In this document: one piece after another, positions 1 to 64,000 of the stretch
How positions within the stretch are numbered: position 1 is the first letter of the stretch
How the letters are laid out: each line of letters opens with the position of its first letter
Assembly (NCBI RefSeq): GCF_026616205.1
Contig: NZ_JANHGR010000002.1
Coordinates: 1 to 64,000, forward strand
Source: Halolamina litorea
Lineage (GTDB): Archaea > Halobacteriota > Halobacteria > Halobacteriales > Haloferacaceae
Direction: 5' to 3'
DNA length: 64,000 nucleotides
Position numbers and translations under genes: made by a program
Notes under the pieces: model-generated
The model's input: only the letters and a program-made list of their open reading frames with translations
What the model was told of the DNA's origin: nothing
The model's database searches: none

Positions 1-3
1 GGT

Positions 4-24
4 TAAGATCACGTCGTGATCTTA
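4..24. repeat. Perfect inverted repeat near window edge
   Basis: Ten-base arms, TAAGATCACG and CGTGATCTTA, flank a single central T. If the minus strand is the rRNA leader, this hairpin would be in the precursor transcript and could belong to its processing or antitermination structures. That role is inferred only. Confidence 0.6.
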
Positions 25-199
25 CCGTTCATGGTCTATGTATCGGTTTCCGTTCGGTGATCGCCGGCCGCTCCGGGGGTCACCGAACTACCAAGGCTCG
101 CATCAGATGCCGTCCTGTGGCGGACCACGGGGGCGACGTCCTCATCCGTCGCGGGAAGCGCGGGCCCGAGCCGACCTCGGTGTGAACCCCGCTCCCCTC

Positions 200-245
200 T
201 GCGTATTACATCCGAACACCCGTATTCACTTAAGGGCGTCGGAAC
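200..245 (-). promoter_or_regulatory. rRNA-type promoter, downstream copy
   Basis: On the minus strand the block reads TTCCGACGCCCTTAAGTG followed by a spacer and GTGTTCGGATG. This closely resembles the repeated CGACGCCCTTAAGT...GTTCGGATG promoters that precede haloarchaeal rRNA operons (recalled, not searched). The TATA element CTTAAG lies at 229-234, so transcription would start near 205 and run left, out of the window. Confidence 0.6.
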
Positions 246-307
246 GCATCCGAACTCGCTCGGAGCGAGCCCGGGTGTCTCCGGGGGCGACCGCCCCGGC
301 GACCTTC

Positions 308-352
308 GCATTTCATTCGATGGGAGGTAACTACTTAACCCCGTCGAACCAT
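308..352 (-). promoter_or_regulatory. rRNA-type promoter, upstream copy
   Basis: The minus strand reads GGTTCGACGGGGTTAAGTAG followed by ATCGAATGAAATGCGAA. It aligns with the copy at 200-245 in its TTCGACG, TTAAGT and CG-ATG elements. Two or more such promoters in series are typical of haloarchaeal rRNA operons. Confidence 0.55.
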
Positions 353-501
353 CGGCGCTACGTCATGCGGTTTCATGCGGGGAACGTTCACACGAAGAGA
401 CGATAGGACGCACCTGAAGCTCCGAGTGCGTAGAAGTATTGCGGAGCGGAGGGGCGGTCGATCATCCAGCGTTCGCACGCCAGTTCAACCGCGTAGTACC
501 G

Positions 502-523
502 CACGTCGAAGCGTTTCGACGTG
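502..523 (-). terminator. Hairpin downstream of the MC1 gene
   Basis: Perfect 9-bp arms (CACGTCGAA and TTCGACGTG) flank a 4-nt loop, 51-72 nt past the MC1 stop codon. There is no T-run, so a terminator role is only likely from position. It may also insulate the rRNA promoters that follow on the same strand. Confidence 0.4.
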
Positions 524-573
524 GGGGAGTGGTGCGCCTGTCGGAACGGCAAGGCACCCATCGGCGTCGACGA

Positions 574-879
574 CTACTCGTCGAGGTGTTCGATCCCCTG
601 TTTGGAGACGTTAGCTTCGGTGATTACCTCGGGCATCCAGTCGGGCTTGTTGTCCGGAGCCTCCTCTTCCCACGCCCAGCCCTCGTAGATGTGTACTTTA
701 TCCGTTCCTTTCTCCCGGAGTTCGAGGTCGACGCGTTCGGCGGCGTCCTCGGAGCTCGCAGGCTCGAGGCGGCGAGCAGCTTTGAGTGCTGCCTGCCGAG
801 GGGTGTTCCCCGAGAACACGCTTTCCTCACCGGTCTCTCCTCGAAGCGCGAAATTCCGCTTACCGTCTTCTCGTACCAT
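574..879 (-). CDS. Chromosomal protein MC1 (non-histone DNA-binding protein)
   Basis: The 101-residue protein matches the MC1 family of Methanosarcina and Halobacteria over its whole length. Shared blocks are RNFALRGETG near the N-terminus, the central TPRQAALKAA, and KVHIYEGW with WMPEVI near the C-terminus. MC1 is a small monomeric protein that bends and compacts DNA. The haloarchaeal form is more acidic than methanogen MC1. Start 879 follows GGAG about ten bases upstream and a very strong AT-rich promoter at 911-926, fitting an abundant protein. The TATA centre is about 39 nt from the ATG, so the mRNA should carry a short leader of roughly 10-12 nt. Family assignment is firm. Confidence 0.93.
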   Translation of the reverse strand: MVREDGKRNFALRGETGEESVFSGNTPRQAALKAARRLEPASSEDAAERVDLELREKGTDKVHIYEGWAWEEEAPDNKPDWMPEVITEANVSKQGIEHLDE

Positions 880-910
880 GGTTTCTCTCCATGCGGGTGG
901 TGCACAGGGT

Positions 911-926
911 GTATTATAAAAATATC
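911..926 (-). promoter_or_regulatory. Strong AT-rich promoter of MC1
   Basis: The minus strand reads GATATTTTTATAATAC, the longest A/T block in this part of the window. It is placed to start transcription near 890, just upstream of the MC1 start codon. Confidence 0.65.
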
Positions 927-1091
927 GGGGAAAACGACCCCTATCGCCGGTGGTCTTATATATGGCCCACTAATATTCGTACCTTAACTCTCGGTATTAA
1001 CCCCGAATCCGCCCGACAGAGGCTCGGGCGCGCGTCAGCCGGAGACAACACTTTAGTAGCGCGTACGGCCAACGACGGGTAGACAGACCAG

Positions 1092-1289
1092 ATGGTCCGC
1101 AAGAAGAAGCTCAGCCCGAGCGGGGCCAAAGACGAGAACGGCGAGTACCACAACGTCCACGTGAACCTCCACGAGGACGAACTCGAGGTCGCCGGCATGG
1201 AGATCGGCGACGAAGTGTTCGTGCGTGTCCGCGACGGGAAGATCATCATCCAGTCGGCCGACGCCGACGACGTGGAACACGACTTCTGA
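1092..1289 (+). CDS. Small AbrB/SpoVT-like protein upstream of pyrD
   Basis: This 65-residue acidic protein has a C-terminal half (ELEVAGMEIGDEVFVRVRDG, then KIIIQ) that resembles the swapped-hairpin AbrB/MazE DNA-binding fold, with the usual GDEV turn. It is five bases upstream of pyrD, and its stop codon overlaps a GAGG ribosome-binding sequence for pyrD, so the two are probably one operon. A TATA-like ACTTTAG lies at 1051-1057. It could be a regulator or simply a conserved haloarchaeal small protein; function is not known to me. Confidence 0.75.
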   Translation: MVRKKKLSPSGAKDENGEYHNVHVNLHEDELEVAGMEIGDEVFVRVRDGKIIIQSADADDVEHDF

Positions 1290-1294
1290 GGACC

Positions 1295-2350
1295 ATGGAC
1301 CTCTACGACGCCGGTAAACCGGTTCTGTTCGCACTCCCGGCCGAAACCGCCCACACGCTCGTGAGCCGCGGTCTCGAAGCCGTCCAAGGCACTCCCATCG
1401 AGGGAGCCCTCCGTGATCGTTACGTCGTCGACGACGAACGGCTCACGACCGAGGCCTTCGGCCTCCGGTTCCCCAACCCCGTCGGCGTCGCCGCCGGGTT
1501 CGACAAGAACGCCCGCCTCCCGAACGTGCTCGCCGCACTGGGCTTCGGCCACGTCGAGGTCGGCGGCATCACCGCCGAGGCACAGGCGGGCAACCCTCGC
1601 CCGCGGATGTTCCGCCTCCGACCCGACCGAGCGCTCATCAACCGGATGGGGTTCAACAACGAGGGCGCCGACGCCGTCGGCGCGCGCCTGGACGACACCG
1701 CGCTCCCGCACGTGCCCGTGGGCGTCAACCTCGGGAAGTCGAAATCGACGCCGCTGGAGGAGGCCCCGAGCGACTACCGGTACACGTACGAGCGCGTGGG
1801 CGACGCGGGGGACTACTTCGTCATCAACGTCTCCAGCCCCAACACGCCCGGCCTGCGCTCGCTCCAGAACCGCGACTCCTTGGAGGCCATCGTCGACGAG
1901 CTGCAGGACGCCGGCGCCGCCCCCCTCCTCGTGAAGCTCTCGCCCGACCTTCCCGGCCCGGCTATCGAGGACTCCCTCGAAGTCGTCGACGAGAAGGGCC
2001 TCGACGGCGTCGTCGTCACGAACACGACCACCGAACGCCCGGAGAGCCTCAAGTCGCCCAACAAAGCGGAGCCGGGCGGCCTCTCCGGTGATCCCATCGA
2101 GGAGCGCTCGACGGGGCTGGTCCGATTCGTCGCCGAACGCACCGACGTCCCTGTCGTCGGCGTCGGCGGCGTCAGCGACGCCGAAGGCGCCTACCGCAAG
2201 ATACGCGCGGGTGCGAGCGTGGTGCAACTCTACACCGGCCTCGTCTACGAGGGGCCGTCACTGGCCCGCGACATCAACGAAGGCCTGCTGGACCTGCTCG
2301 ACCGCGACGGCTTCGATCACGTCTCCGAGGCCGTCGGCGCCGACCTGTAG
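1295..2350 (+). CDS. pyrD: Dihydroorotate dehydrogenase, class 2 (quinone-linked)
   Basis: It oxidises dihydroorotate to orotate in pyrimidine synthesis, passing electrons to membrane quinone through FMN. The 351-residue product has the class 2 layout: an N-terminal helical extension (LFALPAETAHTLVSRGLEA), the NPVGVAAGFDKN block, the substrate/FMN loop RMGFNNEGAD, the active-site segment NVSSPNTPGLRSLQ with its serine base, and the C-terminal FMN phosphate site VGVGGVSDAEGAYRKI. Start ATG 1295 follows the GAGG in the upstream gene's stop region. pyrF and upp are also in this window but not in the same operon. Confidence 0.95.
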   Translation: MDLYDAGKPVLFALPAETAHTLVSRGLEAVQGTPIEGALRDRYVVDDERLTTEAFGLRFPNPVGVAAGFDKNARLPNVLAALGFGHVEVGGITAEAQAGNPRPRMFRLRPDRALINRMGFNNEGADAVGARLDDTALPHVPVGVNLGKSKSTPLEEAPSDYRYTYERVGDAGDYFVINVSSPNTPGLRSLQNRDSLEAIVDELQDAGAAPLLVKLSPDLPGPAIEDSLEVVDEKGLDGVVVTNTTTERPESLKSPNKAEPGGLSGDPIEERSTGLVRFVAERTDVPVVGVGGVSDAEGAYRKIRAGASVVQLYTGLVYEGPSLARDINEGLLDLLDRDGFDHVSEAVGADL

Positions 2351-2371
2351 AAAAAGCGGCTGCGCGGTTCC

Positions 2372-5065
2372 TTACTCCCGAACGATCACGAGCGCGCCGT
2401 CGGCTTCGAGCATCTCGCCCTCGCCGGTGAACTGCCGTTCGCGCTCGACGGTGAACTCCTCGGCGCTCAGTTCGTGGCCCGCCACCGTCAGCGTCTCCTC
2501 GCCCAGTTCGTAGTCGCCGCTCTCGATGCCGGCCTCGATGTCCGGCACGTCTGCGCCGTACTCCGGCCCGACGACCGAGTAGTCGAGGTCGATCCCGGTG
2601 ATCACCGACTCGATCTGGGGCTCCTCGTCGAGGGTTTCGAGCGTCCCGACGTGCATCACGTTCCGGATGTCGCTCTCGAAGCCGTCGACGGTGCCGTACA
2701 CCGACACCGTGTCGAGTTCGGCGTTGAGCGGCAGTTGGCGCTCGCTCTTGTAGCGCCGCAGCGCGCCGACGACGGTCATCGCCGTCTCGCCGGCTTCGTG
2801 GTCGGCCTCGACGCCCGTCGGCTCGGGCCAGGCGGTCCGGTGGATGCTTTCGAACTCGCCGCCCGCGCCCGACGCCTCGGACCCGTCGTTGTACATCTCC
2901 TGCCAGATCTCCTCGGAGATGTGGGAAAGCACCGGCGCGAACAGTTTCAGGAAGCGCTCGTGGGCGACCGAAAGCGTGTACTTCGCGGACTCGTCGTCCT
3001 CCTCGCGCACCCGCTGTTTGGCGATCTCGAGGTAGTCGTCACAGAACGTCCCCCAGAAGAAGCTTCGGAGGCTGTCCCGAGCCTTCGAGAACTCCCGCTC
3101 TTCCAGCATCTCCCGGACGAACTCGGCCTCGCTGTCGAGTTCCGCCAGCAGCCAGCGGTCGAGCGCCGAGAGGTCCTCGTCCCGGATCTCCGGAACGGTC
3201 TCGGGGGTCAGCGAGTCGACCAGCTTCGAGGCGTTCCAGAGCTTCTGGAGCAGCTTCTCGCCGGCTCGCAGCCCCTTCTCCTGGTACGGCAGGTCGTCGC
3301 CGATCGAGCTCCCGGCCGCCCAGAATCGGGCGGCGTCGACGGGGAACTGCTCGCGGACCTCCTCGGGGGAGACGACGTTCCCGACGGACTTGGACATCTT
3401 CTTGCGGTCCTCGTCGAGCACCATCCCGTTGATCATCACCGAGTCAAAGGGCACCTCGCCGGTGTGCTCGTAGCACTTGACGACGGTGTGGAACAGCCAG
3501 AAGCTGATGATGTCGTGGCCCTGCGGGCGCACGTCCATCGGGAACAGTTCCGGGTTCTCCATCGTGAACTCCTCTGCCTCCTCGTCCCAGTCCCAGCCGG
3601 CGTTGATCAGCGGCGTCAGGCTGGAGGTCGCCCACGTGTCGAACACGTCGTCCTCGGGGAGGAAGTCGTCGCCGCCACACGACGGGCAGGCGTCGACGGG
3701 CGGGTCGTCCGAGAGCGGGTCGACGGGCAGGTCGGCCTTCTCGGCCATGATCGCCTCGTCGCAGTCCTCACAGTACCAGACGGGGAACGGGATCCCCGAG
3801 GAACGCTGCCGGGAGATACACCAGTCCCACTGCAGCCCCTCGATCCAGTGCTGGTACCGGGAGAACATCTTCTCGGGGTACCAGTCCATCTCGCGGCCGG
3901 CGTCGAGGTACTCGTCGGTGCTGTCGAGCATCTCGACGTACCACTGGTCGGCGACGAGGAACTCGACGCCCGTGCCACAGCGCTCGTGGACGTTGACGGT
4001 GTGGGTGATCTCCCAGCGGTCGAGCAGCGCGCCGGTCTCGTCGAGGTCAGAGACGATGGCCTCGCGGGCGTCGTCGGAGGACATCCCCTCGTACTCGCCG
4101 GCGACGTCGGTGAGGTGGCCCGACTCGTCGATGGCGACCCGCAGGTCCAGATCGTGGGCCTGGTACCACTCGATGTCGGTCTGGTCCCCGAACGTACAGC
4201 ACATCACCAGTCCGGAGCCGGTCTCCATGTCGACGCGCTCGTCGGCGATGATGGGCACCTCGTGGCCGAACAGCGGCACCTCGGCCTGCTGTCCGACGAG
4301 GTTCTGGTTCTCCTCGTCGTCGGGGTGGACGAAGACGGCCACACACGCGGGGAGGAGTTCGGGTCGCGTCGTCGAGATGGTGAACGCCGACTGTCCCGCC
4401 GCGGCCTCTTCGGCGGCTTCGCCGCCTTCGGGAGCCTCCGAGGAGGCTCCGACGACGCCGAACTCGATGTCGTGGAAGTGGCTGTGCTGTTCGTCGTCCT
4501 CGGTCTCGACCTGCGAGATGGCGGTCTCACACTCCGGACACCAGATCGCCGGGGCGCGCTTGCGGTACTCCTTGCCCTGCTCGTAGAGGTCGATGAAGGA
4601 GAGTTGGGAGATGCGCTGGACGCGGGGTTCGATCGTCCGGTAGGTGTTGTCCCAGTCGATGGAGAAGCCGAAGGACTGCAGGTTCTCGGTGAACTCCTCC
4701 TCGTACTGGGCACAGACCTCGCGGCACTTCTGCTGGAACTCCCGCCGGGAGAACTCCTGGTGACGGATGCCGAGTTCGCTCTCAGTCAGGCGCTCGGATG
4801 CGATTCCGTTGTCGTCGTAGCCGAAGGGGTAGAAGACCTCCTCGCCCTGCATCCGGGTGAACCGGGCGACGATGTCCTGCAGGATGGTGCCGTAGACGTG
4901 GCCCCAGTGGAGGTTCCCCGACACCGTCGGCGGCGGCGTGTCGATGGCGAAGGCCGTGTCCGGGTCGTCGACCTCCCCCCCGCGGTAGGCGTAGGTGTCC
5001 TCGGCGAGCCACCGCTCCTGCCACTGCTCCTCGACGGCGTCGGCGTCGTACGGGCCGCTAGGCAT
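2372..5065 (-). CDS. valS: Valine--tRNA ligase
   Basis: This class I synthetase charges tRNA-Val in the cytoplasm. The 897-residue protein has the HIGH-type motif HWGH at residues 53-56 and KMSKS at about 555. Between them is a large CP1 editing domain that hydrolyses Thr-tRNA-Val, with the zinc-type cysteine pairs CPEC, CEDC and CPSC. After KMSKS comes the anticodon-binding helical domain (from about 620) and a short C-terminal tail. An Ala/Glu/Gly-rich insertion of about 25 residues sits in the editing domain near residue 205-225. A TTTAA element at 5094-5098 gives it its own promoter, so it is not part of the pheST operon just upstream. Confidence 0.97.
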   Translation of the reverse strand: MPSGPYDADAVEEQWQERWLAEDTYAYRGGEVDDPDTAFAIDTPPPTVSGNLHWGHVYGTILQDIVARFTRMQGEEVFYPFGYDDNGIASERLTESELGIRHQEFSRREFQQKCREVCAQYEEEFTENLQSFGFSIDWDNTYRTIEPRVQRISQLSFIDLYEQGKEYRKRAPAIWCPECETAISQVETEDDEQHSHFHDIEFGVVGASSEAPEGGEAAEEAAAGQSAFTISTTRPELLPACVAVFVHPDDEENQNLVGQQAEVPLFGHEVPIIADERVDMETGSGLVMCCTFGDQTDIEWYQAHDLDLRVAIDESGHLTDVAGEYEGMSSDDAREAIVSDLDETGALLDRWEITHTVNVHERCGTGVEFLVADQWYVEMLDSTDEYLDAGREMDWYPEKMFSRYQHWIEGLQWDWCISRQRSSGIPFPVWYCEDCDEAIMAEKADLPVDPLSDDPPVDACPSCGGDDFLPEDDVFDTWATSSLTPLINAGWDWDEEAEEFTMENPELFPMDVRPQGHDIISFWLFHTVVKCYEHTGEVPFDSVMINGMVLDEDRKKMSKSVGNVVSPEEVREQFPVDAARFWAAGSSIGDDLPYQEKGLRAGEKLLQKLWNASKLVDSLTPETVPEIRDEDLSALDRWLLAELDSEAEFVREMLEEREFSKARDSLRSFFWGTFCDDYLEIAKQRVREEDDESAKYTLSVAHERFLKLFAPVLSHISEEIWQEMYNDGSEASGAGGEFESIHRTAWPEPTGVEADHEAGETAMTVVGALRRYKSERQLPLNAELDTVSVYGTVDGFESDIRNVMHVGTLETLDEEPQIESVITGIDLDYSVVGPEYGADVPDIEAGIESGDYELGEETLTVAGHELSAEEFTVERERQFTGEGEMLEADGALVIVRE

Positions 5066-5091
5066 ATTGGGTGAACGTTCCCGTGAACGCC

Positions 5092-5100
5092 TGTTAAAGA
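5092..5100 (-). promoter_or_regulatory. valS promoter
   Basis: The minus strand reads TCTTTAACA, centred about 31 nt before the valS ATG. This would give an essentially leaderless valS mRNA. Confidence 0.5.
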
Positions 5101-5146
5101 ACTCGGTCCTGCGAGTACGGCTCCCAGGACGCCGAGACGCGCCGAC

Positions 5147-6982
5147 CTACTCCGCCAGCGCGTCCAGCCGGAACTCGAAGGCCGCGACCGGCACTTCCAG
5201 ATCGCGCTCCACCAGCACGCGCGGGTGGACCTCGCCGATCACGCCCACCGCGTCACCGTCGATGACGACCTCGGCCACGCGGCCGTCGATGAAGCTCGGG
5301 TGGTCGGTGGTCGGCGTTTCGAGGCTCACGTCGAACTCAGCGACGAGCGCCTGCAGTCTCCCCTTGATGTCCTCGTACGTGGCGTCCGTGCGCGCGATCG
5401 CGCCCGCGACGGTGCGGTGCTCGGCGACGCCCGTCCCCTCGGCGTCGTCGCCGTCCCGCCCGGTCTCGGCGCGCTCGGCGACGAAGCCGACCTCCGAGAG
5501 CTCCTGCGGGTAGCGCCGGTGGGTGTTGTTCTCGAGGACGTGCATCAGCGAGGGGAGCGCCCACGTCCGGAGTTGGGTGTAGTCCTCGCTGTAGGCGCTG
5601 GTGACGTTGACCGCCGCACCGCCGCCCAGCACGTCGCTTCCCTCCGCGACGCCCATGCGCTCGTAGTTCTCCTCGGGCGAGGAGAGGTGGAAGTTCAGCA
5701 GGTCCTCGAACCCGAGCCCGACGAGCGCGGTCCGGGTCGCTCGCTCCAGTCTGCTGCGCTCGTGGCGGCCGCCGATGGTCCCGATGTCGGGGTACTCCGG
5801 TTCGAGTTCGTCGAAGCCGTACGCCCGCCCGACGTCGTCGACGAGGTCCGCGGGGTGGAGCACGTCGGTCCGGTAGGGCGGGATCTCGACCTCGTACTGG
5901 GTTTCCTCACCGAGGTTCGTCGTCGCGTCGAGGCCGGAGCGCTCGAACAGGTCCACCACCGCCTCCATCTCCAGATCGATGCCGAGCGTGGTCTCGATCT
6001 GGTCGTGGGAGACGGTCTTCTCGCGCACGTCGAGTTCTGGCCGGACGAGGTGGTCGCCCGACCGCTCGCCGGCGGCGCCGTCGTCGTACACCACGTCGAC
6101 GTCCTCCAGCGTCGCGCCGCGGGCGTCCAGCGCGTAGCAGATGATCGCCAGCATCCGGTCGATCGTCCACTGGTCGGTTCCGGTCAGTTCGATCAGTAGC
6201 TCCCGGGAGTTCGTGGTTACCTCGGTTCGCTGGCCGTTGATCACGGGCGGGAACGAGAACAGCCCCAGTTCGTCGTAGATCGCCGGGAAGCGCTCGTACT
6301 CGCGTACCACGTCGGCGTACGTCTCGCCGGTCGGGTGCTCGGTCAGCACCTCCGCCGGCGTCATCCCCCTGTCGGCGTCGAGCGGGACGAACTCCTCGCT
6401 CTCGGGGTCGATCCCGCGGTAGGTGATCGTCGGGCCACCAACGTCGGTCGGGCCGTCGTCGCCGCCGACGGGGGTGAGGTCCTCCGGCGGTTCGAGGTCG
6501 TTGCCCTCACCGATCTCGCGCTGCTCAACGCGTTCGCCTTTCAGCATCGTGAGGTCGTGGATGCCGATGGCGCCCTTCGCGCGCTTGCGCCCCATCGTCG
6601 CGTGGAGCTTCTCCTGCAGTTGGATCAGCGAGTCGAGTGCCTGCTCGTCCAGATCGACGCCGCGCACGACCGCGCCCGCGACGTACGGGCGCTCGTCGGG
6701 CACGGACTCGTCGACTCGGATCGTCCACTCGGCGTCGTTCGTGTCGGGGACGTACACCCCGCGGTCGTCGCCGTACTGGTAGCGAAGGGAGCGGGCGACG
6801 CCCTCGACGGAGAGCCGGTCGAGCCGGTCGGGCGCGAACTCGAACTGGAGTTCGCCCTCGTCAGTCTCGCCCTCGAACTCAAGGCCGAGGCCGAACAGGT
6901 CCTCCTTCAGTTGGTCGTCCCCCTTCTCCTCGTGGCCGGTCAGATGTCGTAGTTCGTCAGTGTCGATGTCGACGACGGGCAT
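5147..6982 (-). CDS. pheT: Phenylalanine--tRNA ligase, beta subunit
   Basis: This is the tRNA-binding and editing subunit of the alpha2-beta2 PheRS. The 611-residue length and the short N-terminus without a fused EMAP domain are typical of the archaeal/eukaryotic type. Visible parts are the N-terminal MPVVDIDTDELRHLTG block, the B3/B4 editing region (about 90-320, including ELTGTDQW), the B5 domain (about 330-410), and the catalytic-like core ending in GEVHPRVLVERDLEVPVAAF. Its ATG shares one base with the pheS stop codon (TGATG), so it is translated by coupling and depends on whatever controls pheS. Confidence 0.96.
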   Translation of the reverse strand: MPVVDIDTDELRHLTGHEEKGDDQLKEDLFGLGLEFEGETDEGELQFEFAPDRLDRLSVEGVARSLRYQYGDDRGVYVPDTNDAEWTIRVDESVPDERPYVAGAVVRGVDLDEQALDSLIQLQEKLHATMGRKRAKGAIGIHDLTMLKGERVEQREIGEGNDLEPPEDLTPVGGDDGPTDVGGPTITYRGIDPESEEFVPLDADRGMTPAEVLTEHPTGETYADVVREYERFPAIYDELGLFSFPPVINGQRTEVTTNSRELLIELTGTDQWTIDRMLAIICYALDARGATLEDVDVVYDDGAAGERSGDHLVRPELDVREKTVSHDQIETTLGIDLEMEAVVDLFERSGLDATTNLGEETQYEVEIPPYRTDVLHPADLVDDVGRAYGFDELEPEYPDIGTIGGRHERSRLERATRTALVGLGFEDLLNFHLSSPEENYERMGVAEGSDVLGGGAAVNVTSAYSEDYTQLRTWALPSLMHVLENNTHRRYPQELSEVGFVAERAETGRDGDDAEGTGVAEHRTVAGAIARTDATYEDIKGRLQALVAEFDVSLETPTTDHPSFIDGRVAEVVIDGDAVGVIGEVHPRVLVERDLEVPVAAFEFRLDALAE

Positions 6983-8487
6983 CAGTAGATCACCTCCGCG
7001 TTCCGCAGGAACTCGAGGTCCGCGAGCGTACCGTGCAGGTCGCGGATGTCTTCGGCGCCGGTGTAGAGCATCGCCAGCCGCTCCAGGGCGAGCCCCCAGG
7101 CCATCACGTCACACTCGACGCCCAGCGGCGTCAGCACCTCCTCGCGGAAGATGCCGGAGTTGCCGATCTCGATCAGTTCGTCGGTCTCGGGGTGGCGCCC
7201 GAACAGCTCGAAACTCGGCTCCGTGTAGGGGTTGTAGTGGGGTTTGAACTGCACGTCCGTGATGCCGAACTGGGCGTAGAACTCCTCGAAGGTGCCCATC
7301 AGGTCCCGGACCGAGAGGTCCTCGGCCATCACCCAGCCCTCGATCTGGAAGAACTCCAGCAGGTGCGTCGAGTCGATTGTGTCGTTCCGGTAGGCCTTCT
7401 CCACCGAGAAGTAGCGCTGGGGCGGCTCCAGTTCACCCTCGGCGGCCCCCGAGAGGTAGCGCATCGAGAGCGAAGTCGTGTGGCCCCGAAGCGCGACCTC
7501 GCGGGCGAAGTCCTCGCTCCACGGCGAGTGGTAGCCGTCGCCGTCGGGACCGACGCCGTTGCGGTGGGCGTTCTCGACAGCCTCGACGAGGTCCTCGGGG
7601 AGGTTCTCGACGGGGTCAACGTCCAGCGCGAACCGGTCCCAGTGGGTCCGTGCAGGGTGGTCCTGGGGCATGAACAGCGCGTCGTTGATCCAGAAGTCCG
7701 CGTCGGCGTGGGGGCCGTCCATCTCCTGGAACCCCATCCCGACGAGCACGTCCTTCACGCGCTCTGCGGCCTGCCGGAGCACGTGGACCTTCCCCGCGCC
7801 GGCCTCGGTCGCGTCGGCCTCGACGTTGTAGTCGGTGAACTCGACGTCCTCCCACTCCCCGGAGGTCAGCATCTCGGGGGTGAGTTGGGCGGCGGTCTCC
7901 GCTGCTTCGACGCCGGCCATCATGGCGTCGACGCCGGCGTCGGTGAGCGTGACCGAGCGGACCGTGCGCTCCTCGCGCTCGATCAGCCCGCGCTCCTCCA
8001 GTCGGTCCAGTACGCCGGCGTCGTCGACGGATCGGCCGGTCGCCAGTTCTTCGAGTGCAGCCACTTCGGGGTCGCTGTCGGGGTCGGCGTCCGGGTCGGC
8101 CGTGACCTCGCCGCTCTCGATCTGCCCGTAGCCCTTCCGGGCGAAGTTCGAGAGCGCGATGTCGACCTGCGGGCCTTCGAGTCCGGCGGCGCCAATGACC
8201 TGCCCCATCGGCGCCGCGTCGGTGCCGGCACCGGCGTCGATGGCGGCGCGGTAGAACCGCACCTCCGGCAGGCCCGTTTCGAGGTACGTCTCGGCCTCGT
8301 CGGTGATCGAGACGGTCTCCTCGACCTCGCTCTCGACGGCGAGGAGTCCTTCCTCCTCCAGTTCGAAGACGGCGGTCGTGGCCGCCGCCTCGTCGATCCC
8401 CGCCGCGTCGGCGAGTTCGGGGATCGGCTGTGCGTCAGTCGCGCTCGCGGCCTCGAGGGCCGCGACCTGTCGTTCCGGGAGTCGCAT
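6982..8487 (-). CDS. pheS: Phenylalanine--tRNA ligase, alpha subunit
   Basis: The catalytic subunit of PheRS (501 residues). The N-terminal 200 residues are helical winged-helix repeats that bind tRNA (MRLPERQVAALEAASATDAQ and following). The class II core follows, with motif 2 region GHTTSLSMRYL, the FFQIEGWVMAEDLS strand, the phenylalanine-pocket segment FKPHYNPYTEPSFELFGRH, and motif 3 VMAWGLALERLAMLYTG. The start at 8487 has no Shine-Dalgarno sequence. It lies about 190 nt inside a transcript that, from promoter position, should begin at 8676 with a Phe-rich leader peptide, so pheS expression is a candidate for attenuation. Confidence 0.97.
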   Translation of the reverse strand: MRLPERQVAALEAASATDAQPIPELADAAGIDEAAATTAVFELEEEGLLAVESEVEETVSITDEAETYLETGLPEVRFYRAAIDAGAGTDAAPMGQVIGAAGLEGPQVDIALSNFARKGYGQIESGEVTADPDADPDSDPEVAALEELATGRSVDDAGVLDRLEERGLIEREERTVRSVTLTDAGVDAMMAGVEAAETAAQLTPEMLTSGEWEDVEFTDYNVEADATEAGAGKVHVLRQAAERVKDVLVGMGFQEMDGPHADADFWINDALFMPQDHPARTHWDRFALDVDPVENLPEDLVEAVENAHRNGVGPDGDGYHSPWSEDFAREVALRGHTTSLSMRYLSGAAEGELEPPQRYFSVEKAYRNDTIDSTHLLEFFQIEGWVMAEDLSVRDLMGTFEEFYAQFGITDVQFKPHYNPYTEPSFELFGRHPETDELIEIGNSGIFREEVLTPLGVECDVMAWGLALERLAMLYTGAEDIRDLHGTLADLEFLRNAEVIY

Positions 8488-8506
8488 GTGGTGAGTGAGT
8501 TCGGTG

Positions 8507-8601
8507 TCGGTCGGTCGCCCCGGCGTCGTCGCTCGGGGAGCAGTACGGCCCGCTCGGTCGGTTTCGCCCGGCCTCCACGGCTCCGGGCTCCGCCGACCGA
8601 C
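8507..8601 (-). promoter_or_regulatory. pheS: Alternative RNA pairing region between leader peptide and pheS
   Basis: Just after the leader stop codon the transcript reads UCGGUCGG (8600-8593). Its exact complement CCGACCGA occurs twice downstream, at 8561-8554 and 8514-8507; the second ends 19 nt before the pheS AUG. In the first fold the loop contains a perfect nested hairpin (GCCCGG 8588-8583 with CCGGGC 8571-8566), giving a long composite stem. The two folds exclude each other. There is no T-run, so control of pheS translation or of RNA processing is as plausible as termination. Confidence 0.6.
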
Positions 8602-8676
8602 TCAGGCGAAGAAGAACCCGACCCCGCGGCCGTCGGCTGCGTGGCGGTGCGTGCGGGCGGCGGTGTCGGGCGCCAT
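8602..8676 (-). CDS. Phe-rich leader peptide of pheST
   Basis: A 24-codon ORF on the pheST strand starts with MAPDTAARTH and ends GRGVGFFFA followed by TGA. The three phenylalanines are consecutive TTC codons at 8619-8611. Its ATG lies about 27 nt from the centre of a TATA-like TTTTTG, the normal spacing for a leaderless haloarchaeal mRNA, so it should be the first thing translated. E. coli pheST is controlled by the 14-residue PheM leader, which also holds three adjacent Phe codons; this ORF has the same layout. A ribosome stalled on the Phe codons would cover or approach the pairing segment at 8600-8593. Translation is inferred and not proven. Confidence 0.65.
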   Translation of the reverse strand: MAPDTAARTHRHAADGRGVGFFFA

Positions 8677-8697
8677 ACACCGGAGGATTCCCCGAGC

Positions 8698-8712
8698 GCG
8701 CAAAAAGCTTCC
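8698..8712 (-). promoter_or_regulatory. pheST operon promoter
   Basis: The minus strand reads GGAAGCTTTTTGCGC, with the T-run at 8705-8701. It is the only A/T-rich block between pheS and trpS on this strand. Expected transcription start is at about 8676-8680, right at the leader-peptide ATG. Confidence 0.6.
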
Positions 8713-8782
8713 GTGAGTCGGTTGGGCCGTTCGTGGCCGTTCTGACGATGGTGTCGCGTTCGGCTATCGAGACAGCGACGGC

Positions 8783-8914
8783 GACAGCGTCTCGATGCAC
8801 GACCACTGGGACCGCAGCGGCAGTGGCGCGGGGGTGTGCAGTCCCCGAGGTCATACCCACTCCGCCATCGCGTTGGCGGGCTGGGGCTGAACACGCCGGT
8901 ACCAGATCATCGAC
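8783..8914 (+). repeat. Dispersed repeat element, copy A
   Basis: Positions 8783-8815 match the reverse complement of 25515-25547 at 29 of 33 bases, and weaker similarity continues for about 60 bases (for example CAGTCCCCGAGG against CAGCCCCGAATC). The far end near 8897-8914 (GCCGGTACCAGATCATCG) resembles a degraded inverted copy of the core. It is non-coding as far as I can tell. Confidence 0.5.
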
Positions 8915-8951
8915 GACACACGCGAAAAACGAAACTCGACCCGAAGACGAC

Positions 8952-10541
8952 CTATACGGCGTCTTCCTCGTCCTGCCCGCCAAGCCCGCGCCGGTCGCTG
9001 CTGAGGTCGATGTCGACGTCTTCGAGGATCTCCTTTGCCTCCTCGCGTTTCTCCTGGTGCTCTTCGAGGAACTCCTTCATCAGTTCGGCGGCCTGCTCCT
9101 TGCAGCCGCCACAGAGCCGCTCGCCGCCGGTACACTCCTCGTACACCTCGGCGACGAACTCGTCGTCGGCCTCCGCGAGCAGGTACGAGTAGAGTTCGAA
9201 CACCGGGCAGTCGTCGGCCTCGCCGCCGAGTTCGCGCTGTTCCTCCGCGGTCGTCCGGCCACCCGTCGCGGCGGACTTGACCTTGTCGTAGCCGTCCTCG
9301 GGGTCGTCGAGCAGCGAGATGTGCGACGCCGGGATCGAGGAGGACATCTTCCCGCCGGTCAGCCCGGTCATGAAGCGGTGATAGATCGACGACGGCCGCT
9401 CGAAGCCGTAGCCGTCGTGCTCGATCTCGACTTCGCGGGCCAACTCCTCGGCTTCCTCGATGTCGAGGTCGAAGCTGTCGATGTGGGCCTCGTAGCGGCG
9501 CTTCTCGCCCGGCACGCGGTCGATGAGCGCCTCGAACGCCGACGCGCTGGCGTTGCGGTCGAGGAAACGCACGCGGGGGCGGATCGGCTCCTTCCCGGCG
9601 TTGTCGAGTTTCTTCAACAGCGACTGCTGGGTCTCGTCGTCGGCGAGCTGTTCGCCCCGGTCCTCGAACTCGCGGAGCAAGGCTGCGCCATCCTCACAAC
9701 GAAGTTCGTCGGCATCGCCCCGTTCCACCAGTGTGTCGTATATGTGACTGAACAGTTCTCGTTCCTGCTCGTCGGCGGCGAAGCTCGCGAACGCCTCGGT
9801 CACCTTGAAAAAGCGCATCCGGGCGGCGGCGTCGCGGGCGAACCGGACGTGCGGGTCCTGATCCGGCCCGACCGGGATCACCGTCGGCATCGGTTCGTCG
9901 AGTTGCGGGTAGAGGATGTCCGCGAGTTGGGTGACGACCGACTGCATGTGGCTGACGTTCGTCTCGCCGCCGAAGCCGTAGATCGCCTCGAACTCCGAGA
10001 AGTTCGTCGTCGAACCGATCTCGAAGGCCAGGTCCTGCAGGACCCGGTTGTCCGACTGGCGATAGAGTTCGCCGTCCTCCACGTCGAACCCGAGCGCGAT
10101 GAACGAGAGCAGGTAGCTTCGGGCGTGCTCGTCGATCTCGTCCCACGACATCCCGCGGGCCGAATGGGCTTCGAGGTCCGCGATCAGGCCGTACACCTCG
10201 CCGCCCTGCTGTTGGTGCCAGATGAGTTCGTCGAACACCATCTTGTGGCCGATGTGGGGGTCGCCCGTCGGCATGAACCCCGAGAGCGCCGCGAACGGCT
10301 CGTCGTTGGCCATCGCCTCGACCACGCGCCCGTACTCGCGATGGCCGAAGATGGCCCCGCGGCGCATCAGGTAGTGTGGGTTCGGCACGTCGGCTGCGTC
10401 GAACTCCTCGATCCCGAACTGCTCGAACAGTTTGCGGTAGTCCGCGATGGTCGAGGACCCCCACGGGTCGAGGGCTACGTCGTCGTTTGCTACGCTGTCG
10501 GTGCCCCCGTCGGTCTTCGGTGTGGGTGTGTCCTCAGTCAT
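8952..10541 (-). CDS. trpS: Tryptophan--tRNA ligase
   Basis: This class I synthetase has 529 residues, the long archaeal/eukaryotic form. The HIGH-type motif is GDPHIGHKM near residue 95 and the KMSKS-type motif is GGKMSSS near 393. A pair of CGGCK-like cysteines lies near the C-terminus (CTGGERLCGGC). The N-terminal 25 residues are a disordered Thr/Asp-rich extension. It starts 19 bases after the endA stop codon, so both are probably one transcript. The pairing makes sense because haloarchaeal pre-tRNA-Trp carries an intron that EndA must remove before TrpRS can use the tRNA. Confidence 0.96.
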   Translation of the reverse strand: MTEDTPTPKTDGGTDSVANDDVALDPWGSSTIADYRKLFEQFGIEEFDAADVPNPHYLMRRGAIFGHREYGRVVEAMANDEPFAALSGFMPTGDPHIGHKMVFDELIWHQQQGGEVYGLIADLEAHSARGMSWDEIDEHARSYLLSFIALGFDVEDGELYRQSDNRVLQDLAFEIGSTTNFSEFEAIYGFGGETNVSHMQSVVTQLADILYPQLDEPMPTVIPVGPDQDPHVRFARDAAARMRFFKVTEAFASFAADEQERELFSHIYDTLVERGDADELRCEDGAALLREFEDRGEQLADDETQQSLLKKLDNAGKEPIRPRVRFLDRNASASAFEALIDRVPGEKRRYEAHIDSFDLDIEEAEELAREVEIEHDGYGFERPSSIYHRFMTGLTGGKMSSSIPASHISLLDDPEDGYDKVKSAATGGRTTAEEQRELGGEADDCPVFELYSYLLAEADDEFVAEVYEECTGGERLCGGCKEQAAELMKEFLEEHQEKREEAKEILEDVDIDLSSDRRGLGGQDEEDAV

Positions 10542-10560
10542 CGGTAGACCTCGCCGCGCG

Positions 10561-11625
10561 TCACGGCGTGATTCGCTCGACGCAGAGCCAATCTACTGCA
10601 TCGGTCGGCTCGGTCAGCGCAAAAACCATTCGCTTGCGAACCCCACCGGCCAGCCGCACGTCCAGCGAGAGTTCGCGGGGCAGGAACTCGTGGTCGGGCT
10701 CGACGACCCGCACCAGCTTGTCCGAGTGGCCGAGGTCCGAGACGCCGTCGAACGCCTCGTAGACCCGGAAGTCCGCCCCGAACTTGAAGCCGGACTTGGG
10801 GACGACGCCGGCCGCCCGGAGCGACCGGTAGGCGGCGTAGCGGCGGCCGAACCGCTCGCCCTCGATGGCCTCGGCGTGGCTCGACACCGAATCGACGTCC
10901 ATCCCGAGGGCCCCGCGTTCGGCGAGGTACGCTGCTTCGAGCAAGGAGAGTTGGAGCGGGCCCGAATCGGCGTTCCGGCCGGCGAGGCGCTGGCCGAAGA
11001 ACCCACCCTCGTACAGCGTTTCGGGAGGGTCCCAGACCAGCAGTCGGTCGTCCATCAGCGTCGCGTCCAGCGACTCGGGGAGGTCGGGGTCGGCGCTCCC
11101 CGACGGTGAGAGCCACTCGGTGCCGAAGTAAGTGAGTTCGCCGTCCTCGTCGACGACGGCGAGCATGTGGCCGTCGATGCTCGCCGCCGACAGCGGCGCG
11201 CGCTCGCCGACGACCCGGAGCCGGTAGGCGATCTCGTCGTCGCTCGGCCCCTTCCCGCGCGGGTAGACGACGAAGTCCGTCTCGTCGTCGATCCCGTCGT
11301 CGACCCAGCCCTCGCGGGCCGGCGAGAGGTAGAAGCCGCGGTCACGGAGGTCCTTGTAGACGACGAAGGCGAGGACGGCGTCGGTTCGAGTCAGGAACTC
11401 ACGGAACCCCATCCGCGCGCCGCCGGCGCCGCCCGCGTGCCCGGAGTCGCCCGTCTCGTCGACGACGGCGTCGAGGTCGTCGCGGTAGAGGAGGTAGGCC
11501 GCCTCGACCGGCGCGAGTTCGATGTCGTTGCCGCCGGCCGGCCGACCGTACCCCCCCGAGTCGTAGAACCGCTGTCTGGCGTTGCCCGAGAGGTGGACCA
11601 CGCCGTCACGAAAAGTCCCGTCCAT
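10561..11625 (-). CDS. endA: tRNA-splicing endonuclease
   Basis: It cleaves the bulge-helix-bulge motif of intron-containing pre-tRNAs and rRNA precursors. The 354-residue product has two endonuclease repeats in one chain, the homodimeric two-repeat form usual in Halobacteria. The C-terminal repeat keeps the catalytic trio: Tyr in FRVYEAF, His in DLGHSDKLVRV and Lys in VRKRMVFAL. The N-terminal repeat (about residues 1-170) is the structural copy. ATG 11625 is chosen over an upstream ATG because a TATA-like CTATACC at 11649-11655 is about 27 nt away, and the extra N-terminus would be Pro/Arg-rich and unlike the family. Confidence 0.94.
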   Translation of the reverse strand: MDGTFRDGVVHLSGNARQRFYDSGGYGRPAGGNDIELAPVEAAYLLYRDDLDAVVDETGDSGHAGGAGGARMGFREFLTRTDAVLAFVVYKDLRDRGFYLSPAREGWVDDGIDDETDFVVYPRGKGPSDDEIAYRLRVVGERAPLSAASIDGHMLAVVDEDGELTYFGTEWLSPSGSADPDLPESLDATLMDDRLLVWDPPETLYEGGFFGQRLAGRNADSGPLQLSLLEAAYLAERGALGMDVDSVSSHAEAIEGERFGRRYAAYRSLRAAGVVPKSGFKFGADFRVYEAFDGVSDLGHSDKLVRVVEPDHEFLPRELSLDVRLAGGVRKRMVFALTEPTDAVDWLCVERITP

Positions 11626-11709
11626 GCGCGTACGTGCCCGGCCTGCGGGTATAGGGACTGTGGTCGGGGGCGGGGCCGGTCGCCCACGGAGCACGGGACT
11701 GATCCCGGT

Positions 11710-12498
11710 TCAGGGCCCGGTCTCGGTTTCGACGGGCGCCTCGTAGTACCGGTCGCAGGTACCGTCCAGACAGCGCCGGCCGGCCGCCGTCTCGAACACC
11801 GGCAGCCCGCAGGGACACTCGCCGACCGCTTCGCCCGCGGGAATCGAGAACGTCGTCTCGCAATCGGGGTACGCCTCGCAGCCGAGGAACGGGCGGTTCC
11901 CGCGCGAGACCACGCCCAGCGGCTCGCCACAGTCCGGGCAGTCCCAGCGGCCGTGGAGCGCGTCGGCGACGGCGTCGGCCAGCGAGTCACAGCGCCAGTC
12001 CACACAGAGTTCGAAGGACTCGCCGCGTTCGACACGCATCGTCGGCAGCCCGCAGTCCTCGCAGGCCGAATCGAGCACCTTCGCCCCCGCCGGGAGTCCG
12101 TAGGCCGCGTCGCAGCCCAGACAGGTCACCTCACCGCCCGCGCGCACGAGCGCGTCGCCGCAATCCGGGCAGTCCCCCACCGGCACGCCGGCCTCGGTCG
12201 CGGGGTACTCCCGGCGCCCCGTCGGCGCCTCGGAGACGACGCGCAGGGTCTGCTCGCCGCTCCGGGCCGTCAGCGCGAAGGAGTCGCCCTCGGTCTCGGT
12301 CGTCAGGTCGTCGGCACGGGTGAGCCACGCGACGGGTTGGTAGCCCCCGGCGTCGTGGACCAGCACGGTTCGGTCCGGCTTCACCACGACCACCACGTAG
12401 CCCCGCTGGGTCCGCTCGCGGTCGCCCTCGAACACCACGGTACAGTCGCCCGCGAACAGTCGGATCGTCTCGGTCACGCGCGGGAGTGGTCCCGTCAT
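11710..12498 (-). CDS. NucS-like N-terminal domain fused to topoisomerase-type zinc ribbons
   Basis: The first 70 residues (RLFAGDCTVVFEGDRERTQR, then VLVHDAGGYQPVAWL) resemble the N-terminal DNA-binding domain of endonuclease NucS/EndoMS. The NucS nuclease domain is not present. Instead there are several cysteine quartets: CPDC with CLGC, CEDC with a following Cys, CPDCGEPLG with the topoisomerase-like GCEAYPDCETTF, and CPCG with a final cysteine pair. The product has 262 residues. It is likely a nucleic-acid-binding protein of DNA repair or RNA metabolism. It is co-directional with endA (85 bp apart), but endA has its own promoter. The promoter faces that of the HAD gene across 60 bp. Confidence 0.75.
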   Translation of the reverse strand: MTGPLPRVTETIRLFAGDCTVVFEGDRERTQRGYVVVVVKPDRTVLVHDAGGYQPVAWLTRADDLTTETEGDSFALTARSGEQTLRVVSEAPTGRREYPATEAGVPVGDCPDCGDALVRAGGEVTCLGCDAAYGLPAGAKVLDSACEDCGLPTMRVERGESFELCVDWRCDSLADAVADALHGRWDCPDCGEPLGVVSRGNRPFLGCEAYPDCETTFSIPAGEAVGECPCGLPVFETAAGRRCLDGTCDRYYEAPVETETGP

Positions 12499-12558
12499 CG
12501 GCCTTGAGGCTCCGCGGAAAACCCCAAACGCGATGGCGCGGGCACCGGTACGGCGACC

Positions 12559-13206
12559 ATGGACGCGCTGCTGTTCGACATGGACGGGGTCGTCGTCGAC
12601 TCCGAGGACTACTGGCACCGGACCGAACGCGAGGAACTGCTGCCGGCGGTGCTCGACGGCGAGCCACCCGACCTCGACGATATCACGGGGATGCCCTACC
12701 GCGAGATCTACCGGTTGCTCGACGAGCAGTACGAAACGACCGTCTCGGAGGCGGAGTTCGTCGACCTGTACGACGCGGCCGCGGCCTCGATCTACCGCGA
12801 GCGGGTGGCCCTGCTCGACGGCTTCGGGGAGGTTCGCGAAGCGGCACGCGAGGCCGGGGTGCCCGTCGGCCTCGTCTCGTCGTCGCCGCCACAGTGGATC
12901 GATTACGTGCTCGATCGGTTCGGCCTCGAGTTCGACCTCGTGCTCTCGAACGACGAGGTGGAGGGGCCGGGCAAGCCCGAACCCGACATCTACGAGGCCG
13001 CGGCCGAGCGACTGGGCGTCGCTCCCGCCGACTGCGTCGCCGTCGAGGACTCGAAGAACGGCTCGGTCGCGGCCGCGCGAGCAGGGATGACCGTCGTCGG
13101 CTACCGCGTGGAGCACAACGCGGAGACGGATCTCTCGGCGTGTTCGGTCGTCAGTTCGGGCGCCGAGGAACTGCGGGTAGAGCTGCTGGATCGGCTGTCG
13201 GCCTGA
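12559..13206 (+). CDS. HAD-superfamily hydrolase (beta-phosphoglucomutase-like)
   Basis: This 215-residue cytoplasmic phosphatase or phosphomutase has all four HAD motifs: LLFDMDGVVVDSE with the nucleophile and acid Asp, GLVSSSPP, the Lys in GKPEP, and the acidic AVEDSKNG. The helical cap between motifs I and II (about 20-85) is the C1 type of beta-phosphoglucomutase and phosphoglycolate phosphatase. The motif IV form VEDS is typical of the sugar-phosphate branch. The substrate cannot be read from sequence. Its stop codon abuts that of msrA, which converges on it. Confidence 0.9.
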   Translation: MDALLFDMDGVVVDSEDYWHRTEREELLPAVLDGEPPDLDDITGMPYREIYRLLDEQYETTVSEAEFVDLYDAAAASIYRERVALLDGFGEVREAAREAGVPVGLVSSSPPQWIDYVLDRFGLEFDLVLSNDEVEGPGKPEPDIYEAAAERLGVAPADCVAVEDSKNGSVAAARAGMTVVGYRVEHNAETDLSACSVVSSGAEELRVELLDRLSA

Positions 13207-13737
13207 TCAGGCCGCCTTCCGCTCGAACTTCTCGCGGACCTTCTCGATCTTCGGCTGGGCGTGCATCGTGCAGTAGGCATCTGCGGGGTTCTTCTCGAAG
13301 TAGTTCTGGTGTTTCTCCTCGGCGCGGTAGAACGTCTCCAGCGGTTCGACCTCGGTGACTACGTCGTCGTCGTAGCCGCCCTCCTCGTCGAGGGCTTCGA
13401 CGTAGGCCTCGGCGAGTCGCTGTTGCTCGTCATCGTGGGTCAGCACGATCGAACGGTACTGGCTGCCAACGTCGGGCCCCTGACGGTTCAGTTGGGTCGG
13501 GTCGTGGATGGTGAAGAAGACTTCGAGTACGTCCTCGTAGCTCAGCACGTCCGGGTCGTAGTCGACCTGCACCACTTCCGCGTGGCCCGTGTTCCCCGAG
13601 CAGACCTCGCGGTAGCTGGGGTCCTCGGTGTGCCCGCCGGCGTAGCCGGAGGTCACGTCCTCAACGCCGTCGAGTTCCTCGAACGCCGCCTCGATACACC
13701 AGAAGCAGCCACCGCCGAGCGTCGCCGTTTCGGTCAT
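13207..13737 (-). CDS. msrA: Peptide methionine-S-sulfoxide reductase
   Basis: It reduces methionine-S-sulfoxide in proteins and free methionine. The 176-residue protein has the catalytic signature GGGCFWCIEAAF at residues 8-19, with the nucleophilic Cys first, followed by GVEDVTSGYAGG, HAEVVQVDYDP, and the substrate-binding QYRSI and YHQNY-type segments (here HQNYFEKNP). There is no fused MsrB domain. It is divergent from the propeller gene at 13845 across 107 bp. Confidence 0.96.
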   Translation of the reverse strand: MTETATLGGGCFWCIEAAFEELDGVEDVTSGYAGGHTEDPSYREVCSGNTGHAEVVQVDYDPDVLSYEDVLEVFFTIHDPTQLNRQGPDVGSQYRSIVLTHDDEQQRLAEAYVEALDEEGGYDDDVVTEVEPLETFYRAEEKHQNYFEKNPADAYCTMHAQPKIEKVREKFERKAA

Positions 13738-13844
13738 ACCCTACAGTAGCACTCGCGAGCGTATGTATGTGGCGCGGGCGGCGATCCGCGCCGGTGTGGC
13801 GGCCCCGGTGGGGACTTATTGCCGTCGCCCGTGTGGCGAGGGAC

Positions 13845-14831
13845 ATGTGGCAGATCGGCGACGCCGACGCTGACTGGCGTGTCCGCGACACCCGACTCGA
13901 CTGCGACCTCCACGCGGTCGTCCACACCGTCGCCGGCCCACACGCCGTCGGCGGGTCGGGAACGCTCGCCGCCGACCGCGGCAAGGGGTGGCAGCCCCTG
14001 TTCGACGACGGCCCCGCGACGGAGGGACGACAGCTCCGTGCGATCGACGTGACCGACGACGGCGGGCGACTCTGGATCGCCGGCGCCGACGGCTCGATGG
14101 CCTGTTACGACGTGCGCGCCGGCCGCCGCTACGACTACGGCTACCCCGCGGAGCTCGCGGACTCGTGGGGCGGCGTCGCCGTCGCCGGGCCGCGCGGCCG
14201 TGAAAAGGTGCTCGCCGCCGACCGCGACGGGCGAGTGCTCCCGTTCGTCGTCGACGGTACCACCCCCGAGTGGGGGAGCCCCGATCGGGTGGCAGCGGGG
14301 GGCGGAACCGTCGCCGCGCTGGCCTCGACGCCGGAGGGTGTCGGCTTCGCCGTCGACACCGAGGGGACCGCGTACAAGACCTCGCCCGAAACGGGCTGGG
14401 ACGACATCGGCGTCGTCGACGCCGACGCGGCGGTCGGCGACCTCTACGCCGGCCCGGGCGAGCAGGTGTACGTCGCCGCGAGCGACGGCCACCTCTACCG
14501 ATACGGCTCCTCGTACCACAGTTGGACGCCGATCGAGGTCGGCGACGCCGGCCTTCGGGCGGTCGACGTGTACGCCACCGACGCCCGGGAGCGAATGACC
14601 GCGCTGGGCGCCGACGGCAGGACGTTCGAGCGCGTCGCCGCGAACCGCTGGGAGGCCGTCCCCGCACGGGTGGATGCGCGACTCACCGACCTCGCGCTCG
14701 GCCCGGTTGACGTGATCGTCAGCGGGAACGGGATCGTCGTCGAGCGCGACCACACGGCCGCCGAAAAGGAGCCGCCAGCGGAGCCGATCCCGGTCACCGA
14801 CCGGACGACACCGCGGGTCGGTCGGGAGTAG
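13845..14831 (+). CDS. Beta-propeller protein of a three-member family, cytoplasmic form
   Basis: The 328-residue protein consists of repeated blades such as LRAIDVTDDGGRLWIAGADG, FAVDTEGTAYKT, and VYVAASDGHLYRYGS. These resemble YCF48/photosystem-assembly-like or WD40-like propellers. It has no signal peptide and ends in a Pro/Thr-rich tail. Two paralogues lie in this window, at 14881-16245 (tail to tail with it, 49 bp away) and at 47234-48193. The start at 13845 is set by a TATA-like ACTTATTG about 27 nt upstream, ahead of a longer reading frame. The role is unknown; propellers of this type often bind proteins. Confidence 0.75.
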   Translation: MWQIGDADADWRVRDTRLDCDLHAVVHTVAGPHAVGGSGTLAADRGKGWQPLFDDGPATEGRQLRAIDVTDDGGRLWIAGADGSMACYDVRAGRRYDYGYPAELADSWGGVAVAGPRGREKVLAADRDGRVLPFVVDGTTPEWGSPDRVAAGGGTVAALASTPEGVGFAVDTEGTAYKTSPETGWDDIGVVDADAAVGDLYAGPGEQVYVAASDGHLYRYGSSYHSWTPIEVGDAGLRAVDVYATDARERMTALGADGRTFERVAANRWEAVPARVDARLTDLALGPVDVIVSGNGIVVERDHTAAEKEPPAEPIPVTDRTTPRVGRE

Positions 14832-14880
14832 CCGGTCGAAGGCCGGAGCGGCCGCGGGAGGGAGCGGGCGGGCCGGCGCG

Positions 14881-16245
14881 TCAGTCACGGTCCGGCGAGT
14901 CCGCGTCGGAGTCGGTGTCGGCGTCCGGCGGGTCCGCGTCGTCGTCGTCCTCGTCCGGCGGATCCGCCGCGTCGGTGTCTTCCTCGTCGGGTTCGTCCGG
15001 TTCGTCCGCCGTGTCGTTGTCCGAGTCGCCGCCCCCTGTCGCGGGAGCCCCCGGCGGGGTGCCGTCACCGTCGAAGTTCTCGCCACGGCCGTCGAAGCTG
15101 TCGCCGTCCGCGGAGGTCGTGCGCTCGGCCGTCCAGCCGTCCGAGCCGTCCGCCGTCGTGCTGTCGCCGCCCGCGGCTTCGTTCTCCCCGTATCCGCCGT
15201 CCCTGGACTCGCTTCCCGGGGCGTCGTGGCGCTCCCAGTCGACCGACGGCGTGGCAGTGTCGTCCTCGGCAGCGTCCGCCTCGGCGTCGCCGTACTGCGC
15301 CTTGACCGACTCGGGGGTCTCCTCGGGCGCGCGGCGTTCGACGATCAGGCCGTTGGCGCCGACGAGGACCATCTGCTCGGCGACGAGTCCCGCGCGGAAC
15401 GTCTCGGTCCCGTCGTAGTGGCCCGCCTCCCACTCGCCGTCGGCGGTCCGGAGGTAGACGTGGCCGCCCTCGCCGCAGGCCAGTTGGCCGCCGTTACCGG
15501 CGTCGATGCCGTAGACGGCGAACCCGCCGAGCTCGGAGGGCGTCCAGACGGCCTCGCCGTCCCGGTCGGTCACGCCCGTCCCCTCGAACACCCGGCCGTT
15601 GCCGCCGCCGACCAGCAGTCGGCCGCCGCCGAACGCACAGTCGTAGAAGCTCCCTTGCGCGTCGTCGACGCCGGTGCGGTCCCAGCCCTCGTTGGCGGTC
15701 GTCGTGTGTACGTTCGAACTCACGTCGACCGCGTAGCCGTACCCCTCCTCGTCGTGGGTGAGCGCCTCGACGGCGTTGCCCTTGTTCGGCGACGTCGACC
15801 AGTCCCAGTCGACCTCGCCGGTGTCCTCCCTGACCCGGCCGGGGAGGACGTTCCCCGAGCCGTCGCCGACGAGGAACTTCTCCTCGCCCCGGTCACCGAA
15901 CACCGTGAGCGAGTAGAACACGTTGGCGTTCCCCCGCGGCACCGAGTGGTCCCGCCGCTCCTCGGTCCGCAGGTCGTAGTAGCCGAAGGCGCCGCCGGCG
16001 CCCGCGAACCAGAGCCGCTCGCCGTCGTCGCTCGCGTCGACGGCGTGGAGCGTCTGTGAGCGTGCCCCCGGGCCGTTCTCGAGGATCACGCCCCAGCGCT
16101 CCCTGCCGCGGCCGACCGCCACCCCGGTGTCGCCGACGGCGACCGGGCCGTTGACGGTGCTCGTCACGTCCCGCAGCGTCACGTTGGTCGGCGACTCGAC
16201 CGCCACCCAGTAGCCGGGGTCGGTGTCCGAGTCGAACGTCCACAT
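14881..16245 (-). CDS. Beta-propeller paralogue with acidic low-complexity tail
   Basis: Residues 1-300 form the same propeller as the neighbour, with blades such as LHAVDASDDGERLWFAGAGG, KFLVGDGSGNVLPGRV and GYAVDVSSNVHTTT, ending AEQMVLVGANGLIVERR. Residues 320-454 are disordered, rich in Gly, Ser, Asp and Glu, and finish with a nearly pure Asp/Pro/Glu stretch. That tail is absent from both paralogues. No signal peptide is seen. The convergent arrangement with 13845-14831 suggests an inverted duplication. A TTTCTTTGG promoter element lies about 27-30 nt upstream. Confidence 0.72.
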   Translation of the reverse strand: MWTFDSDTDPGYWVAVESPTNVTLRDVTSTVNGPVAVGDTGVAVGRGRERWGVILENGPGARSQTLHAVDASDDGERLWFAGAGGAFGYYDLRTEERRDHSVPRGNANVFYSLTVFGDRGEEKFLVGDGSGNVLPGRVREDTGEVDWDWSTSPNKGNAVEALTHDEEGYGYAVDVSSNVHTTTANEGWDRTGVDDAQGSFYDCAFGGGRLLVGGGNGRVFEGTGVTDRDGEAVWTPSELGGFAVYGIDAGNGGQLACGEGGHVYLRTADGEWEAGHYDGTETFRAGLVAEQMVLVGANGLIVERRAPEETPESVKAQYGDAEADAAEDDTATPSVDWERHDAPGSESRDGGYGENEAAGGDSTTADGSDGWTAERTTSADGDSFDGRGENFDGDGTPPGAPATGGGDSDNDTADEPDEPDEEDTDAADPPDEDDDDADPPDADTDSDADSPDRD

Positions 16246-16369
16246 TACCGATCGCTACGGGAGGAGCGCCAAAGAAACCCATACCCGACCCTCACGACGC
16301 CTCCGCAGGCTCCCGGCGCGCGCGAGGGTGGCCGGGGGGCTTTTGCCCCGCCGTGGCCGTAGTTGGGGC

Positions 16370-16579
16370 ATGGCCGACGACGACCGATCGGGGCGCGTGG
16401 GACTCCTCGCGCTCCTGCTGGCCGGGGTGGTGCTGCCGGGAGTGGCCCGGTGGTGGCTGGGCACGCTCGGCCTCGACCGCGTCGGCGTCGTCGTCTTCGC
16501 CGGTGGATACGCCCTCGCGCTCGTGCTGGTCTGGCGCTACTGGCTCCGGGGGGTGTCGTTCGTCGGCCCGGACGCCTGA
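16370..16579 (+). CDS. Small two-helix membrane protein
   Basis: A 69-residue protein with two predicted membrane helices, VGLLALLLAGVVLPG and VGVVVFAGGYALALVLVWRY, and a charged N-terminus. The ATG at 16370 is preceded by a TTTTGCC element about 27 nt upstream (16341-16347). No known family is recognised. Confidence 0.6.
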   Translation: MADDDRSGRVGLLALLLAGVVLPGVARWWLGTLGLDRVGVVVFAGGYALALVLVWRYWLRGVSFVGPDA

Positions 16580-16635
16580 ACCTCGGACCGAGAACAGAAC
16601 TTTAAAGCGCCGTTCGGACGCAGAGGTCGTAAGGA

Positions 16636-16887
16636 ATGCTCCCGATCCAGGTCATCGACAGTTTCCTGCTCAACTACGAGATCGGGCAGGTGCTGTTGCT
16701 CGTGTTCGCCCTGGGAACGCTCGGCCTACTCGGCCTCGGGTCGAAGAAGGTCCTCAGCCTGCATTTCGGTGCGTTCGGGCTGATCTTCCTCATGACGCCG
16801 CAGGCGATCAACTCTCGGCTCTACCTGTTCCTCGGACTGGGACTGCTCGTGATCGCGCCGATGGTCTTCGCCACGTCCGACGACTAA
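16636..16887 (+). CDS. Small conserved-looking membrane protein
   Basis: This 83-residue protein has about three hydrophobic helices (residues 16-32, 42-55 and 62-78) separated by short loops, including GSKKVLSLHFG. ACTTTAAAG at 16600-16608 is a good promoter about 30 nt upstream. It ends 40 bp before thrB, but thrB has its own promoter. No function can be assigned. Confidence 0.65.
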   Translation: MLPIQVIDSFLLNYEIGQVLLLVFALGTLGLLGLGSKKVLSLHFGAFGLIFLMTPQAINSRLYLFLGLGLLVIAPMVFATSDD

Positions 16888-16927
16888 CAGCGCCACCTTT
16901 TTCGCGCGAACCACGGTACGAAACCTC

Positions 16928-17803
16928 ATGCGAACAGTCCGGGCGCCGGCGACCAGCGCGAACCTCGGTAGCGGCTTCGATACGTTCGGGGTCGCGCTCT
17001 CACGCCCGGCCGACATCGTCTCCGTCGAGCGTGCCGAGCGCACCACCATCGAAGTCACCGGGGCGGGCGCGCAGTTCATCCCCGAGAACCCGAAGAAGAA
17101 CACCGTCGGTGCCGTCGCCGAGGCGCTCGACGCCCCCGCACACATCCGGATCGACAAGGGGGTCAGACCCGCCTCGGGGCTCGGCTCCTCGGCGGCCTCC
17201 GCGGCCGGCGCCGCCCTCGCGCTCAACGACCTCTACGACCGCGGCTACTCCCGCGAGGAACTGGTCCCGATCGCCGCCGAGGGCGAGGCGGTCGTCTCCG
17301 GCGCCGCCCACGCCGACAACGTCGCCCCCGCACTCCTCGGAGGGTTCACTATCGCCACCGGCGACGGCGTCCACTCGGTCGACACCAACGTCCCGCTCGT
17401 GGCCTGCCTCCCCGAGGAGCCCATCTCGACCCGCGACGCCCGCGAGGTCGTCCCCACGAACGTCACCATCGAGGAGATGGTGACCACGGTCGGCAACGCC
17501 GCGACGCTCACAACGGGGATGTGCCGGTCGGATCCGGAGCTGGTCGGGAGGGGAATGGCCGACGAGGTGGTTACGCCCAACCGCGCGGCGCTCATCACCG
17601 GCTACGACGACGCCGCCGCGGCCGCGACCGAGGCCGGCGCCTACGGCGTCACCGTCAGCGGTTCGGGGCCGAGCGTGCTCGCCGTCTGTCCGCGCCACCG
17701 CCGCCGCGCCGTCGCCGCGGCGATGGTCGAGGCGTTCGAGCGAAACGGCGAGAACGCCCGCGCCTACCGGACCTGGACCGGGAGCGGCGCGGAGTTCGTC
17801 TGA
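16928..17803 (+). CDS. thrB: Homoserine kinase (GHMP family)
   Basis: It phosphorylates homoserine, the step before threonine synthase. The 291-residue protein has the N-terminal APATSANLGSGFDTFG block, the GHMP ATP-binding loop RPASGLGSSAASAAGA near residues 77-92, and the C-terminal motif YGVTVSGSGPSVLAVCP. The CTTTTTCG element at 16896-16903 sits about 27 nt upstream, giving a leaderless mRNA. No other threonine gene is nearby. Confidence 0.95.
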   Translation: MRTVRAPATSANLGSGFDTFGVALSRPADIVSVERAERTTIEVTGAGAQFIPENPKKNTVGAVAEALDAPAHIRIDKGVRPASGLGSSAASAAGAALALNDLYDRGYSREELVPIAAEGEAVVSGAAHADNVAPALLGGFTIATGDGVHSVDTNVPLVACLPEEPISTRDAREVVPTNVTIEEMVTTVGNAATLTTGMCRSDPELVGRGMADEVVTPNRAALITGYDDAAAAATEAGAYGVTVSGSGPSVLAVCPRHRRRAVAAAMVEAFERNGENARAYRTWTGSGAEFV

Positions 17804-17805
17804 CT

Positions 17806-17930
17806 CAGTTCTGCAGTCGCCCGTGGCCTCGGCCACTCGTTGGAACGCCTCGGCGTCGCCAGTTTCGGCGTCGGGATGGACCCCCTTCACTCGCGCGGTA
17901 CGCGGTCCGAATGAGCCCCTCGCCGGCAGG
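17806..17930 (-). pseudogene. Relic of a J-domain (DnaJ-like) gene
   Basis: Between thrB and pyrF the minus strand still encodes the core of a J domain, but in two frames. One frame gives GLIRTAYRA (helix II, 17918-17892) and another gives VKGVHPDAETGDAEAFQRVA (17890-17831), which contains the diagnostic HPD and the start of helix III. A 2-base deletion near 17891-17896 would restore the normal six-residue spacing between AYR and HPD. There is no start codon and the end is truncated. I infer decay of a J-domain gene that once followed pyrF. Confidence 0.5.
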
Positions 17931-17944
17931 GATCGTGATCGGCC

Positions 17945-18805
17945 TCAGCGGTGCTTGTTCAGCCGCTTCTTGAGCCGTGCGGCGGCGTCGCCTGCCGCCG
18001 CGAAGTACGCCTCCTCGTCGGGGTCCCGGCCCCCCGCGGCGCCCGAGACCGTGTTCCGTCCCACGTCCTCGCCGGCGAAGATGATCCCGCGCGAGGAGTT
18101 GACGAGGCCGACGTCGACGCTCGCACCCTCTCGCTCGGCGAGGCCGTACTCCACCGCCGCCTCGGCGTCGCCACCCTGTGCGCCGACGCCCGGGACGAGG
18201 AACGGGATATCGGGCACCGTCTCGCGGATCGTCGCCAGTTCGTCGGGCGCGGTGGCGCCGACGACGAGGCCGACGTTGCCGTGTTCGTTCCACGTGTCCG
18301 CGAGCGCGGCGACCCGCTCGTAGAGGGGTTCGCCCGAGGCCAGTTCGAGGTCCTGCAGGTCGGCGCCGCCGGGGTTTGAGGTGCGACAGAGGACGAACAC
18401 CCCCGCGTCGGCCTCCGAGAGGAACGGCTGGAGGGAGTCCCCGCCCATGTAGGGGTTGACCGTGATCGCGTCGACCTCGTCGAGCACCTCGGCGTACTGG
18501 CGCGCGGTGTTGCCGATGTCGCCCCGTTTCGCGTCGAGCAGGACGGGGACACCCTTCCCGTGGGCGTAGGCGACCGTCTCGCGCAGCGAACGCCAGCCGT
18601 CGGCGTCCTCGTAGAACGCGGCGTTGGGTTTGTAGCAGGCGGCGTGTTCGTGGGTGGCGTCGATGATCCGGCGGTTGAACGCCCAGCGCGGCATGTCGTG
18701 GTCGTCGAGGAACGCGGGCAGTCGGTCCGGGTCGGCGTCCAGCCCCACCGAGACGACGCTGTCGGCGGCGTCGATGCGGGCGGCGAGGTCGTCGAAGAAG
18801 GACAT
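17945..18805 (-). CDS. pyrF: Orotidine 5'-phosphate decarboxylase
   Basis: It catalyses the last step of UMP synthesis. The 286-residue protein belongs to the longer type-2 OMPdecase group. It has the substrate Asp in VSVGLDADPDRLP, the catalytic block VLLDAKRGDIGNTA with its Lys and two Asp residues, the TVNPYMGGDSL loop, and the phosphate-binding end FLVPGVGAQGGD. The promoter element is CTTCTTGCC about 27 nt upstream. A J-domain relic lies directly downstream. Confidence 0.95.
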   Translation of the reverse strand: MSFFDDLAARIDAADSVVSVGLDADPDRLPAFLDDHDMPRWAFNRRIIDATHEHAACYKPNAAFYEDADGWRSLRETVAYAHGKGVPVLLDAKRGDIGNTARQYAEVLDEVDAITVNPYMGGDSLQPFLSEADAGVFVLCRTSNPGGADLQDLELASGEPLYERVAALADTWNEHGNVGLVVGATAPDELATIRETVPDIPFLVPGVGAQGGDAEAAVEYGLAEREGASVDVGLVNSSRGIIFAGEDVGRNTVSGAAGGRDPDEEAYFAAAGDAAARLKKRLNKHR

Positions 18806-18848
18806 ACCGGGAGCGCGCGCTGATGGGGCAAGAAGGCTGCCGTTTCGG

Positions 18849-19070
18849 TCAGGGGTCGTCGCCGCCCTCGGCGACCTGCCGCTCCAACGCCGCCACCCGT
18901 TCCCGCAGTTCGGCGACTTCGGCGGCGTCGGCAGCGTCGTCGTCGCGCCACCAGCGGTAGACGAGGATCCCGACGATGGCCGGGACGGCGAGGACGGCGA
19001 GCCCCTGCAACAGGATCAGGAGGATGATCACCACTTCAGGCCCGCCGGGGAGGGGCATTTGCAGGATCAT
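18849..19070 (-). CDS. Small membrane protein with coiled-coil tail, copy 1
   Basis: The 73-residue protein begins MILQMPLPGGPEVV, crosses the membrane once with a long hydrophobic segment (about 12-40), and ends in an acidic heptad-like coiled coil (AAEVAELRERVAALERQVAE). It is a tandem paralogue of the gene immediately upstream, with a 4-base ATGA overlap. The topology resembles TatA or phage-shock PspB-like proteins, but I see no specific signature of either. Confidence 0.7.
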   Translation of the reverse strand: MILQMPLPGGPEVVIILLILLQGLAVLAVPAIVGILVYRWWRDDDAADAAEVAELRERVAALERQVAEGGDDP

Positions 19071-19333
19071 CGCCCGTCGTCGCCGCCGCCCTCACCGACA
19101 CGCTCGTCTTCGACGGTCACCTCGTTGTGGGCCGCGTCGCTGCCGGCGGCGACCTTCGCTTCGAGTTCCTCGATTCGGCCTTTGAGTTCGGCCACTTCGT
19201 CGCTGTCGTCGCCGTTGCCGGCGTACCGGACGATCAGGAACAGCCCCGCGATCACGACCGGAACGCCCACGAGCAGGGCCAGTACGAGCATGATGACGAG
19301 CAGTTCCACCCCGCCGGGGATCTGGAGGAGCAT
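19067..19333 (-). CDS. Small membrane protein with coiled-coil tail, copy 2
   Basis: The 88-residue protein begins MLLQIPGGVELLVIM and has one long hydrophobic segment followed by VAELKGRIEELEAKVAAG, a short coiled coil, and an acidic tail. It shares the same plan and the LQ-P-GG-E N-terminus with its downstream partner, so the pair arose by tandem duplication and probably forms a hetero-oligomer. ATG 19333 is chosen because it gives the paralogue-like N-terminus; an in-frame upstream ATG adds an Arg-rich extension. Confidence 0.68.
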   Translation of the reverse strand: MLLQIPGGVELLVIMLVLALLVGVPVVIAGLFLIVRYAGNGDDSDEVAELKGRIEELEAKVAAGSDAAHNEVTVEDERVGEGGGDDGR

Positions 19334-19409
19334 GGTCGGGTGATAGGTCGGACAGCGCATGTGTCTTTCCCCGAACGCTTTACGCGGCTCCCCCACCGAG
19401 CCACGGGGC

Positions 19410-20411
19410 GTGAGTCGCACGCGCCGCCGGTCCATCGTCCTCGGGGTGCTCGCCGCGCTGCTGGCGCTGGCGCTGTTCGGCTGGATCGTCGGCTACGAGC
19501 GCCTCGTCGCCACCGTGGCGTCGCTCGACCCGCTGCCGTTCTCGCTCGGCTTCCTCGCCGCCGCGGCGGCCATGGGCTGTCGGTACCTCGCGCTCTCGGC
19601 GCTGCTCGACGTGCGGCCGCGGTTCGCCGCCGCGCTGGCGTACCTCCGCGGGTTCTACGGCCAACAGCTCCTCCCGGTGGGGAACCTCGCCGGCCCGGTG
19701 TTGATCGCCTACTCGATGGAGACAGTGACTGGCATCTCCACCGAGCGGGGGCTTCCCGCGACCGTCATCACGCAGGCCGCGACGTTCCTCGGCTCGACGA
19801 CGGTCGCGCTCGCCGGGTCGCTCCTCCTCCTCGCCGGCGGCCATCGCGCGCTGTTGCCGGTCGCGGGCGTCCTCGCGGCGGTGTCGGCCCTCTGGCTGGG
19901 GCTGCTGATCGCCCTGATCGCGGGCGTCGACCTCGACCCGATCGCTCACGGCATCGGGACGGCGTTGCGGCGCACGCTCGGTCGGTTCTCCGAGCGGGTC
20001 GCCAGCCGGGCTGACCCCGAAACGATAGACAACACGCTCGCGGAGTTCGACGACGCCCGGCGGCTGATCCGCGACGACCCCGCGCGGGTGGTGCTCGCGT
20101 TCGCGTGGGTGCTGGTCAGCTGGGTGCTGTTCTCCCTGCCCGCGGTCACGACCGGAATCGCGCTGGGTGTGCCGGTCCCGCTGACGGTCGCGCTCGTCGC
20201 CGTGCCCGTGAGTGACCTGCTGAACTTCATCCCGGTCCCGGGCGGCGTCGGCGGCGTCGAGGCGGCGATGGCCGGGCTGTTCGTCGCCGTCGGCGGCGTC
20301 AACGGCGCCGCAGCCGTGGTGATCGCGTTCTGTGTCCGGCTCTGTACGTACTGGTTCGTGCTGCTACTGGGCGGCACCGCGACGACGCTCGCCGCGGCGC
20401 GGCGGTCCTGA
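19410..20411 (+). CDS. Lysylphosphatidylglycerol synthase-like integral membrane protein (UPF0104)
   Basis: This 333-residue protein has about eight hydrophobic helices. It shows family signatures such as the LRGFYGQQLLPVGNLAGPVLIAY region and the C-terminal LLNFIPVPGGVGGVEAAMAG loop of the UPF0104/MprF flippase-like domain. There is no aminoacyl transferase domain. It probably moves or binds lipids or polyprenyl carriers. The GTG start at 19410 is favoured by the TATA-like GCTTTACG at 19378-19385, 27-30 nt upstream. Confidence 0.82.
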   Translation: MSRTRRRSIVLGVLAALLALALFGWIVGYERLVATVASLDPLPFSLGFLAAAAAMGCRYLALSALLDVRPRFAAALAYLRGFYGQQLLPVGNLAGPVLIAYSMETVTGISTERGLPATVITQAATFLGSTTVALAGSLLLLAGGHRALLPVAGVLAAVSALWLGLLIALIAGVDLDPIAHGIGTALRRTLGRFSERVASRADPETIDNTLAEFDDARRLIRDDPARVVLAFAWVLVSWVLFSLPAVTTGIALGVPVPLTVALVAVPVSDLLNFIPVPGGVGGVEAAMAGLFVAVGGVNGAAAVVIAFCVRLCTYWFVLLLGGTATTLAAARRS

Positions 20412-20462
20412 CAGCTGAGGTAGGTCAAAAGACATTTTTGACGACCGGCCGAGCCCGGGGAC

Positions 20463-20879
20463 GTGTACGAACTGGTCCACCGCATCGCCCCCGCAAGCGT
20501 ACGAACCCGTGCAGTTCTCGCAGCCCTCCTGTCGGCCGTCGCCGTGCTCGGCGCGTTCGGAACCGCGATGGCCGGGTCGCCCGCCGCCGCGATTATCGCG
20601 GTGCTCGTGACCGTGGGAGCGGCGGCGCTGGCGGTCACCCTCGGCTACGGTGTCGTGAACCAAGCCGAGGCCGCCCCCGACGAAGCGAACCCCACGTGGC
20701 AACCGTCGACGCCCGAACGCGAAGCTGACGCCGACCCGATCGAGACGCTGCAGCAGCGCTACGCGGAGGGAGAGATCAGCGACGAGGAGTTCGAAGCACG
20801 GATGGATCGGCTACTCGACAGCGGTGCGCAGTCGTCCCGCCCGGCGGAGTCGAAGCGGGAGCCCGCCTTCGAGCGTTAG
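20463..20879 (+). CDS. SHOCT-domain membrane protein
   Basis: The 138-residue protein has two membrane helices (about residues 18-36 and 40-62), a Pro-rich linker, and a C-terminal SHOCT domain (PIETLQQRYAEGEISDEEFE, then RMDRLL). SHOCT domains mediate oligomerisation in many small membrane proteins. The GTG start at 20463 is supported by CATTTTTGAC at 20432-20441, about 27 nt upstream. Its stop overlaps the convergent amidohydrolase stop by four bases. Confidence 0.8.
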   Translation: MYELVHRIAPASVRTRAVLAALLSAVAVLGAFGTAMAGSPAAAIIAVLVTVGAAALAVTLGYGVVNQAEAAPDEANPTWQPSTPEREADADPIETLQQRYAEGEISDEEFEARMDRLLDSGAQSSRPAESKREPAFER

Positions 20880-22420
20880 CGCCCGTCGTAGACGACCTCG
20901 CCGTCGACGACGGTCATCGCCACGTCGATGTCCTCGATCTCCCCCTCGTTCTCCCACGGCGAGTCTTCGAGCACCGTGAAGTCCGCGAGCTTGCCCGTCT
21001 CGACGGTCCCCAGCCGCCCCTCGTCGAAGCCGGCGTAGGCCGCGCCGAGTGTGTAGGCCCGCAGCGCCTCGGTGACGGCGAGCCGCTGGGCGTCGACATC
21101 GGTGTTCACGGCGTGGTGGATCCCGAGCAGCGGGTCCAGCGGCATGCAGTCCGAGCCAAAGGCGACGGGCGCGCCGGCGCCGGCGAGGAGCGCGTAGCGG
21201 TTCGTCTCCGCCCGGCGCGCGCCGAGTCGGGACTCGTAGAGCCCGCCCTCTTTCGCCCACTTGAGGAAGTTCGGCTGGACCGAGGCGACGACGCCCAGCT
21301 CGCCGAAGCGCTCGATGGCTTCCTCGGAGGCGAGTTCGACGTGTTCGACGCGGTGGCGCATCCCGCCCGGGTCCTCCGTCTGCTCGAAGGCGTCCAGCGT
21401 CTCGTCGATGGCCTCGTCGCCGATGGCGTGGACGGTCATCTGGAACCCCGCGTCGTCGGCCTTCTGCACGATCTCGTTCAGTTCCTCGGGATCGACGACC
21501 CAACTCCCGTACTCGTCGGTGTCGTCGTGGTACGGCTCCGAGAGCTTCGCCGTGCGGCCGCCGAAACTGCCGTCGGTGAAGGACTTGATCGCGCCCGTCC
21601 GGACCATCCCCGAGCCGTGGTTCGTCCGCAGGCCGGTCTCGATCAGTGCGTCGAGGTGGTCCGACCAGTAGTTGATCCGCACGCGCAGGGAGAGCTCCTC
21701 GGCGAGGTCCATGTCGCGGTAGACCTCCGGCGCCTTCGAGCCCCGAACCATGTCGTGGACGCCGGTGACCCCGAGTTCGTTCGCGCGGGCCTGCGCGGCG
21801 GCGACGAGGCGCCCCGTCTCCTCGGCGCTGGGCGCGACGACCTCGCGGACGACGTTGACGGCGTCCTCGACGAGCACGCCGGTCGGTTCGTTCCCCTCAG
21901 TGTGGACGTTCTCCGCGGCCATCTCCTCGACGTAGCGCTCGATGACGACGCTGTTGACGGAGGCAACGTGGAGGTCCTCCCGGAGCGCGACGACGGGCCG
22001 CTCCTCCGAGACCGCGTCTAAGTCCTCGCGGTCGAGGTAGCGGTCCTCGGGCCACGTGCTCTCGTCGTAGCCGTAGCCGAGCACCCACTCGGAGTCGTCG
22101 GGGTCGGCGGTCTCCTGTTCGCGCTCGCGCAGCAGCGAGACGGCCTCGTCGAGGTCGTCGGCCGCCGAGAGGTCGGCGTGGACGAGGTACTTCCCGACGT
22201 TGGTGAGGTGCGTGTGGGCGTCGATGAACCCCGGCAGGAGGACGCGGCCGTCGAGGTCGACCACGTCGGTCTCGGTCCCGACGAGGAACTCCACGTCGTA
22301 GCTCTCGCCCAGTCGGACGATCTCGCCGTCCCGGACGGCGACGGCCTCGTGGGTCTCGTCGGGATCGGTCAGGGTGTGGATCTCGCCGTCGAGGAAGACG
22401 GTATCGGCGGCCTCGGTCAT
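20876..22420 (-). CDS. Amidohydrolase, YtcJ/AepA-like metal-dependent hydrolase
   Basis: The 514-residue cytoplasmic enzyme belongs to the amidohydrolase-3 family. It shows the beta-sandwich N-terminus and the metal motif GFIDAHTHL near residue 65, a central TVHAIGDEAIDETL His, then RVEHVE, and the FGSDCMPLDPLLGIHHAV segment with the catalytic Asp. Substrates of this family are mostly unknown. ATG 22420 was preferred over an in-frame ATG nine codons upstream because GGTTTTGCC lies about 27 nt away. It shares a 139-bp divergent promoter region with hmgA. Confidence 0.87.
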   Translation of the reverse strand: MTEAADTVFLDGEIHTLTDPDETHEAVAVRDGEIVRLGESYDVEFLVGTETDVVDLDGRVLLPGFIDAHTHLTNVGKYLVHADLSAADDLDEAVSLLREREQETADPDDSEWVLGYGYDESTWPEDRYLDREDLDAVSEERPVVALREDLHVASVNSVVIERYVEEMAAENVHTEGNEPTGVLVEDAVNVVREVVAPSAEETGRLVAAAQARANELGVTGVHDMVRGSKAPEVYRDMDLAEELSLRVRINYWSDHLDALIETGLRTNHGSGMVRTGAIKSFTDGSFGGRTAKLSEPYHDDTDEYGSWVVDPEELNEIVQKADDAGFQMTVHAIGDEAIDETLDAFEQTEDPGGMRHRVEHVELASEEAIERFGELGVVASVQPNFLKWAKEGGLYESRLGARRAETNRYALLAGAGAPVAFGSDCMPLDPLLGIHHAVNTDVDAQRLAVTEALRAYTLGAAYAGFDEGRLGTVETGKLADFTVLEDSPWENEGEIEDIDVAMTVVDGEVVYDGR

Positions 22421-22559
22421 TACCGAAGGAGCGGCCGGATCGGGCAAAACCGTTCGGGAAGCGGCCGCTGGCTACGAGGTGTCCGCGACGGCACCGGGCC
22501 GCGCCGGGCACCGGCCGGGACCGGTAACGGTTTGCCCGCGCCGTCGGAACCGGAGACTC
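22421..22559. promoter_or_regulatory. Divergent promoter region of amidohydrolase and hmgA
   Basis: GGTTTTGCC on the minus strand (22444-22452) and GGTTTGCC on the plus strand (22529-22536) each lie 25-30 nt ahead of their gene. No clear operator is visible between them. Confidence 0.5.
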
Positions 22560-23792
22560 ATGACTGACCGCGTCGACGCCGACGCCGCCGAATCGCTCGC
22601 AGAGCGGGTCGAGAGCGGCGACCTGCGGCTGTACGAACTCGAAGAGCACGCCGACGCCGACACCGCCGCCGCGGCCCGGCGGCTGGTCGTGACGAACCAC
22701 TCCGGCGCCGACCTCGACACGACCGGCGAGTACGCCTTCCCGGCCGAGCAGGCCGCGGGAAGCAACATCGAGAACATGATCGGCGCGGCCCAGATCCCGA
22801 TGGGCGTCGCCGGCCCCGTCAGCATCGACGGCGGCGCCTTCTCCGGCGAGACGTACCTCCCGCTGGCGACCACCGAGGGCGCGCTGCTGGCCTCCGTCAA
22901 CCGCGGGCTCTCCGTCATCGACGCCTCCGGGGGCGCGACCGCTCGGGTGACAAAAAAGGGGATGACCCGCGCGCCGGTCTTCCGGACGAGCGGGATCGCC
23001 GAGTCCCAAGCGCTCGCCGAGTGGACCCGTGACAACACGGACCTGCTGCGCGAGGCCGCCGAGTCGACGACCATGCACGGGAAACTGCTCGACGTGACCC
23101 CCTACGTCGTCGGCGACAACGTCTTCCTGCGGTTCCGCTACGACACCGCCGACGCGATGGGGATGAACATGGTCACCATCGCCACCGGCGAGGCCTGCGA
23201 CGTGGTCGAAGAAGAGACCGACGCCTCGCTGGTCGCGCTCTCGGGGAACATGTGTACGGACAAGAAGCCCGCCGCCATCAACGCCGTCGAGGGGCGCGGG
23301 CGCAGCGTCACTGCCGAGGCGACGCTCCCACGGGAGTTCGTCGAGGAGACGCTCAAGACCACCCCCGAGGCCATTGCCGAGGTCAACACGCGGAAGAACC
23401 TGATCGGCAGCGCGAAGGCCGGCAGTCTGGGGTTCAACGCACAGGTCGCCAACGTCGTCGCCGCGATGTATCTCGCCACCGGGCAGGACGCCGCGCAGGT
23501 CGTCGAGGGGAGCAACGGCATCGTCTCCGTCGAGGCGCGGGAGGACGGCCTCTACGCCGCAGTCTCGCTGGCCTCGATCGAGGTCGGCACCGTCGGCGGC
23601 GGGACGAAGCTCCCGACGCAGGCCGAGGGGCTGGACGTGCTGGGCATCCGCGGCGGCGGCGACCCCGCGGGTTCGAACGCCGACGCGCTCGCGGAGTGTG
23701 TGGCCACCGGTGCGCTCGCGGGCGAACTCTCGCTGCTGTCGGCACTCGCCTCGCGCAATCTGTCCAGCGCGCACGCCGAACTGGGTCGCTAA
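22560..23792 (+). CDS. hmgA: HMG-CoA reductase
   Basis: It makes mevalonate from HMG-CoA with NADPH, the committing step for archaeal isoprenoid lipids. The 410-residue protein is class I: ENMIGAAQIPMGVAGP with the catalytic Glu at about 71, DAMGMNM for NADPH near 199, the catalytic Lys in CTDKKPAAIN near 237, GTVGGGTKLPTQ near 343, and the catalytic His in the C-terminal SSAHAELGR. It lacks the N-terminal membrane anchor of eukaryotic enzymes. This protein is the target of statins in Halobacteria. Confidence 0.97.
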   Translation: MTDRVDADAAESLAERVESGDLRLYELEEHADADTAAAARRLVVTNHSGADLDTTGEYAFPAEQAAGSNIENMIGAAQIPMGVAGPVSIDGGAFSGETYLPLATTEGALLASVNRGLSVIDASGGATARVTKKGMTRAPVFRTSGIAESQALAEWTRDNTDLLREAAESTTMHGKLLDVTPYVVGDNVFLRFRYDTADAMGMNMVTIATGEACDVVEEETDASLVALSGNMCTDKKPAAINAVEGRGRSVTAEATLPREFVEETLKTTPEAIAEVNTRKNLIGSAKAGSLGFNAQVANVVAAMYLATGQDAAQVVEGSNGIVSVEAREDGLYAAVSLASIEVGTVGGGTKLPTQAEGLDVLGIRGGGDPAGSNADALAECVATGALAGELSLLSALASRNLSSAHAELGR

Positions 23793-23809
23793 GAGCCGAC
23801 GCGCCGGCT

Positions 23810-24325
23810 TCAGACCAGCCGCAGTTCCCCGCCCGACTGGATCACTTCCCCCTGCCGTCGCAGTTTCTCGAGAAGCTTTTCGGCGGCGCCGCGCGGGACC
23901 CCGTCGTCGACGGCCCGCGAGAGGATTTCGGCCTCGGTGCCGCCCTCCCGGACCGCGTCGCGGACCTTCTCGTCGCGGCTTCTGGACGACGAGCGGCTGG
24001 TGTCGCCCGCCGCCTGCACCTCGTCGGCGTCGATGCCCGACGCTTCGAGGTACTCCGTCTCGGACAGGCCGCTCTCCTCGACCTTCGCCTCCAGTTCGGA
24101 GACGTGGGCCACGTCGGCGAACGCTTCGCTGTCGCCGTGTTTCTTCGCCAGGAGGGCCGCGCGTGTCTGCCGGGCGGCCTCGCGGTCCTCGGTCTCGTAG
24201 AAGCGCTTGAGCTTCTTCGTCTGGTGGCGGCGGCCGCACTTCGGACAGGTGGCGGAGTCGCTCTCCCGCGGGTCCGTGAGCAGCCAGTAGGTGCCACACT
24301 CGGTGCAGCCGACGACCGCGTACAT
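23810..24325 (-). CDS. Zinc-ribbon protein with C-terminal helical domain (DUF5817-like)
   Basis: The 171-residue protein begins MYAVVGCTECGTYWLL and has a second cysteine pair in TCPKCGRRHQTKKL, forming an N-terminal zinc ribbon. A charged helical middle and a C-terminal winged-helix-like segment (TEAEILSRAVDDGVPRGAAE, then LRRQGEVI) follow. I recognise it as the haloarchaeal DUF5817 type from memory. An ATG nine codons upstream (24352) is an alternative start. It converges with hmgA, 17 bp apart. Confidence 0.78.
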   Translation of the reverse strand: MYAVVGCTECGTYWLLTDPRESDSATCPKCGRRHQTKKLKRFYETEDREAARQTRAALLAKKHGDSEAFADVAHVSELEAKVEESGLSETEYLEASGIDADEVQAAGDTSRSSSRSRDEKVRDAVREGGTEAEILSRAVDDGVPRGAAEKLLEKLRRQGEVIQSGGELRLV

Positions 24326-24481
24326 GCTTCGACGTGGTGCGCTTTCGGCCATGAATCCTCCGCTCGGCGCGGCAAGGGCGGCGTCGGATCGTCGGGTCGC
24401 CGTCGCGTCGGCGGCGCCGGCGGGAGTGGGTCAGCGCCGCCGCATCCGCGGGCTTATCCCCGGCTCCACCGACTCCCGAGT

Positions 24482-25315
24482 ATGCGCGTGCTGGTCACCG
24501 GCTCGGAAGGTCGCGTCGCCTCGGGAATCAAGGAGCACCTCGACACCGAGGACTCGGAGTACGAGTTCGTCTACCTCGACCGCGAGGACGCCCCGGACGT
24601 GGACCACGTCGGCGACGTGGCCGACTACGAGGCCATCCGCCCGGCGTTCGACGGCGTCGACGCGGTGGTCCACCTCGCGGCCAACCCCACCACCGAGGCG
24701 TCGTGGGAGTCGGTCCAGCAGAGCAACCTCGCGGGCACCCGGAACGTCCTCGAAGCCGCCGACGACGCCGAGGTCGAGCGAGTCCTCTTTGCGTCCTCAA
24801 TTCACGCCGCCGGGATGTGGGAGGAGGAGGGCAAGCCCGACGTGTACGACCTGGACGACGACACCAACGTCACCGTCGACGACGACGAGCGTCCCGACTC
24901 CTACTACGGCGTCTCGAAAGCCTACGGTGAGGACATGGGTCGGTTCTACGTCGAGACCCGGGAGTACCCCAAGCGCTTCTACGCGGCCCGGATCGCCAGC
25001 GTCCGCGGCGGCCTCTACGACAACCCCTACGGCGACGCCGAGAAGGGCGTCGAGAACGGCGACTGGGAGCGCGGCAGCGAGGCCTACACCGAGCAGGTCA
25101 AGCGCCTCAAGGGGACGTGGCTCTCCCTGCGGGACTGGGCGCAGTTGGTCGACCTCTGCCTGACCGACGAGGACACCGAGTTCGGCATCTTCTTCGCCAC
25201 GAGCGACAACCCTCGAAGCTGGTTCGACCTGGAACACACCAAGGACCTGCTGGGGTACGAGCCGGAAGACAGCGGGAGCGACTGGCAGTCCCCGCCCCAG
25301 GAGCTGCTGGAGTAA
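24482..25315 (+). CDS. NAD-dependent epimerase/dehydratase (extended SDR)
   Basis: The 277-residue protein has the Rossmann motif VLVTGSEGRVASGI at the N-terminus, the acidic DVADYEAIRPAFDGVDAVVHLAA segment split by the usual NAD contacts, FASSIHAAG, and the catalytic YYGVSK (Tyr-x3-Lys). The C-terminal substrate domain is short. It resembles both sugar-nucleotide epimerases and the haloarchaeal NAD-dependent glucose-6-phosphate dehydrogenase Azf; I cannot separate these from sequence alone. GCTTATCC at 24451-24458 is its promoter. Confidence 0.85.
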   Translation: MRVLVTGSEGRVASGIKEHLDTEDSEYEFVYLDREDAPDVDHVGDVADYEAIRPAFDGVDAVVHLAANPTTEASWESVQQSNLAGTRNVLEAADDAEVERVLFASSIHAAGMWEEEGKPDVYDLDDDTNVTVDDDERPDSYYGVSKAYGEDMGRFYVETREYPKRFYAARIASVRGGLYDNPYGDAEKGVENGDWERGSEAYTEQVKRLKGTWLSLRDWAQLVDLCLTDEDTEFGIFFATSDNPRSWFDLEHTKDLLGYEPEDSGSDWQSPPQELLE

Positions 25316-25663
25316 GTCGGTTCTCGGTCGGGTTTCGTTTTAGCGGGGTTCGGTGTGACGGCACAGCGACCGCGAACGTCGCCGCGGAGGGAGCATGGCT
25401 ACTGGGACCGCACAGTGGGGCGGTCGCGGTGGACGCTCGCGCTCGCCAGCGTCGGCGAGCGCGGGGGGAGGAGTGGGGATTCGGGGCTGTTCCGGGCCCC
25501 GTGCCCGGAACCCGGCGGTTCCAGTGGTCATGCGTCGAGATGCTGTCGCTGCTGCCGGTCGAGTCGTCGGGGGTCGAGAAGGCCACGTAGCCGAGTCCCC
25601 GTCTTCCCACGCAACATGGCCGCGAACTGAGGAACTATACGGCCACGACTGTCACACCACCGT
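25316..25663. other. Intergenic region with inverted-repeat element
   Basis: No protein gene can be supported in this 348-bp gap. It holds a TATA-like GTTTTAGC at 25336-25343, the 141-bp inverted-repeat element listed separately, two further hairpins (25438-25463, 10-bp arms; TTCCGGGC/GCCCGGAA at about 25490-25510), and the cupin promoter ACTATACGG at 25633-25641. Confidence 0.65.
25393..25533. repeat. Inverted-repeat element, copy B
   Basis: The ends are 19-bp imperfect inverted repeats matching at 16 of 19 positions: GCATGGCTACTGGGACCGC at 25393-25411 and the reverse complement of GCATGACCACTGGAACCGC at 25515-25533. The right end plus 14 flanking bases recurs at 8783-8815. The layout is like a small non-autonomous mobile element or a structured RNA locus. 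No flanking target duplication is obvious. Confidence 0.5.
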
Positions 25664-26005
25664 ATGGATCACTACGAACCCAACGACGACGACTTCGTCG
25701 AGGCCGTCGACGACGTGCACCTGACCGTCGGCACCAGCGGCGAGGAGACCAGCGTCCAGCACTTCCGCATCGAACCCGGTGCGGCGGTCCCCTCCCACAG
25801 CCACCACCACGAACAGGCCGGCCTGATCACGCAGGGCGAACTCACGTTCGTCCTCGACGACGGCGAGGAGGTCACCGTCGCCGCCGGCGAGTCCTACACG
25901 CTGCTGGGCGATGAGGTCCACGCCGCCGAGAACCGCGGCGACGAGGTCGTCGAGGGGATCGACGTGTTCGCGCCGCCGCGGACGAACCCCGACTGGGCGG
26001 AGTAA
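25664..26005 (+). CDS. Small cupin-domain protein
   Basis: A 113-residue single-domain cupin. The metal-binding motif 1 is SHSHHHEQAGLITQGELTF, with three His and a Glu, and motif 2 ends LLGDEVHAAENRG with a further His. The function is unknown; small cupins of this type are often sugar isomerases, dioxygenases or ligand sensors. It is followed after nine bases by a cation exchanger gene and is probably co-transcribed. The promoter ACTATACGG is about 27 nt upstream. Confidence 0.88.
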   Translation: MDHYEPNDDDFVEAVDDVHLTVGTSGEETSVQHFRIEPGAAVPSHSHHHEQAGLITQGELTFVLDDGEEVTVAAGESYTLLGDEVHAAENRGDEVVEGIDVFAPPRTNPDWAE

Positions 26006-26014
26006 CCCCGCTGG

Positions 26015-27007
26015 ATGGTCGCGGTCCCTCCGCTGCTTGTCGCGGCGGTCCTGTTCCTCGTCGGGATCGCCCTAGTGATCGAGAGCGTCGAGACGTTCGT
26101 CGAAACCGTCGCCGAGGCCGCGCTGGGGCTGGGCGTCTCCACGTTCTTCCTCACGGTCCTGCTCGCCGGCGTCGACCTGGAGAACGCCGTGCTCGGGGTC
26201 GCGGCGATGACCGGCGACCTCCCGGGGGTCGCGCTGGGGACCGTCTTCGGCGAGGCGCTGTTCGTCCTCGGTGCCGCCGTCGGGCTCGCGGGTCTCGTTG
26301 CCCCCTTCGAGATCCGCGTGCCGCGGGTGTACATCCTGCTGATGGTCGTTTCGCCGGCGCCGATGCTGCTGCTCTCGCTCGACGGGACGCTCTCTCGGTT
26401 CGACGGGGCCGTCCTCGTCGGGCTGTTCGTCCCGTTCGTCGTCGCCGTCTACTGGCTGGAAACCCGGACCGACGTGCAGTTCCTCGCCGCCGAGGCCGTC
26501 GAGGAAGCGCTGGAGGAGGAAAACGAGCGGGAGGACGGCGAGCACGAGGGGTCGGGGTCCGACCGGGGCCTCCGTGCGCTCGCGGTCCCGCTGCTCGCGG
26601 TCGTCGGGATGACCGTCGGCTCCGAGTTGGCTGTGCGCGGTGCGCGGGACCTCCTCGGCGCTGTCGGGCTCTCGGGGCTGGCCTTCGGCGCGACGGCGAT
26701 GAGCTTCATCGCGTCGCTGGAGGAACTGTTCCTCACCGTCGAGCCGGTTCGGCAGGGTCGCCCCCATCTCGGCGTCGGCAACGTCGTCGGCAGCATGGCC
26801 TTTTTCGTCACCGCCAACGCGGGCGTCGTCGCCCTGCTGGCGCCGCTGGACGTGGGCGGGAGCGTGATGACCGTCCACTGGCCGTTCCTGCTCGGCCTGC
26901 TCGCCGGCGTCGTCGCGCTGTTCGCCCGCGGAAAGGTCGATCGGCCGGCGGGGGCGCTGCTGCTGGCGGGCTACGGCGGCTACTGGGTCGCGAACGTCGT
27001 CGTCTGA
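26015..27007 (+). CDS. Sodium/calcium exchanger family membrane protein
   Basis: The 330-residue protein has about ten membrane helices in two halves around an acidic cytoplasmic loop (EEALEEENEREDGEHEG, about residues 165-185). This is the CaCA antiporter layout. The second alpha-repeat is recognisable (FGATAMSFIASLEELFLTV and GNVVGSMAFFVTANAGVV), with the cation-site Glu pair. The first (VETVAEAALGLGVSTFFLTV and GTVFGEALFVLGAAVG) is more divergent. Ion specificity cannot be read. It is the second gene of the cupin operon. Confidence 0.82.
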   Translation: MVAVPPLLVAAVLFLVGIALVIESVETFVETVAEAALGLGVSTFFLTVLLAGVDLENAVLGVAAMTGDLPGVALGTVFGEALFVLGAAVGLAGLVAPFEIRVPRVYILLMVVSPAPMLLLSLDGTLSRFDGAVLVGLFVPFVVAVYWLETRTDVQFLAAEAVEEALEEENEREDGEHEGSGSDRGLRALAVPLLAVVGMTVGSELAVRGARDLLGAVGLSGLAFGATAMSFIASLEELFLTVEPVRQGRPHLGVGNVVGSMAFFVTANAGVVALLAPLDVGGSVMTVHWPFLLGLLAGVVALFARGKVDRPAGALLLAGYGGYWVANVVV

Positions 27008-27049
27008 AAAACCGGGCTCGGTAGTTCGCGTATGCGGGTTCGAGAGTGT

Positions 27050-27141
27050 TCCCACGGCGAAGCCGTGGGAGCGGGAGAAGCCGGCCGAGGCCGGCTTCCG
27101 GATGTTCTGACGGGCGCCGCCGTCAGAGGTCGTGACCTCGA

Positions 27142-27153
<12 letters not shown>
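27050..27153. terminator. Cluster of four hairpins between convergent genes
   Basis: Successive inverted repeats are 27050-27070 (9-bp arms, GAA loop), 27077-27098 (10-bp arms, 2-nt loop), 27106-27127 (8-bp arms), and 27126-27139 (6-bp arms). An alternative pairing of 27134-27140 with 27147-27153 reaches over the icd stop codon. They fill most of the gap between the exchanger and icd and could terminate transcription from both sides. Confidence 0.55.
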
Positions 27154-28404
<1,251 letters not shown>

Positions 28405-28560
28405 AGCAGGGAAGATGTCTCAGAGGCAGCCCATAGGCCTGCCGTTCTGCGCTGCGGTGGTGTGGCGACGGGGGGTCTCCACCGCCGGCGCGCGACCGGC
28501 CTCCCGGCGTCCCCGACCGCTTCCCGTGGATTGATGCGTGCGCCCGACGCGCAGGCAGCC

Positions 28561-29409
28561 ATGCGCATCATCGTCCACGGCGGCGCCGGCGGGAAGCCCG
28601 ACGAACCCGAACCCCGACAGGCAGTGCTCGACGAGGCCGCGGAAGCGGGCGCGGCCGAGTCCGACCCGGTCGACGCCGTCGAGGCGGCGGTGAACGTCCT
28701 CGAAGCCGACGACCGCTTCAACGCCGGCTACGGCGGCGCGGTCCAGTCCGACGGTGCGGTCCGGACCGACGCCGGCGTGATGACCTCCGACCGCGAGACC
28801 GGCGCCGTCGCCAGCATGGACGGCGTCCGCGACGCGGTATCGGCCGCACGGGTCGTGATGGAGGAGACCCCCCACATCTTCGTCAGCGGCGAGCACGCCG
28901 TCGACCTCGCGTCCGAGTTCGGCGTCGAGACCGGCGTCGACCTACTCACCCCGGAGAGCCGCGAGGAGTACGAGGACGAGGACCCGCCGACGGCGGGGCC
29001 GAAAGCCCACCTCGAGTGGCTCGAAGAGCGGTTCGGCGGCCACGACACCGTCGGCGCCGTCGCCTTCGAGGACGGCGAGTTCGCCGCCGCGACCTCCACG
29101 GGCGGGCGGTCGTGGGCGCTCGCGGGACGCGTGGGTGACGTTCCACAGGTCGGCTCGGGGTTCTACTGCACGCCGGCCGGCGGCGCCTCCGCGACGGGTG
29201 CCGGCGAGGACATCGCGAAGGTGACGCTGAGCCAGCGCGCCGTCGACAAACTGGAGGACGGCGCCGACGCCCAGACCGCCGCCGACGAGGCCATCGACGA
29301 GTTCGACGAGATCACCGGCTCCTCCGCGGGCGTGATCGTCTGCGGCGAGGAGGCGACCGGCGCGGCGTTCAACTCCGAGGGGATGCAGACGAGTACGGCA
29401 ACGCGGTAG
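28561..29409 (+). CDS. Isoaspartyl peptidase/L-asparaginase (Ntn hydrolase)
   Basis: The 282-residue precursor of the plant-type asparaginase family begins MRIIVHGGAGG. It has FNAGYGGAVQSDGAV and the autocleavage site HDTVGAVAFEDG, where Thr163 becomes the N-terminal nucleophile of the beta chain, followed by a GAGEDIAKVTLSQRAVD segment. It removes isoaspartyl or asparagine residues. An ATG nine codons upstream (28534) is possible, but the chosen one gives the family N-terminus. Confidence 0.92.
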   Translation: MRIIVHGGAGGKPDEPEPRQAVLDEAAEAGAAESDPVDAVEAAVNVLEADDRFNAGYGGAVQSDGAVRTDAGVMTSDRETGAVASMDGVRDAVSAARVVMEETPHIFVSGEHAVDLASEFGVETGVDLLTPESREEYEDEDPPTAGPKAHLEWLEERFGGHDTVGAVAFEDGEFAAATSTGGRSWALAGRVGDVPQVGSGFYCTPAGGASATGAGEDIAKVTLSQRAVDKLEDGADAQTAADEAIDEFDEITGSSAGVIVCGEEATGAAFNSEGMQTSTATR

Positions 29410-29453
29410 GCGACGACGCTCCTCACACAACAGGTCGGCGCGGCTGCCAGCTG

Positions 29454-29531
29454 TCCCGGCACGGTTGCCCGTCACCGTGCTCGGACCCTCTGTCCTGGCA
29501 CGGCTGCCCGTCGCCGTGCGCGGACCCTCTG
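29454..29531 (+). repeat. Two tandem 39-bp repeats, each forming a hairpin
   Basis: Copies at 29454-29492 and 29493-29531 match at 35 of 39 positions. Each contains an inverted repeat: GCACGGT with ACCGTGC in the first and GCACGGC with GCCGTGC in the second. The two copies differ by a paired change that keeps the stem, so the hairpin seems to be what is conserved. They lie between the asparaginase stop and the map promoter, where they may act as terminators. Confidence 0.65.
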
Positions 29532-29570
29532 TCGGAACCTCTTTGCCGCCGACAGGCCAACCGAACAGCC

Positions 29571-30476
29571 ATGACCTATGGCGATCTGAGCGAGGAGGCA
29601 GTCGAGAAGCACCACGAAGCCGGCGAGATTCTCGTCGAAGTGATGAACGAGGCCAAGGAGCTCGTCGAGCCGGGGACGACACACCTCGAAGTCGCCGAGA
29701 CCGCCGAGGCCCGCATCGTCGAACTGGGCGGCGAGCCGGCGTTCCCGGTCAACATCAGTATCGACCACGAGGCCTCCCACGCGACCCCGGAGGCCGACGA
29801 CGAGACGGTCTTCGGCGAGGACGACATGGCCTGTCTCGACATCGGCGTCCACGTCGACGGCTACATCGCCGACGCGGCCATCACGGTCGACTTCTCGGAG
29901 AGCGACGAACTGGTCGAGGCCGCCGAGCAGGCACTCGACGCGGCGCTGGACGAGGTCGAAGCCGGCGCGGAGGTCGGCGTCGTCGGGCAGGCCATCGAGG
30001 ACGTGATCGACGGCTACGGCTACTCGCCGATCCTGAACCTCTCGGGCCACGGACTCGGCCACTACGACGCCCACACGGGGCCGTCTATCCCGAACCGCGG
30101 GGTCGACCGCTCGGTGGAACTCGAAGCCGGACAGGTCGTCGCCATCGAACCGTTCGCCACCGACGGCAGCGGGAAGGTCGGCGAGGGGAGCCACGAACAG
30201 ATCTTCGAACTCCAGCAGGAGCGCTCGGTGCGTGACCGCGCCGCTCGGCAGGCGATGGACCAGATCACCTCGGAGTTCGACGGACTCCCCTTCGCCGCCC
30301 GCTGGCTCGACACCCCGCGGCCGGCGATGGCGCTGCGCCGACTCAAGGCCGACGGCGCCATCACGGGCTACCCCGTGTTGCAGGAGGACGACGGGAACCT
30401 CGTCTCGCAGGCCGAACACAGCCTGATCGTCACCGAGGACGGCTACGAACTCCTGACCGACGGGCTGTTCGAGTAA
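29571..30476 (+). CDS. map: Methionine aminopeptidase, type 2
   Basis: It removes the initiator methionine from nascent proteins. The 301-residue length and the helical insertion near the C-terminus (DQITSEFDGLPFAARWL region) mark the archaeal/eukaryotic type 2. Metal ligands are visible: Asp in CLDIGVHVDGYIADAA (two Asp), His in LSGHGLGHYDAHTG, Glu in VAIEPFATDG, and Glu in SQAEHSLIVTEDG. CTCTTTGCC at 29539-29547 is about 27 nt upstream. Confidence 0.96.
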   Translation: MTYGDLSEEAVEKHHEAGEILVEVMNEAKELVEPGTTHLEVAETAEARIVELGGEPAFPVNISIDHEASHATPEADDETVFGEDDMACLDIGVHVDGYIADAAITVDFSESDELVEAAEQALDAALDEVEAGAEVGVVGQAIEDVIDGYGYSPILNLSGHGLGHYDAHTGPSIPNRGVDRSVELEAGQVVAIEPFATDGSGKVGEGSHEQIFELQQERSVRDRAARQAMDQITSEFDGLPFAARWLDTPRPAMALRRLKADGAITGYPVLQEDDGNLVSQAEHSLIVTEDGYELLTDGLFE

Positions 30477-30645
30477 GCCGGCGGCGCGGCTCCGCGTGTT
30501 TTCGAGAGAGGCGCCCGTCGAGGCCGGTCGGTTCAGCCGACGCTGGCGGGCGTAGTCCACGGCGCCGATTGGCGCCGTCACTTCTGATCCGGCATCGTTC
30601 GTCGTCGGGCCCCCACGCCCGTTCGACGGCCACGTTGCCAGGTAG

Positions 30646-30846
30646 TTACGCGTTGTTCATCCGTGTCGCCGTCTCGGACTCACAGGAGTTGCAGACGGCA
30701 ACCCGGTAGGGCTCTCGGGAGAACTCCGAGTTCTCCTCTTGATCGCTCTCGGTTCGGATCTCGACCCGAACGTCGTGGAGCGTCTCCCCGCCACAGTCCG
30801 CACAGTTTTCCCGAACGCTGTCGGGGTCGGAGGGTTGAGTGGCCAT
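30646..30846 (-). CDS. Small zinc-finger protein
   Basis: The 66-residue acidic protein has two cysteine pairs, CADCGGETLHDV and CNSCESETATRM, forming a zinc ribbon across a charged middle. The promoter GCTTTATGG about 27 nt upstream (30869-30877) supports the start. It is one of a series of small haloarchaeal zinc proteins in this window; function is unknown. The 169 bp between it and map contain a GGCGCC-gatt-GGCGCC hairpin near 30559-30576 and no gene. Confidence 0.78.
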   Translation of the reverse strand: MATQPSDPDSVRENCADCGGETLHDVRVEIRTESDQEENSEFSREPYRVAVCNSCESETATRMNNA

Positions 30847-30933
30847 GCGTCACTCGCTACTCAGAGTAACGCCATAAAGCCGGGGCTAACAGAGCTGACA
30901 GGTATGGCACCGGCTGCCCGAGAACGGATCGGT

Positions 30934-31037
30934 GGCCGGCCCCGGGGAAAACCCCGGTACGTGCCCGGCCCGACCGCCGACCTCCCTGCCCAAGCTATCG
31001 ACTGTGTCACACACATACCGTAGCGGTAGTATATCTC
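30934..31037 (-). promoter_or_regulatory. Candidate promoter, operator and hairpin of a small transcript
   Basis: On the minus strand GAGATATACTACCG (centre about 31032) is a strong TATA block. It is followed by the inverted repeat TACCG-cta-CGGTA (31016-31028), and the nested hairpin CCGGGG-tttt-CCCCGG (30942-30957, extended by GGCCGG/CCGGCC at 30934-30939 and 30964-30969). Together these could make an RNA of roughly 70 nt starting near 31005. No convincing reading frame lies between them. Confidence 0.35.
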
Positions 31038-31046
31038 TTTCGGCAG

Positions 31047-33233
31047 TCAGGGCCGGGGGGGAGTGCCGTCGTAGGCGTCGAGGTCACCGTAGAAGTTCAG
31101 CATCCCGAACTTCAGCTTCTGGGGGTTCATGTCGATGAGTTCGCCGCGCTCCTCCTCGGGGAAGCTCCCGCGGACGGAGTACCGGCCCATGTCCGCGCGG
31201 GTGTAGCGCTTGTCCGCGAGGACGCGGACGCCGAAGTCGTCGGGCGAGCGGATCACCCGGCCGAGCGCCTGCCGGGTCTTGCGGATCGTCGGGATCTCGA
31301 CGGCGTAGCGCCAGCCTGCTTCCTCGCGGTCGCCGTAGGCCCGGTCGTAGGCGTCCTGTACGGCCTCCAGCCGGTCGTCGATATGCGGGTAGGGGACGCC
31401 GACGACGGCGACGGTGCGGGCGTCGTCGCCGTCGAAGCTCACCCCCTCAGCGAGGGTCCCCCAGAGGGAGGTGAACAGCGCGCCGTTCTCGCTACTGACG
31501 AACCGTTCGCGCAGGCCCTCGGTCTCCACGTCGGAGCCGTCGAGCATCAGGCTCGAGTCGCCCGGATCAGCACCGCCCACGGGGTGGCCGGTGCCGCCGA
31601 GGCGCTGGTAGTAGCGCTCGGCCTCGGCGTAGGAGGGGAAAAAGAGGAGGGTGTTCCCGGGCGTGAACTCGATCAGGTCCGAAACGAGCGCCGAGACCTC
31701 CTCCTGTACCTCCGGGTCGCCGCGGTCGCTGGCGAACAGCGGCGGCGTGCCCGCGCTGTAGGTCCGTCGGCGCTCCTCGGGGTAGGCGAGCCCGTACGCC
31801 ATCGTCACCGGATCGTCGAGGCCCAGCACGTCGGCAGCCACGTCGAAGGGCCGCAGCGTCGCGGACATGAGGACGCTCGCGTACACCTCGTCGAACAGCG
31901 CCTCGGTCACCCGCCGGGGGATACAGGTGTACAGTTCGGCACGGCCGTACACCTCGTCGGTCGCCTCGTCGCGCCGGACCGAGACGACGGGGTACTGGCC
32001 CATCTCCGCGTTCTCGTCCATCCAGATCGCGAGGAAGCGGGCGGCCGCGAGCGTCGAACTCTCGGCCCGGGAGGTCGCCTCGCCCTCCTTGTAGGCCTCC
32101 TCGTACTCCTCGTCGATGGCCTCGCCCAGTTGGACCGCCAACTCGATCTCGGTGTCGATCCCGCGTCCCTCGTAGTTCCGGAGGAACGCGAGCGTGAGGT
32201 CGTCTCTGGCGTCGTCGTTGGCGACGGCGATGTCGTGCCAGTTCTCGTCGACCTGCTCGCGTTCGCCGAAGGCGAAGCCGTCCTCGTAGGCCTCGACCAG
32301 CGCGTCCCGGAACGCCCGGATCACGTTCTCGGCGGGGTCGGCCCGGGAGTCGTCGCGGCCCTCGAGTTCGTCGAGCGCGCCCGCGAGGCTGTTCTCGGTC
32401 AGGCTCCGGCTGGCGTGGTCCCGCGCGGCTGACTCGATGTTGTGGGCCTCGTCGAAGACGGTGACGACGCGCTCGGGGTCGCGGTCGAGCCACCGGAAGA
32501 ACTGCTCGCGGATGTTCGGGTCGAGCAGGTGGTGGTAGTTACAGACCACCAGATCGACGGCCTCCATCCCCTCCTTGAGCAGTTCGTAGCCACAGAGGTG
32601 GCGTTCCTCGGCGTAGGCGTAGATCTCCTCTGGCGTCCGGACCCCCTCGTAGAGCCACTCGTAGAACTCGTCGTTGTCGCCGAGCAGGTTGTTGCGGTAG
32701 TGCTCACAGACGTTTGCGCCCTCCACGTCCTCGATGCGCTCCTCGACCTCGTCGAGTTCCTCCATGATCGCCTCGCGGCGCTGGGCGGCGGCGGCGTCGC
32801 CGTCGCGGCTGGCCTCGAGCAGTTCCCGCTGTTGCTGTTCGAGTTCGCGCTTCTCGGCCTCGTCCTCGACCAACTCGCGGGTGGTGTCACGCAGCGTCTG
32901 ACACTCCTGGTAGTCGACCCCGATGTGACACATCGAGGACTTGCCTTTGAACACCACCGCGCGGATCGGCTCCTCGTCGTTGATGGCGCGTGCCTCCTCG
33001 ACGAACTGGCGCATCTGCTGGTGAACGTTCGTCGTGATGACGACGGTGCGGTCCTCCTCGCGGGCGTGTTCGAGCGCCGGGACGAGCGAGGAGAGGGTCT
33101 TGCCGGTCCCCGGGGCGCCCTCGAACAGCACGTCGTCGCCGTCGTCGAGCGCGGCGGCGATGCGGGTCATCGCCTCGCCCTGGTTGGGGTAGGGGCTGTC
33201 GTACGGGAAGAACCGTCGCGTCGTCTCTGCCAC
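31047..33233 (-). CDS. XPD/Rad3-like iron-sulfur DNA helicase
   Basis: The 728-residue superfamily 2 helicase has Walker A GAPGTGKT at 39-46, DEAH near 261, and the C-terminal helicase motifs LFTSLWGTLAEGVSFDGDDA and QALGRVIRSPDDFGVRVLAD. Between Walker A and DEAH are the four cysteines of the 4Fe-4S domain (in SSMCHIG, YQECQTL, ANVCEHY and RHLCGYE), with a long charged coiled insertion between the second and third. It unwinds DNA 5' to 3' and is likely used in repair. It could also be DinG-like; the cysteine pattern favours XPD. Confidence 0.9.
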   Translation of the reverse strand: MAETTRRFFPYDSPYPNQGEAMTRIAAALDDGDDVLFEGAPGTGKTLSSLVPALEHAREEDRTVVITTNVHQQMRQFVEEARAINDEEPIRAVVFKGKSSMCHIGVDYQECQTLRDTTRELVEDEAEKRELEQQQRELLEASRDGDAAAAQRREAIMEELDEVEERIEDVEGANVCEHYRNNLLGDNDEFYEWLYEGVRTPEEIYAYAEERHLCGYELLKEGMEAVDLVVCNYHHLLDPNIREQFFRWLDRDPERVVTVFDEAHNIESAARDHASRSLTENSLAGALDELEGRDDSRADPAENVIRAFRDALVEAYEDGFAFGEREQVDENWHDIAVANDDARDDLTLAFLRNYEGRGIDTEIELAVQLGEAIDEEYEEAYKEGEATSRAESSTLAAARFLAIWMDENAEMGQYPVVSVRRDEATDEVYGRAELYTCIPRRVTEALFDEVYASVLMSATLRPFDVAADVLGLDDPVTMAYGLAYPEERRRTYSAGTPPLFASDRGDPEVQEEVSALVSDLIEFTPGNTLLFFPSYAEAERYYQRLGGTGHPVGGADPGDSSLMLDGSDVETEGLRERFVSSENGALFTSLWGTLAEGVSFDGDDARTVAVVGVPYPHIDDRLEAVQDAYDRAYGDREEAGWRYAVEIPTIRKTRQALGRVIRSPDDFGVRVLADKRYTRADMGRYSVRGSFPEEERGELIDMNPQKLKFGMLNFYGDLDAYDGTPPRP

Positions 33234-33361
33234 GAGCGGTGTTGGGTGGCTATCGGCCTAAAAGGCTCGGGGCTGGACGGGCGAACGCGGCTGCACGGAA
33301 AAAGCCCGCGTGGAAACTCCCCGTGGGCGCCGTTGGCATACCCCTCCGTTTCGACTGGAGA

Positions 33362-33493
33362 TCAGTCGATCAGTTCGACGGCGAGTTCGAGCAGTTCCCC
33401 TTCGCCCTCGCTCTGAAGCAGGACGTAGAGGATTCCCAGCACCACGAGCAGTACGATCGCGGCGATCAGTATCTCGACCAGTCCGATCTCCAT
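33362..33493 (-). CDS. Very small single-helix membrane protein
   Basis: A 43-residue reading frame gives MEIGLVEILIAAIVLLVVLG, continuing with one membrane helix and an acidic tail (EGEGELLELAVELID). The amino-acid pattern, with a clean helix and acidic end, is typical of a real haloarchaeal protein. The plan resembles the pair at 18849-19333 without the coiled coil. It lies alone between the polyprenol kinase-like gene and the XPD gene. Confidence 0.55.
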   Translation of the reverse strand: MEIGLVEILIAAIVLLVVLGILYVLLQSEGEGELLELAVELID

Positions 33494-33535
33494 GTTCGGG
33501 GATACTCGCGGAGGCTCAAGGGCGTGGTGGCCGAC

Positions 33536-34150
33536 TCAGAGCCAGAGCACCGCCTCGATCCCCGCCCCGGCGGCGACGAACACGAGGGTGATCCCCAGCG
33601 CCGCCGCGATGGGGATGGAGGCGTTGTCGTCGATGACGCGGCCGGCGACGACCGGTTTCACGCCGTCGGCGAGGGTCGCCCCGGCAGCGCCGGTGGCCGC
33701 GGCGGCGACGCCGACCGGGAGGCCGACGACGGCGACGGTGAACGGCGCCGCGAGCGCGAAACAGACGAAGAACATCACGCCGAGGACGCCCGCCTGCTTG
33801 GCCGTCCCGGCGTCGTTGTCGCCCAGATAGCCCGAAACCGGGTCGCCGATGGTGAGCATCACCATTCCCGGGAGCGCGACGGCGGGGGTAAACAGCAGCG
33901 CCACGACCGCCTGTGAGTAGGCGTAGAGCGCGTAGCCAGCGACGTTCTCGCGTTCGTACTCGCGGGCCAGTTGGTCGAACAGCGGCCACTCGTAGTCGAG
34001 AACGAGGCGGACGAACTCGAGCGCCGTGACGGCGACGGAGAGGCCGACCAGCAGCAGGCGAACCCCCGGCCAGTCGACCACGCCGAGCAGGTACAGCGCC
34101 GGGATCCCCGTCCCGGAAGCGTGAACCGCGCGGCGCCCGAGTTCGGTCAT
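33536..34150 (-). CDS. Dolichol/polyprenol kinase-like membrane protein
   Basis: The 204-residue protein has about six membrane helices and matches the SEC59/DGK1/VTE5-type CTP-dependent lipid kinase or cytidylyltransferase fold. The characteristic loop is GDPVSGYLGDNDAGTAKQAG, and the N-terminal RRAVHASGTGIPALY block is also typical. It probably phosphorylates a polyprenol or diacylglycerol. Its ATG shares one base with the glyS stop (TAATG), so it is translated with glyS as the last gene of a three-gene operon. Confidence 0.82.
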   Translation of the reverse strand: MTELGRRAVHASGTGIPALYLLGVVDWPGVRLLLVGLSVAVTALEFVRLVLDYEWPLFDQLAREYERENVAGYALYAYSQAVVALLFTPAVALPGMVMLTIGDPVSGYLGDNDAGTAKQAGVLGVMFFVCFALAAPFTVAVVGLPVGVAAAATGAAGATLADGVKPVVAGRVIDDNASIPIAAALGITLVFVAAGAGIEAVLWL

Positions 34151-35958
34151 TACTCGCTCTCGATCGGTTCGACGGTCTCGTACTGGGTCAGCACGGTTTC
34201 GAAGCCGGTGTCGCCCTCGTGGAGCGCTTCGAGTTGACCCACGAGGTCGCCGACGGGGAGACGAGCCTGTGCGCCCGTATCCCGGTCACGGAGCGTGACC
34301 GACGTGGGGTCGTCCTCCAGCCCGTCGCGGTCGACGGTGACACAGAACGGCGTGCCGACCTCGTCCTGCCGGCGGTAGCGCCGACCGATCGAGCCGGAGT
34401 CGTCCCGGGTGGCGTCGAAGCCCGCGGCCCGGAGCGTCGAGACGACGTCGTCGGCCGTGTCGAGCAACGGCTCGTGGTTGCTCACGAGCGGGAACACCGC
34501 CACGTCCGTCGGCGCCATCTCGGGGGCAAAGGAGAGGAAGTCCCGCGCCTCGTCGCCCATCTCGTCGCGTTCCAGGCCGTGGTCGATCAGGGCGTAGACG
34601 GTCCGGTCGACGCCGAACGACGGCTCGATCACGTGGGGCGTGATGTGCTCGCCGGCCTCCGTCTCCTCGACGACCTCGAAGTTCGCGAGGTCGGTGTCGA
34701 CGGTGTACTCCTCGCCGTCGGCGGTGACGGTGACCTCGTCCGCCTCGAAAGCGTCGGGGTCCCGCTCGGCGAGGTCCGCGAGCGCGTCGGCGACCGCCGC
34801 GGCGGCGCCGCCGAACTCGGGGCCGAGCGTCGCCATGTCGGGGTCGACGGTCGGCTTCCGGACCGACTTTGGCTCGTCGTACTGCTTGAAGACGGTGAAG
34901 CTCTCGCCGCTGCCCGTCGCGTGTTTCGAGAGGTCGTAGTCGCCACGCGAGGAGATGCCGGCGATCTCGATCCAGTCGCCGCCGGCGCTCTCGATCTTGG
35001 CCTCCGCGTCCCAGCAGTCGGATGCGTAGTGGGCGCGCTCGCCGGGCAGGTGCTGGCGGAAGCGCAGTTGCTCGGTATCGAGGCCGATCCGCTCGTACCA
35101 CTCCTGAGCGACGCCGAGGTAGTAGGCGATCCACGGCGAGGAGAGCAGGTCTTCCTCGACGGCCTCGCCGACGGTGACCGTCCGGTAGCCGTCGCTCGCG
35201 GGGGCCTCCTCCTGCTGTTCGGGGACGGCGTAGAGGCGCAGTTCCACGTCCTCGACCCGTTCGAGCGGCGGTTCGTCCGCCTCGGGGTCGATGAACTGCT
35301 CCAGTTCGGCCTGCGTGAGCTCCCGCACCCGGATGAGGCCCCGGCGGGGCGAGATCTCGTTGCGGTAGGCCGGGCCGATCTGGGTGACGCCGAAGGGGAG
35401 CTTCCCCCGGGCGTACTCCTTGAGCCGCGGGAACTCCACGAAGATGCCCTGTGCGGTCTCGGGCCGGAGGTAGCCGGGCTGGCCCGAGCCGGGACCGATG
35501 CTCGTCTCGAACATGAGGTTGAAGTCCTCGACGGGCTGGCCGGCGAGGGCCGCACCACAGTTCGGGCAGACGAGGTCGTGTTCGGCGATCAGGTCGGCGA
35601 CCTCCTCGGGGTCGAGCGCTTCGGCGTCCTCCAGCGACGTGGCGCCCTCAACGAGGTGGTCGGCCCGGTGGGACTCGCCGCACTCGGCACACTCGACGAG
35701 CATGTCGTCGAACGTGTCGAGGTGGCCCGAGGCCTCGAACACCGGCTCGGGCATGATCGTCGGCGCCGCGATCTCCTCGTTGTCCTCCTTGAGCGCGAAG
35801 CGGTCGCGCCACGCGCCCTCGACGTTGCGCTTGAGCGCCGCGCCCTCGGGACCGAACGTGTAGAAGCCGGCAGCGCCGCCGTAGGCCTCCGCGGCCGCGA
35901 AGAAGAACCCGCGTCGCTTGGCGAGTTCGACCACGTCCGCCCGGTCGTCGTCGCTCAT
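34150..35958 (-). CDS. glyS: Glycine--tRNA ligase (dimeric, class II)
   Basis: The 602-residue alpha2-type enzyme of archaea and eukaryotes begins with KRRGFFFAAAEAYGGAAGFYTFGPEGA split over motif 1. It then has a zinc-like insertion (CAECGESHRADH, CPNCGAAL), motif 2 YRNEISPRRGLIRVRELTQAE, motif 3 region PSFGVDRTVYALI, and a C-terminal anticodon domain from about 480. It lies in the middle of a coupled operon: its start overlaps the stop of a CBS-domain gene (TGATG), and its stop overlaps the kinase-like gene. Confidence 0.96.
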   Translation of the reverse strand: MSDDDRADVVELAKRRGFFFAAAEAYGGAAGFYTFGPEGAALKRNVEGAWRDRFALKEDNEEIAAPTIMPEPVFEASGHLDTFDDMLVECAECGESHRADHLVEGATSLEDAEALDPEEVADLIAEHDLVCPNCGAALAGQPVEDFNLMFETSIGPGSGQPGYLRPETAQGIFVEFPRLKEYARGKLPFGVTQIGPAYRNEISPRRGLIRVRELTQAELEQFIDPEADEPPLERVEDVELRLYAVPEQQEEAPASDGYRTVTVGEAVEEDLLSSPWIAYYLGVAQEWYERIGLDTEQLRFRQHLPGERAHYASDCWDAEAKIESAGGDWIEIAGISSRGDYDLSKHATGSGESFTVFKQYDEPKSVRKPTVDPDMATLGPEFGGAAAAVADALADLAERDPDAFEADEVTVTADGEEYTVDTDLANFEVVEETEAGEHITPHVIEPSFGVDRTVYALIDHGLERDEMGDEARDFLSFAPEMAPTDVAVFPLVSNHEPLLDTADDVVSTLRAAGFDATRDDSGSIGRRYRRQDEVGTPFCVTVDRDGLEDDPTSVTLRDRDTGAQARLPVGDLVGQLEALHEGDTGFETVLTQYETVEPIESE

Positions 35959-36815
35959 CAGACCGCCTCCAGCAGATGGACGTCCCGGAGCACGCCGACG
36001 AGGTCGCCGCCGCCGACGACCGGGATCTGCTCGATGTCGTTACTGATCATCAGCTGAGCGGCCTCGACGGCGGACTTGCGCTTCGAGACCGTGACCACGT
36101 CCGCCGTCATGTAGTTCGAGACCGGCTCCTCGGGGAACTCGACGTTCCGCGTCGGGACGTAGCGGCTGCCGACGGCTTTGATGCGCTCCCACTTCCAGTC
36201 CTCGTCGTCGCCGGCCATCGAGATGCCGGCGTCCTCCTCGCCCTCGACGATCTGTGCGACGGCGACGATGTCGGGCTCAGTGAGCACGCCGGCCATCTCG
36301 GCGTCGTCGTCGAGCACGACCGTGTAGGGCACTTCGGCGAGTCCGATCTCGCGTTCGGCGACCGGTAGCGGCGTACCGGTGTACGTGGTGTTGATCGCCG
36401 AGGCACAGAGGTCGCCGACGACGGCCTCGGTACCGACCTCCTCGCGGGCGAGCGCGCGGATCACGTCGGTGATGGTGACGATGCCGGCGAGCGAGCCGTC
36501 GTCGCCGTCGTCGACGACCGGGACGCGCCGGGCGTCGGTCTCGAGCATCAGTTCGGCGAGGTCGTGGAGGCTCGCGTCGGCCGTCGTCGTCGGGACCTCA
36601 CGGAGCAGCATCGCGAGGTCGTCCTCGTCGGGGTGCTCGATCAGGTCGTCACGGGAGACGAGCCCTCGGTAGCGCTCGCCGTCCTCGCCGTCGCGGACGA
36701 CGGGAACCGAGGAGAACTGTCGTTCCTGCAGGTACTCGAGGGCGTCGTCGCGGGAGCCCGGCAGCGAGACGGTTACGAGCTCGGACGCGGGCGTCATGGC
36801 GTCGGCTACCTTCAT
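35958..36815 (-). CDS. CBS-domain protein, first gene of the glyS operon
   Basis: The 285-residue protein consists of about four CBS motifs in two Bateman modules: MKVADAMTPASELVTVSLPG at the start, then RRVPVVDDGDDGSLAGIVTI, ISMAG with a variable linker, and VSNYMTADVVTVSKRKSAVE to the end. CBS pairs sense adenine nucleotides or S-adenosylmethionine. No catalytic domain is attached, so it may regulate another protein. ATG 36815 gives the normal CBS N-terminus; a longer frame runs upstream but lacks family similarity. Confidence 0.87.
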   Translation of the reverse strand: MKVADAMTPASELVTVSLPGSRDDALEYLQERQFSSVPVVRDGEDGERYRGLVSRDDLIEHPDEDDLAMLLREVPTTTADASLHDLAELMLETDARRVPVVDDGDDGSLAGIVTITDVIRALAREEVGTEAVVGDLCASAINTTYTGTPLPVAEREIGLAEVPYTVVLDDDAEMAGVLTEPDIVAVAQIVEGEEDAGISMAGDDEDWKWERIKAVGSRYVPTRNVEFPEEPVSNYMTADVVTVSKRKSAVEAAQLMISNDIEQIPVVGGGDLVGVLRDVHLLEAV

Positions 36816-37010
36816 GCGGCCGTGTTCTCCGGCGGCCCTCTTGTACTCTGCGAAGGTGTGCGCGGGGCTGGCAACCCCGAACGGCGCCCCCACCGCTGCG
36901 TCGGCGCCGATAGCGGGGACCGACAACCGGGTAGTACTCCCCTACCCAATCGTGTGAACAATAGCCAAAGTTTCGACGGCTTTATAGGTATGGGCGTGGG
37001 AGGCTATACC

Positions 37011-37154
37011 ATGGCACCGGGCACGGCTCACGAGGGTGGCGACGTGATGGGCTCGCTTGACGACACCGAGTTCGTGATCGCGGATCTCGGTCGAGAGGAG
37101 GCGTGGATTTCGGTCTCCGAGGCGGACGCGCCGGTCGTCGCGGAGTGGGCGTAG
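37011..37154 (+). CDS. Small acidic protein of unknown function (DUF7556-like)
   Basis: The 47-residue product has a C-terminal core DDTEFVIADLGREEAWISVS followed by EADAPVVAEWA, which I recall as a recurrent haloarchaeal small protein. GCTTTATAGG at 36979-36988 is about 27 nt upstream of ATG 37011; an earlier in-frame ATG at 36990 lies too close to this box to be used. Confidence 0.7.
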   Translation: MAPGTAHEGGDVMGSLDDTEFVIADLGREEAWISVSEADAPVVAEWA

Positions 37155-37496
37155 CGAACACCGAGGCGCGGGTGGTTTCTGCGGGTACTTAAAGAACCGG
37201 GAGATTCCGGGAACAGTCCTACCCGGGAAGGAGGCGTTGTATCGATGCAGCGAACGCATCGACGGGCCAGCAACGTACCCCCGGGCGGTTCCCACAGATC
37301 GCCCACCCCGGACGGTTCCACAGTCCGTCCGTTCCGGACGTCCCCCCACACGTCCGTTCCCCACACGCATTCCGGCAGGCTGTCCCGTCCTTCTCCCGTT
37401 TCTCGACCTCGCAGCGGCGGCGCCGTCGGCGTCGGTGGCGTCGGCGAACCGCGGCGGTACTGAAGGTTTTTGTCGTCGTCGCCGCTGTAGTGGCGT
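37155..37496 (+). other. Gene-poor interval with an isolated promoter
   Basis: No protein can be supported with confidence in these 342 bp. TACTTAAAG at 37186-37194 is a good promoter, with expected start near 37217. An AAGGAGG sequence at 37228-37234 precedes an ATG at 37245 that opens a 72-codon frame, but its product is basic and Arg/Pro/Ser-rich, unlike proteins of this genome. A small RNA is an alternative. The promoter of the next gene (GGTTTTTG, about 37466-37473) closes the interval. Confidence 0.4.
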
Positions 37497-37916
37497 ATGG
37501 ATTACCGCGAACTCTCGCTCGACCGTGAGTTCCTCGCCCGACTCGAGACCGGCGCCGACTGGCGCGAGGAGATCGAGTCGCTGGCCGTCGAGGAGGAGGT
37601 CGACGCCGCGTGGTTCAACGCCATGGGGGCGGTGCAGGACGCCGTCGTCTGGTTCTACGACCAGCAGGAGGGCGAGTACCAGTCCGTCGAGTTCGAGGAA
37701 CCCCTCGAGGTCGCGGCCTGTGTCGGCAACGTCTCGCTGCTCGACGGCGAGCGCTTCGCCCACACGCACGCCGTGCTCTCGCGGCCGAGCGGGCAGTCGC
37801 TGGCGGGCCACCTCGACGCCGCGACCGTCTTCGCCGGCGAGGTGTACATGCGGACGTTCGAGGAGTCGCTGGAACGGGAGTACGACGAGGAGACCGACCT
37901 GGACCTCTGGCTGTGA
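37497..37916 (+). CDS. PPC/DUF296-domain protein
   Basis: The 139-residue single-domain protein matches the PPC (plant and prokaryote conserved) fold. Key parts are the DAAWFNAMGAVQDAV block and the metal-site-like AHTHAVLSRPSGQSLAGHL region, followed by VFAGEVYMRTFE. Prokaryotic PPC proteins form trimers and their role is unclear, often described as DNA-binding related. It lies 22 bp upstream of polC on the same strand, so the two may be co-transcribed. Confidence 0.86.
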   Translation: MDYRELSLDREFLARLETGADWREEIESLAVEEEVDAAWFNAMGAVQDAVVWFYDQQEGEYQSVEFEEPLEVAACVGNVSLLDGERFAHTHAVLSRPSGQSLAGHLDAATVFAGEVYMRTFEESLEREYDEETDLDLWL

Positions 37917-37938
37917 GCCGACTGGCACGAGGTGAACG

Positions 37939-40900
37939 ATGAGGAAGGACGACGAGCGGTACTTCGAGCGAATGGAGGAACGCCTCGACGAGGCGTTCGA
38001 CCGCGCAGAGGCCGCCCGGGCACAGGGCCACGACCCTCAGACCGAGATCGAGATCCCGGTCGCGCGGGACATGGCCGACCGCGTCGAGAACATCCTCGGC
38101 ATCCCCGGCGTCGCCGAGCGCGTCCGCGAACTCGAGGGGCAGATGAGCCGCGAGGAGGCCGCCCTCGAACTCGTGGAGGACTTCGTCGACGGGAGCGTCG
38201 GCGACTACGACGGCCGCGAGGGGAAGATCGAGGGCGCGGTCCGGACGGCGGTCGCCCTCCTCACCGAGGGTGTCGTCGCCGCACCGATCGAGGGGATCGA
38301 CCGCGCGGAGTTGCTGCAGAACGACGACGGCACCGAGTTCGTCAACGTCTACTACGCCGGCCCGATCCGCTCTGCGGGCGGGACCGCACAGGCGCTGTCG
38401 GTGCTCGTCGCCGACTACGCCCGGTCGCTGCTCGGGATCGAGGAGTTCCACGCCCGGAGCGACGAGGTCGAGCGCTACGCCGAGGAGGTCGCCCTCTACG
38501 AGAAGGAGACCGGCCTGCAGTACACCCCGAAGGACAAGGAGACGAAGTTCATCGCCGAGCACCTCCCGATCATGCTCGACGGCGAGGCCACCGGCGACGA
38601 CGAGGTCTCGGGGTTCCGTGACCTCGAACGCGTCGACACCAACTCCGCCCGCGGGGGGATGTGTCTCGTGCTCGCGGAAGGGATCGCGCTCAAAGCCCCC
38701 AAGATCCAGCGCTACACCCGCCAACTGGACGAGGTCGACTGGCCGTGGCTGCAGGACCTCATCGACGGCACCTACTACGACAGCGACGACGACGACGAGG
38801 GTGAGGCCGACGACGGCGAGAGCGACGAGGCTGACGCCGACGCCGCGGACGCCGACGACGACGAACCGAGCGAACCGGAAGGGCCGATCCGCGCCGACCC
38901 GGCGACGAAGTACCTCCGGGACCTGATCGCCGGCCGGCCCGTGTTCGGCCATCCCTCCGAATCGGGGGGTTTCAGGCTTCGATACGGTCGCTCGCGCAAC
39001 CACGGGTTCGCGACCGCCGGCGTCCACCCGGCGACGATGCACCTCGTCGACGACTTCCTCGCGACGGGGACCCAGATCAAGACCGAGCGGCCGGGGAAGG
39101 CCGCCGGCGTCGTACCGGTCGACTCCATCGAGGGGCCGACGGTCCGCCTCGCCAACGGCGACGTGCGGCGCATCGACGACCCCGCGGAGGCCCTGGAGAT
39201 CCGCAACGGCGTCGACGAGATCCTCGACCTCGGCGAGTACCTCGTCAACTTCGGGGAGTTCGTCGAGAACAACCACCCGCTCGTCCCGGCCTCCTACGCC
39301 GTCGAGTGGTGGGAACAGGAGTTCGCTGAGGCCGGCGCCGACGTGCAAGCCCTGCGGGACGACCCCCACGTCGACCTCGACAGCCCCGCTCCGCGGACCG
39401 CGCTGGATTGGGCCGACCGCTACGACTGCCCGATCCACCCCGAGTACACCTACCTCTGGCACGACGTGACCGTCGCGGAGTACGACGCGCTGGCGACGGC
39501 CGCCACCGATGGGGAGATCCGGGGTGACGGCCTGCGACTCGACCGAACCGACGACGTGCAACGCGCGCTCGAACGGCTGCTGATCGAGCACAGCACGGAT
39601 GGAGACGGGGAAGCACTGCTGATCCCCGAGTACCGGCCGCTGCTTCGCTCTCTGGGCGTGACCGAGGACCTACGGCGGGAGTGGACCCCCGCGGACCTGA
39701 GCGAGCGCGCGCGGACGTGGGGCGCCGAGGCCGGCGAGGACGCCGTCGCAGACGGGGGGATGGCGATCCGGAACGAGGAGAACGGCGGGAGCGACCCCGA
39801 AGCCGCCACCGACGACGCGATCACCGTCGACGACCCCGAGCCGTCTGCGCCGTCGGTGCCGCTGCCCGGCACGAACGCCATCGAGGCGGTCAACGAGGTC
39901 GCGCCGTTCGCCGTCCGGGAGCGTGCACCCACGCGGATCGGGAACCGGATGGGCCGACCCGAGAAGTCCGAGAGCCGGGACCTCTCGCCGGCGGTCCACA
40001 CCATGTTCCCCATCGGTGAGGCCGGCGGCAGCCAGCGCGACGTTGCCAAGGCCGCGAAGGACCGCACCGACGCCGGCCGCGGCGTCATCGAGGTCAGCCT
40101 CGGCGAGCGCGAGTGCCCCGACTGTGGCGAGCACACCTACAAGAACCGCTGTCCGGACTGTAGCGCCCACACGGAGCCGTACTACGAGTGCGACGACTGC
40201 GGGATCGAAGTCGAACCCGACGAGTCCGGCCGCGTGGTCTGCCCCCGCTGTGAGTGGGAGGTCGAGAGCCCCGAGACCCGGACTGTCGACCTCAACGCGG
40301 AGTACCACGAGGCCATGGAGTCCATCGGCGAGCGCGAGGGGAGCTTCTCCATCCTGAAGGGCGTCAAGGGGCTGATGTCGGCCAACGAGACCCCCGAGCC
40401 GATGGCGAAGGGCGTCCTTCGGGCCAAACACGGCGTCTCCTCGTTCAAGGACGGGACCGTCCGCTACGACATGACCGACCTCCCGGTCACCTCGGTCCGG
40501 CCCGAGGAGTTGGACACGACGGCGGCGGAGTTCCGCCGACTCGGCTACGAGACCGACATCGACGGCGAGCCGCTGGTCCACGACGACCAGTTGGTCGAGC
40601 TAAAAGTGCAGGACATCGTGCTGCCCGACGGCGCCGCCGAGCACATGATGCGCACCGCGGACTTCGTCGACGACCTGCTCGAACGGTTCTACGGCCTCGA
40701 CCCCTTCTACGAGGTGGCGGACCGCGAGGACCTCGTGGGCGAACTCGTGTTCGGGATGGCGCCCCACACCTCCGCGGCCGTCGTCGGCCGCGTCGTCGGC
40801 TTTACGAGCGCCGCCGTCGGGTACGCGCACCCTTATTTCCACGCCGCAAAGCGAAGAAACTGTGACGGCGACGAAGATTGCGTCATGCTCCTCCTGGACG

Positions 40901-41613
40901 GCCTGCTGAACTTCTCGAAGGAGTTCCTCCCCGACCAGCGTGGGGGGCGGATGGACGCGCCGCTGGTGATGTCCTCCCGGATCGACCCCTCGGAGATCGA
41001 CGACGAGGCCCACAACATGGACATCGTCCGGCAGTACCCCGAGGAGTTCTACGAGGCCAGTTTGGAGATGGCCGACCCCGGCGAGGTCGAGGACCTGATC
41101 CAACTGGGCGAGGACACGCTGGGCACCGACGAGGAGTACCGCGGCTTCGACCACACCCACGACACCACGAACCTCGCGCTCGGGCCGGACCTCTCCTCGT
41201 ACAAGACCCTGCCCGACATGGAGGCGAAGATGGACGCCCAACTCGAACTCTCGCGGAAACTCCGGGCCGTCGACGAGACCGACGTGGCCGAGCGGGTGAT
41301 CGAGAACCACTTCCTGCCGGACCTGATCGGAAACCTCCGGGCCTTCTCCAGTCAGGAGACACGCTGTCTCGACTGCGGCGAGAAGTATCGCCGCGTCCCG
41401 CTCACCGGCGACTGCCGGGAGTGTGGCGGTCGGATGACGCTGACGGTCCACCGTGGCTCCGTGAACAAGTACATGGACATCTCGATCGAGGTGGCCGAGG
41501 AGTACGGCTGCCGGGACTACACCAAACAGCGCCTCGAAGTGCTCGAGCGCTCGCTGGAGTCGGTGTTCGAGAACGACAAGAACAAACAGAGCGGTATCGC
41601 GGACTTCATGTAG
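37939..41613 (+). CDS. polC: DNA polymerase II (family D) large subunit DP2
   Basis: This is the catalytic subunit of the archaeal replicative polymerase PolD (1224 residues). The N-terminal half includes VNVYYAGPIRSAGGTAQALS and FRLRYGRSRNHGFATAG. A haloarchaeal acidic insertion of about 35 residues lies near 280-315. Zinc motifs lie at about 725-775 (CPDCGEHTYKNRCPDC, CDDCG, CPRC) and 1144-1165. The catalytic NCDGDED is at 974-980. The C-terminal KQSGIADFM is a PCNA-binding motif. There is no intein, but codons around the usual insertion site (N974/C975) are atypical. GAGGTGA nine bases upstream is a strong ribosome-binding site. DP1 is at 54056-55747. Confidence 0.96.
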   Translation: MRKDDERYFERMEERLDEAFDRAEAARAQGHDPQTEIEIPVARDMADRVENILGIPGVAERVRELEGQMSREEAALELVEDFVDGSVGDYDGREGKIEGAVRTAVALLTEGVVAAPIEGIDRAELLQNDDGTEFVNVYYAGPIRSAGGTAQALSVLVADYARSLLGIEEFHARSDEVERYAEEVALYEKETGLQYTPKDKETKFIAEHLPIMLDGEATGDDEVSGFRDLERVDTNSARGGMCLVLAEGIALKAPKIQRYTRQLDEVDWPWLQDLIDGTYYDSDDDDEGEADDGESDEADADAADADDDEPSEPEGPIRADPATKYLRDLIAGRPVFGHPSESGGFRLRYGRSRNHGFATAGVHPATMHLVDDFLATGTQIKTERPGKAAGVVPVDSIEGPTVRLANGDVRRIDDPAEALEIRNGVDEILDLGEYLVNFGEFVENNHPLVPASYAVEWWEQEFAEAGADVQALRDDPHVDLDSPAPRTALDWADRYDCPIHPEYTYLWHDVTVAEYDALATAATDGEIRGDGLRLDRTDDVQRALERLLIEHSTDGDGEALLIPEYRPLLRSLGVTEDLRREWTPADLSERARTWGAEAGEDAVADGGMAIRNEENGGSDPEAATDDAITVDDPEPSAPSVPLPGTNAIEAVNEVAPFAVRERAPTRIGNRMGRPEKSESRDLSPAVHTMFPIGEAGGSQRDVAKAAKDRTDAGRGVIEVSLGERECPDCGEHTYKNRCPDCSAHTEPYYECDDCGIEVEPDESGRVVCPRCEWEVESPETRTVDLNAEYHEAMESIGEREGSFSILKGVKGLMSANETPEPMAKGVLRAKHGVSSFKDGTVRYDMTDLPVTSVRPEELDTTAAEFRRLGYETDIDGEPLVHDDQLVELKVQDIVLPDGAAEHMMRTADFVDDLLERFYGLDPFYEVADREDLVGELVFGMAPHTSAAVVGRVVGFTSAAVGYAHPYFHAAKRRNCDGDEDCVMLLLDGLLNFSKEFLPDQRGGRMDAPLVMSSRIDPSEIDDEAHNMDIVRQYPEEFYEASLEMADPGEVEDLIQLGEDTLGTDEEYRGFDHTHDTTNLALGPDLSSYKTLPDMEAKMDAQLELSRKLRAVDETDVAERVIENHFLPDLIGNLRAFSSQETRCLDCGEKYRRVPLTGDCRECGGRMTLTVHRGSVNKYMDISIEVAEEYGCRDYTKQRLEVLERSLESVFENDKNKQSGIADFM
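40801..40890 (+). other. polC: Atypical-codon patch at the DP2 intein site
   Basis: From residue 955 to 984 the codons include TTT, CCT, TAT, GCA, CGA, AGA, TGT, GAA and GAT, all otherwise uncommon in this gene. They cluster around RRN/CDGDED, where DP2 inteins of other archaea insert (recalled). The protein sequence is fully normal. Confidence 0.6.
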
Positions 41614-41814
41614 GCGACGGCGCCGCCGAGGCGCGGTGACCGTCCGAGCCTACTCCGAGGCCCGTACCGTTGGTCCGCGTTTTGCCGCCCATTACGTCGA
41701 GTCTGCAGTCGTTCAACGCCGAGAACAGTAAGGCCGCATTTCGGTCGGCCGGCGTCTCAGGTCGTCCGGTAAGGTGGGCCTCGTTGAGACGGTACCGAGC
41801 CTACCCCAAAATTG

Positions 41815-41827
41815 TGTTACTGTAACA
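41815..41827. promoter_or_regulatory. Operator-like palindrome at the FG-GAP gene promoter
   Basis: TGTTAC-T-GTAACA is a perfect 13-bp odd palindrome. It overlaps the position where the TATA element of the gene starting at 41855 should lie (about 27 nt upstream), next to AAAATTG and AACAAAG. A repressor bound here would block TBP. Confidence 0.45.
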
Positions 41828-41854
41828 AAGCACGCTGATTGCGTAGGACGGGCT

Positions 41855-44800
41855 ATGGCTACAGATCCCGAGCGATCCACACCGGGATGGCGGGAGAACT
41901 GGTTGACGGTCGCTGTCGTCGCCGTCCTCGTCACGAGTGCAATGGGTGTCGGGATCGTCGCCGGCGGCGAGAGCGCCGAACTGACCCCGACCACCGAGGT
42001 CAACCCAGCGATCGCGCTGACGGGCGCAGGGTCGCTCGCCGACGCCGACACGAAGTTGACCGGCGCGGGCACGAACGACGACTTCGGCGCGGCGCTCACC
42101 CACGGGGACGTGAACGGCGACGGCATCGAGGACGTGCTCGTCGGCGCGCCGCGCAACAACACGCCAAACGGGAACGGTTCCGGCGCCGTCTACGTGTTTT
42201 ACGGCCCGGTCGTCGACCGGGAGATCGACGCCGAGTCGGCGAATGCCACGCTCTACGGCGTCGAGGGAGGCGACGGCGCGGGCTACTCGCTCGCGGCCGG
42301 TGACGTGGACGACGACGGGACCGACGACATCGTCGTCGGTGCGCCCTTCGAGGAGACGGGCGCCGACGACGCGGGTGCCGTGTACGTCGTCTACGGCGGC
42401 AGTCTCGAGAACCGCTCGCTCGCGGACGCGAACCACACCTTCTACGGAGAGAGCTACGGGGATCACGCCGGCCGCTCGGTCGCCACGGTGAACCGGACCG
42501 ACGGCGACGACGTGCTCGTCGGTGCGTCCGGGAACGACATCGCAGCAGAGGACGCCGGCGCCGTCTACGTCATCTCCGGCGCCGACCCCGGGACGCTGAA
42601 CCTGACGAACGCGACGCCCACGCTCACCGGCGAGGGTCCCGGTGACCGCGCCGGCTGGTCACTCGACGGCATCGGCGACTTCGACGGCGACGGCAGCAAC
42701 GACTTCGTCGTCGGCGCGCCCAACAACAGCTCCACCGCGGCGGACGCGGGCGCGGCGTACGTCATCACGGCGAACGTCTCCGGGACGGAGTCACTCAGCA
42801 ACGCGACGCTGAAGCTGGCCGGCGAGAACGCCAGCGACCGGGCCGGCTGGGCCGCCGCGGAGGCAGGTGACGTGGACGACGACGGCTACGTCGACGTGGT
42901 GATCGGCGCGCCGTTCGCCGACGCGACCGGTAACGACAGCGGCATCGCCTACGTCGTGTACGGCGACGACGACACCACCGGCACGGCGAACCTCTCGGCG
43001 GTCGGGACGGTGATCGCCGGGGAGGAGGCGGGCGACTACACCGGCTACAGCGTCTCCTCGGCCGGCTCGGGCGACGTGACCTGTGACGACTACGCCGACG
43101 TGCTCGTGGGCGCGCCCGGCGCCAACACCACGGCAGAGGACGCCGGGGCAGTCTACCTCCTCGCCGGCGGCGAGGACCGCGAGGATGAGCGATCACTCTC
43201 GGATGCGGACGGGACGTTCGTCGGCGAGGGCGAAGGCGACCACGCCGGCTACGCCGTCTCGGACGCGATGGACGCCACCGGCGACGGCGACGAGGACGTG
43301 CTCGTCGGCGCACCGGGCAACGACACGGCGGCCGGGAACGACTCGGGCGCGGCGTACCTCCTCGCGGGCGACTGCCCTGAGCCGACGCCCACGCCGACGG
43401 AGACGGCGACGCCCACGCCAACGGAGACAGCGACGCCGAAGCCGGAGCTCGAGGACCTCGACGTTGCGAAGAAATGCGCCGACGGCGACGGCGAAGTGAC
43501 GATCACCAACCCCAACGACGTGCGGGTCGTTCTCACCTTCGACGACGAGGAGTACCACCTCGCTCCGGAAGGGAAGTCGGGCGACAGCGTCACGATCGAC
43601 GATCTCGACGACGGCAGGTACCACTGGAGCGCCGAAACCAAGAACGGCCGCCATGTCGACGACGGGAGCGTCCGCATCGACTGTGACCGCGAAAAGCTGG
43701 ATGGCCTCGAGATCAGCAAGAGATGCGTCGACGGTGACGGGGAAGTGACCGTCAGCAACCCCAACGACGTGCGGGTCACGCTCACCTTCGACGGCGAGGA
43801 GTACCACCTCGCTCCCGAGGGTGAATCGGGTGACAGCATCACGATCGATGATCTCGACGACGGCAAGTACGAGTGGAGCGCCGAAACCAAGAACGGCCGC
43901 CACGTCGACGACGGAACCGTCCGGATCGACTGTGACCGCGAAAAGCTGGAGGACCTCCACGTCACCGAGAAATGCGTCGACGGCGACGGGAAAGTGACCA
44001 TCACGAACCCCAACGACGTCGGTGTTAGCCTGATGTTCGACGGTGAGGAGTACTACCTCGAACCTGAAGGGGAGTCGGGTGACAGCGTCACCATCGACTA
44101 CCTTAACGACGCCAGGTACTACTGGAGCGCTCAAACCAAGAACGGCCGCCACGTCGACGACGGAACCGTCCACATCGACTGCGACATCACGCCAACCGAA
44201 ACGCCGACCGAGACACCGACCGAAACGCCGACCGAAACGCCGACCGAGACACCGACCGAAACGCCGACTCCAACCGCGACACCAACACCGACTCCAACCG
44301 CGACACCAACACCGACTCCAACCGCGACACCAACACCGACTCCAACCGCGACACCAACACCGACTCCAACCGCGACACCAACACCGACTCCAACCGCGAC
44401 ACCAACACCGACGCCAACACCAACTGAAACCCCCACACCGACGCCGACTCCGACCCCAACACCAACCCCAACACCGACGCTGACTCCGACGCCAACGGAG
44501 ACCGCGACACCAACACCGACTCCAACCGCCACCCCAACGCCGACGCCAACCCCAACACCGACACCGACTCCAACCCCAACACCGACGCCAACCCCAACAC
44601 CGACGCCGACGCCGACGCCAACGGAGACCGCGACGCCGACCGAGACACCCGTGGTCTGCGAGGGAACGGCGAAGTACGAGTGGAGGGGGAACTCCTACAG
44701 TCAGGAGTTCAGCAGCCTCGACGTCACCGTCTCCGGGAGCGCCGCGGAGGCGACGATCACGAACAACGAGGCGTTCGCGGTCGACGTCTACGTGAAAGCG

Positions 44801-45070
44801 GGGAGCGAGCAGAGCGGCGCGGGGGTCTCCGGACCGACCACCGTCGAGCCCGGCGAGTCGGTCCAAGTGACCGGGACCGACGACAAGGACATCAGCGCCA
44901 TCGGCATCGTCTGTGAGGGCGCCGGCACGCCCGACTTCCCGCCGTTCAGCCTCCCGAACGCGGCTGGGCCCCCCGGTGGCGGAACGAACGGTGGACCCGG
45001 CCCGGTCGGGTTCGTGATGGTGCCGGCGGCAGCCGCGCTGGGGGCGGCCGTGCTCGGCCGCAGGCGCTGA
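41855..45070 (+). CDS. Large surface protein with integrin-like FG-GAP propeller and Pro/Thr stalk
   Basis: The 1071-residue protein has an N-terminal signal or anchor helix ([20 protein letters not shown]). It continues with seven FG-GAP blades (about 50-510), each carrying a calcium-type [15 protein letters not shown] loop as in integrin alpha propellers, and three tandem 82-residue repeats (about 531-777) marked by [11 protein letters not shown] Pro/Thr/Glu/Ala stalk follows (about 778-930), then a fourth, diverged repeat-like domain with two cysteines. It ends in [10 protein letters not shown] and a hydrophobic helix with GRRR, resembling an archaeosortase-type sorting tail. It is probably a cell-surface adhesion or matrix protein. 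A palindrome overlaps its promoter. Confidence 0.82.
43446..44183 (+). repeat. Three tandem 246-bp coding repeats
   Basis: Units begin near 43446, 43692 and 43938 and share AAGAACGGCCGCCA and ACCCCAACGACGT blocks at identical spacing. Each encodes one 82-residue domain with a central cysteine and an IDCD end. The second and third copies are most alike. Confidence 0.75.
44190..44648 (+). repeat. Pro/Thr-coding simple repeats including a 24-bp minisatellite
   Basis: The stalk region is built from 6-bp ACNCCN units. Between about 44269 and 44414 a 24-bp unit, ACTCCAACCGCGACACCAAC plus ACCG, is repeated about six times without change, encoding an eight-residue Thr-Pro-Thr-Ala-Thr-Pro-Thr-Pro cycle. 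Such perfect repeats are prone to length change by slippage or recombination. Confidence 0.8.
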
Positions 45071-45202
45071 CTCCCCGACCCGTCCCGATCTCACCCCTCC
45101 GGATCACGGCCGTCCCCCACCGGTCCCCGAGCCACAGCGCACTCGCCGGGGGCGTGAGCACCGCCATCGGGTTTTTGCGTTCTCCCAACCTAATTGACAC
45201 GC

Positions 45203-45490
45203 ATGAGCGACGACCGACCCATCACCATCGGTACCGACGTGTACGACGACGACGGAACGAAACTCGGGACGATCCGGGGCCTGACCGACGACGGCTTCTC
45301 CGTCACCACCCGGGAGGGGATCCACGCACTCTCCATCGAACACGACCGCGCGGGCCACGAGTACGGCGAGGCCGAACTACTCTGGCGCTGTGCGGACTGT
45401 GGCGAACTCGGCGACATCGACGACCTCCCCGAGGAGTGCCCGTCGTGTGGCGCCGATCGGACGGCGCTGTACTACTGGATGGAGGACTGA
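45203..45490 (+). CDS. Small zinc-ribbon protein with PRC-barrel-like N-terminus (DUF7130-like)
   Basis: Residues 1-60 (ITIGTDVYDDDGTKLGTIRG, then FSVTTREGIHAL) look like a PRC-barrel strand pattern. Residues 65-90 form a rubredoxin-like zinc ribbon, WRCADCGELGDIDDLPEECP with a second CGA. The product has 95 residues. A GGTTTTTGCG promoter about 27 nt upstream supports ATG 45203. I know it only as a haloarchaeal conserved protein. Confidence 0.78.
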   Translation: MSDDRPITIGTDVYDDDGTKLGTIRGLTDDGFSVTTREGIHALSIEHDRAGHEYGEAELLWRCADCGELGDIDDLPEECPSCGADRTALYYWMED

Positions 45491-45571
45491 CTCGCTGAGC
45501 ACGGGCGCCGTCGCTCTCGGTTGATTCGTGGCGCCGGCTGTCGCAGAACGGGCCGGAATAGCTAGCCGGAG

Positions 45572-47128
45572 TTACTCCATGTAGCCGAGGTCCTGGAGGC
45601 GCTCCTGGATCTCCTCGTCCATGTCCTCGACGGCGTCGTCGGTCACGTCGCCGTCGGCGGCGCCGGTCCAGGCGCCCCCGACCTCACGCTCGAAGACGGC
45701 GAGTTCGGCCTCGGTCCCGTCGATCGACTCATCGTCGCCGTCGGCGACGTTCTCGGTCTCCGCGGGGTCCTCGTCCAGTCGGTACGCCTCGTCCTCGATT
45801 CGGTCGATCCGGACGTACTTCGCGTCGGTCCGGCGCGCCGCCCGCATGCGCGCGTAGAAGCGCGAGTCCTCGTCGAGTTCGATCCCCGAGTCGGCGGCTT
45901 TCTCCTCCAACTGCTTGAGTTCGACCACCGGCCGCGAGTACTCGACGAATCCGGTCTCGCCGTCCGGCGCCGCCGTCTGGCCCGCGTCGGCGTCGTCGAC
46001 GCCGTCGAAGCGTCGGTAGCCGTCCGAGAGCAGCGAGCGAGTGTTGTCGAAGGCGACGGCCTCCTCGTCGGGTTCGGCGGGGGTCGCGTCGGCACCGAAC
46101 GTGTCCAGCACGGTGTGGTAGAGATCGATCAGTTCGACGGTGTCCTCGCGGCGGCCGCCCTCGATATCGGGGTGTTTGACCATCAGCGGGACGTTGACCA
46201 ACGGGTCGTAGAGGCCGAACTCGTGGCCGTAGAGGCCGTGCTCGCCGTGGAGTTCCCCGTGGTCGGCACAGATGACGACCGCGGTGTCCTCCCAGCGGTC
46301 GGTCGCCTTGAGCCAGTCGAACAGGTCGGTGAGTTGGCTGTCGATGTGGGCGATCTCGGCGTCGTACAGTCCCTTGATGGCGTCCCACTCGTCGTCGTCG
46401 ATGTCGCGGGCACCGGAGTTGAACTCCTTCGAGTTCTGGCAGACCTCCGTCGAGTCGACCCCCGGCGCGAACTCCTCGCGGAACTCCTCGGGCGGGTGGT
46501 AGGGGAGGTGGGCGTCCATGAGGTTGATGAAGGAGAACCACTCCTCGCCGTCGGCCTCGGCGTCCTCGATGAACGACTTGGTTCGGTCGATGACGCGGGG
46601 GGTCTTCGAGTCGGCGCCCTCGCCGGAGCTGAGGTACTCGTGGGCGGTGTTGCCGGCGCTGACGATCATGTCCGCGAGCTGGCGCAGGCGGGGGTTGTCG
46701 TTGAGCACCTGCCACATCCGCGCGAGCGGGCCCGAGAGCAGGTCGCCCGGCATCACTTCGAAGAAGTTGTCCTGGTCGTCGAAGCCGTCGGTGAGGTGGG
46801 TGTAGGGCGTGATCCAGGCGTTCGAGGAGTAACACGCGGTACGGGTGCCGTCGGCCGAAAGCGACTGGGCGAGGGTGGTCGCGCCCTGCAGGTAGGGGTT
46901 CTCCTGGTCGGCGCCGTGCTGGGAGGGGTACATCCCCGTGAACATCGAGGCGTGGACCGGGAGGGTCCACGGCGCGGGCGCGACGGCGTTCTCGAAGACG
47001 GTCGCCTCCTCGGCGAAGGCGTCGAGCCCGGGCGTGGTGTCACGCTCGTAGCCGTAGGGGCCGAGCCGGTCCTTCCGGACGGTGTCCATCACCACGAAGA
47101 GGACGTTCGAGGGCGAGCCGCTGGTCAT
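45572..47128 (-). CDS. Sulfatase-fold hydrolase with threonine at the nucleophile position
   Basis: The 518-residue protein of the alkaline phosphatase/sulfatase superfamily begins VLFVVMDTVRKDRLGPYGY with the first metal Asp. At the place of the sulfatase signature (C/S-x-P-S-R) it has WTLPVHASMFTG, so Thr55 replaces the formylglycine residue. ICADHGELHGEHGLYGH supplies the remaining metal ligands. A Thr nucleophile is normal for phosphodiesterase and phosphoethanolamine transferase relatives, so true sulfatase activity is doubtful. No signal peptide is present. It is divergent from the lipoprotein gene at 47234 across 105 bp. Confidence 0.83.
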   Translation of the reverse strand: MTSGSPSNVLFVVMDTVRKDRLGPYGYERDTTPGLDAFAEEATVFENAVAPAPWTLPVHASMFTGMYPSQHGADQENPYLQGATTLAQSLSADGTRTACYSSNAWITPYTHLTDGFDDQDNFFEVMPGDLLSGPLARMWQVLNDNPRLRQLADMIVSAGNTAHEYLSSGEGADSKTPRVIDRTKSFIEDAEADGEEWFSFINLMDAHLPYHPPEEFREEFAPGVDSTEVCQNSKEFNSGARDIDDDEWDAIKGLYDAEIAHIDSQLTDLFDWLKATDRWEDTAVVICADHGELHGEHGLYGHEFGLYDPLVNVPLMVKHPDIEGGRREDTVELIDLYHTVLDTFGADATPAEPDEEAVAFDNTRSLLSDGYRRFDGVDDADAGQTAAPDGETGFVEYSRPVVELKQLEEKAADSGIELDEDSRFYARMRAARRTDAKYVRIDRIEDEAYRLDEDPAETENVADGDDESIDGTEAELAVFEREVGGAWTGAADGDVTDDAVEDMDEEIQERLQDLGYME

Positions 47129-47233
47129 ACCGGGAGTAGCGTCGGTAAGGCGGATAAGTTTCCTGTTCCGCGCTCGCCCGCGGCCGCCGGGGCGGGTGTG
47201 GGGCTTATGCCGACCGCTTGTGTTACGTCGGTG
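47129..47233. promoter_or_regulatory. Divergent promoters of sulfatase-like and propeller lipoprotein genes
   Basis: AAACTTATCC on the minus strand (47151-47160) and GGGCTTATGC on the plus strand (47201-47210) share the core CTTAT. Each lies about 27 nt from its start codon. Such matched boxes suggest joint control, but no extra operator is clear. Confidence 0.55.
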
Positions 47234-48193
47234 ATGGAGTGCTCGCGCCGGGCGGTTCTCGCGTTGGCCGGCTCCGCCGGGATCGGCGGCGTCGCCGGCT
47301 GTCTCGGCGGGGGATCGGACTACGAGAACGGGTGGAACCAAGCGAACAGCGACACCGACGACGCGCTGCAGGACGTGGCCGCACTGGAGAACGACGCGAT
47401 GGCCGTCGGCCTCGACGGCACCGTCATCAAGCGACTGAGCGACGGGGAGTGGAGCAAACAGGACACCGCGCCGGGTGCGAGCGACGAGACCCACATCCGC
47501 GCCATCGCCCCCACGAGCGAGTACGAGCGCGCGTGGTTCGCCGGCGACGACGGCCTCGTCGGGATGTACGACAGCCACGGCCACTTCGAGGACCACTCCC
47601 AGCCGCTGAAGCGGACCAAGCGGTTCGTCGACGTGGCCGTCGACGGCGCCGCCGGCGGGGAGGACATCTACCTCGTCGACGACGAGGGCCGAATCGTCCG
47701 CGGCTCGAAGGACCAGCAGGGTGACGTGACGTGGGACATGGGGAAAGAGCCCGGCGAGGGCGCGCCCATCGCCATCACGTTCACCAGCGACAACTTCGGC
47801 TACACCTGCAGCGACGAGGGCGGCGCGTTCCAGCGCGTCGGGCAGGGCTGGGAGCGCGTGGGCGTGCCCGGCGTACAGGACGGCCTGACCGACGTGGCCG
47901 GCCACGAGGAGTCGCTGCTCGACGTGGCCTCCGCGAAGGGGAACATCCACCGCTACAACGGCTACGACTGGCGGGAGATCGAGTTGGGCGAACACCCCAT
48001 CGACGCCATGCACCGCAGCGGCCGCCACGGGCTGGCGGTCTCCAGCGACGGCGCCGTCTACGCGCTGAACCGGAGTTGGGAGCTCTCACTCGACGGGCTA
48101 CCCGAGGGGCTCAACGGCGCGACGACGGGCACCGAGACGGGCGACGTGTTCTGTGTCGGGAACAACGGGTTCCTGCTCTACCGGGAGAAGTAG
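47234..48193 (+). CDS. Beta-propeller lipoprotein (third family member)
   Basis: The 319-residue protein starts with a Tat-type signal (MECSRRAVLALAGSAGIGG) and lipobox VAGC at about residues 20-23, so it is exported folded and lipid-anchored outside the cell. The mature part has the same blades as the proteins at 13845 and 14881, for example IRAIAPTSEYERAWFAGDDG, IYLVDDEGRIVRGSK and VFCVGNNGFLLYREK. It is divergent from a sulfatase-fold gene, which may act on the same surface material. Confidence 0.82.
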   Translation: MECSRRAVLALAGSAGIGGVAGCLGGGSDYENGWNQANSDTDDALQDVAALENDAMAVGLDGTVIKRLSDGEWSKQDTAPGASDETHIRAIAPTSEYERAWFAGDDGLVGMYDSHGHFEDHSQPLKRTKRFVDVAVDGAAGGEDIYLVDDEGRIVRGSKDQQGDVTWDMGKEPGEGAPIAITFTSDNFGYTCSDEGGAFQRVGQGWERVGVPGVQDGLTDVAGHEESLLDVASAKGNIHRYNGYDWREIELGEHPIDAMHRSGRHGLAVSSDGAVYALNRSWELSLDGLPEGLNGATTGTETGDVFCVGNNGFLLYREK

Positions 48194-48255
48194 CGAGACC
48201 GGGAAACGCGAGCGGTAGCGGGCGGGAAACGGTCTCGAAGAACGGCTTCACGCGC

Positions 48256-49419
48256 TCAGAACCGCGCCGGGTCGAACGCCGAGAGGTCCACGTCGGGCTT
48301 CTCGCCGGTAAGCAACTGCGCGATGACCGCACCCGAGTACGGTCCGAGCGTCAGCCCCGTCGGCCCGTGGCCGGTGGCGACGAAGGCGCCGTCCACGTCC
48401 GGCACGGCGCCAATGATCGGGAGGCCGTCCGGGCTCCCCGGCCGCAGGCCCACGCGGACTTCGTGGAACGTCGCGTCGGCGAGCCCCGGGGCGAGTCGGA
48501 GTCCGGAGTCGAGCACCGAGTGGACGCCGTCGGCGGTCGTTCGGGCGTCGAAACCGGCCCCCTCCTCGCGGGTGGCGCCGACGACGATTCGGCCGTCACC
48601 CCACGGGACGATGTAGTTGTCAGCGACGCTGCCGACGATGGGGAGGTCCGCATCGTCGAGGGTGCCGTCGCTCTCGAGGTGTACGATCTGGCCCCGGGTC
48701 GGGGAGACCGGGAGCGAGAGGCCGAGGTCGTCGCCGAACTCGCTCGACCACGCGCCGCCGGCGACGACGACGCGCTCGGCGTCGATGCGTTCGCTCTCCC
48801 CGGCGGTCCGCTGCTGCTGACGGGAGGCCCCGCCCGCGGCGTCGACGACGACGCCCGTGACGGCGCCGTCCTCGGTCCGGATCCCCTCGACGGCGGCGTC
48901 GAGGGTGGTGAGTCCGGTTCGGCGCCCCGCCCGGCGGATGCCGGAGGTGATCGTCGCGCCGTCGACGCGAGCGGCCTCGGGGAAACGAAGCGCCGACTCG
49001 ACACCCTCGAGTGCGGGGAACGCCGCCTCGGCCTCCTCGGGGGTGAGTTCTTCGAGCTCCGCACCGCGGCGTGCGGCCCGCTCGCGGTCCGCCGCCAACG
49101 TATCGGCCTCCTCGTCGCTGAGCGCGACCGAGAGCATCGGCGTCTCGGCGTAGCCGTGGTCGTCGATACCCTGCGTTTCGAGTCGGCGGATCAGGTCCGG
49201 GTAGTGGGCGGCCGCCTCGACCGCGAACGCGAACCAGTCGTCGTTCTCGCGCCGGCTACTGGTGGGCGGGGAGATGATCCCGGCGCCCGCGGCGGTCGCA
49301 CTGGCTTCCCGCCCGTCGTCGACCAACACCGTCTCGACGCCCCGTTCAGCGAGGTGGAACGCCGTCGCGGTGCCGACGATACCCCCGCCGATCACGACTA
49401 CGTCCGTCTGCTCGACCAT
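48256..49419 (-). CDS. FAD-dependent amino-acid oxidase/dehydrogenase (DadA/glycine oxidase type)
   Basis: The 387-residue protein has the dinucleotide motif VVVIGGGIVGTATAFHLAER at residues 6-25, the RVVVAGGAWSSEFG segment, SPTRGQIVHLES, and the C-terminal GLRPGSPDGLPIIG and ATGHGPTGLTLGP blocks of the DAO family. The substrate is likely a D-amino acid, glycine or an N-methyl amine. ATG 49419 is chosen because CGTTTTGCC lies about 27 nt upstream; an earlier in-frame ATG precedes that box. Confidence 0.88.
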   Translation of the reverse strand: MVEQTDVVVIGGGIVGTATAFHLAERGVETVLVDDGREASATAAGAGIISPPTSSRRENDDWFAFAVEAAAHYPDLIRRLETQGIDDHGYAETPMLSVALSDEEADTLAADRERAARRGAELEELTPEEAEAAFPALEGVESALRFPEAARVDGATITSGIRRAGRRTGLTTLDAAVEGIRTEDGAVTGVVVDAAGGASRQQQRTAGESERIDAERVVVAGGAWSSEFGDDLGLSLPVSPTRGQIVHLESDGTLDDADLPIVGSVADNYIVPWGDGRIVVGATREEGAGFDARTTADGVHSVLDSGLRLAPGLADATFHEVRVGLRPGSPDGLPIIGAVPDVDGAFVATGHGPTGLTLGPYSGAVIAQLLTGEKPDVDLSAFDPARF

Positions 49420-49500
49420 GTCCGAACCGTCGGCGGAACGCGGCAAAACGGTTGTGCCCGCTGGAGTCGCCATCGAGTGGCCGGGCGGGGCTCGGGACGG

Positions 49501-50130
49501 CTACTCGATCCGCGCCCGTCCGCTCGTCGCCGACTGGATGCGGTCCCGGAGGTCGTCGCTCTCGGTGACGGGGGTCGAAACTTCGAAGACGACCTCGGCC
49601 TCGTAGTCGGCGTCGAACTCGCAGTCGGCGCCGTCGAGGATGCCCCGGACGGTACCGGAATCGTCGTAATCGACGGTGACGGTAAAGCGGTGGCGCGGCC
49701 GGACCTCCGCGATCCCGGCGTCGTCGACGGCGTCCTTGACCGCGCGGGAGTACGAGCGGGCGAGGCCGCCGACGCCCAGATTCGTGCCGCCGTAGTAACG
49801 CGTGACGACGGCGACGACGTTCCGGATCTCGCGCTGCTGGAGGACGTTCAGCGCGGGCTTGCCCGAGGAGCCGGTCGGCTCGCCGTCGTCGCTCTGGTAC
49901 TCCCGGATCATGACCTCGTTCACGCGGTCGGGAGAGGTCTCGCCGGCGGGCACGCGGTAGGCCGGGACGTTGTGGGTCGCGTCGTCGTACTCCGCACTGA
50001 CGGCGTCGATGAACGCCTCGGCGGCCTCGACGGTGTCGGCGCGGGCGACGTGGCCGATGAACTCAGAACCCCGGACCTCGAAGCGGGCCTCGCCGCGGCC
50101 GGCGACGGTGCGGAACGGCTCGGGGGCCAT
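49501..50130 (-). CDS. IMPACT/YigZ family protein
   Basis: The 209-residue protein has the UPF0029 N-terminal signature, KPALNVLQQREIRNVVAVVT, then RYYGGTNLGVGGLARSYS, and a C-terminal ferredoxin-like domain. In eukaryotes IMPACT affects translation control through GCN2; the prokaryotic role is unclear. Its ATG follows directly on the stop codon of the ACT-domain gene (TGA ATG), so both are one operon. Confidence 0.9.
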   Translation of the reverse strand: MAPEPFRTVAGRGEARFEVRGSEFIGHVARADTVEAAEAFIDAVSAEYDDATHNVPAYRVPAGETSPDRVNEVMIREYQSDDGEPTGSSGKPALNVLQQREIRNVVAVVTRYYGGTNLGVGGLARSYSRAVKDAVDDAGIAEVRPRHRFTVTVDYDDSGTVRGILDGADCEFDADYEAEVVFEVSTPVTESDDLRDRIQSATSGRARIE

Positions 50131-50631
50131 TCAGAACCTCACGGCGCGGACGTGGGGCAGGTCCCGGATCGCCTTCAACAGGTCGCCGGAGGGCTCGGAG
50201 TCGAGGACGATGTACAGCGTCGGGTCGTCGGCGAACTCCGGGTCGTCGGACAGCACCTGCCGGATCGAGACGCCCTCGTCGGCGACGAGGCCGGTGACGC
50301 GGGCGACGATGCCGGCGGCGTCGGCGTCGGTGGGCTCGACCCGGACGACGGTGAAGTCGAGGACGGGCGCGAGGTCCATGAGGCTCGGGACCGCCGAGAT
50401 GTTCTCGAAGATGCGCCGCAGTTCCCTGTCCTCCAGCAGCGCCGTCGTCGTCGAGTCGACGACCCGGCGGTCGACGCCGATCTCGCGGGCGATCTGGGTG
50501 TCGGGGATCTCGATCCCGCCGGAGACCACCCGGCCCTCGTCGTTGATCGAGAAGCCGCGTTCGAGCAGCAGTCGGACCACCGCCTGCTGGGAGGGCGACC
50601 CCTCGAACTTCTCCATGATCTCGTCGAACAC
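50131..50631 (-). CDS. ACT-domain regulator of amino-acid metabolism (COG2150 type)
   Basis: The 166-residue protein combines an N-terminal winged-helix-like part (SPSQQAVVRLLLERGFSIND, IPDTQIAREIGVDRRVVDST) with a C-terminal ACT domain (VVRVEPTDADAAGIVARVTG onwards). ACT domains bind amino acids, so it is likely a ligand-responsive regulator. Its ligand is unknown. It would be one natural candidate to test when looking for amino-acid control in this region. Confidence 0.87.
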   Translation of the reverse strand: MFDEIMEKFEGSPSQQAVVRLLLERGFSINDEGRVVSGGIEIPDTQIAREIGVDRRVVDSTTTALLEDRELRRIFENISAVPSLMDLAPVLDFTVVRVEPTDADAAGIVARVTGLVADEGVSIRQVLSDDPEFADDPTLYIVLDSEPSGDLLKAIRDLPHVRAVRF

Positions 50632-50685
50632 TCCCGGATCGATGCGGGCGCCGGGGTTAAACCCCCGGCTCGCCGCCGTGGGGAG

Positions 50686-51045
50686 CTACTCCGGAGATCG
50701 GGGCCAGTCGCTCCCGCCCGTCGCCCGGTCGATCTGGCAGTCCAGACAGCGGTCGTCCTCGTAGCAGAACGCCGATCCGTGGGGGCAGTCCCACGCCGAC
50801 GCCTCGGCGGAGAGCCGGCGCTTCTCGCGTTCGTACTCGCGCTCCCAGTCCTCGATCGACCCGTTGCGCTCGGCAGCGTACACCACCTCGTCGTTCTGGA
50901 GGATCTTCGTCTCCTCGGCGTCGGCGGCTTTCACCCGGCTGATCGCGTCGGCGATGGAGTCGGCCGCCTCGCGCTCGACGCCGTGGCGCCCGAACAGTTT
51001 GACCGTGATCGATCGGCCGGTCGTCTCGGTTGGCTCGATGTCCAT
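50686..51045 (-). CDS. Conserved-looking protein with C-terminal cysteine cluster
   Basis: The 119-residue protein has an N-terminal ITVKLFGRHGVEREAADSIA block, a charged helical middle, and a C-terminal CPHGSAFCYEDDRCLDC with four cysteines that could bind zinc or an iron-sulfur cluster. It lies 54 bp upstream of the ACT regulator on the same strand and is divergent from the gene at 51149. Confidence 0.75.
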   Translation of the reverse strand: MDIEPTETTGRSITVKLFGRHGVEREAADSIADAISRVKAADAEETKILQNDEVVYAAERNGSIEDWEREYEREKRRLSAEASAWDCPHGSAFCYEDDRCLDCQIDRATGGSDWPRSPE

Positions 51046-51148
51046 GCGGAGTGAGCCGGGTTCGGCCCTCCTGACCCTTAAGCGGCGGGCTCCCGGGGAT
51101 CACGGGGCCGGCCGCGGCTTTCTTGCCTGCCCGCACCGACCACCGGCC

Positions 51149-51688
51149 ATGGCCGACCTCCAGTCGTGTTACTTCTGTGGCGCCCCCGACGACGTGAACG
51201 AGTACGCGGTGGTTCCCGAACGCCTCGGCGGCGGCGACCGCTCGGTCGCGCTCTGTCCGGACTGCAAGACGAAACTGCTGCGCGTCATGGAGCCGCTGAT
51301 CGAACGTGCCGAAGCAGGCGCCGATGCGGGGAACAGCACCACAGCGGCGCCGTCGGCCGCCGACTCGGCAACGGCGACCGACGACAGTGGGATCACGATG
51401 AGCCCGGGCGGGGCGGGGTCCGGCAGCGGCGGCGAACCCACGCCGCCGTCCGCGGACGGCACGGCCGCCGTGAGCGACACGCCGAGCGACCCCAAGGACA
51501 CGCCCCCCAGCTACCGTCGGGCGATGCGGATGCTCTCGAACCGGCCGTTCCCGATGGACCGGAGCGAGGTGGAGTCGATGCTCGCCACCGCCTACGACCT
51601 CGAACGCGAGGAGATCGATGCGGTGCTCGAACGCGCGGAGGCGGACGGGAAGCTGGTGGCCGAGAACGGGGAGATCCGGGAGGCTTAG
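51149..51688 (+). CDS. N-terminal zinc-ribbon protein with disordered linker and winged-helix-like end
   Basis: The 179-residue protein has [20 protein letters not shown] followed by CPDCKTKLL, a zinc ribbon in the first 45 residues. A linker of about 70 residues rich in Ser/Ala/Asp/Gly follows, then a C-terminal helical domain ([20 protein letters not shown], then [12 protein letters not shown]). Its stop overlaps the convergent hisB stop by four bases. The N-terminal plan recurs in the gene at 60405. Confidence 0.77.
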
Positions 51689-52272
51689 AGGCTGCCCTTG
51701 GTGCTGGGCGTGTCGCTTCGACGCTCGTCAAGCCGGGTAGCGTCGTCGAGCGCGCGGGCGAGGGCCTTGAACAGCGCCTCGACCTCGTGGTGGGCGTTGT
51801 CCCCCTCGACCTCGCAGTGGAGCGTGAGGCCGGCGTGCTGGCCCAGCGAGCGGGCGAAGTGCCGCGCGAGGACGCTGGTGAACTCCCCGATCCGCTCCTG
51901 TGAGAACTCGCCGTCGAAGCGGAAGTAGGGCCGCCCCGACACGTCGACGACGACGCCCGCTTGGGCCTCGTCCATCGGGATCCGGCGGTCGGCGAACCGG
52001 CGGATGCCCGCGCGGTCGCCCAGCGCCTCGTCGAAGGCCTGCCCGAGCACGATCCCCACGTCCTCGATGGTGTGGTGGTCGTCAACGTGGAGGTCGCCGT
52101 CACAGGTCAGTTCGAGGTCGAACAGGCCGTGCCGGGCGAAGGAGTCGAGCATGTGGTCGAGGAAGCCGATCCCGGTGTCGACCTCGCTCTCGCCGTCGCC
52201 GTCGATCGTGAGGCTACAGTCGATGGCGGTCTCGGCGGTCTCACGGGAGACGCTGGCGTGCCGGTCGGTCAT
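51685..52272 (-). CDS. hisB: Imidazoleglycerol-phosphate dehydratase
   Basis: It performs the sixth step of histidine synthesis. The 195-residue monofunctional enzyme has the two symmetric manganese-binding repeats: [20 protein letters not shown] with [14 protein letters not shown], and [16 protein letters not shown] with [22 protein letters not shown] 52272 is preferred because CTTTGC lies about 27 nt upstream; an upstream in-frame ATG at 52299 would overlap that box. hisA is 940 bp away with an unrelated gene between. Confidence 0.96.
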
Positions 52273-52443
52273 ACGTGTGTTCGTGGGCCGGGGGAGCAAA
52301 GCGGTTGTGGAAGGGTGGACGGCTTGTTGGAGTCGGCGTCCCTCGGCGCGGACGGCCAGCGGTCAAACCCCGTCGGCGAGCGGTTCCGGTGAGTGCTCCG
52401 GCAGAGAAAGTCCCAACCTCACGGCTCGCGTAGCGGGAGCCGA

Positions 52444-53178
52444 ATGACGACAGCCCCCGACATCGAGGTTCAGCTCGTGCGGAACGCCACCCTCCTCGCG
52501 ACCGTCGACGGGACGACGTTCCTCGTCGACCCGATGCTCTCGCCGCAGGGCGCGAACCCGCCGATCCAGAACACGCCGAACGACCGGAACAACCCCCTCG
52601 TTGCGCTCCCCGAGGTCGACCTCGACTACGACGCCGTCGTCGTCACCCACCGACACCCGGACCACTGGGACGAGGCCGCGAGCGAGGAGCTGGCAGACGA
52701 CGTCCCGCTGCTCTGTCAGCCCGAAGAGGCCGACGCCTTCGTCGAGGAGGGGTTCACCGACGTGCGCCCCGTCGAGGACGAGACCACCTTCGAGGGAATC
52801 ACCATCCACCGGACGCCGGGCCGGCACGGTCACGACGAACTGGCCGAGCAGATGGGACCCGTCTCCGGGTTCGTCTTCGAGAACGGGGCGACGCTGTACG
52901 TCGCCGGCGACACCGTCTGGTACGAGCCCGTCGCGGAGACGCTGGCGGAGTTCGACCCCGTGATGGCCGTCCTCAACGGCGGTGAGGCCCGGTTCGAGGA
53001 GGGCGAACCCATCACGATGGGGGTCGACGACGTTCGTGCCGTCCGCGAGGCGACCGACGCGACGGTCGCCGTCGTCCACATGGAGGCGATCAACCACTGT
53101 CTGCTCTCGCGTGAGGAACTCCGTGCTGGGACCGAAGACGTGCTCGTCCCCGAGGACGGGGAGCGCGTCAGTCTCTGA
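52444..53178 (+). CDS. Metallo-beta-lactamase-fold hydrolase
   Basis: The 244-residue protein shows the metal motif VVVTHRHPDHWDEA (H-x-H-x-D-H), HTPGRHGHDE-like His, AGDTVWYEP with the bridging Asp, and a late His in VVHMEAINHC. It resembles the UlaG/YtnP-like branch of small-molecule MBL hydrolases. The substrate is unknown. GGGAG five bases before the ATG suggests a leadered mRNA. Confidence 0.88.
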   Translation: MTTAPDIEVQLVRNATLLATVDGTTFLVDPMLSPQGANPPIQNTPNDRNNPLVALPEVDLDYDAVVVTHRHPDHWDEAASEELADDVPLLCQPEEADAFVEEGFTDVRPVEDETTFEGITIHRTPGRHGHDELAEQMGPVSGFVFENGATLYVAGDTVWYEPVAETLAEFDPVMAVLNGGEARFEEGEPITMGVDDVRAVREATDATVAVVHMEAINHCLLSREELRAGTEDVLVPEDGERVSL

Positions 53179-53207
53179 GGCGAGAAAGGACCGCTGTTTC
53201 GACCGAG

Positions 53208-53936
53208 TCAGACGCCCATCGCTCGGGCCAGCGTGAACCGACCCTCGTAGAGCGCCGTGCCGACGACGACTGCCGCCGCGCCGGCGTCGCGCAGCGCGGC
53301 CACGTCGTCGAGATCGGTCACGCCACCGCTGGCGACGACCGGGATGTCGACGGCGTCGACGACGCGCTCGACGGCCTCGCGGTCGATCCCCGAGAGTTGG
53401 CCCTCCACGTCGACGTTGGTGAACAACACCGAGCCGGCACCGAGGTCCTCGTAGCGCGCCGCGGCCTCAGCGGGGTCGAGCCCCGTGCCCTCGGTCCAGC
53501 CCGAGACGACGACCTCGCCCTCTTTCGCGTCGAGACTCACCATCACGCTCTCTGGGTGGGTCTCGGAGATCCGCTCGACGATCTCGGGCTCCTCGACCGC
53601 GGCGGTGCCGAGGATCACGCGGTCGACGCCGGCGTCGAGCAGGCTGATGGCGTCCGCGACGGTTCGGATGCCGCCGCCGACCTGCACGCCCACGTCCTCC
53701 CCCGTGGCATCGACGATGGCTTCGATGGCGTCGGCGTTCTCGCGCTCGCCCTCGAAGGCGCCGTCGAGGTCGACGAGGTGGAGCGTCTCCGCGCCCTCGT
53801 CCAGCCAGCGCTCGGCGGCGGCGACGGGGTCGCCGTAGCGTTTCCCGGAGTCGCGCTCGCCCGCCACGAGCTGGACAGCCTCGCCGTCCTGTACGTCGAC
53901 CGCGGGGATCACCTCGAACGTCGGGAACTGCGTCAC
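53208..53936 (-). CDS. hisA: ProFAR isomerase
   Basis: It converts ProFAR to PRFAR in histidine synthesis. The 242-residue TIM barrel has the N-terminal catalytic Asp in VIPAVDVQDGEAVQL, the first phosphate site VQVGGGIRTVADA, the second catalytic Asp in SLDAKEGEVVVSGW, and the second phosphate site VASGGVTDLDDVAAL. A GTG start at 53936 is used: GGCTAAGCG lies about 27 nt upstream and no ATG fits. Confidence 0.94.
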   Translation of the reverse strand: MTQFPTFEVIPAVDVQDGEAVQLVAGERDSGKRYGDPVAAAERWLDEGAETLHLVDLDGAFEGERENADAIEAIVDATGEDVGVQVGGGIRTVADAISLLDAGVDRVILGTAAVEEPEIVERISETHPESVMVSLDAKEGEVVVSGWTEGTGLDPAEAAARYEDLGAGSVLFTNVDVEGQLSGIDREAVERVVDAVDIPVVASGGVTDLDDVAALRDAGAAAVVVGTALYEGRFTLARAMGV

Positions 53937-54055
53937 GCCCGGGGCTGGGAGCGCCGGTCGCTTAGCCGTGCCGGAAGCGCGGGACGCCGCGCGCGGATGA
54001 CGCCGACCCGTCCAGCGTCGGTATGCTTTTGCCCGGGCCTCGCCGAGAGGGTGGC

Positions 54056-55747
54056 GTGCCACAGGAGTCCCATCGACGGCTCGTGGAGGAACTCACGAGC
54101 CGGGGGTACAACGCCCAGCGCGAGGCGGTGACGATCCTCGCCAACGCCGGCGAACCCGAACTCGCCGCCGAGGCGGCCGCCGACGCCGCCGGCGACGCGT
54201 TCGTCGTGACCGTCGAGCACGCCCGCGAGGCCGTCGACGGCGGCCTGCTCGACCGTGCCCCCGACAGCGAACGGACTCCGGACCGAGAAACGCTCCCACC
54301 CGAAACAGACGGTGCCGCCGACCTCGCCGAACAGGCGCCGACGGACATGACCGGCGACGCCACTCCCGAGACCGACCTGCTCACGGGCGACGACGGGAGC
54401 GGCCATCCCGACGTTTCAACTGGAACGGAAAACCTCGACAATCGCCAGCAAGGGGGGAGTGATGGAGTCGAAGCGAAGGGGTCCGGGGGCGACGCGAACG
54501 CCGCGGGTGGGGCGGCCGCCACGACCATCGGCAGTCGCTCGCCGCCCGCCCCGGAGATCCGGAACGACGTGACCGGGCAGTCGACCGGGACCGGCGAGTA
54601 CGACGAGTTCGTCGGGACGTTTCAGGACCGCTACGACCGGCTCGCGGGGCTGCTCCGCGGGCGCGTGAACCACCGACCCGCGGAGGCGATCCAGTCGATG
54701 CCGGGCGGTAGCGACGCCGAGATGATCGGCCTCGTCGACGACATCCGCTCGACGGCCTCGGGCCACTGGATCGTCGAACTGGAGGACACCACCGGCACCT
54801 TCCCCTGCCTGATCATGAAGGACCGGGCGTTCGCGCCGCTGGTGGACGACCTGCTGCTCGACGAGTGTTTGGCCGTGCAGGGGACGCTGGCCGACGACGG
54901 CGGGATCATGTTCGTCGACTCGCTGCATTTCCCCGACGTACCCCGGACCCACAAGCCGAGCACGGCCGACCGGCACGTGCAGGCGGCGCTGATCTCGGAC
55001 GTCCACGTCGGCAGTCAGGAGTTCGCCCAGGAGGCGTGGAACCGCTTCGCCGACTGGCTCCACACCCCCGAGGCCGAGGCCGTGGAGTACCTCCTGATCG
55101 GCGGCGACATGGTCGAGGGCGTCGGGGTCTACCCGGATCAGGACGAGGAGTTGGACGTGGTGGACATCTACGAGCAGTACGAGCGGTTCGCGGAGGAGCT
55201 GAAGAAGGTCCCCGGCGACATGGAGATCGTGATGATCCCCGGGAACCACGACGCCGTCCGCCTCGCGGAACCCCAGCCCGCCTTCACCGAGGAGCTTCGG
55301 GACATCATGAGCGCCCACGACGCCCGCTTCACCGGGAACCCGTCGACGGTCACCGTCGAGGGCGTCTCGGTGCTGATGTACCACGGCGTCTCGCTGGACG
55401 AGGTGATCGCCGAACTCCCCGCCGAGAAGGCCAGCTACGACGAGCCACACAAGGCGATGTACCAACTGCTGAAGAAGCGCCACGTCGCCCCGCAGTACGG
55501 CGGTCACACCCGCGTCGCCCCCGAGGAGAAGGACTACCTCGTCATCGACGAGGTGCCCGACGTGTTCCACACCGGCCACGTCCACAAACTCGGCTGGGGG
55601 AAGTACCACAACGTCCTCGCGGTCAACTCCGGCTGCTGGCAGGAACAGACCGACTTCCAGAAGTCCGTCAACATCGACCCCGACTACGGCTACGCGCCGA
55701 TCCTCGACCTCGACACGCTGGACATGACCGTCCGGAAGTTCGTCTGA
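54056..55747 (+). CDS. polB: DNA polymerase II (family D) small subunit DP1
   Basis: This is the proofreading 3'-5' exonuclease subunit of PolD. The 563-residue protein has an N-terminal helical part (to about 70), a long acidic Thr/Gly-rich linker (75-180), an OB fold (about 225-300), and a calcineurin-like phosphoesterase domain. The latter has all metal motifs (ISDVHVGS, IGGDMVEG, IPGNHDAVR, MYHGVSLDE, HTGHVHKLGWG), so the nuclease should be active. The GTG start at 54056 is supported by GCTTTTGC at 54025-54032. DP2 is encoded 12 kb away. Confidence 0.95.
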   Translation: MPQESHRRLVEELTSRGYNAQREAVTILANAGEPELAAEAAADAAGDAFVVTVEHAREAVDGGLLDRAPDSERTPDRETLPPETDGAADLAEQAPTDMTGDATPETDLLTGDDGSGHPDVSTGTENLDNRQQGGSDGVEAKGSGGDANAAGGAAATTIGSRSPPAPEIRNDVTGQSTGTGEYDEFVGTFQDRYDRLAGLLRGRVNHRPAEAIQSMPGGSDAEMIGLVDDIRSTASGHWIVELEDTTGTFPCLIMKDRAFAPLVDDLLLDECLAVQGTLADDGGIMFVDSLHFPDVPRTHKPSTADRHVQAALISDVHVGSQEFAQEAWNRFADWLHTPEAEAVEYLLIGGDMVEGVGVYPDQDEELDVVDIYEQYERFAEELKKVPGDMEIVMIPGNHDAVRLAEPQPAFTEELRDIMSAHDARFTGNPSTVTVEGVSVLMYHGVSLDEVIAELPAEKASYDEPHKAMYQLLKKRHVAPQYGGHTRVAPEEKDYLVIDEVPDVFHTGHVHKLGWGKYHNVLAVNSGCWQEQTDFQKSVNIDPDYGYAPILDLDTLDMTVRKFV

Positions 55748-55831
55748 GTCGGCGTCGCAGCGGCGTCGACGGTTCTCCCGGCGTGAGTACCGTCGCCGAA
55801 CGTTATGGCCTCCCGACACCTACGGGACGGT

Positions 55832-56260
55832 ATGAGCGCCGCCGACCCCCTCCAGACCGTTCGCCCGGCCGCACTGCTCCAGCCCCTCGCCGTCTGGCTC
55901 GTCATGGCCGTCGTCGCCGTCGCCAACGGCGTGTTCCGGGAGACAGTCCTCGTCCCCCGGATGGACGAGTACGCGGCCCACGTGCTCAGCACCGCGATGC
56001 TCGTCCTCGCCATCCTCGCGGTCTCGGCTGCCTACCTCGGGTGGACGGCGACGGCGTTTAGCCGGGCGGAACTGCTGCTCGTCGGCGTCGCGTGGACCCT
56101 GCTGACCGTCGGCTTCGAGTTCCTCGTCGGCTACGCCGAGGGGACGCCGGTCTCGATCACGCTTGGGCAGTACGACGTGTTCGCCGGGCAGGTCTGGATC
56201 GCCGTCCCGCTGACGCTGCTTTTCGCGCCGCTGCTGTTCGGCTGGTACCTGTCGTCCTGA
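55832..56260 (+). CDS. Four-helix membrane protein
   Basis: The 142-residue protein has four predicted membrane helices (about 17-37, 47-69, 77-95, 118-140). I do not recognise the family. ATG 55832 is used because ACGTTATGG at 55799-55807 lies about 27 nt upstream; the alternative ATG at 55805 falls inside this box. It converges with the bactofilin-like gene. Confidence 0.65.
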   Translation: MSAADPLQTVRPAALLQPLAVWLVMAVVAVANGVFRETVLVPRMDEYAAHVLSTAMLVLAILAVSAAYLGWTATAFSRAELLLVGVAWTLLTVGFEFLVGYAEGTPVSITLGQYDVFAGQVWIAVPLTLLFAPLLFGWYLSS

Positions 56261-56289
56261 CGACCCCGAGCGGACCCTCCGGGTCCGGC

Positions 56290-57162
56290 TTACTCGCCGC
56301 CCGGAATGGTCACCGGTTCGAACCGCTGGAGGCCGAAGTAGGTGTTCAGCACCGCGCCGAAGCCGACCGCGATCAGCGCAAGTTGGGCCAGCGCGCCGGC
56401 GTAGGGAACCGCCCCGAGCAGTTCGACGGCGAGCAGGAACAGCCCCACGCCGGCCGCCGTCGCGGCGCCCGGGCGGTCGATCGGCAGGCGACGGCCGAGC
56501 AGGTGGCCGAACACGACCTGCCCGTAGAGCACCACGACCCCCAGTGCGAGGAGGCCAGCGATACTCAGCGGGATCAGGATCAACGTGAACGCCATGTAGA
56601 CGAACAGCACCAGCAGCGTCGCGGCCGCGAGCGCCCCGACGACGCCGCTGACGAGGCTGTGGCCGGTAATCGCGTTGCCGACATTCCCCAGCAGCGCGTT
56701 GTGTCGCTCGGCGAGCCACCAGCCGACGGCCCCGAGCACGGCGAACTGGGCGAGGAAGCCGAACACCTGGCCGGCCGGCGAGTCGTTCGGTTCGGGCGGG
56801 TCGAACGTCGTGTACTGGCCCACCGCCGCCCCCTCGGCGACGGTCGACTCGCCGCTGATCCGCTGGAGCGTGCCGGTGACCGCGGCGCCGTCGGCGACAG
56901 CGAGCCTCCCCGCGAGCACGGTGGCGTCGCCGACGAGGCGACCGTCGATCCGTGTCGTGCCGCCGATGACGTAGAGGTCGCCGGTCACGGTGGCCTCGGC
57001 GGGGACCGTCGTCGTACCGCCCGCGACGACGTGGACGCCGTCGAAGGCCGCGACCTCGTGGTCACCGTCGAAGGTGACGGACATCCGGTCGGCCTCGCCG
57101 CCGCCGGCGGCGACCAACAGCAGTACGACGAGCAACAGGGGGATGGATTCGGTGATGGTCAT
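56290..57162 (-). CDS. Membrane protein with polymer-forming (bactofilin-like) domain
   Basis: The 290-residue protein begins with a signal-like helix (SIPLLLVVLLLVAAGGG). Residues 35-125 are short repeated beta steps (VTGDLYVIGGTTRIDGRLVG, DATVLAGRLAVADG) of the bactofilin right-handed helix type, followed by four membrane helices. The polymer-like part is probably outside the cell. Its ATG overlaps the MFS gene stop by four bases (ATGA), so the two are co-translated. Confidence 0.78.
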   Translation of the reverse strand: MTITESIPLLLVVLLLVAAGGGEADRMSVTFDGDHEVAAFDGVHVVAGGTTTVPAEATVTGDLYVIGGTTRIDGRLVGDATVLAGRLAVADGAAVTGTLQRISGESTVAEGAAVGQYTTFDPPEPNDSPAGQVFGFLAQFAVLGAVGWWLAERHNALLGNVGNAITGHSLVSGVVGALAAATLLVLFVYMAFTLILIPLSIAGLLALGVVVLYGQVVFGHLLGRRLPIDRPGAATAAGVGLFLLAVELLGAVPYAGALAQLALIAVGFGAVLNTYFGLQRFEPVTIPGGE

Positions 57163-58454
57163 GTGGGTCCCTCCGTCCGGGCCGCGGCCGCGCGGCGGAG
57201 ATAGATCCCTGCCGCCAGCGAGCACAGCAACAGTAACGAGAGCGCCTGCACGACGTTGAGGTGGCTCAGAAGGGTGAGTTCGACCGCGTTGAAGTAGAGC
57301 GCGAGCGCGGTGCTCAGGAACGTCGCGAGCCAGCCGGCGACGCCGATACCGACCGCCGAGTGGGTACCGATCGTTTCCGGCGTCGAGAGGTCGGGCCAGA
57401 TGGCGAAGTTGAGCGTCGTGTAGAAACTCACCGCGATGGCGTACACCCCGGGGTTGAGCGGCGAGGCGCCCTGAGCGACCGAGGGGAACGCGGCCGCCAA
57501 CCGGAGGTCGGAGGTGTAGAGCACGTGGGCCAGCGCGAACAGCGCGAACGTCCAGAGGAACACTCGCCGGAGCGGGAACGCCGTGTAGATGACTCCCGCC
57601 ATGACCGCGCCGACGACGTGAGCGACGGCGATGGCCAGCCGGGTCGAGAGCGCCGGCGACTGCCAGGAGGTCAGCAACAGCGACGGGGTGTCGATGATCC
57701 GCAGGAACCCCAGACTGTCGATGAAGAACACGCCGAACGTCAGCGCCACCGGCACGGCAAAGGCGAGGCTCCGAGTACGAACGGGCGTCGGGTGGCAGAA
57801 CCGCCCCCGCCCGAACTCGTGGTACTGCTCGCCCAGCGTGTCGAGCACGGACTCGATCGGCCCGACTCGTCCCGAGATCAGGACCGCGAGGGCGGCGATT
57901 CCCGGAACCATCGCGACGGTCATCACCCGGCTGAACACCTCGACGGACCACGAGAGCGGGATCGCGTTGGCCGCGAAGTAGGCGATGGCCGTGATCGCCG
58001 CCGCGACGTAGCCCCGGTCGGGCGGCGGCACCAGGTCGACCGCGAGCGAGAAGGAGACGGGGAAGCCGACCCCGAGGCCGACGGAGGCGACGACGATCCA
58101 CGCGCCGAACGCCGGCACGCTCCGGATGCCGGGCGCCAGGACCGTGAGCGCGAACTGGACGAGGACGACGCCGAACAGCAGGCGGAGCTTCGTTCGGAGG
58201 TCGGTGCTCCAGCCGCGGCGGTCCATCGTCACGCCCGTGGCGACGGCGACGACGAGGGTACAGAGCGCGAGGGCGGCCATCCACGCCGAGACGACCGTCT
58301 CGGACATCCCGACCAGCCGGGTACCGAGGTCGATCAGCCCCAACTGGACGAAGGTGATGTTGTAGTAGTACCCGGCCACCATGAGCGCGACGAACAGGGC
58401 GTAGCCGGCCACCGTTGGCCACCGGCGCTCTCGGACGTGGCGGGTCAGGCGCAT
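57159..58454 (-). CDS. Major facilitator superfamily transporter
   Basis: The 431-residue protein has about twelve hydrophobic helices in two halves around a charged loop near 215-235. The cytoplasmic loop 2-3 motif is VTMDRRGWSTDLRTKLR, a form of the MFS D-R-x-G signature, and GLGVGFPVSFSLAVDLVPPP is in helix 4-5. Substrate unknown. It is the first gene of a pair with the bactofilin-like membrane protein. AGTTATTAGC at 58484-58493 is the probable promoter. Confidence 0.85.
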   Translation of the reverse strand: MRLTRHVRERRWPTVAGYALFVALMVAGYYYNITFVQLGLIDLGTRLVGMSETVVSAWMAALALCTLVVAVATGVTMDRRGWSTDLRTKLRLLFGVVLVQFALTVLAPGIRSVPAFGAWIVVASVGLGVGFPVSFSLAVDLVPPPDRGYVAAAITAIAYFAANAIPLSWSVEVFSRVMTVAMVPGIAALAVLISGRVGPIESVLDTLGEQYHEFGRGRFCHPTPVRTRSLAFAVPVALTFGVFFIDSLGFLRIIDTPSLLLTSWQSPALSTRLAIAVAHVVGAVMAGVIYTAFPLRRVFLWTFALFALAHVLYTSDLRLAAAFPSVAQGASPLNPGVYAIAVSFYTTLNFAIWPDLSTPETIGTHSAVGIGVAGWLATFLSTALALYFNAVELTLLSHLNVVQALSLLLLCSLAAGIYLRRAAAARTEGPT

Positions 58455-58492
58455 CTGTCGGTGCTGTAGCTGTGACCGCGGGGTGCTAATAA

Positions 58493-59410
58493 CTACGGCC
58501 GTACCGAGTCAGCGGGGCGCTCGGTTCCGAGGCCGGCTGCTTCCGGTCCCGGCGGCTCCCGGGCTGAAAGCCTCTCGGCACCGTAGACGCTGACGATCAG
58601 CAGGGCGAGCAGCACCATCGGGACGGCACCGGTGAGTTCCGCGAGGAGGCCCAACCGTTGGTCCGGCACCCTGCCGGGAGCCATCGCCCCGACGTCCGCG
58701 GGGTGGAGCACCCCCATAGCGTTGATGCCGGCGTGGAACACCGCGACCGCGAGCACGCTGCCGCCGGTACCGTTGTACATCCACGTCCAGAGCACCGAGC
58801 CCGCGAGAATGGAGACCACCCAGAGCACCTGCTGTGAGCGAGACCACGCGCCCTGTGTGGTGCTCGCGTTGAGGAACAGCGGAAGGTGCCAGCCCGCCCA
58901 CGCGACGCCGACGAGGAGCCCCGAAGCGAGCGCACTCCGGCGTTCCTGCAGGATCGGGAGCATGAAGCCCCGCCAGCCGAGTTCCTCCTGGCCGCCGCCG
59001 AGCACCGTTCCCCACGCCAGCGCGAACAGGTAGATCCCGGGGAACGGAAGCGACCCGACGTCGATCGGTCCGCCCAGCGCGACGAACAGGGCGACACCGA
59101 GGGACAATACCACCAGCGGGAGCCCGAGCACGGCGGCCCACCACCGGGCGCCGAGGCGCCAGTCGAAGAACTGGCCGACCCAGCGCCGGAGGTCGCCACC
59201 GGTGGCCCAGAGCACGACCGCCGCCCCGACTGGCGGACCGAAGCCGCCGATCCCGATCAGGATCGACTGCGTCCACGACGGCTCCAGGCCAGCCACCGCC
59301 ACGGCGCCCTGTACCGTCCACGTGAAGGCGTACGTCACGGAGAGGAAGGCGACGAGTCGATGCCTCTCGATCCATCGGCCAACGGGGCCCGTACTCGGCC
59401 GCTCAGCCAT
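58493..59410 (-). CDS. CPBP family intramembrane metalloprotease
   Basis: The 305-residue protein has about eight membrane helices and all CPBP (Rce1/CAAX-like) motifs: QEELGWRGFMLP with the paired Glu and the Arg, WAGWHLPLFLN with His, and AVFHAGINAMG with the final His. Such enzymes cleave prenylated or bacteriocin-type peptides; the target is unknown. A longer frame begins 16 codons upstream at 59458. It lies 38 bp upstream of the MFS gene on the same strand. Confidence 0.87.
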   Translation of the reverse strand: MAERPSTGPVGRWIERHRLVAFLSVTYAFTWTVQGAVAVAGLEPSWTQSILIGIGGFGPPVGAAVVLWATGGDLRRWVGQFFDWRLGARWWAAVLGLPLVVLSLGVALFVALGGPIDVGSLPFPGIYLFALAWGTVLGGGQEELGWRGFMLPILQERRSALASGLLVGVAWAGWHLPLFLNASTTQGAWSRSQQVLWVVSILAGSVLWTWMYNGTGGSVLAVAVFHAGINAMGVLHPADVGAMAPGRVPDQRLGLLAELTGAVPMVLLALLIVSVYGAERLSAREPPGPEAAGLGTERPADSVRP

Positions 59411-59601
59411 CGGCGCCACCCCACTGACAGACACGGCGTGTCGGGGACATATCGGCATGGGGCCGCCGCTTTCCCATAGTTATCCGTCCGTTTTCCCCGC
59501 GTTCCGGCGCGAATGGGGCCGTTTTCCGGCGCGGACGGGGCGCACGCGGGAACCGGGTCGAACCGCCCGAGTTTTTGCCGTTGCCGGTCTCAGTCCCGGT
59601 A

Positions 59602-60282
59602 ATGCCCATCGAGGACCGCGACCAGGCCTCCCTGGTCACGCACGCGCTGGCGAAAGACACGCTCTCGCAGATCCGCGACGTGGAGACCGAGCAAGTCGGC
59701 TTCCGGAAGGGGCTGGTGAAGCTCGGCCGGATCTGTGGCTACGAGATCATCGACGGCGCGATGGAGACCGAGTACGTCCCCGTCCAGACCCCCCTCACCG
59801 AGACCACCGGCGAGCGGGTCCGCGGGCTGGACGACGTGGTGATCATCAACGTCCTGCGGGCGGCGACGCCGTTCGTCGAAGGGCTGCTCAAGGCGTTCCC
59901 CCGCGCCAAACAGGGCGTCATCTCCGCGGGCCGCGACGAGTCCGCCGGGATGGGCGACGACGGGACGTTCCCGATCAGCGTCGACTACAAGAAGCTGCCC
60001 GAGATCACCGAGGACGACACCGTCGTCGTCGCCGACCCGATGCTGGCGACTGGATCGACGATGTGTACGGTCCTCGAACACGTCCTCGACGCCGCAGACG
60101 ACCAGCCCGAGGACCTGTTCGTGCTCTCGGCGGTCTCGGCGCCCGAGGGACTGCTCCGGGTCCACGAGGAGTTCCCCGAGGCCGACCTGCTGACGGTCTC
60201 CATCGACGACGAACTCAACGAGGAGGGGTTCATCGTCCCCGGCCTCGGCGACGCGGGCGACCGCTCGTTCCGAACCAACTGA
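59602..60282 (+). CDS. upp: Uracil phosphoribosyltransferase
   Basis: It salvages uracil to UMP with PRPP. The 226-residue protein shows [20 protein letters not shown], the PRPP loop [20 protein letters not shown], and a C-terminal uracil-binding segment [27 protein letters not shown] at 59569-59578 lies 27 nt upstream. It complements the de novo genes pyrD and pyrF in the window. Confidence 0.96.
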
Positions 60283-60404
60283 GCGGCGGACCCCCGAGAC
60301 GCCGAGCTATCACCTCGACGAGCGAGCAACGACGGCGTCCCGAGACCCGTGGCGGTTCGGACGGGCGGGCGAACACCTATGCGCCTCCCGAGTGTTCGGT
60401 CGCT

Positions 60405-60953
60405 ATGTCGACCCAGTCCTGTGGCCGCTGTGGTTCTCCCGCCCCCGAGGCACTCCTCCGGAACGTCTCGCTGAACGTCGACGGTAGCGAGGTCGACAGC
60501 CAGACGATCTGTCCCGACTGTTTCTCGGACTGGATCGCCCACTACCAGGAGGAGATGGCCGGCGACATGCCCGGCGCCGACGACGCACGGAGCGGCGCCG
60601 CGGCGGATGCTGGCTCGTCGGACCGCCTAAGCGAGACCGTCAGCGCGGCGGTCGAGCACGACGGCGACGCCGCTGCGGGCGAGGAGCGACTACAGGACGC
60701 CGTCGACGACGGGGCCACGAAGGCGTCGCCGCCGGGACGAACCGGTAGTGACGAGATCGAGAGCGTCGGCGGCGGTTCCGGCGGAACCGGGAACAACGAG
60801 ATCCGGGAGGTCGGCGGCGCCGGCGGCGGCCCGGCGGACGACGACGTGGAGATCGACCTCGATGACGGCGGTGACAGCGTCGACGTCGACCTCGGCAACG
60901 GCGACGACGCCGAGGAGGATGAAGACGACGACGGCGGACTACTGCTGGGCTGA
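60405..60953 (+). CDS. N-terminal zinc-ribbon protein with long acidic tail
   Basis: The first 45 residues carry CGRCGSPAPEAL and CPDCFSDW, a zinc ribbon. The remaining 130 residues are disordered, rich in Asp, Gly and Glu, and end EDDDGGLLLG. The product has 182 residues. The plan is like the gene at 51149 but without its helical end. CACCTATGCG at 60374-60383 is the promoter. Its end overlaps the convergent gene at 60939 by 15 bases. Confidence 0.73.
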   Translation: MSTQSCGRCGSPAPEALLRNVSLNVDGSEVDSQTICPDCFSDWIAHYQEEMAGDMPGADDARSGAAADAGSSDRLSETVSAAVEHDGDAAAGEERLQDAVDDGATKASPPGRTGSDEIESVGGGSGGTGNNEIREVGGAGGGPADDDVEIDLDDGGDSVDVDLGNGDDAEEDEDDDGGLLLG

Positions 60954-61121
60954 GTCGGGCGACCAGTTGCAGCACGCGCCGTCGACCAGCCCCGCTTCCT
61001 CAACGTACGCGGTGAGACAGGCGTAGTTACAGAACGGCGTCGGCTCTGCGTCGACCGCTCCCTCGGCGACGTACATCGGGTGGTGCTCCTCGACGGGCGA
61101 GTCACAGTAGACGCAGTCCAT
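60939..61121 (-). CDS. Small treble-clef-like zinc protein
   Basis: The 60-residue protein begins MDCVYCDSPVEEHHPMYV and has a second group FCNYACLTAYVE and a CCNW, giving enough Cys/His for one or two zinc sites. This pattern is recurrent in haloarchaeal small zinc proteins (DUF7576-like, recalled). ATG 61121 gives the family N-terminus; the longer frame upstream runs through the repeat region and is Arg-rich. Confidence 0.75.
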   Translation of the reverse strand: MDCVYCDSPVEEHHPMYVAEGAVDAEPTPFCNYACLTAYVEEAGLVDGACCNWSPDSAQQ

Positions 61122-61470
61122 AGCCACGCTTGGGGACAGGTTCCGTTGGGCGTTTCGATGAACCCCCTCGCTTCGCATCGAGACCCGCCGAGGGGAGCCC
61201 GTCTGACGGCGAGGGGAAGCGGGCCCCCGGAGCACTCCGGAGGGCTGTAGAGCGGTCGGGTCCCAGCGCCGTTCCGGCCGTTCAACTATGCTACTAATTG
61301 CCAAGCGTTGAACCCCCTCGCTTCGCTTCGAGACCCGCCGAGGGGAGCCTGTCTGACGACCACGCGAAAAAGGCCCCCGGACGGCTCGGTAGCCGTGGGG
61401 AGCCGGACACAGTCACGGCGTCACGCTCGGGGCCGACGGGACGGAACCGTCGACGCTCGCCGCGGGCGGC
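61122..61470. other. Intergenic region with duplicated hairpin unit
   Basis: No gene is supported in these 349 bp. It holds the two 50-bp direct repeats listed separately, a GCCCCCGGAG/CTCCGGAGGGC hairpin near 61228-61251, and an AT-rich block (CTATGCTACTAATTGCC at 61286-61302) that on the minus strand could be a promoter for the gene ending at 60939 with a leader of about 150 nt. Confidence 0.6.
61159..61358. repeat. 50-bp direct repeat with 150-bp period
   Basis: Copies at 61159-61208 and 61309-61358 match at 48 of 50 bases (differences at 61177/61327 and 61200/61350). Each contains the inverted repeat CCCCTCG...CGAGGGG. Similarity continues weakly downstream (GGCCCCCGGA recurs at near-equal offset), so a longer unit of about 85 bp was probably duplicated. 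Confidence 0.75.
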
Positions 61471-63585
61471 TTACTCCTCGTTCTCGTCGTCGCCGTTCTC
61501 GTCCTCGCCCGCGGTGAGGCCGTCGTTTCGGTCGCGGTCGAGGGCCCGCTCGGCGTCCTGATACTCGCTGTAGCCGTCGAACCACCGGGCGATACGCTCG
61601 ATGCGGTCGACGATGTGGCCCGGCTCGCCCGAGCGGGAGAGCTCGTGGCCCTCGCGCGGGTAGCGCACGAACCGCGTGTCGGTGCCCTGCTTGCGGACCA
61701 TCCGGTACCAGAGTTCGGCCGTGCAGGCCGGGGTCCGGTAGTCGTCGTCGGAGTGGATCACCAGCGTCGGCGTCTCCACCTTGTGGGCGTGGCCCGCCGG
61801 GGACTGCTCCCAGAGGAACTCCGGTTCCTCCCACGGCGTCGTGTCGAAGTCGCCCTCGACGAGGCTGTAGGCGCCGTCGGTCGAGCCGTAGAAGCTCGTG
61901 AGGTCGTAGACGCCCCGCTGGGAGACCGCGGAGGTGAAGAAGTCCGACTGGCCGACCGCCCACGAGGTCATGAAGCCGCCGAAGGAGCCGCCGGTGAGGT
62001 GCACGTCGTCCTCGTCGACGTAGTCGCGGTCGGTCAGGAGGTCGACGCCAGCCATGACGTCGGTCAGCGTCACGTCGCCCCAGTCGCGCTCGATGGCCTG
62101 CATGTAGTCCGTCCCGTAGCCGGTCGAACCGCGGGGGTTCGACCAGAAGACGACGTAACCACGCGCCGCGAGCGTCTGGAACTCGTGCCACATCGTGCCG
62201 GCGGTGGTCCACATCGCGTGGGGGCCGCCGTGGACCTCGACGGCCAGCGGGTAGGTGCCGTCCTCGTTGAAGCCTTCGGGAGTGATCGTCCAGCCGTGGA
62301 CCTCGCCCTGTTCGGACTCGAAGTGGAGCTCCTCGGGTTCCTGTACGTCGACGCCGCCGAGGTAGGTCCCGTTGAGTTCCGAGAGGCGGCGGCAGTCCTC
62401 GCGCTCGACACCGCTGCCGCCGTCGAGGCCGGGTTCGGCGGCGTGCTCGCGCGCACAGACGAACACGTCACCCGGGTGGTCCCACTCGCTCATGGCGAAG
62501 GCGACGTGCTCCTCGCCGACGTGGGCGGTACTGATCGCGCCGGGACGGACCACGCGGCTCGGCGCCTCGCTGGCGTCGCCGGGTGCCGTCCAGAGGCTGG
62601 TCTTGCCCTCGTCGGGGGTCGAGAAGTAGACGCGCTCGCCCTCGGGGCCCCACTGCGGGGCGGCCTCGTAGCCCAGCCCGCGGTCGAGGTCCTCGGTGAT
62701 CCACGCGACCTCGCCGCTGGCGGCCTCGAGCACCTTGAGTTCGGTCGGCTGGATGCTGATCTGCTCCTCCTCGCTGTAGAGGAACGCCAGGTCGCCCTCG
62801 CCGTTGGCGGCGATGCCGGCGCCCCAGCCGCTCGACTCGTGGACCTTCTCGGCCTCGGCGGCGTCGGTGTCGTAGCGGTAGATGGAGTAGCGGTTGGAGT
62901 CGTCTGGGTCCTCGCCGACGTCCTGTGCGGTGTAGTAGAGCGTCGAGGCGTCGCCCCACTCGGGGGAGCCGAAGTCGACGTCGCCGCTGGTGAGGCGCTC
63001 GACGGTGACGTCCTCGGCGTCGATGACGCCGTCACCGACGTGGGCGACGTAGACGTGTGCGCGGGTGCCGTCGAAGTACTGCTGGGCCGAGCGGTAGACG
63101 GTCCGGTCGATGACCCGCGGGTCGGGCGTCTCGCGCTCGTACTCCTCCTCCTCGGAGATGTCCACGTCGAGGCCCTCCTCGCGTTCCGCCTCGGTCGTCG
63201 ACTGGACGAACGCGATCCGGTTGCCGTCGGGCGACCACGAGATGGCGCCGACGCCGGCCGGGACTTCGGTGACGGGGCGGGCTTCGCCGCCGCTCACGGG
63301 GATGATCCAGAGCTGTGGGCGGTCGTCGTCCTTGCCGCGGTTCGAGACGAACGCGAGGCGGTCGCCGGAGGGGGACCAGCGGGGCTGGCTGTCGGCGCCC
63401 TCGGAGACGGTGAACTGGCGGGGCTCCTCGCTGCCGTCGCTGGGGACGAGGTGGATGGTGGACTCGTAGCTCTCGTCGTCGTCCGGGATCTGCCGGACGA
63501 AGGCGACCTGCTCGCCGTCGGGCGAGAGCCGGGCCTCGCCGGGCTTGGCGATGTCGTGGAAGTCGGCGGCCTCGATTCGTGCCAT
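61471..63585 (-). CDS. S9 family (prolyl oligopeptidase/acylaminoacyl) peptidase
   Basis: The 704-residue cytoplasmic serine peptidase has an N-terminal beta-propeller (about 1-420, with repeated WSPDGNRIAFV-type strands) that gates access, and a C-terminal alpha/beta hydrolase. The latter has VEVHGGPHAMW, the nucleophile in GGSFGGFMTSW (Ser near 533), the Asp in HSDDDYRTP and the His in REGHELSRSG. It cleaves short peptides. The C-terminus ends in an acidic Asn/Glu-rich tail. ACCCTTTCGG about 27 nt upstream is its promoter. No signal peptide. Confidence 0.94.
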   Translation of the reverse strand: MARIEAADFHDIAKPGEARLSPDGEQVAFVRQIPDDDESYESTIHLVPSDGSEEPRQFTVSEGADSQPRWSPSGDRLAFVSNRGKDDDRPQLWIIPVSGGEARPVTEVPAGVGAISWSPDGNRIAFVQSTTEAEREEGLDVDISEEEEYERETPDPRVIDRTVYRSAQQYFDGTRAHVYVAHVGDGVIDAEDVTVERLTSGDVDFGSPEWGDASTLYYTAQDVGEDPDDSNRYSIYRYDTDAAEAEKVHESSGWGAGIAANGEGDLAFLYSEEEQISIQPTELKVLEAASGEVAWITEDLDRGLGYEAAPQWGPEGERVYFSTPDEGKTSLWTAPGDASEAPSRVVRPGAISTAHVGEEHVAFAMSEWDHPGDVFVCAREHAAEPGLDGGSGVEREDCRRLSELNGTYLGGVDVQEPEELHFESEQGEVHGWTITPEGFNEDGTYPLAVEVHGGPHAMWTTAGTMWHEFQTLAARGYVVFWSNPRGSTGYGTDYMQAIERDWGDVTLTDVMAGVDLLTDRDYVDEDDVHLTGGSFGGFMTSWAVGQSDFFTSAVSQRGVYDLTSFYGSTDGAYSLVEGDFDTTPWEEPEFLWEQSPAGHAHKVETPTLVIHSDDDYRTPACTAELWYRMVRKQGTDTRFVRYPREGHELSRSGEPGHIVDRIERIARWFDGYSEYQDAERALDRDRNDGLTAGEDENGDDENEE

Positions 63586-63750
63586 GGTGTGACGCGCGGC
63601 CCTTCGGACCGAAAGGGTGTCGATTGCGGTCAGGGCGTGGGGGTCGACGACGGCGACGCGGTGTGGCGATGGCTCGCTGATCCCGGCGGGAGCGGGCGTC
63701 GGGGGGACAGACAGAAGGACTATGCACGCGCCCCGAGAAAGCCCGTACAG

Positions 63751-64000
63751 ATGAGCGCAGGCGATGGTCCCCGGCCGGAGCCGTCCACTGACGACGAGGA
63801 CGAGGGGCTGTTCTACCGGTTCCTCAACGACGAGACCGGCCCGCTGATGTTCGCCCGCGAGATGCTGACCAGCATCGCGACGGTGGCGGCGGTGGGCGTC
63901 CTCCTCTTCGCGATCAGCGGCGTCTGGCCGCCGATGGTCGCCGTCGAGAGCAGCAGCATGGACCCCAACATGCAGAAGGGTGACCTGATCTTCGTCACCG
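63751..64000 (+). CDS. Signal peptidase I (truncated by window end)
   Basis: The visible 83 residues include an acidic cytoplasmic N-terminus, one membrane helix (about 39-59, MLTSIATVAAVGVLLFAISG), and the catalytic segment VESSSMDPNMQKGDLIFV with the nucleophilic Ser at about residue 69. This is the SPase I box B arrangement; archaeal forms use Ser and His. The rest of the gene lies beyond the right edge. GACTATGC at 63718-63725 may be the promoter. Confidence 0.9.
   Translation, partial: MSAGDGPRPEPSTDDEDEGLFYRFLNDETGPLMFAREMLTSIATVAAVGVLLFAISGVWPPMVAVESSSMDPNMQKGDLIFVT

Follow-up and report, generated by a model that had tools for sequence, protein, structure and literature searches.

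A conserved, probable phenylalanine leader-peptide region precedes pheST in Halobacteria

We analysed a 64,000-nt stretch of Halolamina litorea DNA (contig NZ_JANHGR010000002.1, hereafter the window), in which the minus strand carries endA, trpS, an ORF of 24 codons, pheS, pheT, and valS in this order (Table 1). NCBIfam matches to pheS and pheT agree with the identity that a first-pass annotation had given to the genes downstream of the short ORF. That annotation had also described the ORF as starting with ATG at 8676, ending with three TTC codons, GCC, and TGA, and lying 114 nt before pheS; its coordinates and sequence are correct, with the TTC TTC TTC GCC TGA end at 8616-8602 and the pheS ATG at 8487. 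The TATA-like box that it had placed for a leaderless start is present together with a BRE, and the leader ATG is located ~25-30 nt below the BRE/TATA, which is the right distance for a leaderless haloarchaeal mRNA.

Table 1. Features of the pheST leader region in the window
Feature	Position	Strand	Evidence or remark
Leader promoter: BRE CGGAAGC and TATA box TTTTTG	8713-8707 (BRE), 8706-8701 (TATA box)	-	Sequence
Leader ORF, 24 codons, MAPDTAARTHRHAADGRGVGFFFA*	8676-8602	-	Sequence; class-wide conservation
Control codons TTC TTC TTC (Phe 21-23)	8616-8608	-	GFGFFF motif kept near the stop
RNA element, P1	8600-8593 pairs with 8561-8554 (whole element 8600-8554)	-	Covariation
RNA element, internal loop C-GGA / GAA-A	8592-8589 / 8565-8562	-	Covariation set
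RNA element, P2	8588-8583 pairs with 8571-8566	-	Covariation
pheS, phenylalanine--tRNA ligase alpha subunit	8487-6982	-	NCBIfam NF003210, 579.7 bits
pheT, phenylalanine--tRNA ligase beta subunit; overlaps the pheS stop	6982-5147	-	TIGR00471, 424.9 bits
trpS, upstream of the leader on the same strand	10541-8952	-	NF008928, 953 bits; context, the leader does not require trpS

Sampling pheS loci over the class Halobacteria (391 genomes searched and 80 named contigs), we found a leaderless ORF of the same plan before pheS in 67 of 79 genera and 9 of 10 families. The ORF has 22-30 codons and the consensus motifs M-A/V-S-E-P (N-terminal) and GFGFFFA (C-terminal), and nearly all leader loci place a BRE/TATA, typically CGCAACGTTTTTG, at an equal distance from the leader ATG. 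One fixed scoring rule recognized the leader ORF in 146 of 178 distinct pheS-upstream regions. The same rule found it in 0 of 178 regions on the reverse complement, in 0 of 178 at 900-440 nt upstream, and, in dinucleotide shuffles, yielded 0.4 leader-like ORFs on average. The leader ORF is not a chance occurrence, as the first-pass annotation had argued from the run of Phe codons, and the alignment across Halobacteria that it had suggested does recover a Phe-containing short ORF before pheS in the relatives. About 15% of genera are without the leader, and it was found in 0 of 20 sampled non-halobacterial loci of the same phylum. A dependence of the leader on trpS synteny was considered and rejected, since trpS occurs within 900 nt upstream in only 34 of 160 leader loci. 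Some extra leaders were recognized by eye, with a shifted frame, an insertion, or another start (loci L028, L041, L077, L114, and L117).

Phe makes up 13.6% of all leader residues, compared with 0.3% of those in the middle part, and 138 of 147 leaders carry three or four Phe among their last ten residues. The Phe codons are TTC in 414 cases and TTT in 114, so the third position is free and the first two are fixed. TTT accounts for 23% of Phe codons in the leader versus 4% in pheS, being 5.5 times commoner in the leader, and part of this excess is accounted for by the lower GC3 of the leader (0.73 versus 0.88 in pheS). Among close relatives, the whole leader shows only a mild excess of third-position changes, that is, a weak coding constraint. 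With the middle and the length varying, it is the Phe codons close to the stop that are retained, so selection acts on these codons and on the start motif, not on a protein fold.

Directly 3' of the leader stop lies a stem-loop in which an internal loop separates a helix P1 of ~7 bp from the variable hairpin P2. The internal loop has the form Y-GGA-C / Y-GAA-A, with three possible sheared G-A pairs; a kink-turn was rejected because the three-nucleotide bulge is absent. The element is present in 143 of 146 distinct leader regions. All 135 distinct elements have GAA and 129 of them have GGA, an invariance that arises partly by construction because these anchors belonged to the search pattern, with some variants allowed. 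Pairs 3-7 of P1 and 2-9 of P2 covary in the same 135 elements with z values of 5-12; helix pairing was also scored in the element search, and the partner-shuffle excess and the slid controls go far beyond that effect. In an alignment of 39 sequences, 82.9% of cells pair, versus 65.9 ± 1.3% when shuffled and at most 48% when slid, and both sides have changed in 108 cells versus 45.5 ± 5.6 when shuffled (0 of 500). A covariance model found the element at pheS in most of the 25 genomes searched, with no convincing match away from pheS; the match in Halolamina litorea has an E-value of 6.7e-6, the window sequence being itself among the sequences of the model. Rfam gave no match in the window region at E ≤ 1, and of four pheS-leader loci and one locus with the ilvB leader none reached the gathering threshold, so neither a T-box nor another catalogued RNA family was recognized there. 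The element defines a new family of structured RNAs, marked by an unusual, conserved internal loop and lacking a known terminator. In two Natrialbaceae loci (L041 and L177), an insertion lies within the Phe cluster (...SGFGFRPPKPAAFFAHL) and the RNA element is retained after the new stop. Loci L108 and L200 hold apparent decaying remnants of the leader or the RNA element before pheS, with trpS still adjacent.

Counted from the 3' end of the last Phe codon, GGA follows after 18.8 ± 2.0 nt (63 genera). Between zero and four codons follow the last Phe, and 5-17 nt separate the stop from the element; these two quantities are negatively correlated (r = -0.63 in 138 loci and -0.60 in 63 genera), and none of 20,000 permutations was as tight. 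The Phe-to-element distance is therefore constant because the stop position and the spacer compensate for each other, which is the signature of a Phe-codon-stalled ribosome that is read by a downstream RNA structure. With its start ~8-12 nt beyond the last Phe codon, P1 lies near the expected leading edge of a ribosome with the last Phe codon in the A site, the footprint used here being a general figure and not a haloarchaeal measurement. The RNA structure is located at a distance that would let the ribosome position decide its folding, and Phe codons at a fixed distance from a stem would be what a sensor of charged tRNA-Phe needs. In loci L013 and L027, the long inserts between the stop and P1 look like closed hairpins, which would preserve the distance in space.

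In published dRNA-seq data of Haloferax volcanii, the long 5' UTR of HVO_2948 (pheS) holds a 26-aa uORF at which transcription was mapped to start, and a further start at pheS itself is absent (Babski et al. 2016, PMC4983044 Table 2). The published uORF has 26 aa, a pI of 5.9, and a mass of 2772 Da, and the leaders of Haloferax relatives have 26 aa, a pI of 5.9, and a mass of 2792 Da. Judged from these relatives, and from the likeness in size, pI, place before pheS, and mapped start, the HVO_2948 uORF is very probably the same feature as the pheS leader. That source lists the uORF only; its Phe run, conservation, structure, and function are unmentioned there. The first-pass annotation had asked where the transcript begins, and in Haloferax volcanii the pheS transcript begins at the homologous uORF. 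Accordingly, an ORF with a cluster of cognate codons lies at the 5' end of the controlled transcript, the start being taken from Haloferax volcanii (PMC4983044).

A second BRE/TATA-like element, CGGAACCG(C/T)TAACTGAC, is located 30-50 nt before pheS in most genera, whether the leader is present or absent, and in most cases its CTAAC is found 30 or 35-37 nt upstream of the pheS ATG. At least 13 of its 17 positions match in 102 of 143 leader-bearing regions and in 22 of 31 that lack the leader, versus 1 of 980 shuffles. In Halolamina, the element is eroded (its place in the window is ~8540-8500). From these sequences, it is probably a proximal promoter that would give a near-leaderless pheS mRNA and that has probably been lost in Halolamina. 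The leader promoter is hence probably the main one in the window organism, and part of pheST expression may bypass the leader in most genomes, where the proximal element is conserved. In two loci of one genus (L081 and L082), the leader is kept only 35-37 nt before pheS, without the RNA element or the proximal promoter; these loci are a natural test of the contribution of the RNA element.

We interpret the region as phenylalanine leader-peptide control of pheST, with a probability of about 0.75. This reading is based on the conserved ORF, its Phe codons, the structure with its restriction to pheS in the 25 genomes, and the fixed spacing, together with the published transcript start of Haloferax volcanii and the leaders of like plan before ilvB and plasmid trpS; against it stand an output step without a known part (no U-tract and no conserved antiterminator), the proximal promoter-like element of most genomes, the single genus, represented by two genomes, that keeps the leader and not the RNA element, and the ~15% of genera without the leader. 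In E. coli, the pheST attenuator includes the leader peptide PheM with three adjacent Phe codons, and pheL of pheA is a further such leader. The archaeal region resembles PheM in that the mRNA for the same enzyme opens with a short Phe-rich ORF that has three adjacent Phe codons and is followed by RNA structure. However, the archaeal leader is leaderless, encodes a longer peptide, works with archaeal transcription and translation machinery, and is followed by a single conserved stem-loop with a GGA/GAA internal loop, without a terminator or an antiterminator. T runs of at least four are absent from the 22,631 nt between the leader stop and pheS in 160 loci (3.8 in shuffled sequences), and an alternative fold joining the end of the coding part to the 5' strand of P1 scores no better than shuffles (mean z 0.07, 137 loci); there is thus no terminator/antiterminator pair. 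Neither an intrinsic terminator with a U-tract before the first structural gene nor a mutually exclusive second hairpin with the leader-coding region was found. The likeness to PheM proposed in the first-pass annotation consequently holds for the sensing side, with a leaderless Phe-rich ORF at the 5' end and Phe codons at a fixed distance from a stem, and fails for an E. coli-style output. Classical attenuation by a terminator and an antiterminator, suggested by the same gene, the same amino acid, and the same Phe triplet, is on these grounds very unlikely. Three other pairings were considered as alternative folds and rejected: a stop-straddling GCCCGG/CCGGGC hairpin occurs in several Natrialbaceae only, a second CCGACCGAC copy near the window pheS, a possible competing partner of P1, is absent from other Halolamina, and a TTCGCC-GGCGAA pairing, judged by eye from the listing, exists in some loci and does not hold across families.

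The RNA element could instead be a putative protein site, used for PheRS autoregulation, in a manner like ThrRS on thrS, or by another RNA-binding protein, with the ORF merely affecting access. In E. coli, ThrRS autoregulates thrS via an RNA structure on the thrS mRNA and no leader peptide is involved; the likeness to the archaeal region is an RNA structure before a synthetase gene, and the difference is the leader peptide. A near-invariant GGA/GAA loop between variable helices is typical of a site of protein or tertiary contacts, the GAA matches the tRNA-Phe anticodon, and the element was found only at pheS in the 25 genomes. However, such a site leaves the conservation of the Phe codons and their fixed distance to the stem unexplained, and a stable run of sheared G-A pairs could bury the GAA; we consider this alternative unlikely. 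Slightly less likely still than classical attenuation is that the ORF encodes a functional small protein and shares its transcript with pheST by coincidence. In favour of this, M-A-S-E-P is conserved at the N-terminus besides the C-terminal GFGFFFA, and Babski et al. allow for independent small genes (PMC4983044). Against it, the middle varies in sequence and length, substitutions across the ORF as a whole reveal only weak coding constraint, Phe is restricted to the end, and the ORF accompanies pheS even where the upstream gene differs; M-A-S-E-P may be there for leaderless initiation. A programmed ribosomal frameshift at the Phe codons, with the stem 3' of them as the stimulator, is barely credible: a run of TTY codons does lie ~10 nt before a stable stem, but the commonest form, TTC TTC TTC, disallows a tandem -1 slip, and the listing has no conserved downstream frame.

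Under phenylalanine leader-peptide control, in which leader translation, the ribosome stall, the sign of the response, and the output are inferred, transcription would begin at or beside the leader ATG, so that the 5' end of the mRNA would itself be a start codon and would be loaded with a ribosome at once. The ribosome would reach the Phe codon cluster a few codons before the stop, where its progress would depend on Phe-tRNA-Phe. When Phe-tRNA-Phe is scarce, the ribosome would stall at the Phe codons with its leading edge at the foot of P1, and P1 and P2 could form. When it is plentiful, the ribosome would reach the stop, its leading edge would enter the P1 5' strand, and the element would be kept open while RNA polymerase moves on. 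The forming or melting of P1-GGA/GAA-P2 would then set the amount of pheST, and, by analogy with other synthetase leaders, a stalled ribosome would most likely raise it. Since there is no intrinsic terminator, the output is probably either factor-dependent, through aCPSF1/FttA-type termination on untranslated RNA, or exerted on RNA stability or pheS translation. Archaeal transcription terminates at poly(U) or by the action of aCPSF1/FttA on nascent RNA (PMC8116511). Termination by aCPSF1/FttA is the natural candidate for the output, with mRNA stability and pheS translation as candidate alternatives. Haloferax volcanii offers a direct genetic test of leader-peptide control.

To our knowledge, leader-peptide control is not established in any archaeon. 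Among bacteria, trpS1 of Streptomyces has a cognate-codon leader before a tRNA synthetase gene and is not terminator-free. Actinobacterial leader-peptide attenuators of amino acid genes (PMC1262725) share cognate-codon leaders with the archaeal region; they are bacterial and, unlike the archaeal leader, not terminator-free. The text of a 2021 review of archaeal transcription-translation coupling contains neither 'attenuat' nor 'leader peptide' (PMC8116511). The existence of the uORF is published; its meaning, its conservation, the RNA element, and the spacing rule were not found in the literature searched, which covers few subscription journals, and priority is not proven. The pheST leader is a real, conserved, and new archaeal leader-peptide region, with sensing like that of a bacterial amino acid leader and outside the terminator/antiterminator type; we infer its translation and regulation.

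Further leaders were searched for gene by gene. The pheA, hisS, trpC, trpD, and thrS genes of the same genomes showed nothing comparable in comparable scans, which indicates that the leader scan is not permissive. It is rather probable that the leaders of pheST, ilvB, and plasmid trpS (the last two described below) belong to a whole class of leaderless leader peptides in Halobacteria, cognate to Phe, Ile/Val, and Trp, respectively. Such peptides would read charged tRNA by ribosome position and act without intrinsic terminators, by way of RNA elements that differ between lineages and of archaeal factor-dependent termination or control of translation, which would amount to archaeal attenuation. 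The class-wide pheST case, backed by covariation and accompanied by the ilvB and trpS cases, would demonstrate a coupling of gene expression to ribosome position in archaea.

Before ilvB, a leader ORF is present in 12 of 12 loci from 11 genera and ends with IIVGA or similar (e.g., MTRRRYTGSPGVSVSLVIVGAA). The codons GTA GGG are conserved, and a stop-straddling hairpin, GUAGGGG...CCCCUAC, exists in most of these leaders. The Halolamina litorea copy lies upstream of position 1256167 of contig C1 of that genome (locus L228; the others are L218-L227 and L229). From its codons, this ORF is the predicted branched-chain amino acid (Ile/Val) leader.

Plasmid trpS genes related to HVO_A0127, each a second TrpRS gene, are preceded by Trp leaders of the MVSTSHANCWRWH type in a conserved inverted repeat, GTCCACTTCCC...GGGAAGTGGAC. 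The leader of 23 aa, MVSTSHANCWRWHAFREVDSIAV, and its relatives lie ~166-94 nt before the gene (loci L201, L202, and L207; also L203 and L204), and a 23-aa uORF is listed before HVO_A0127 (PMC4983044 Table 2). In Haladaptatus salinisoli, a possible Trp leader, MFAATTAGGRFWPTTAH, is located 105-51 nt before the plasmid trpS (locus L206), with the BRE/TATA GAAACGTTTTTC upstream.
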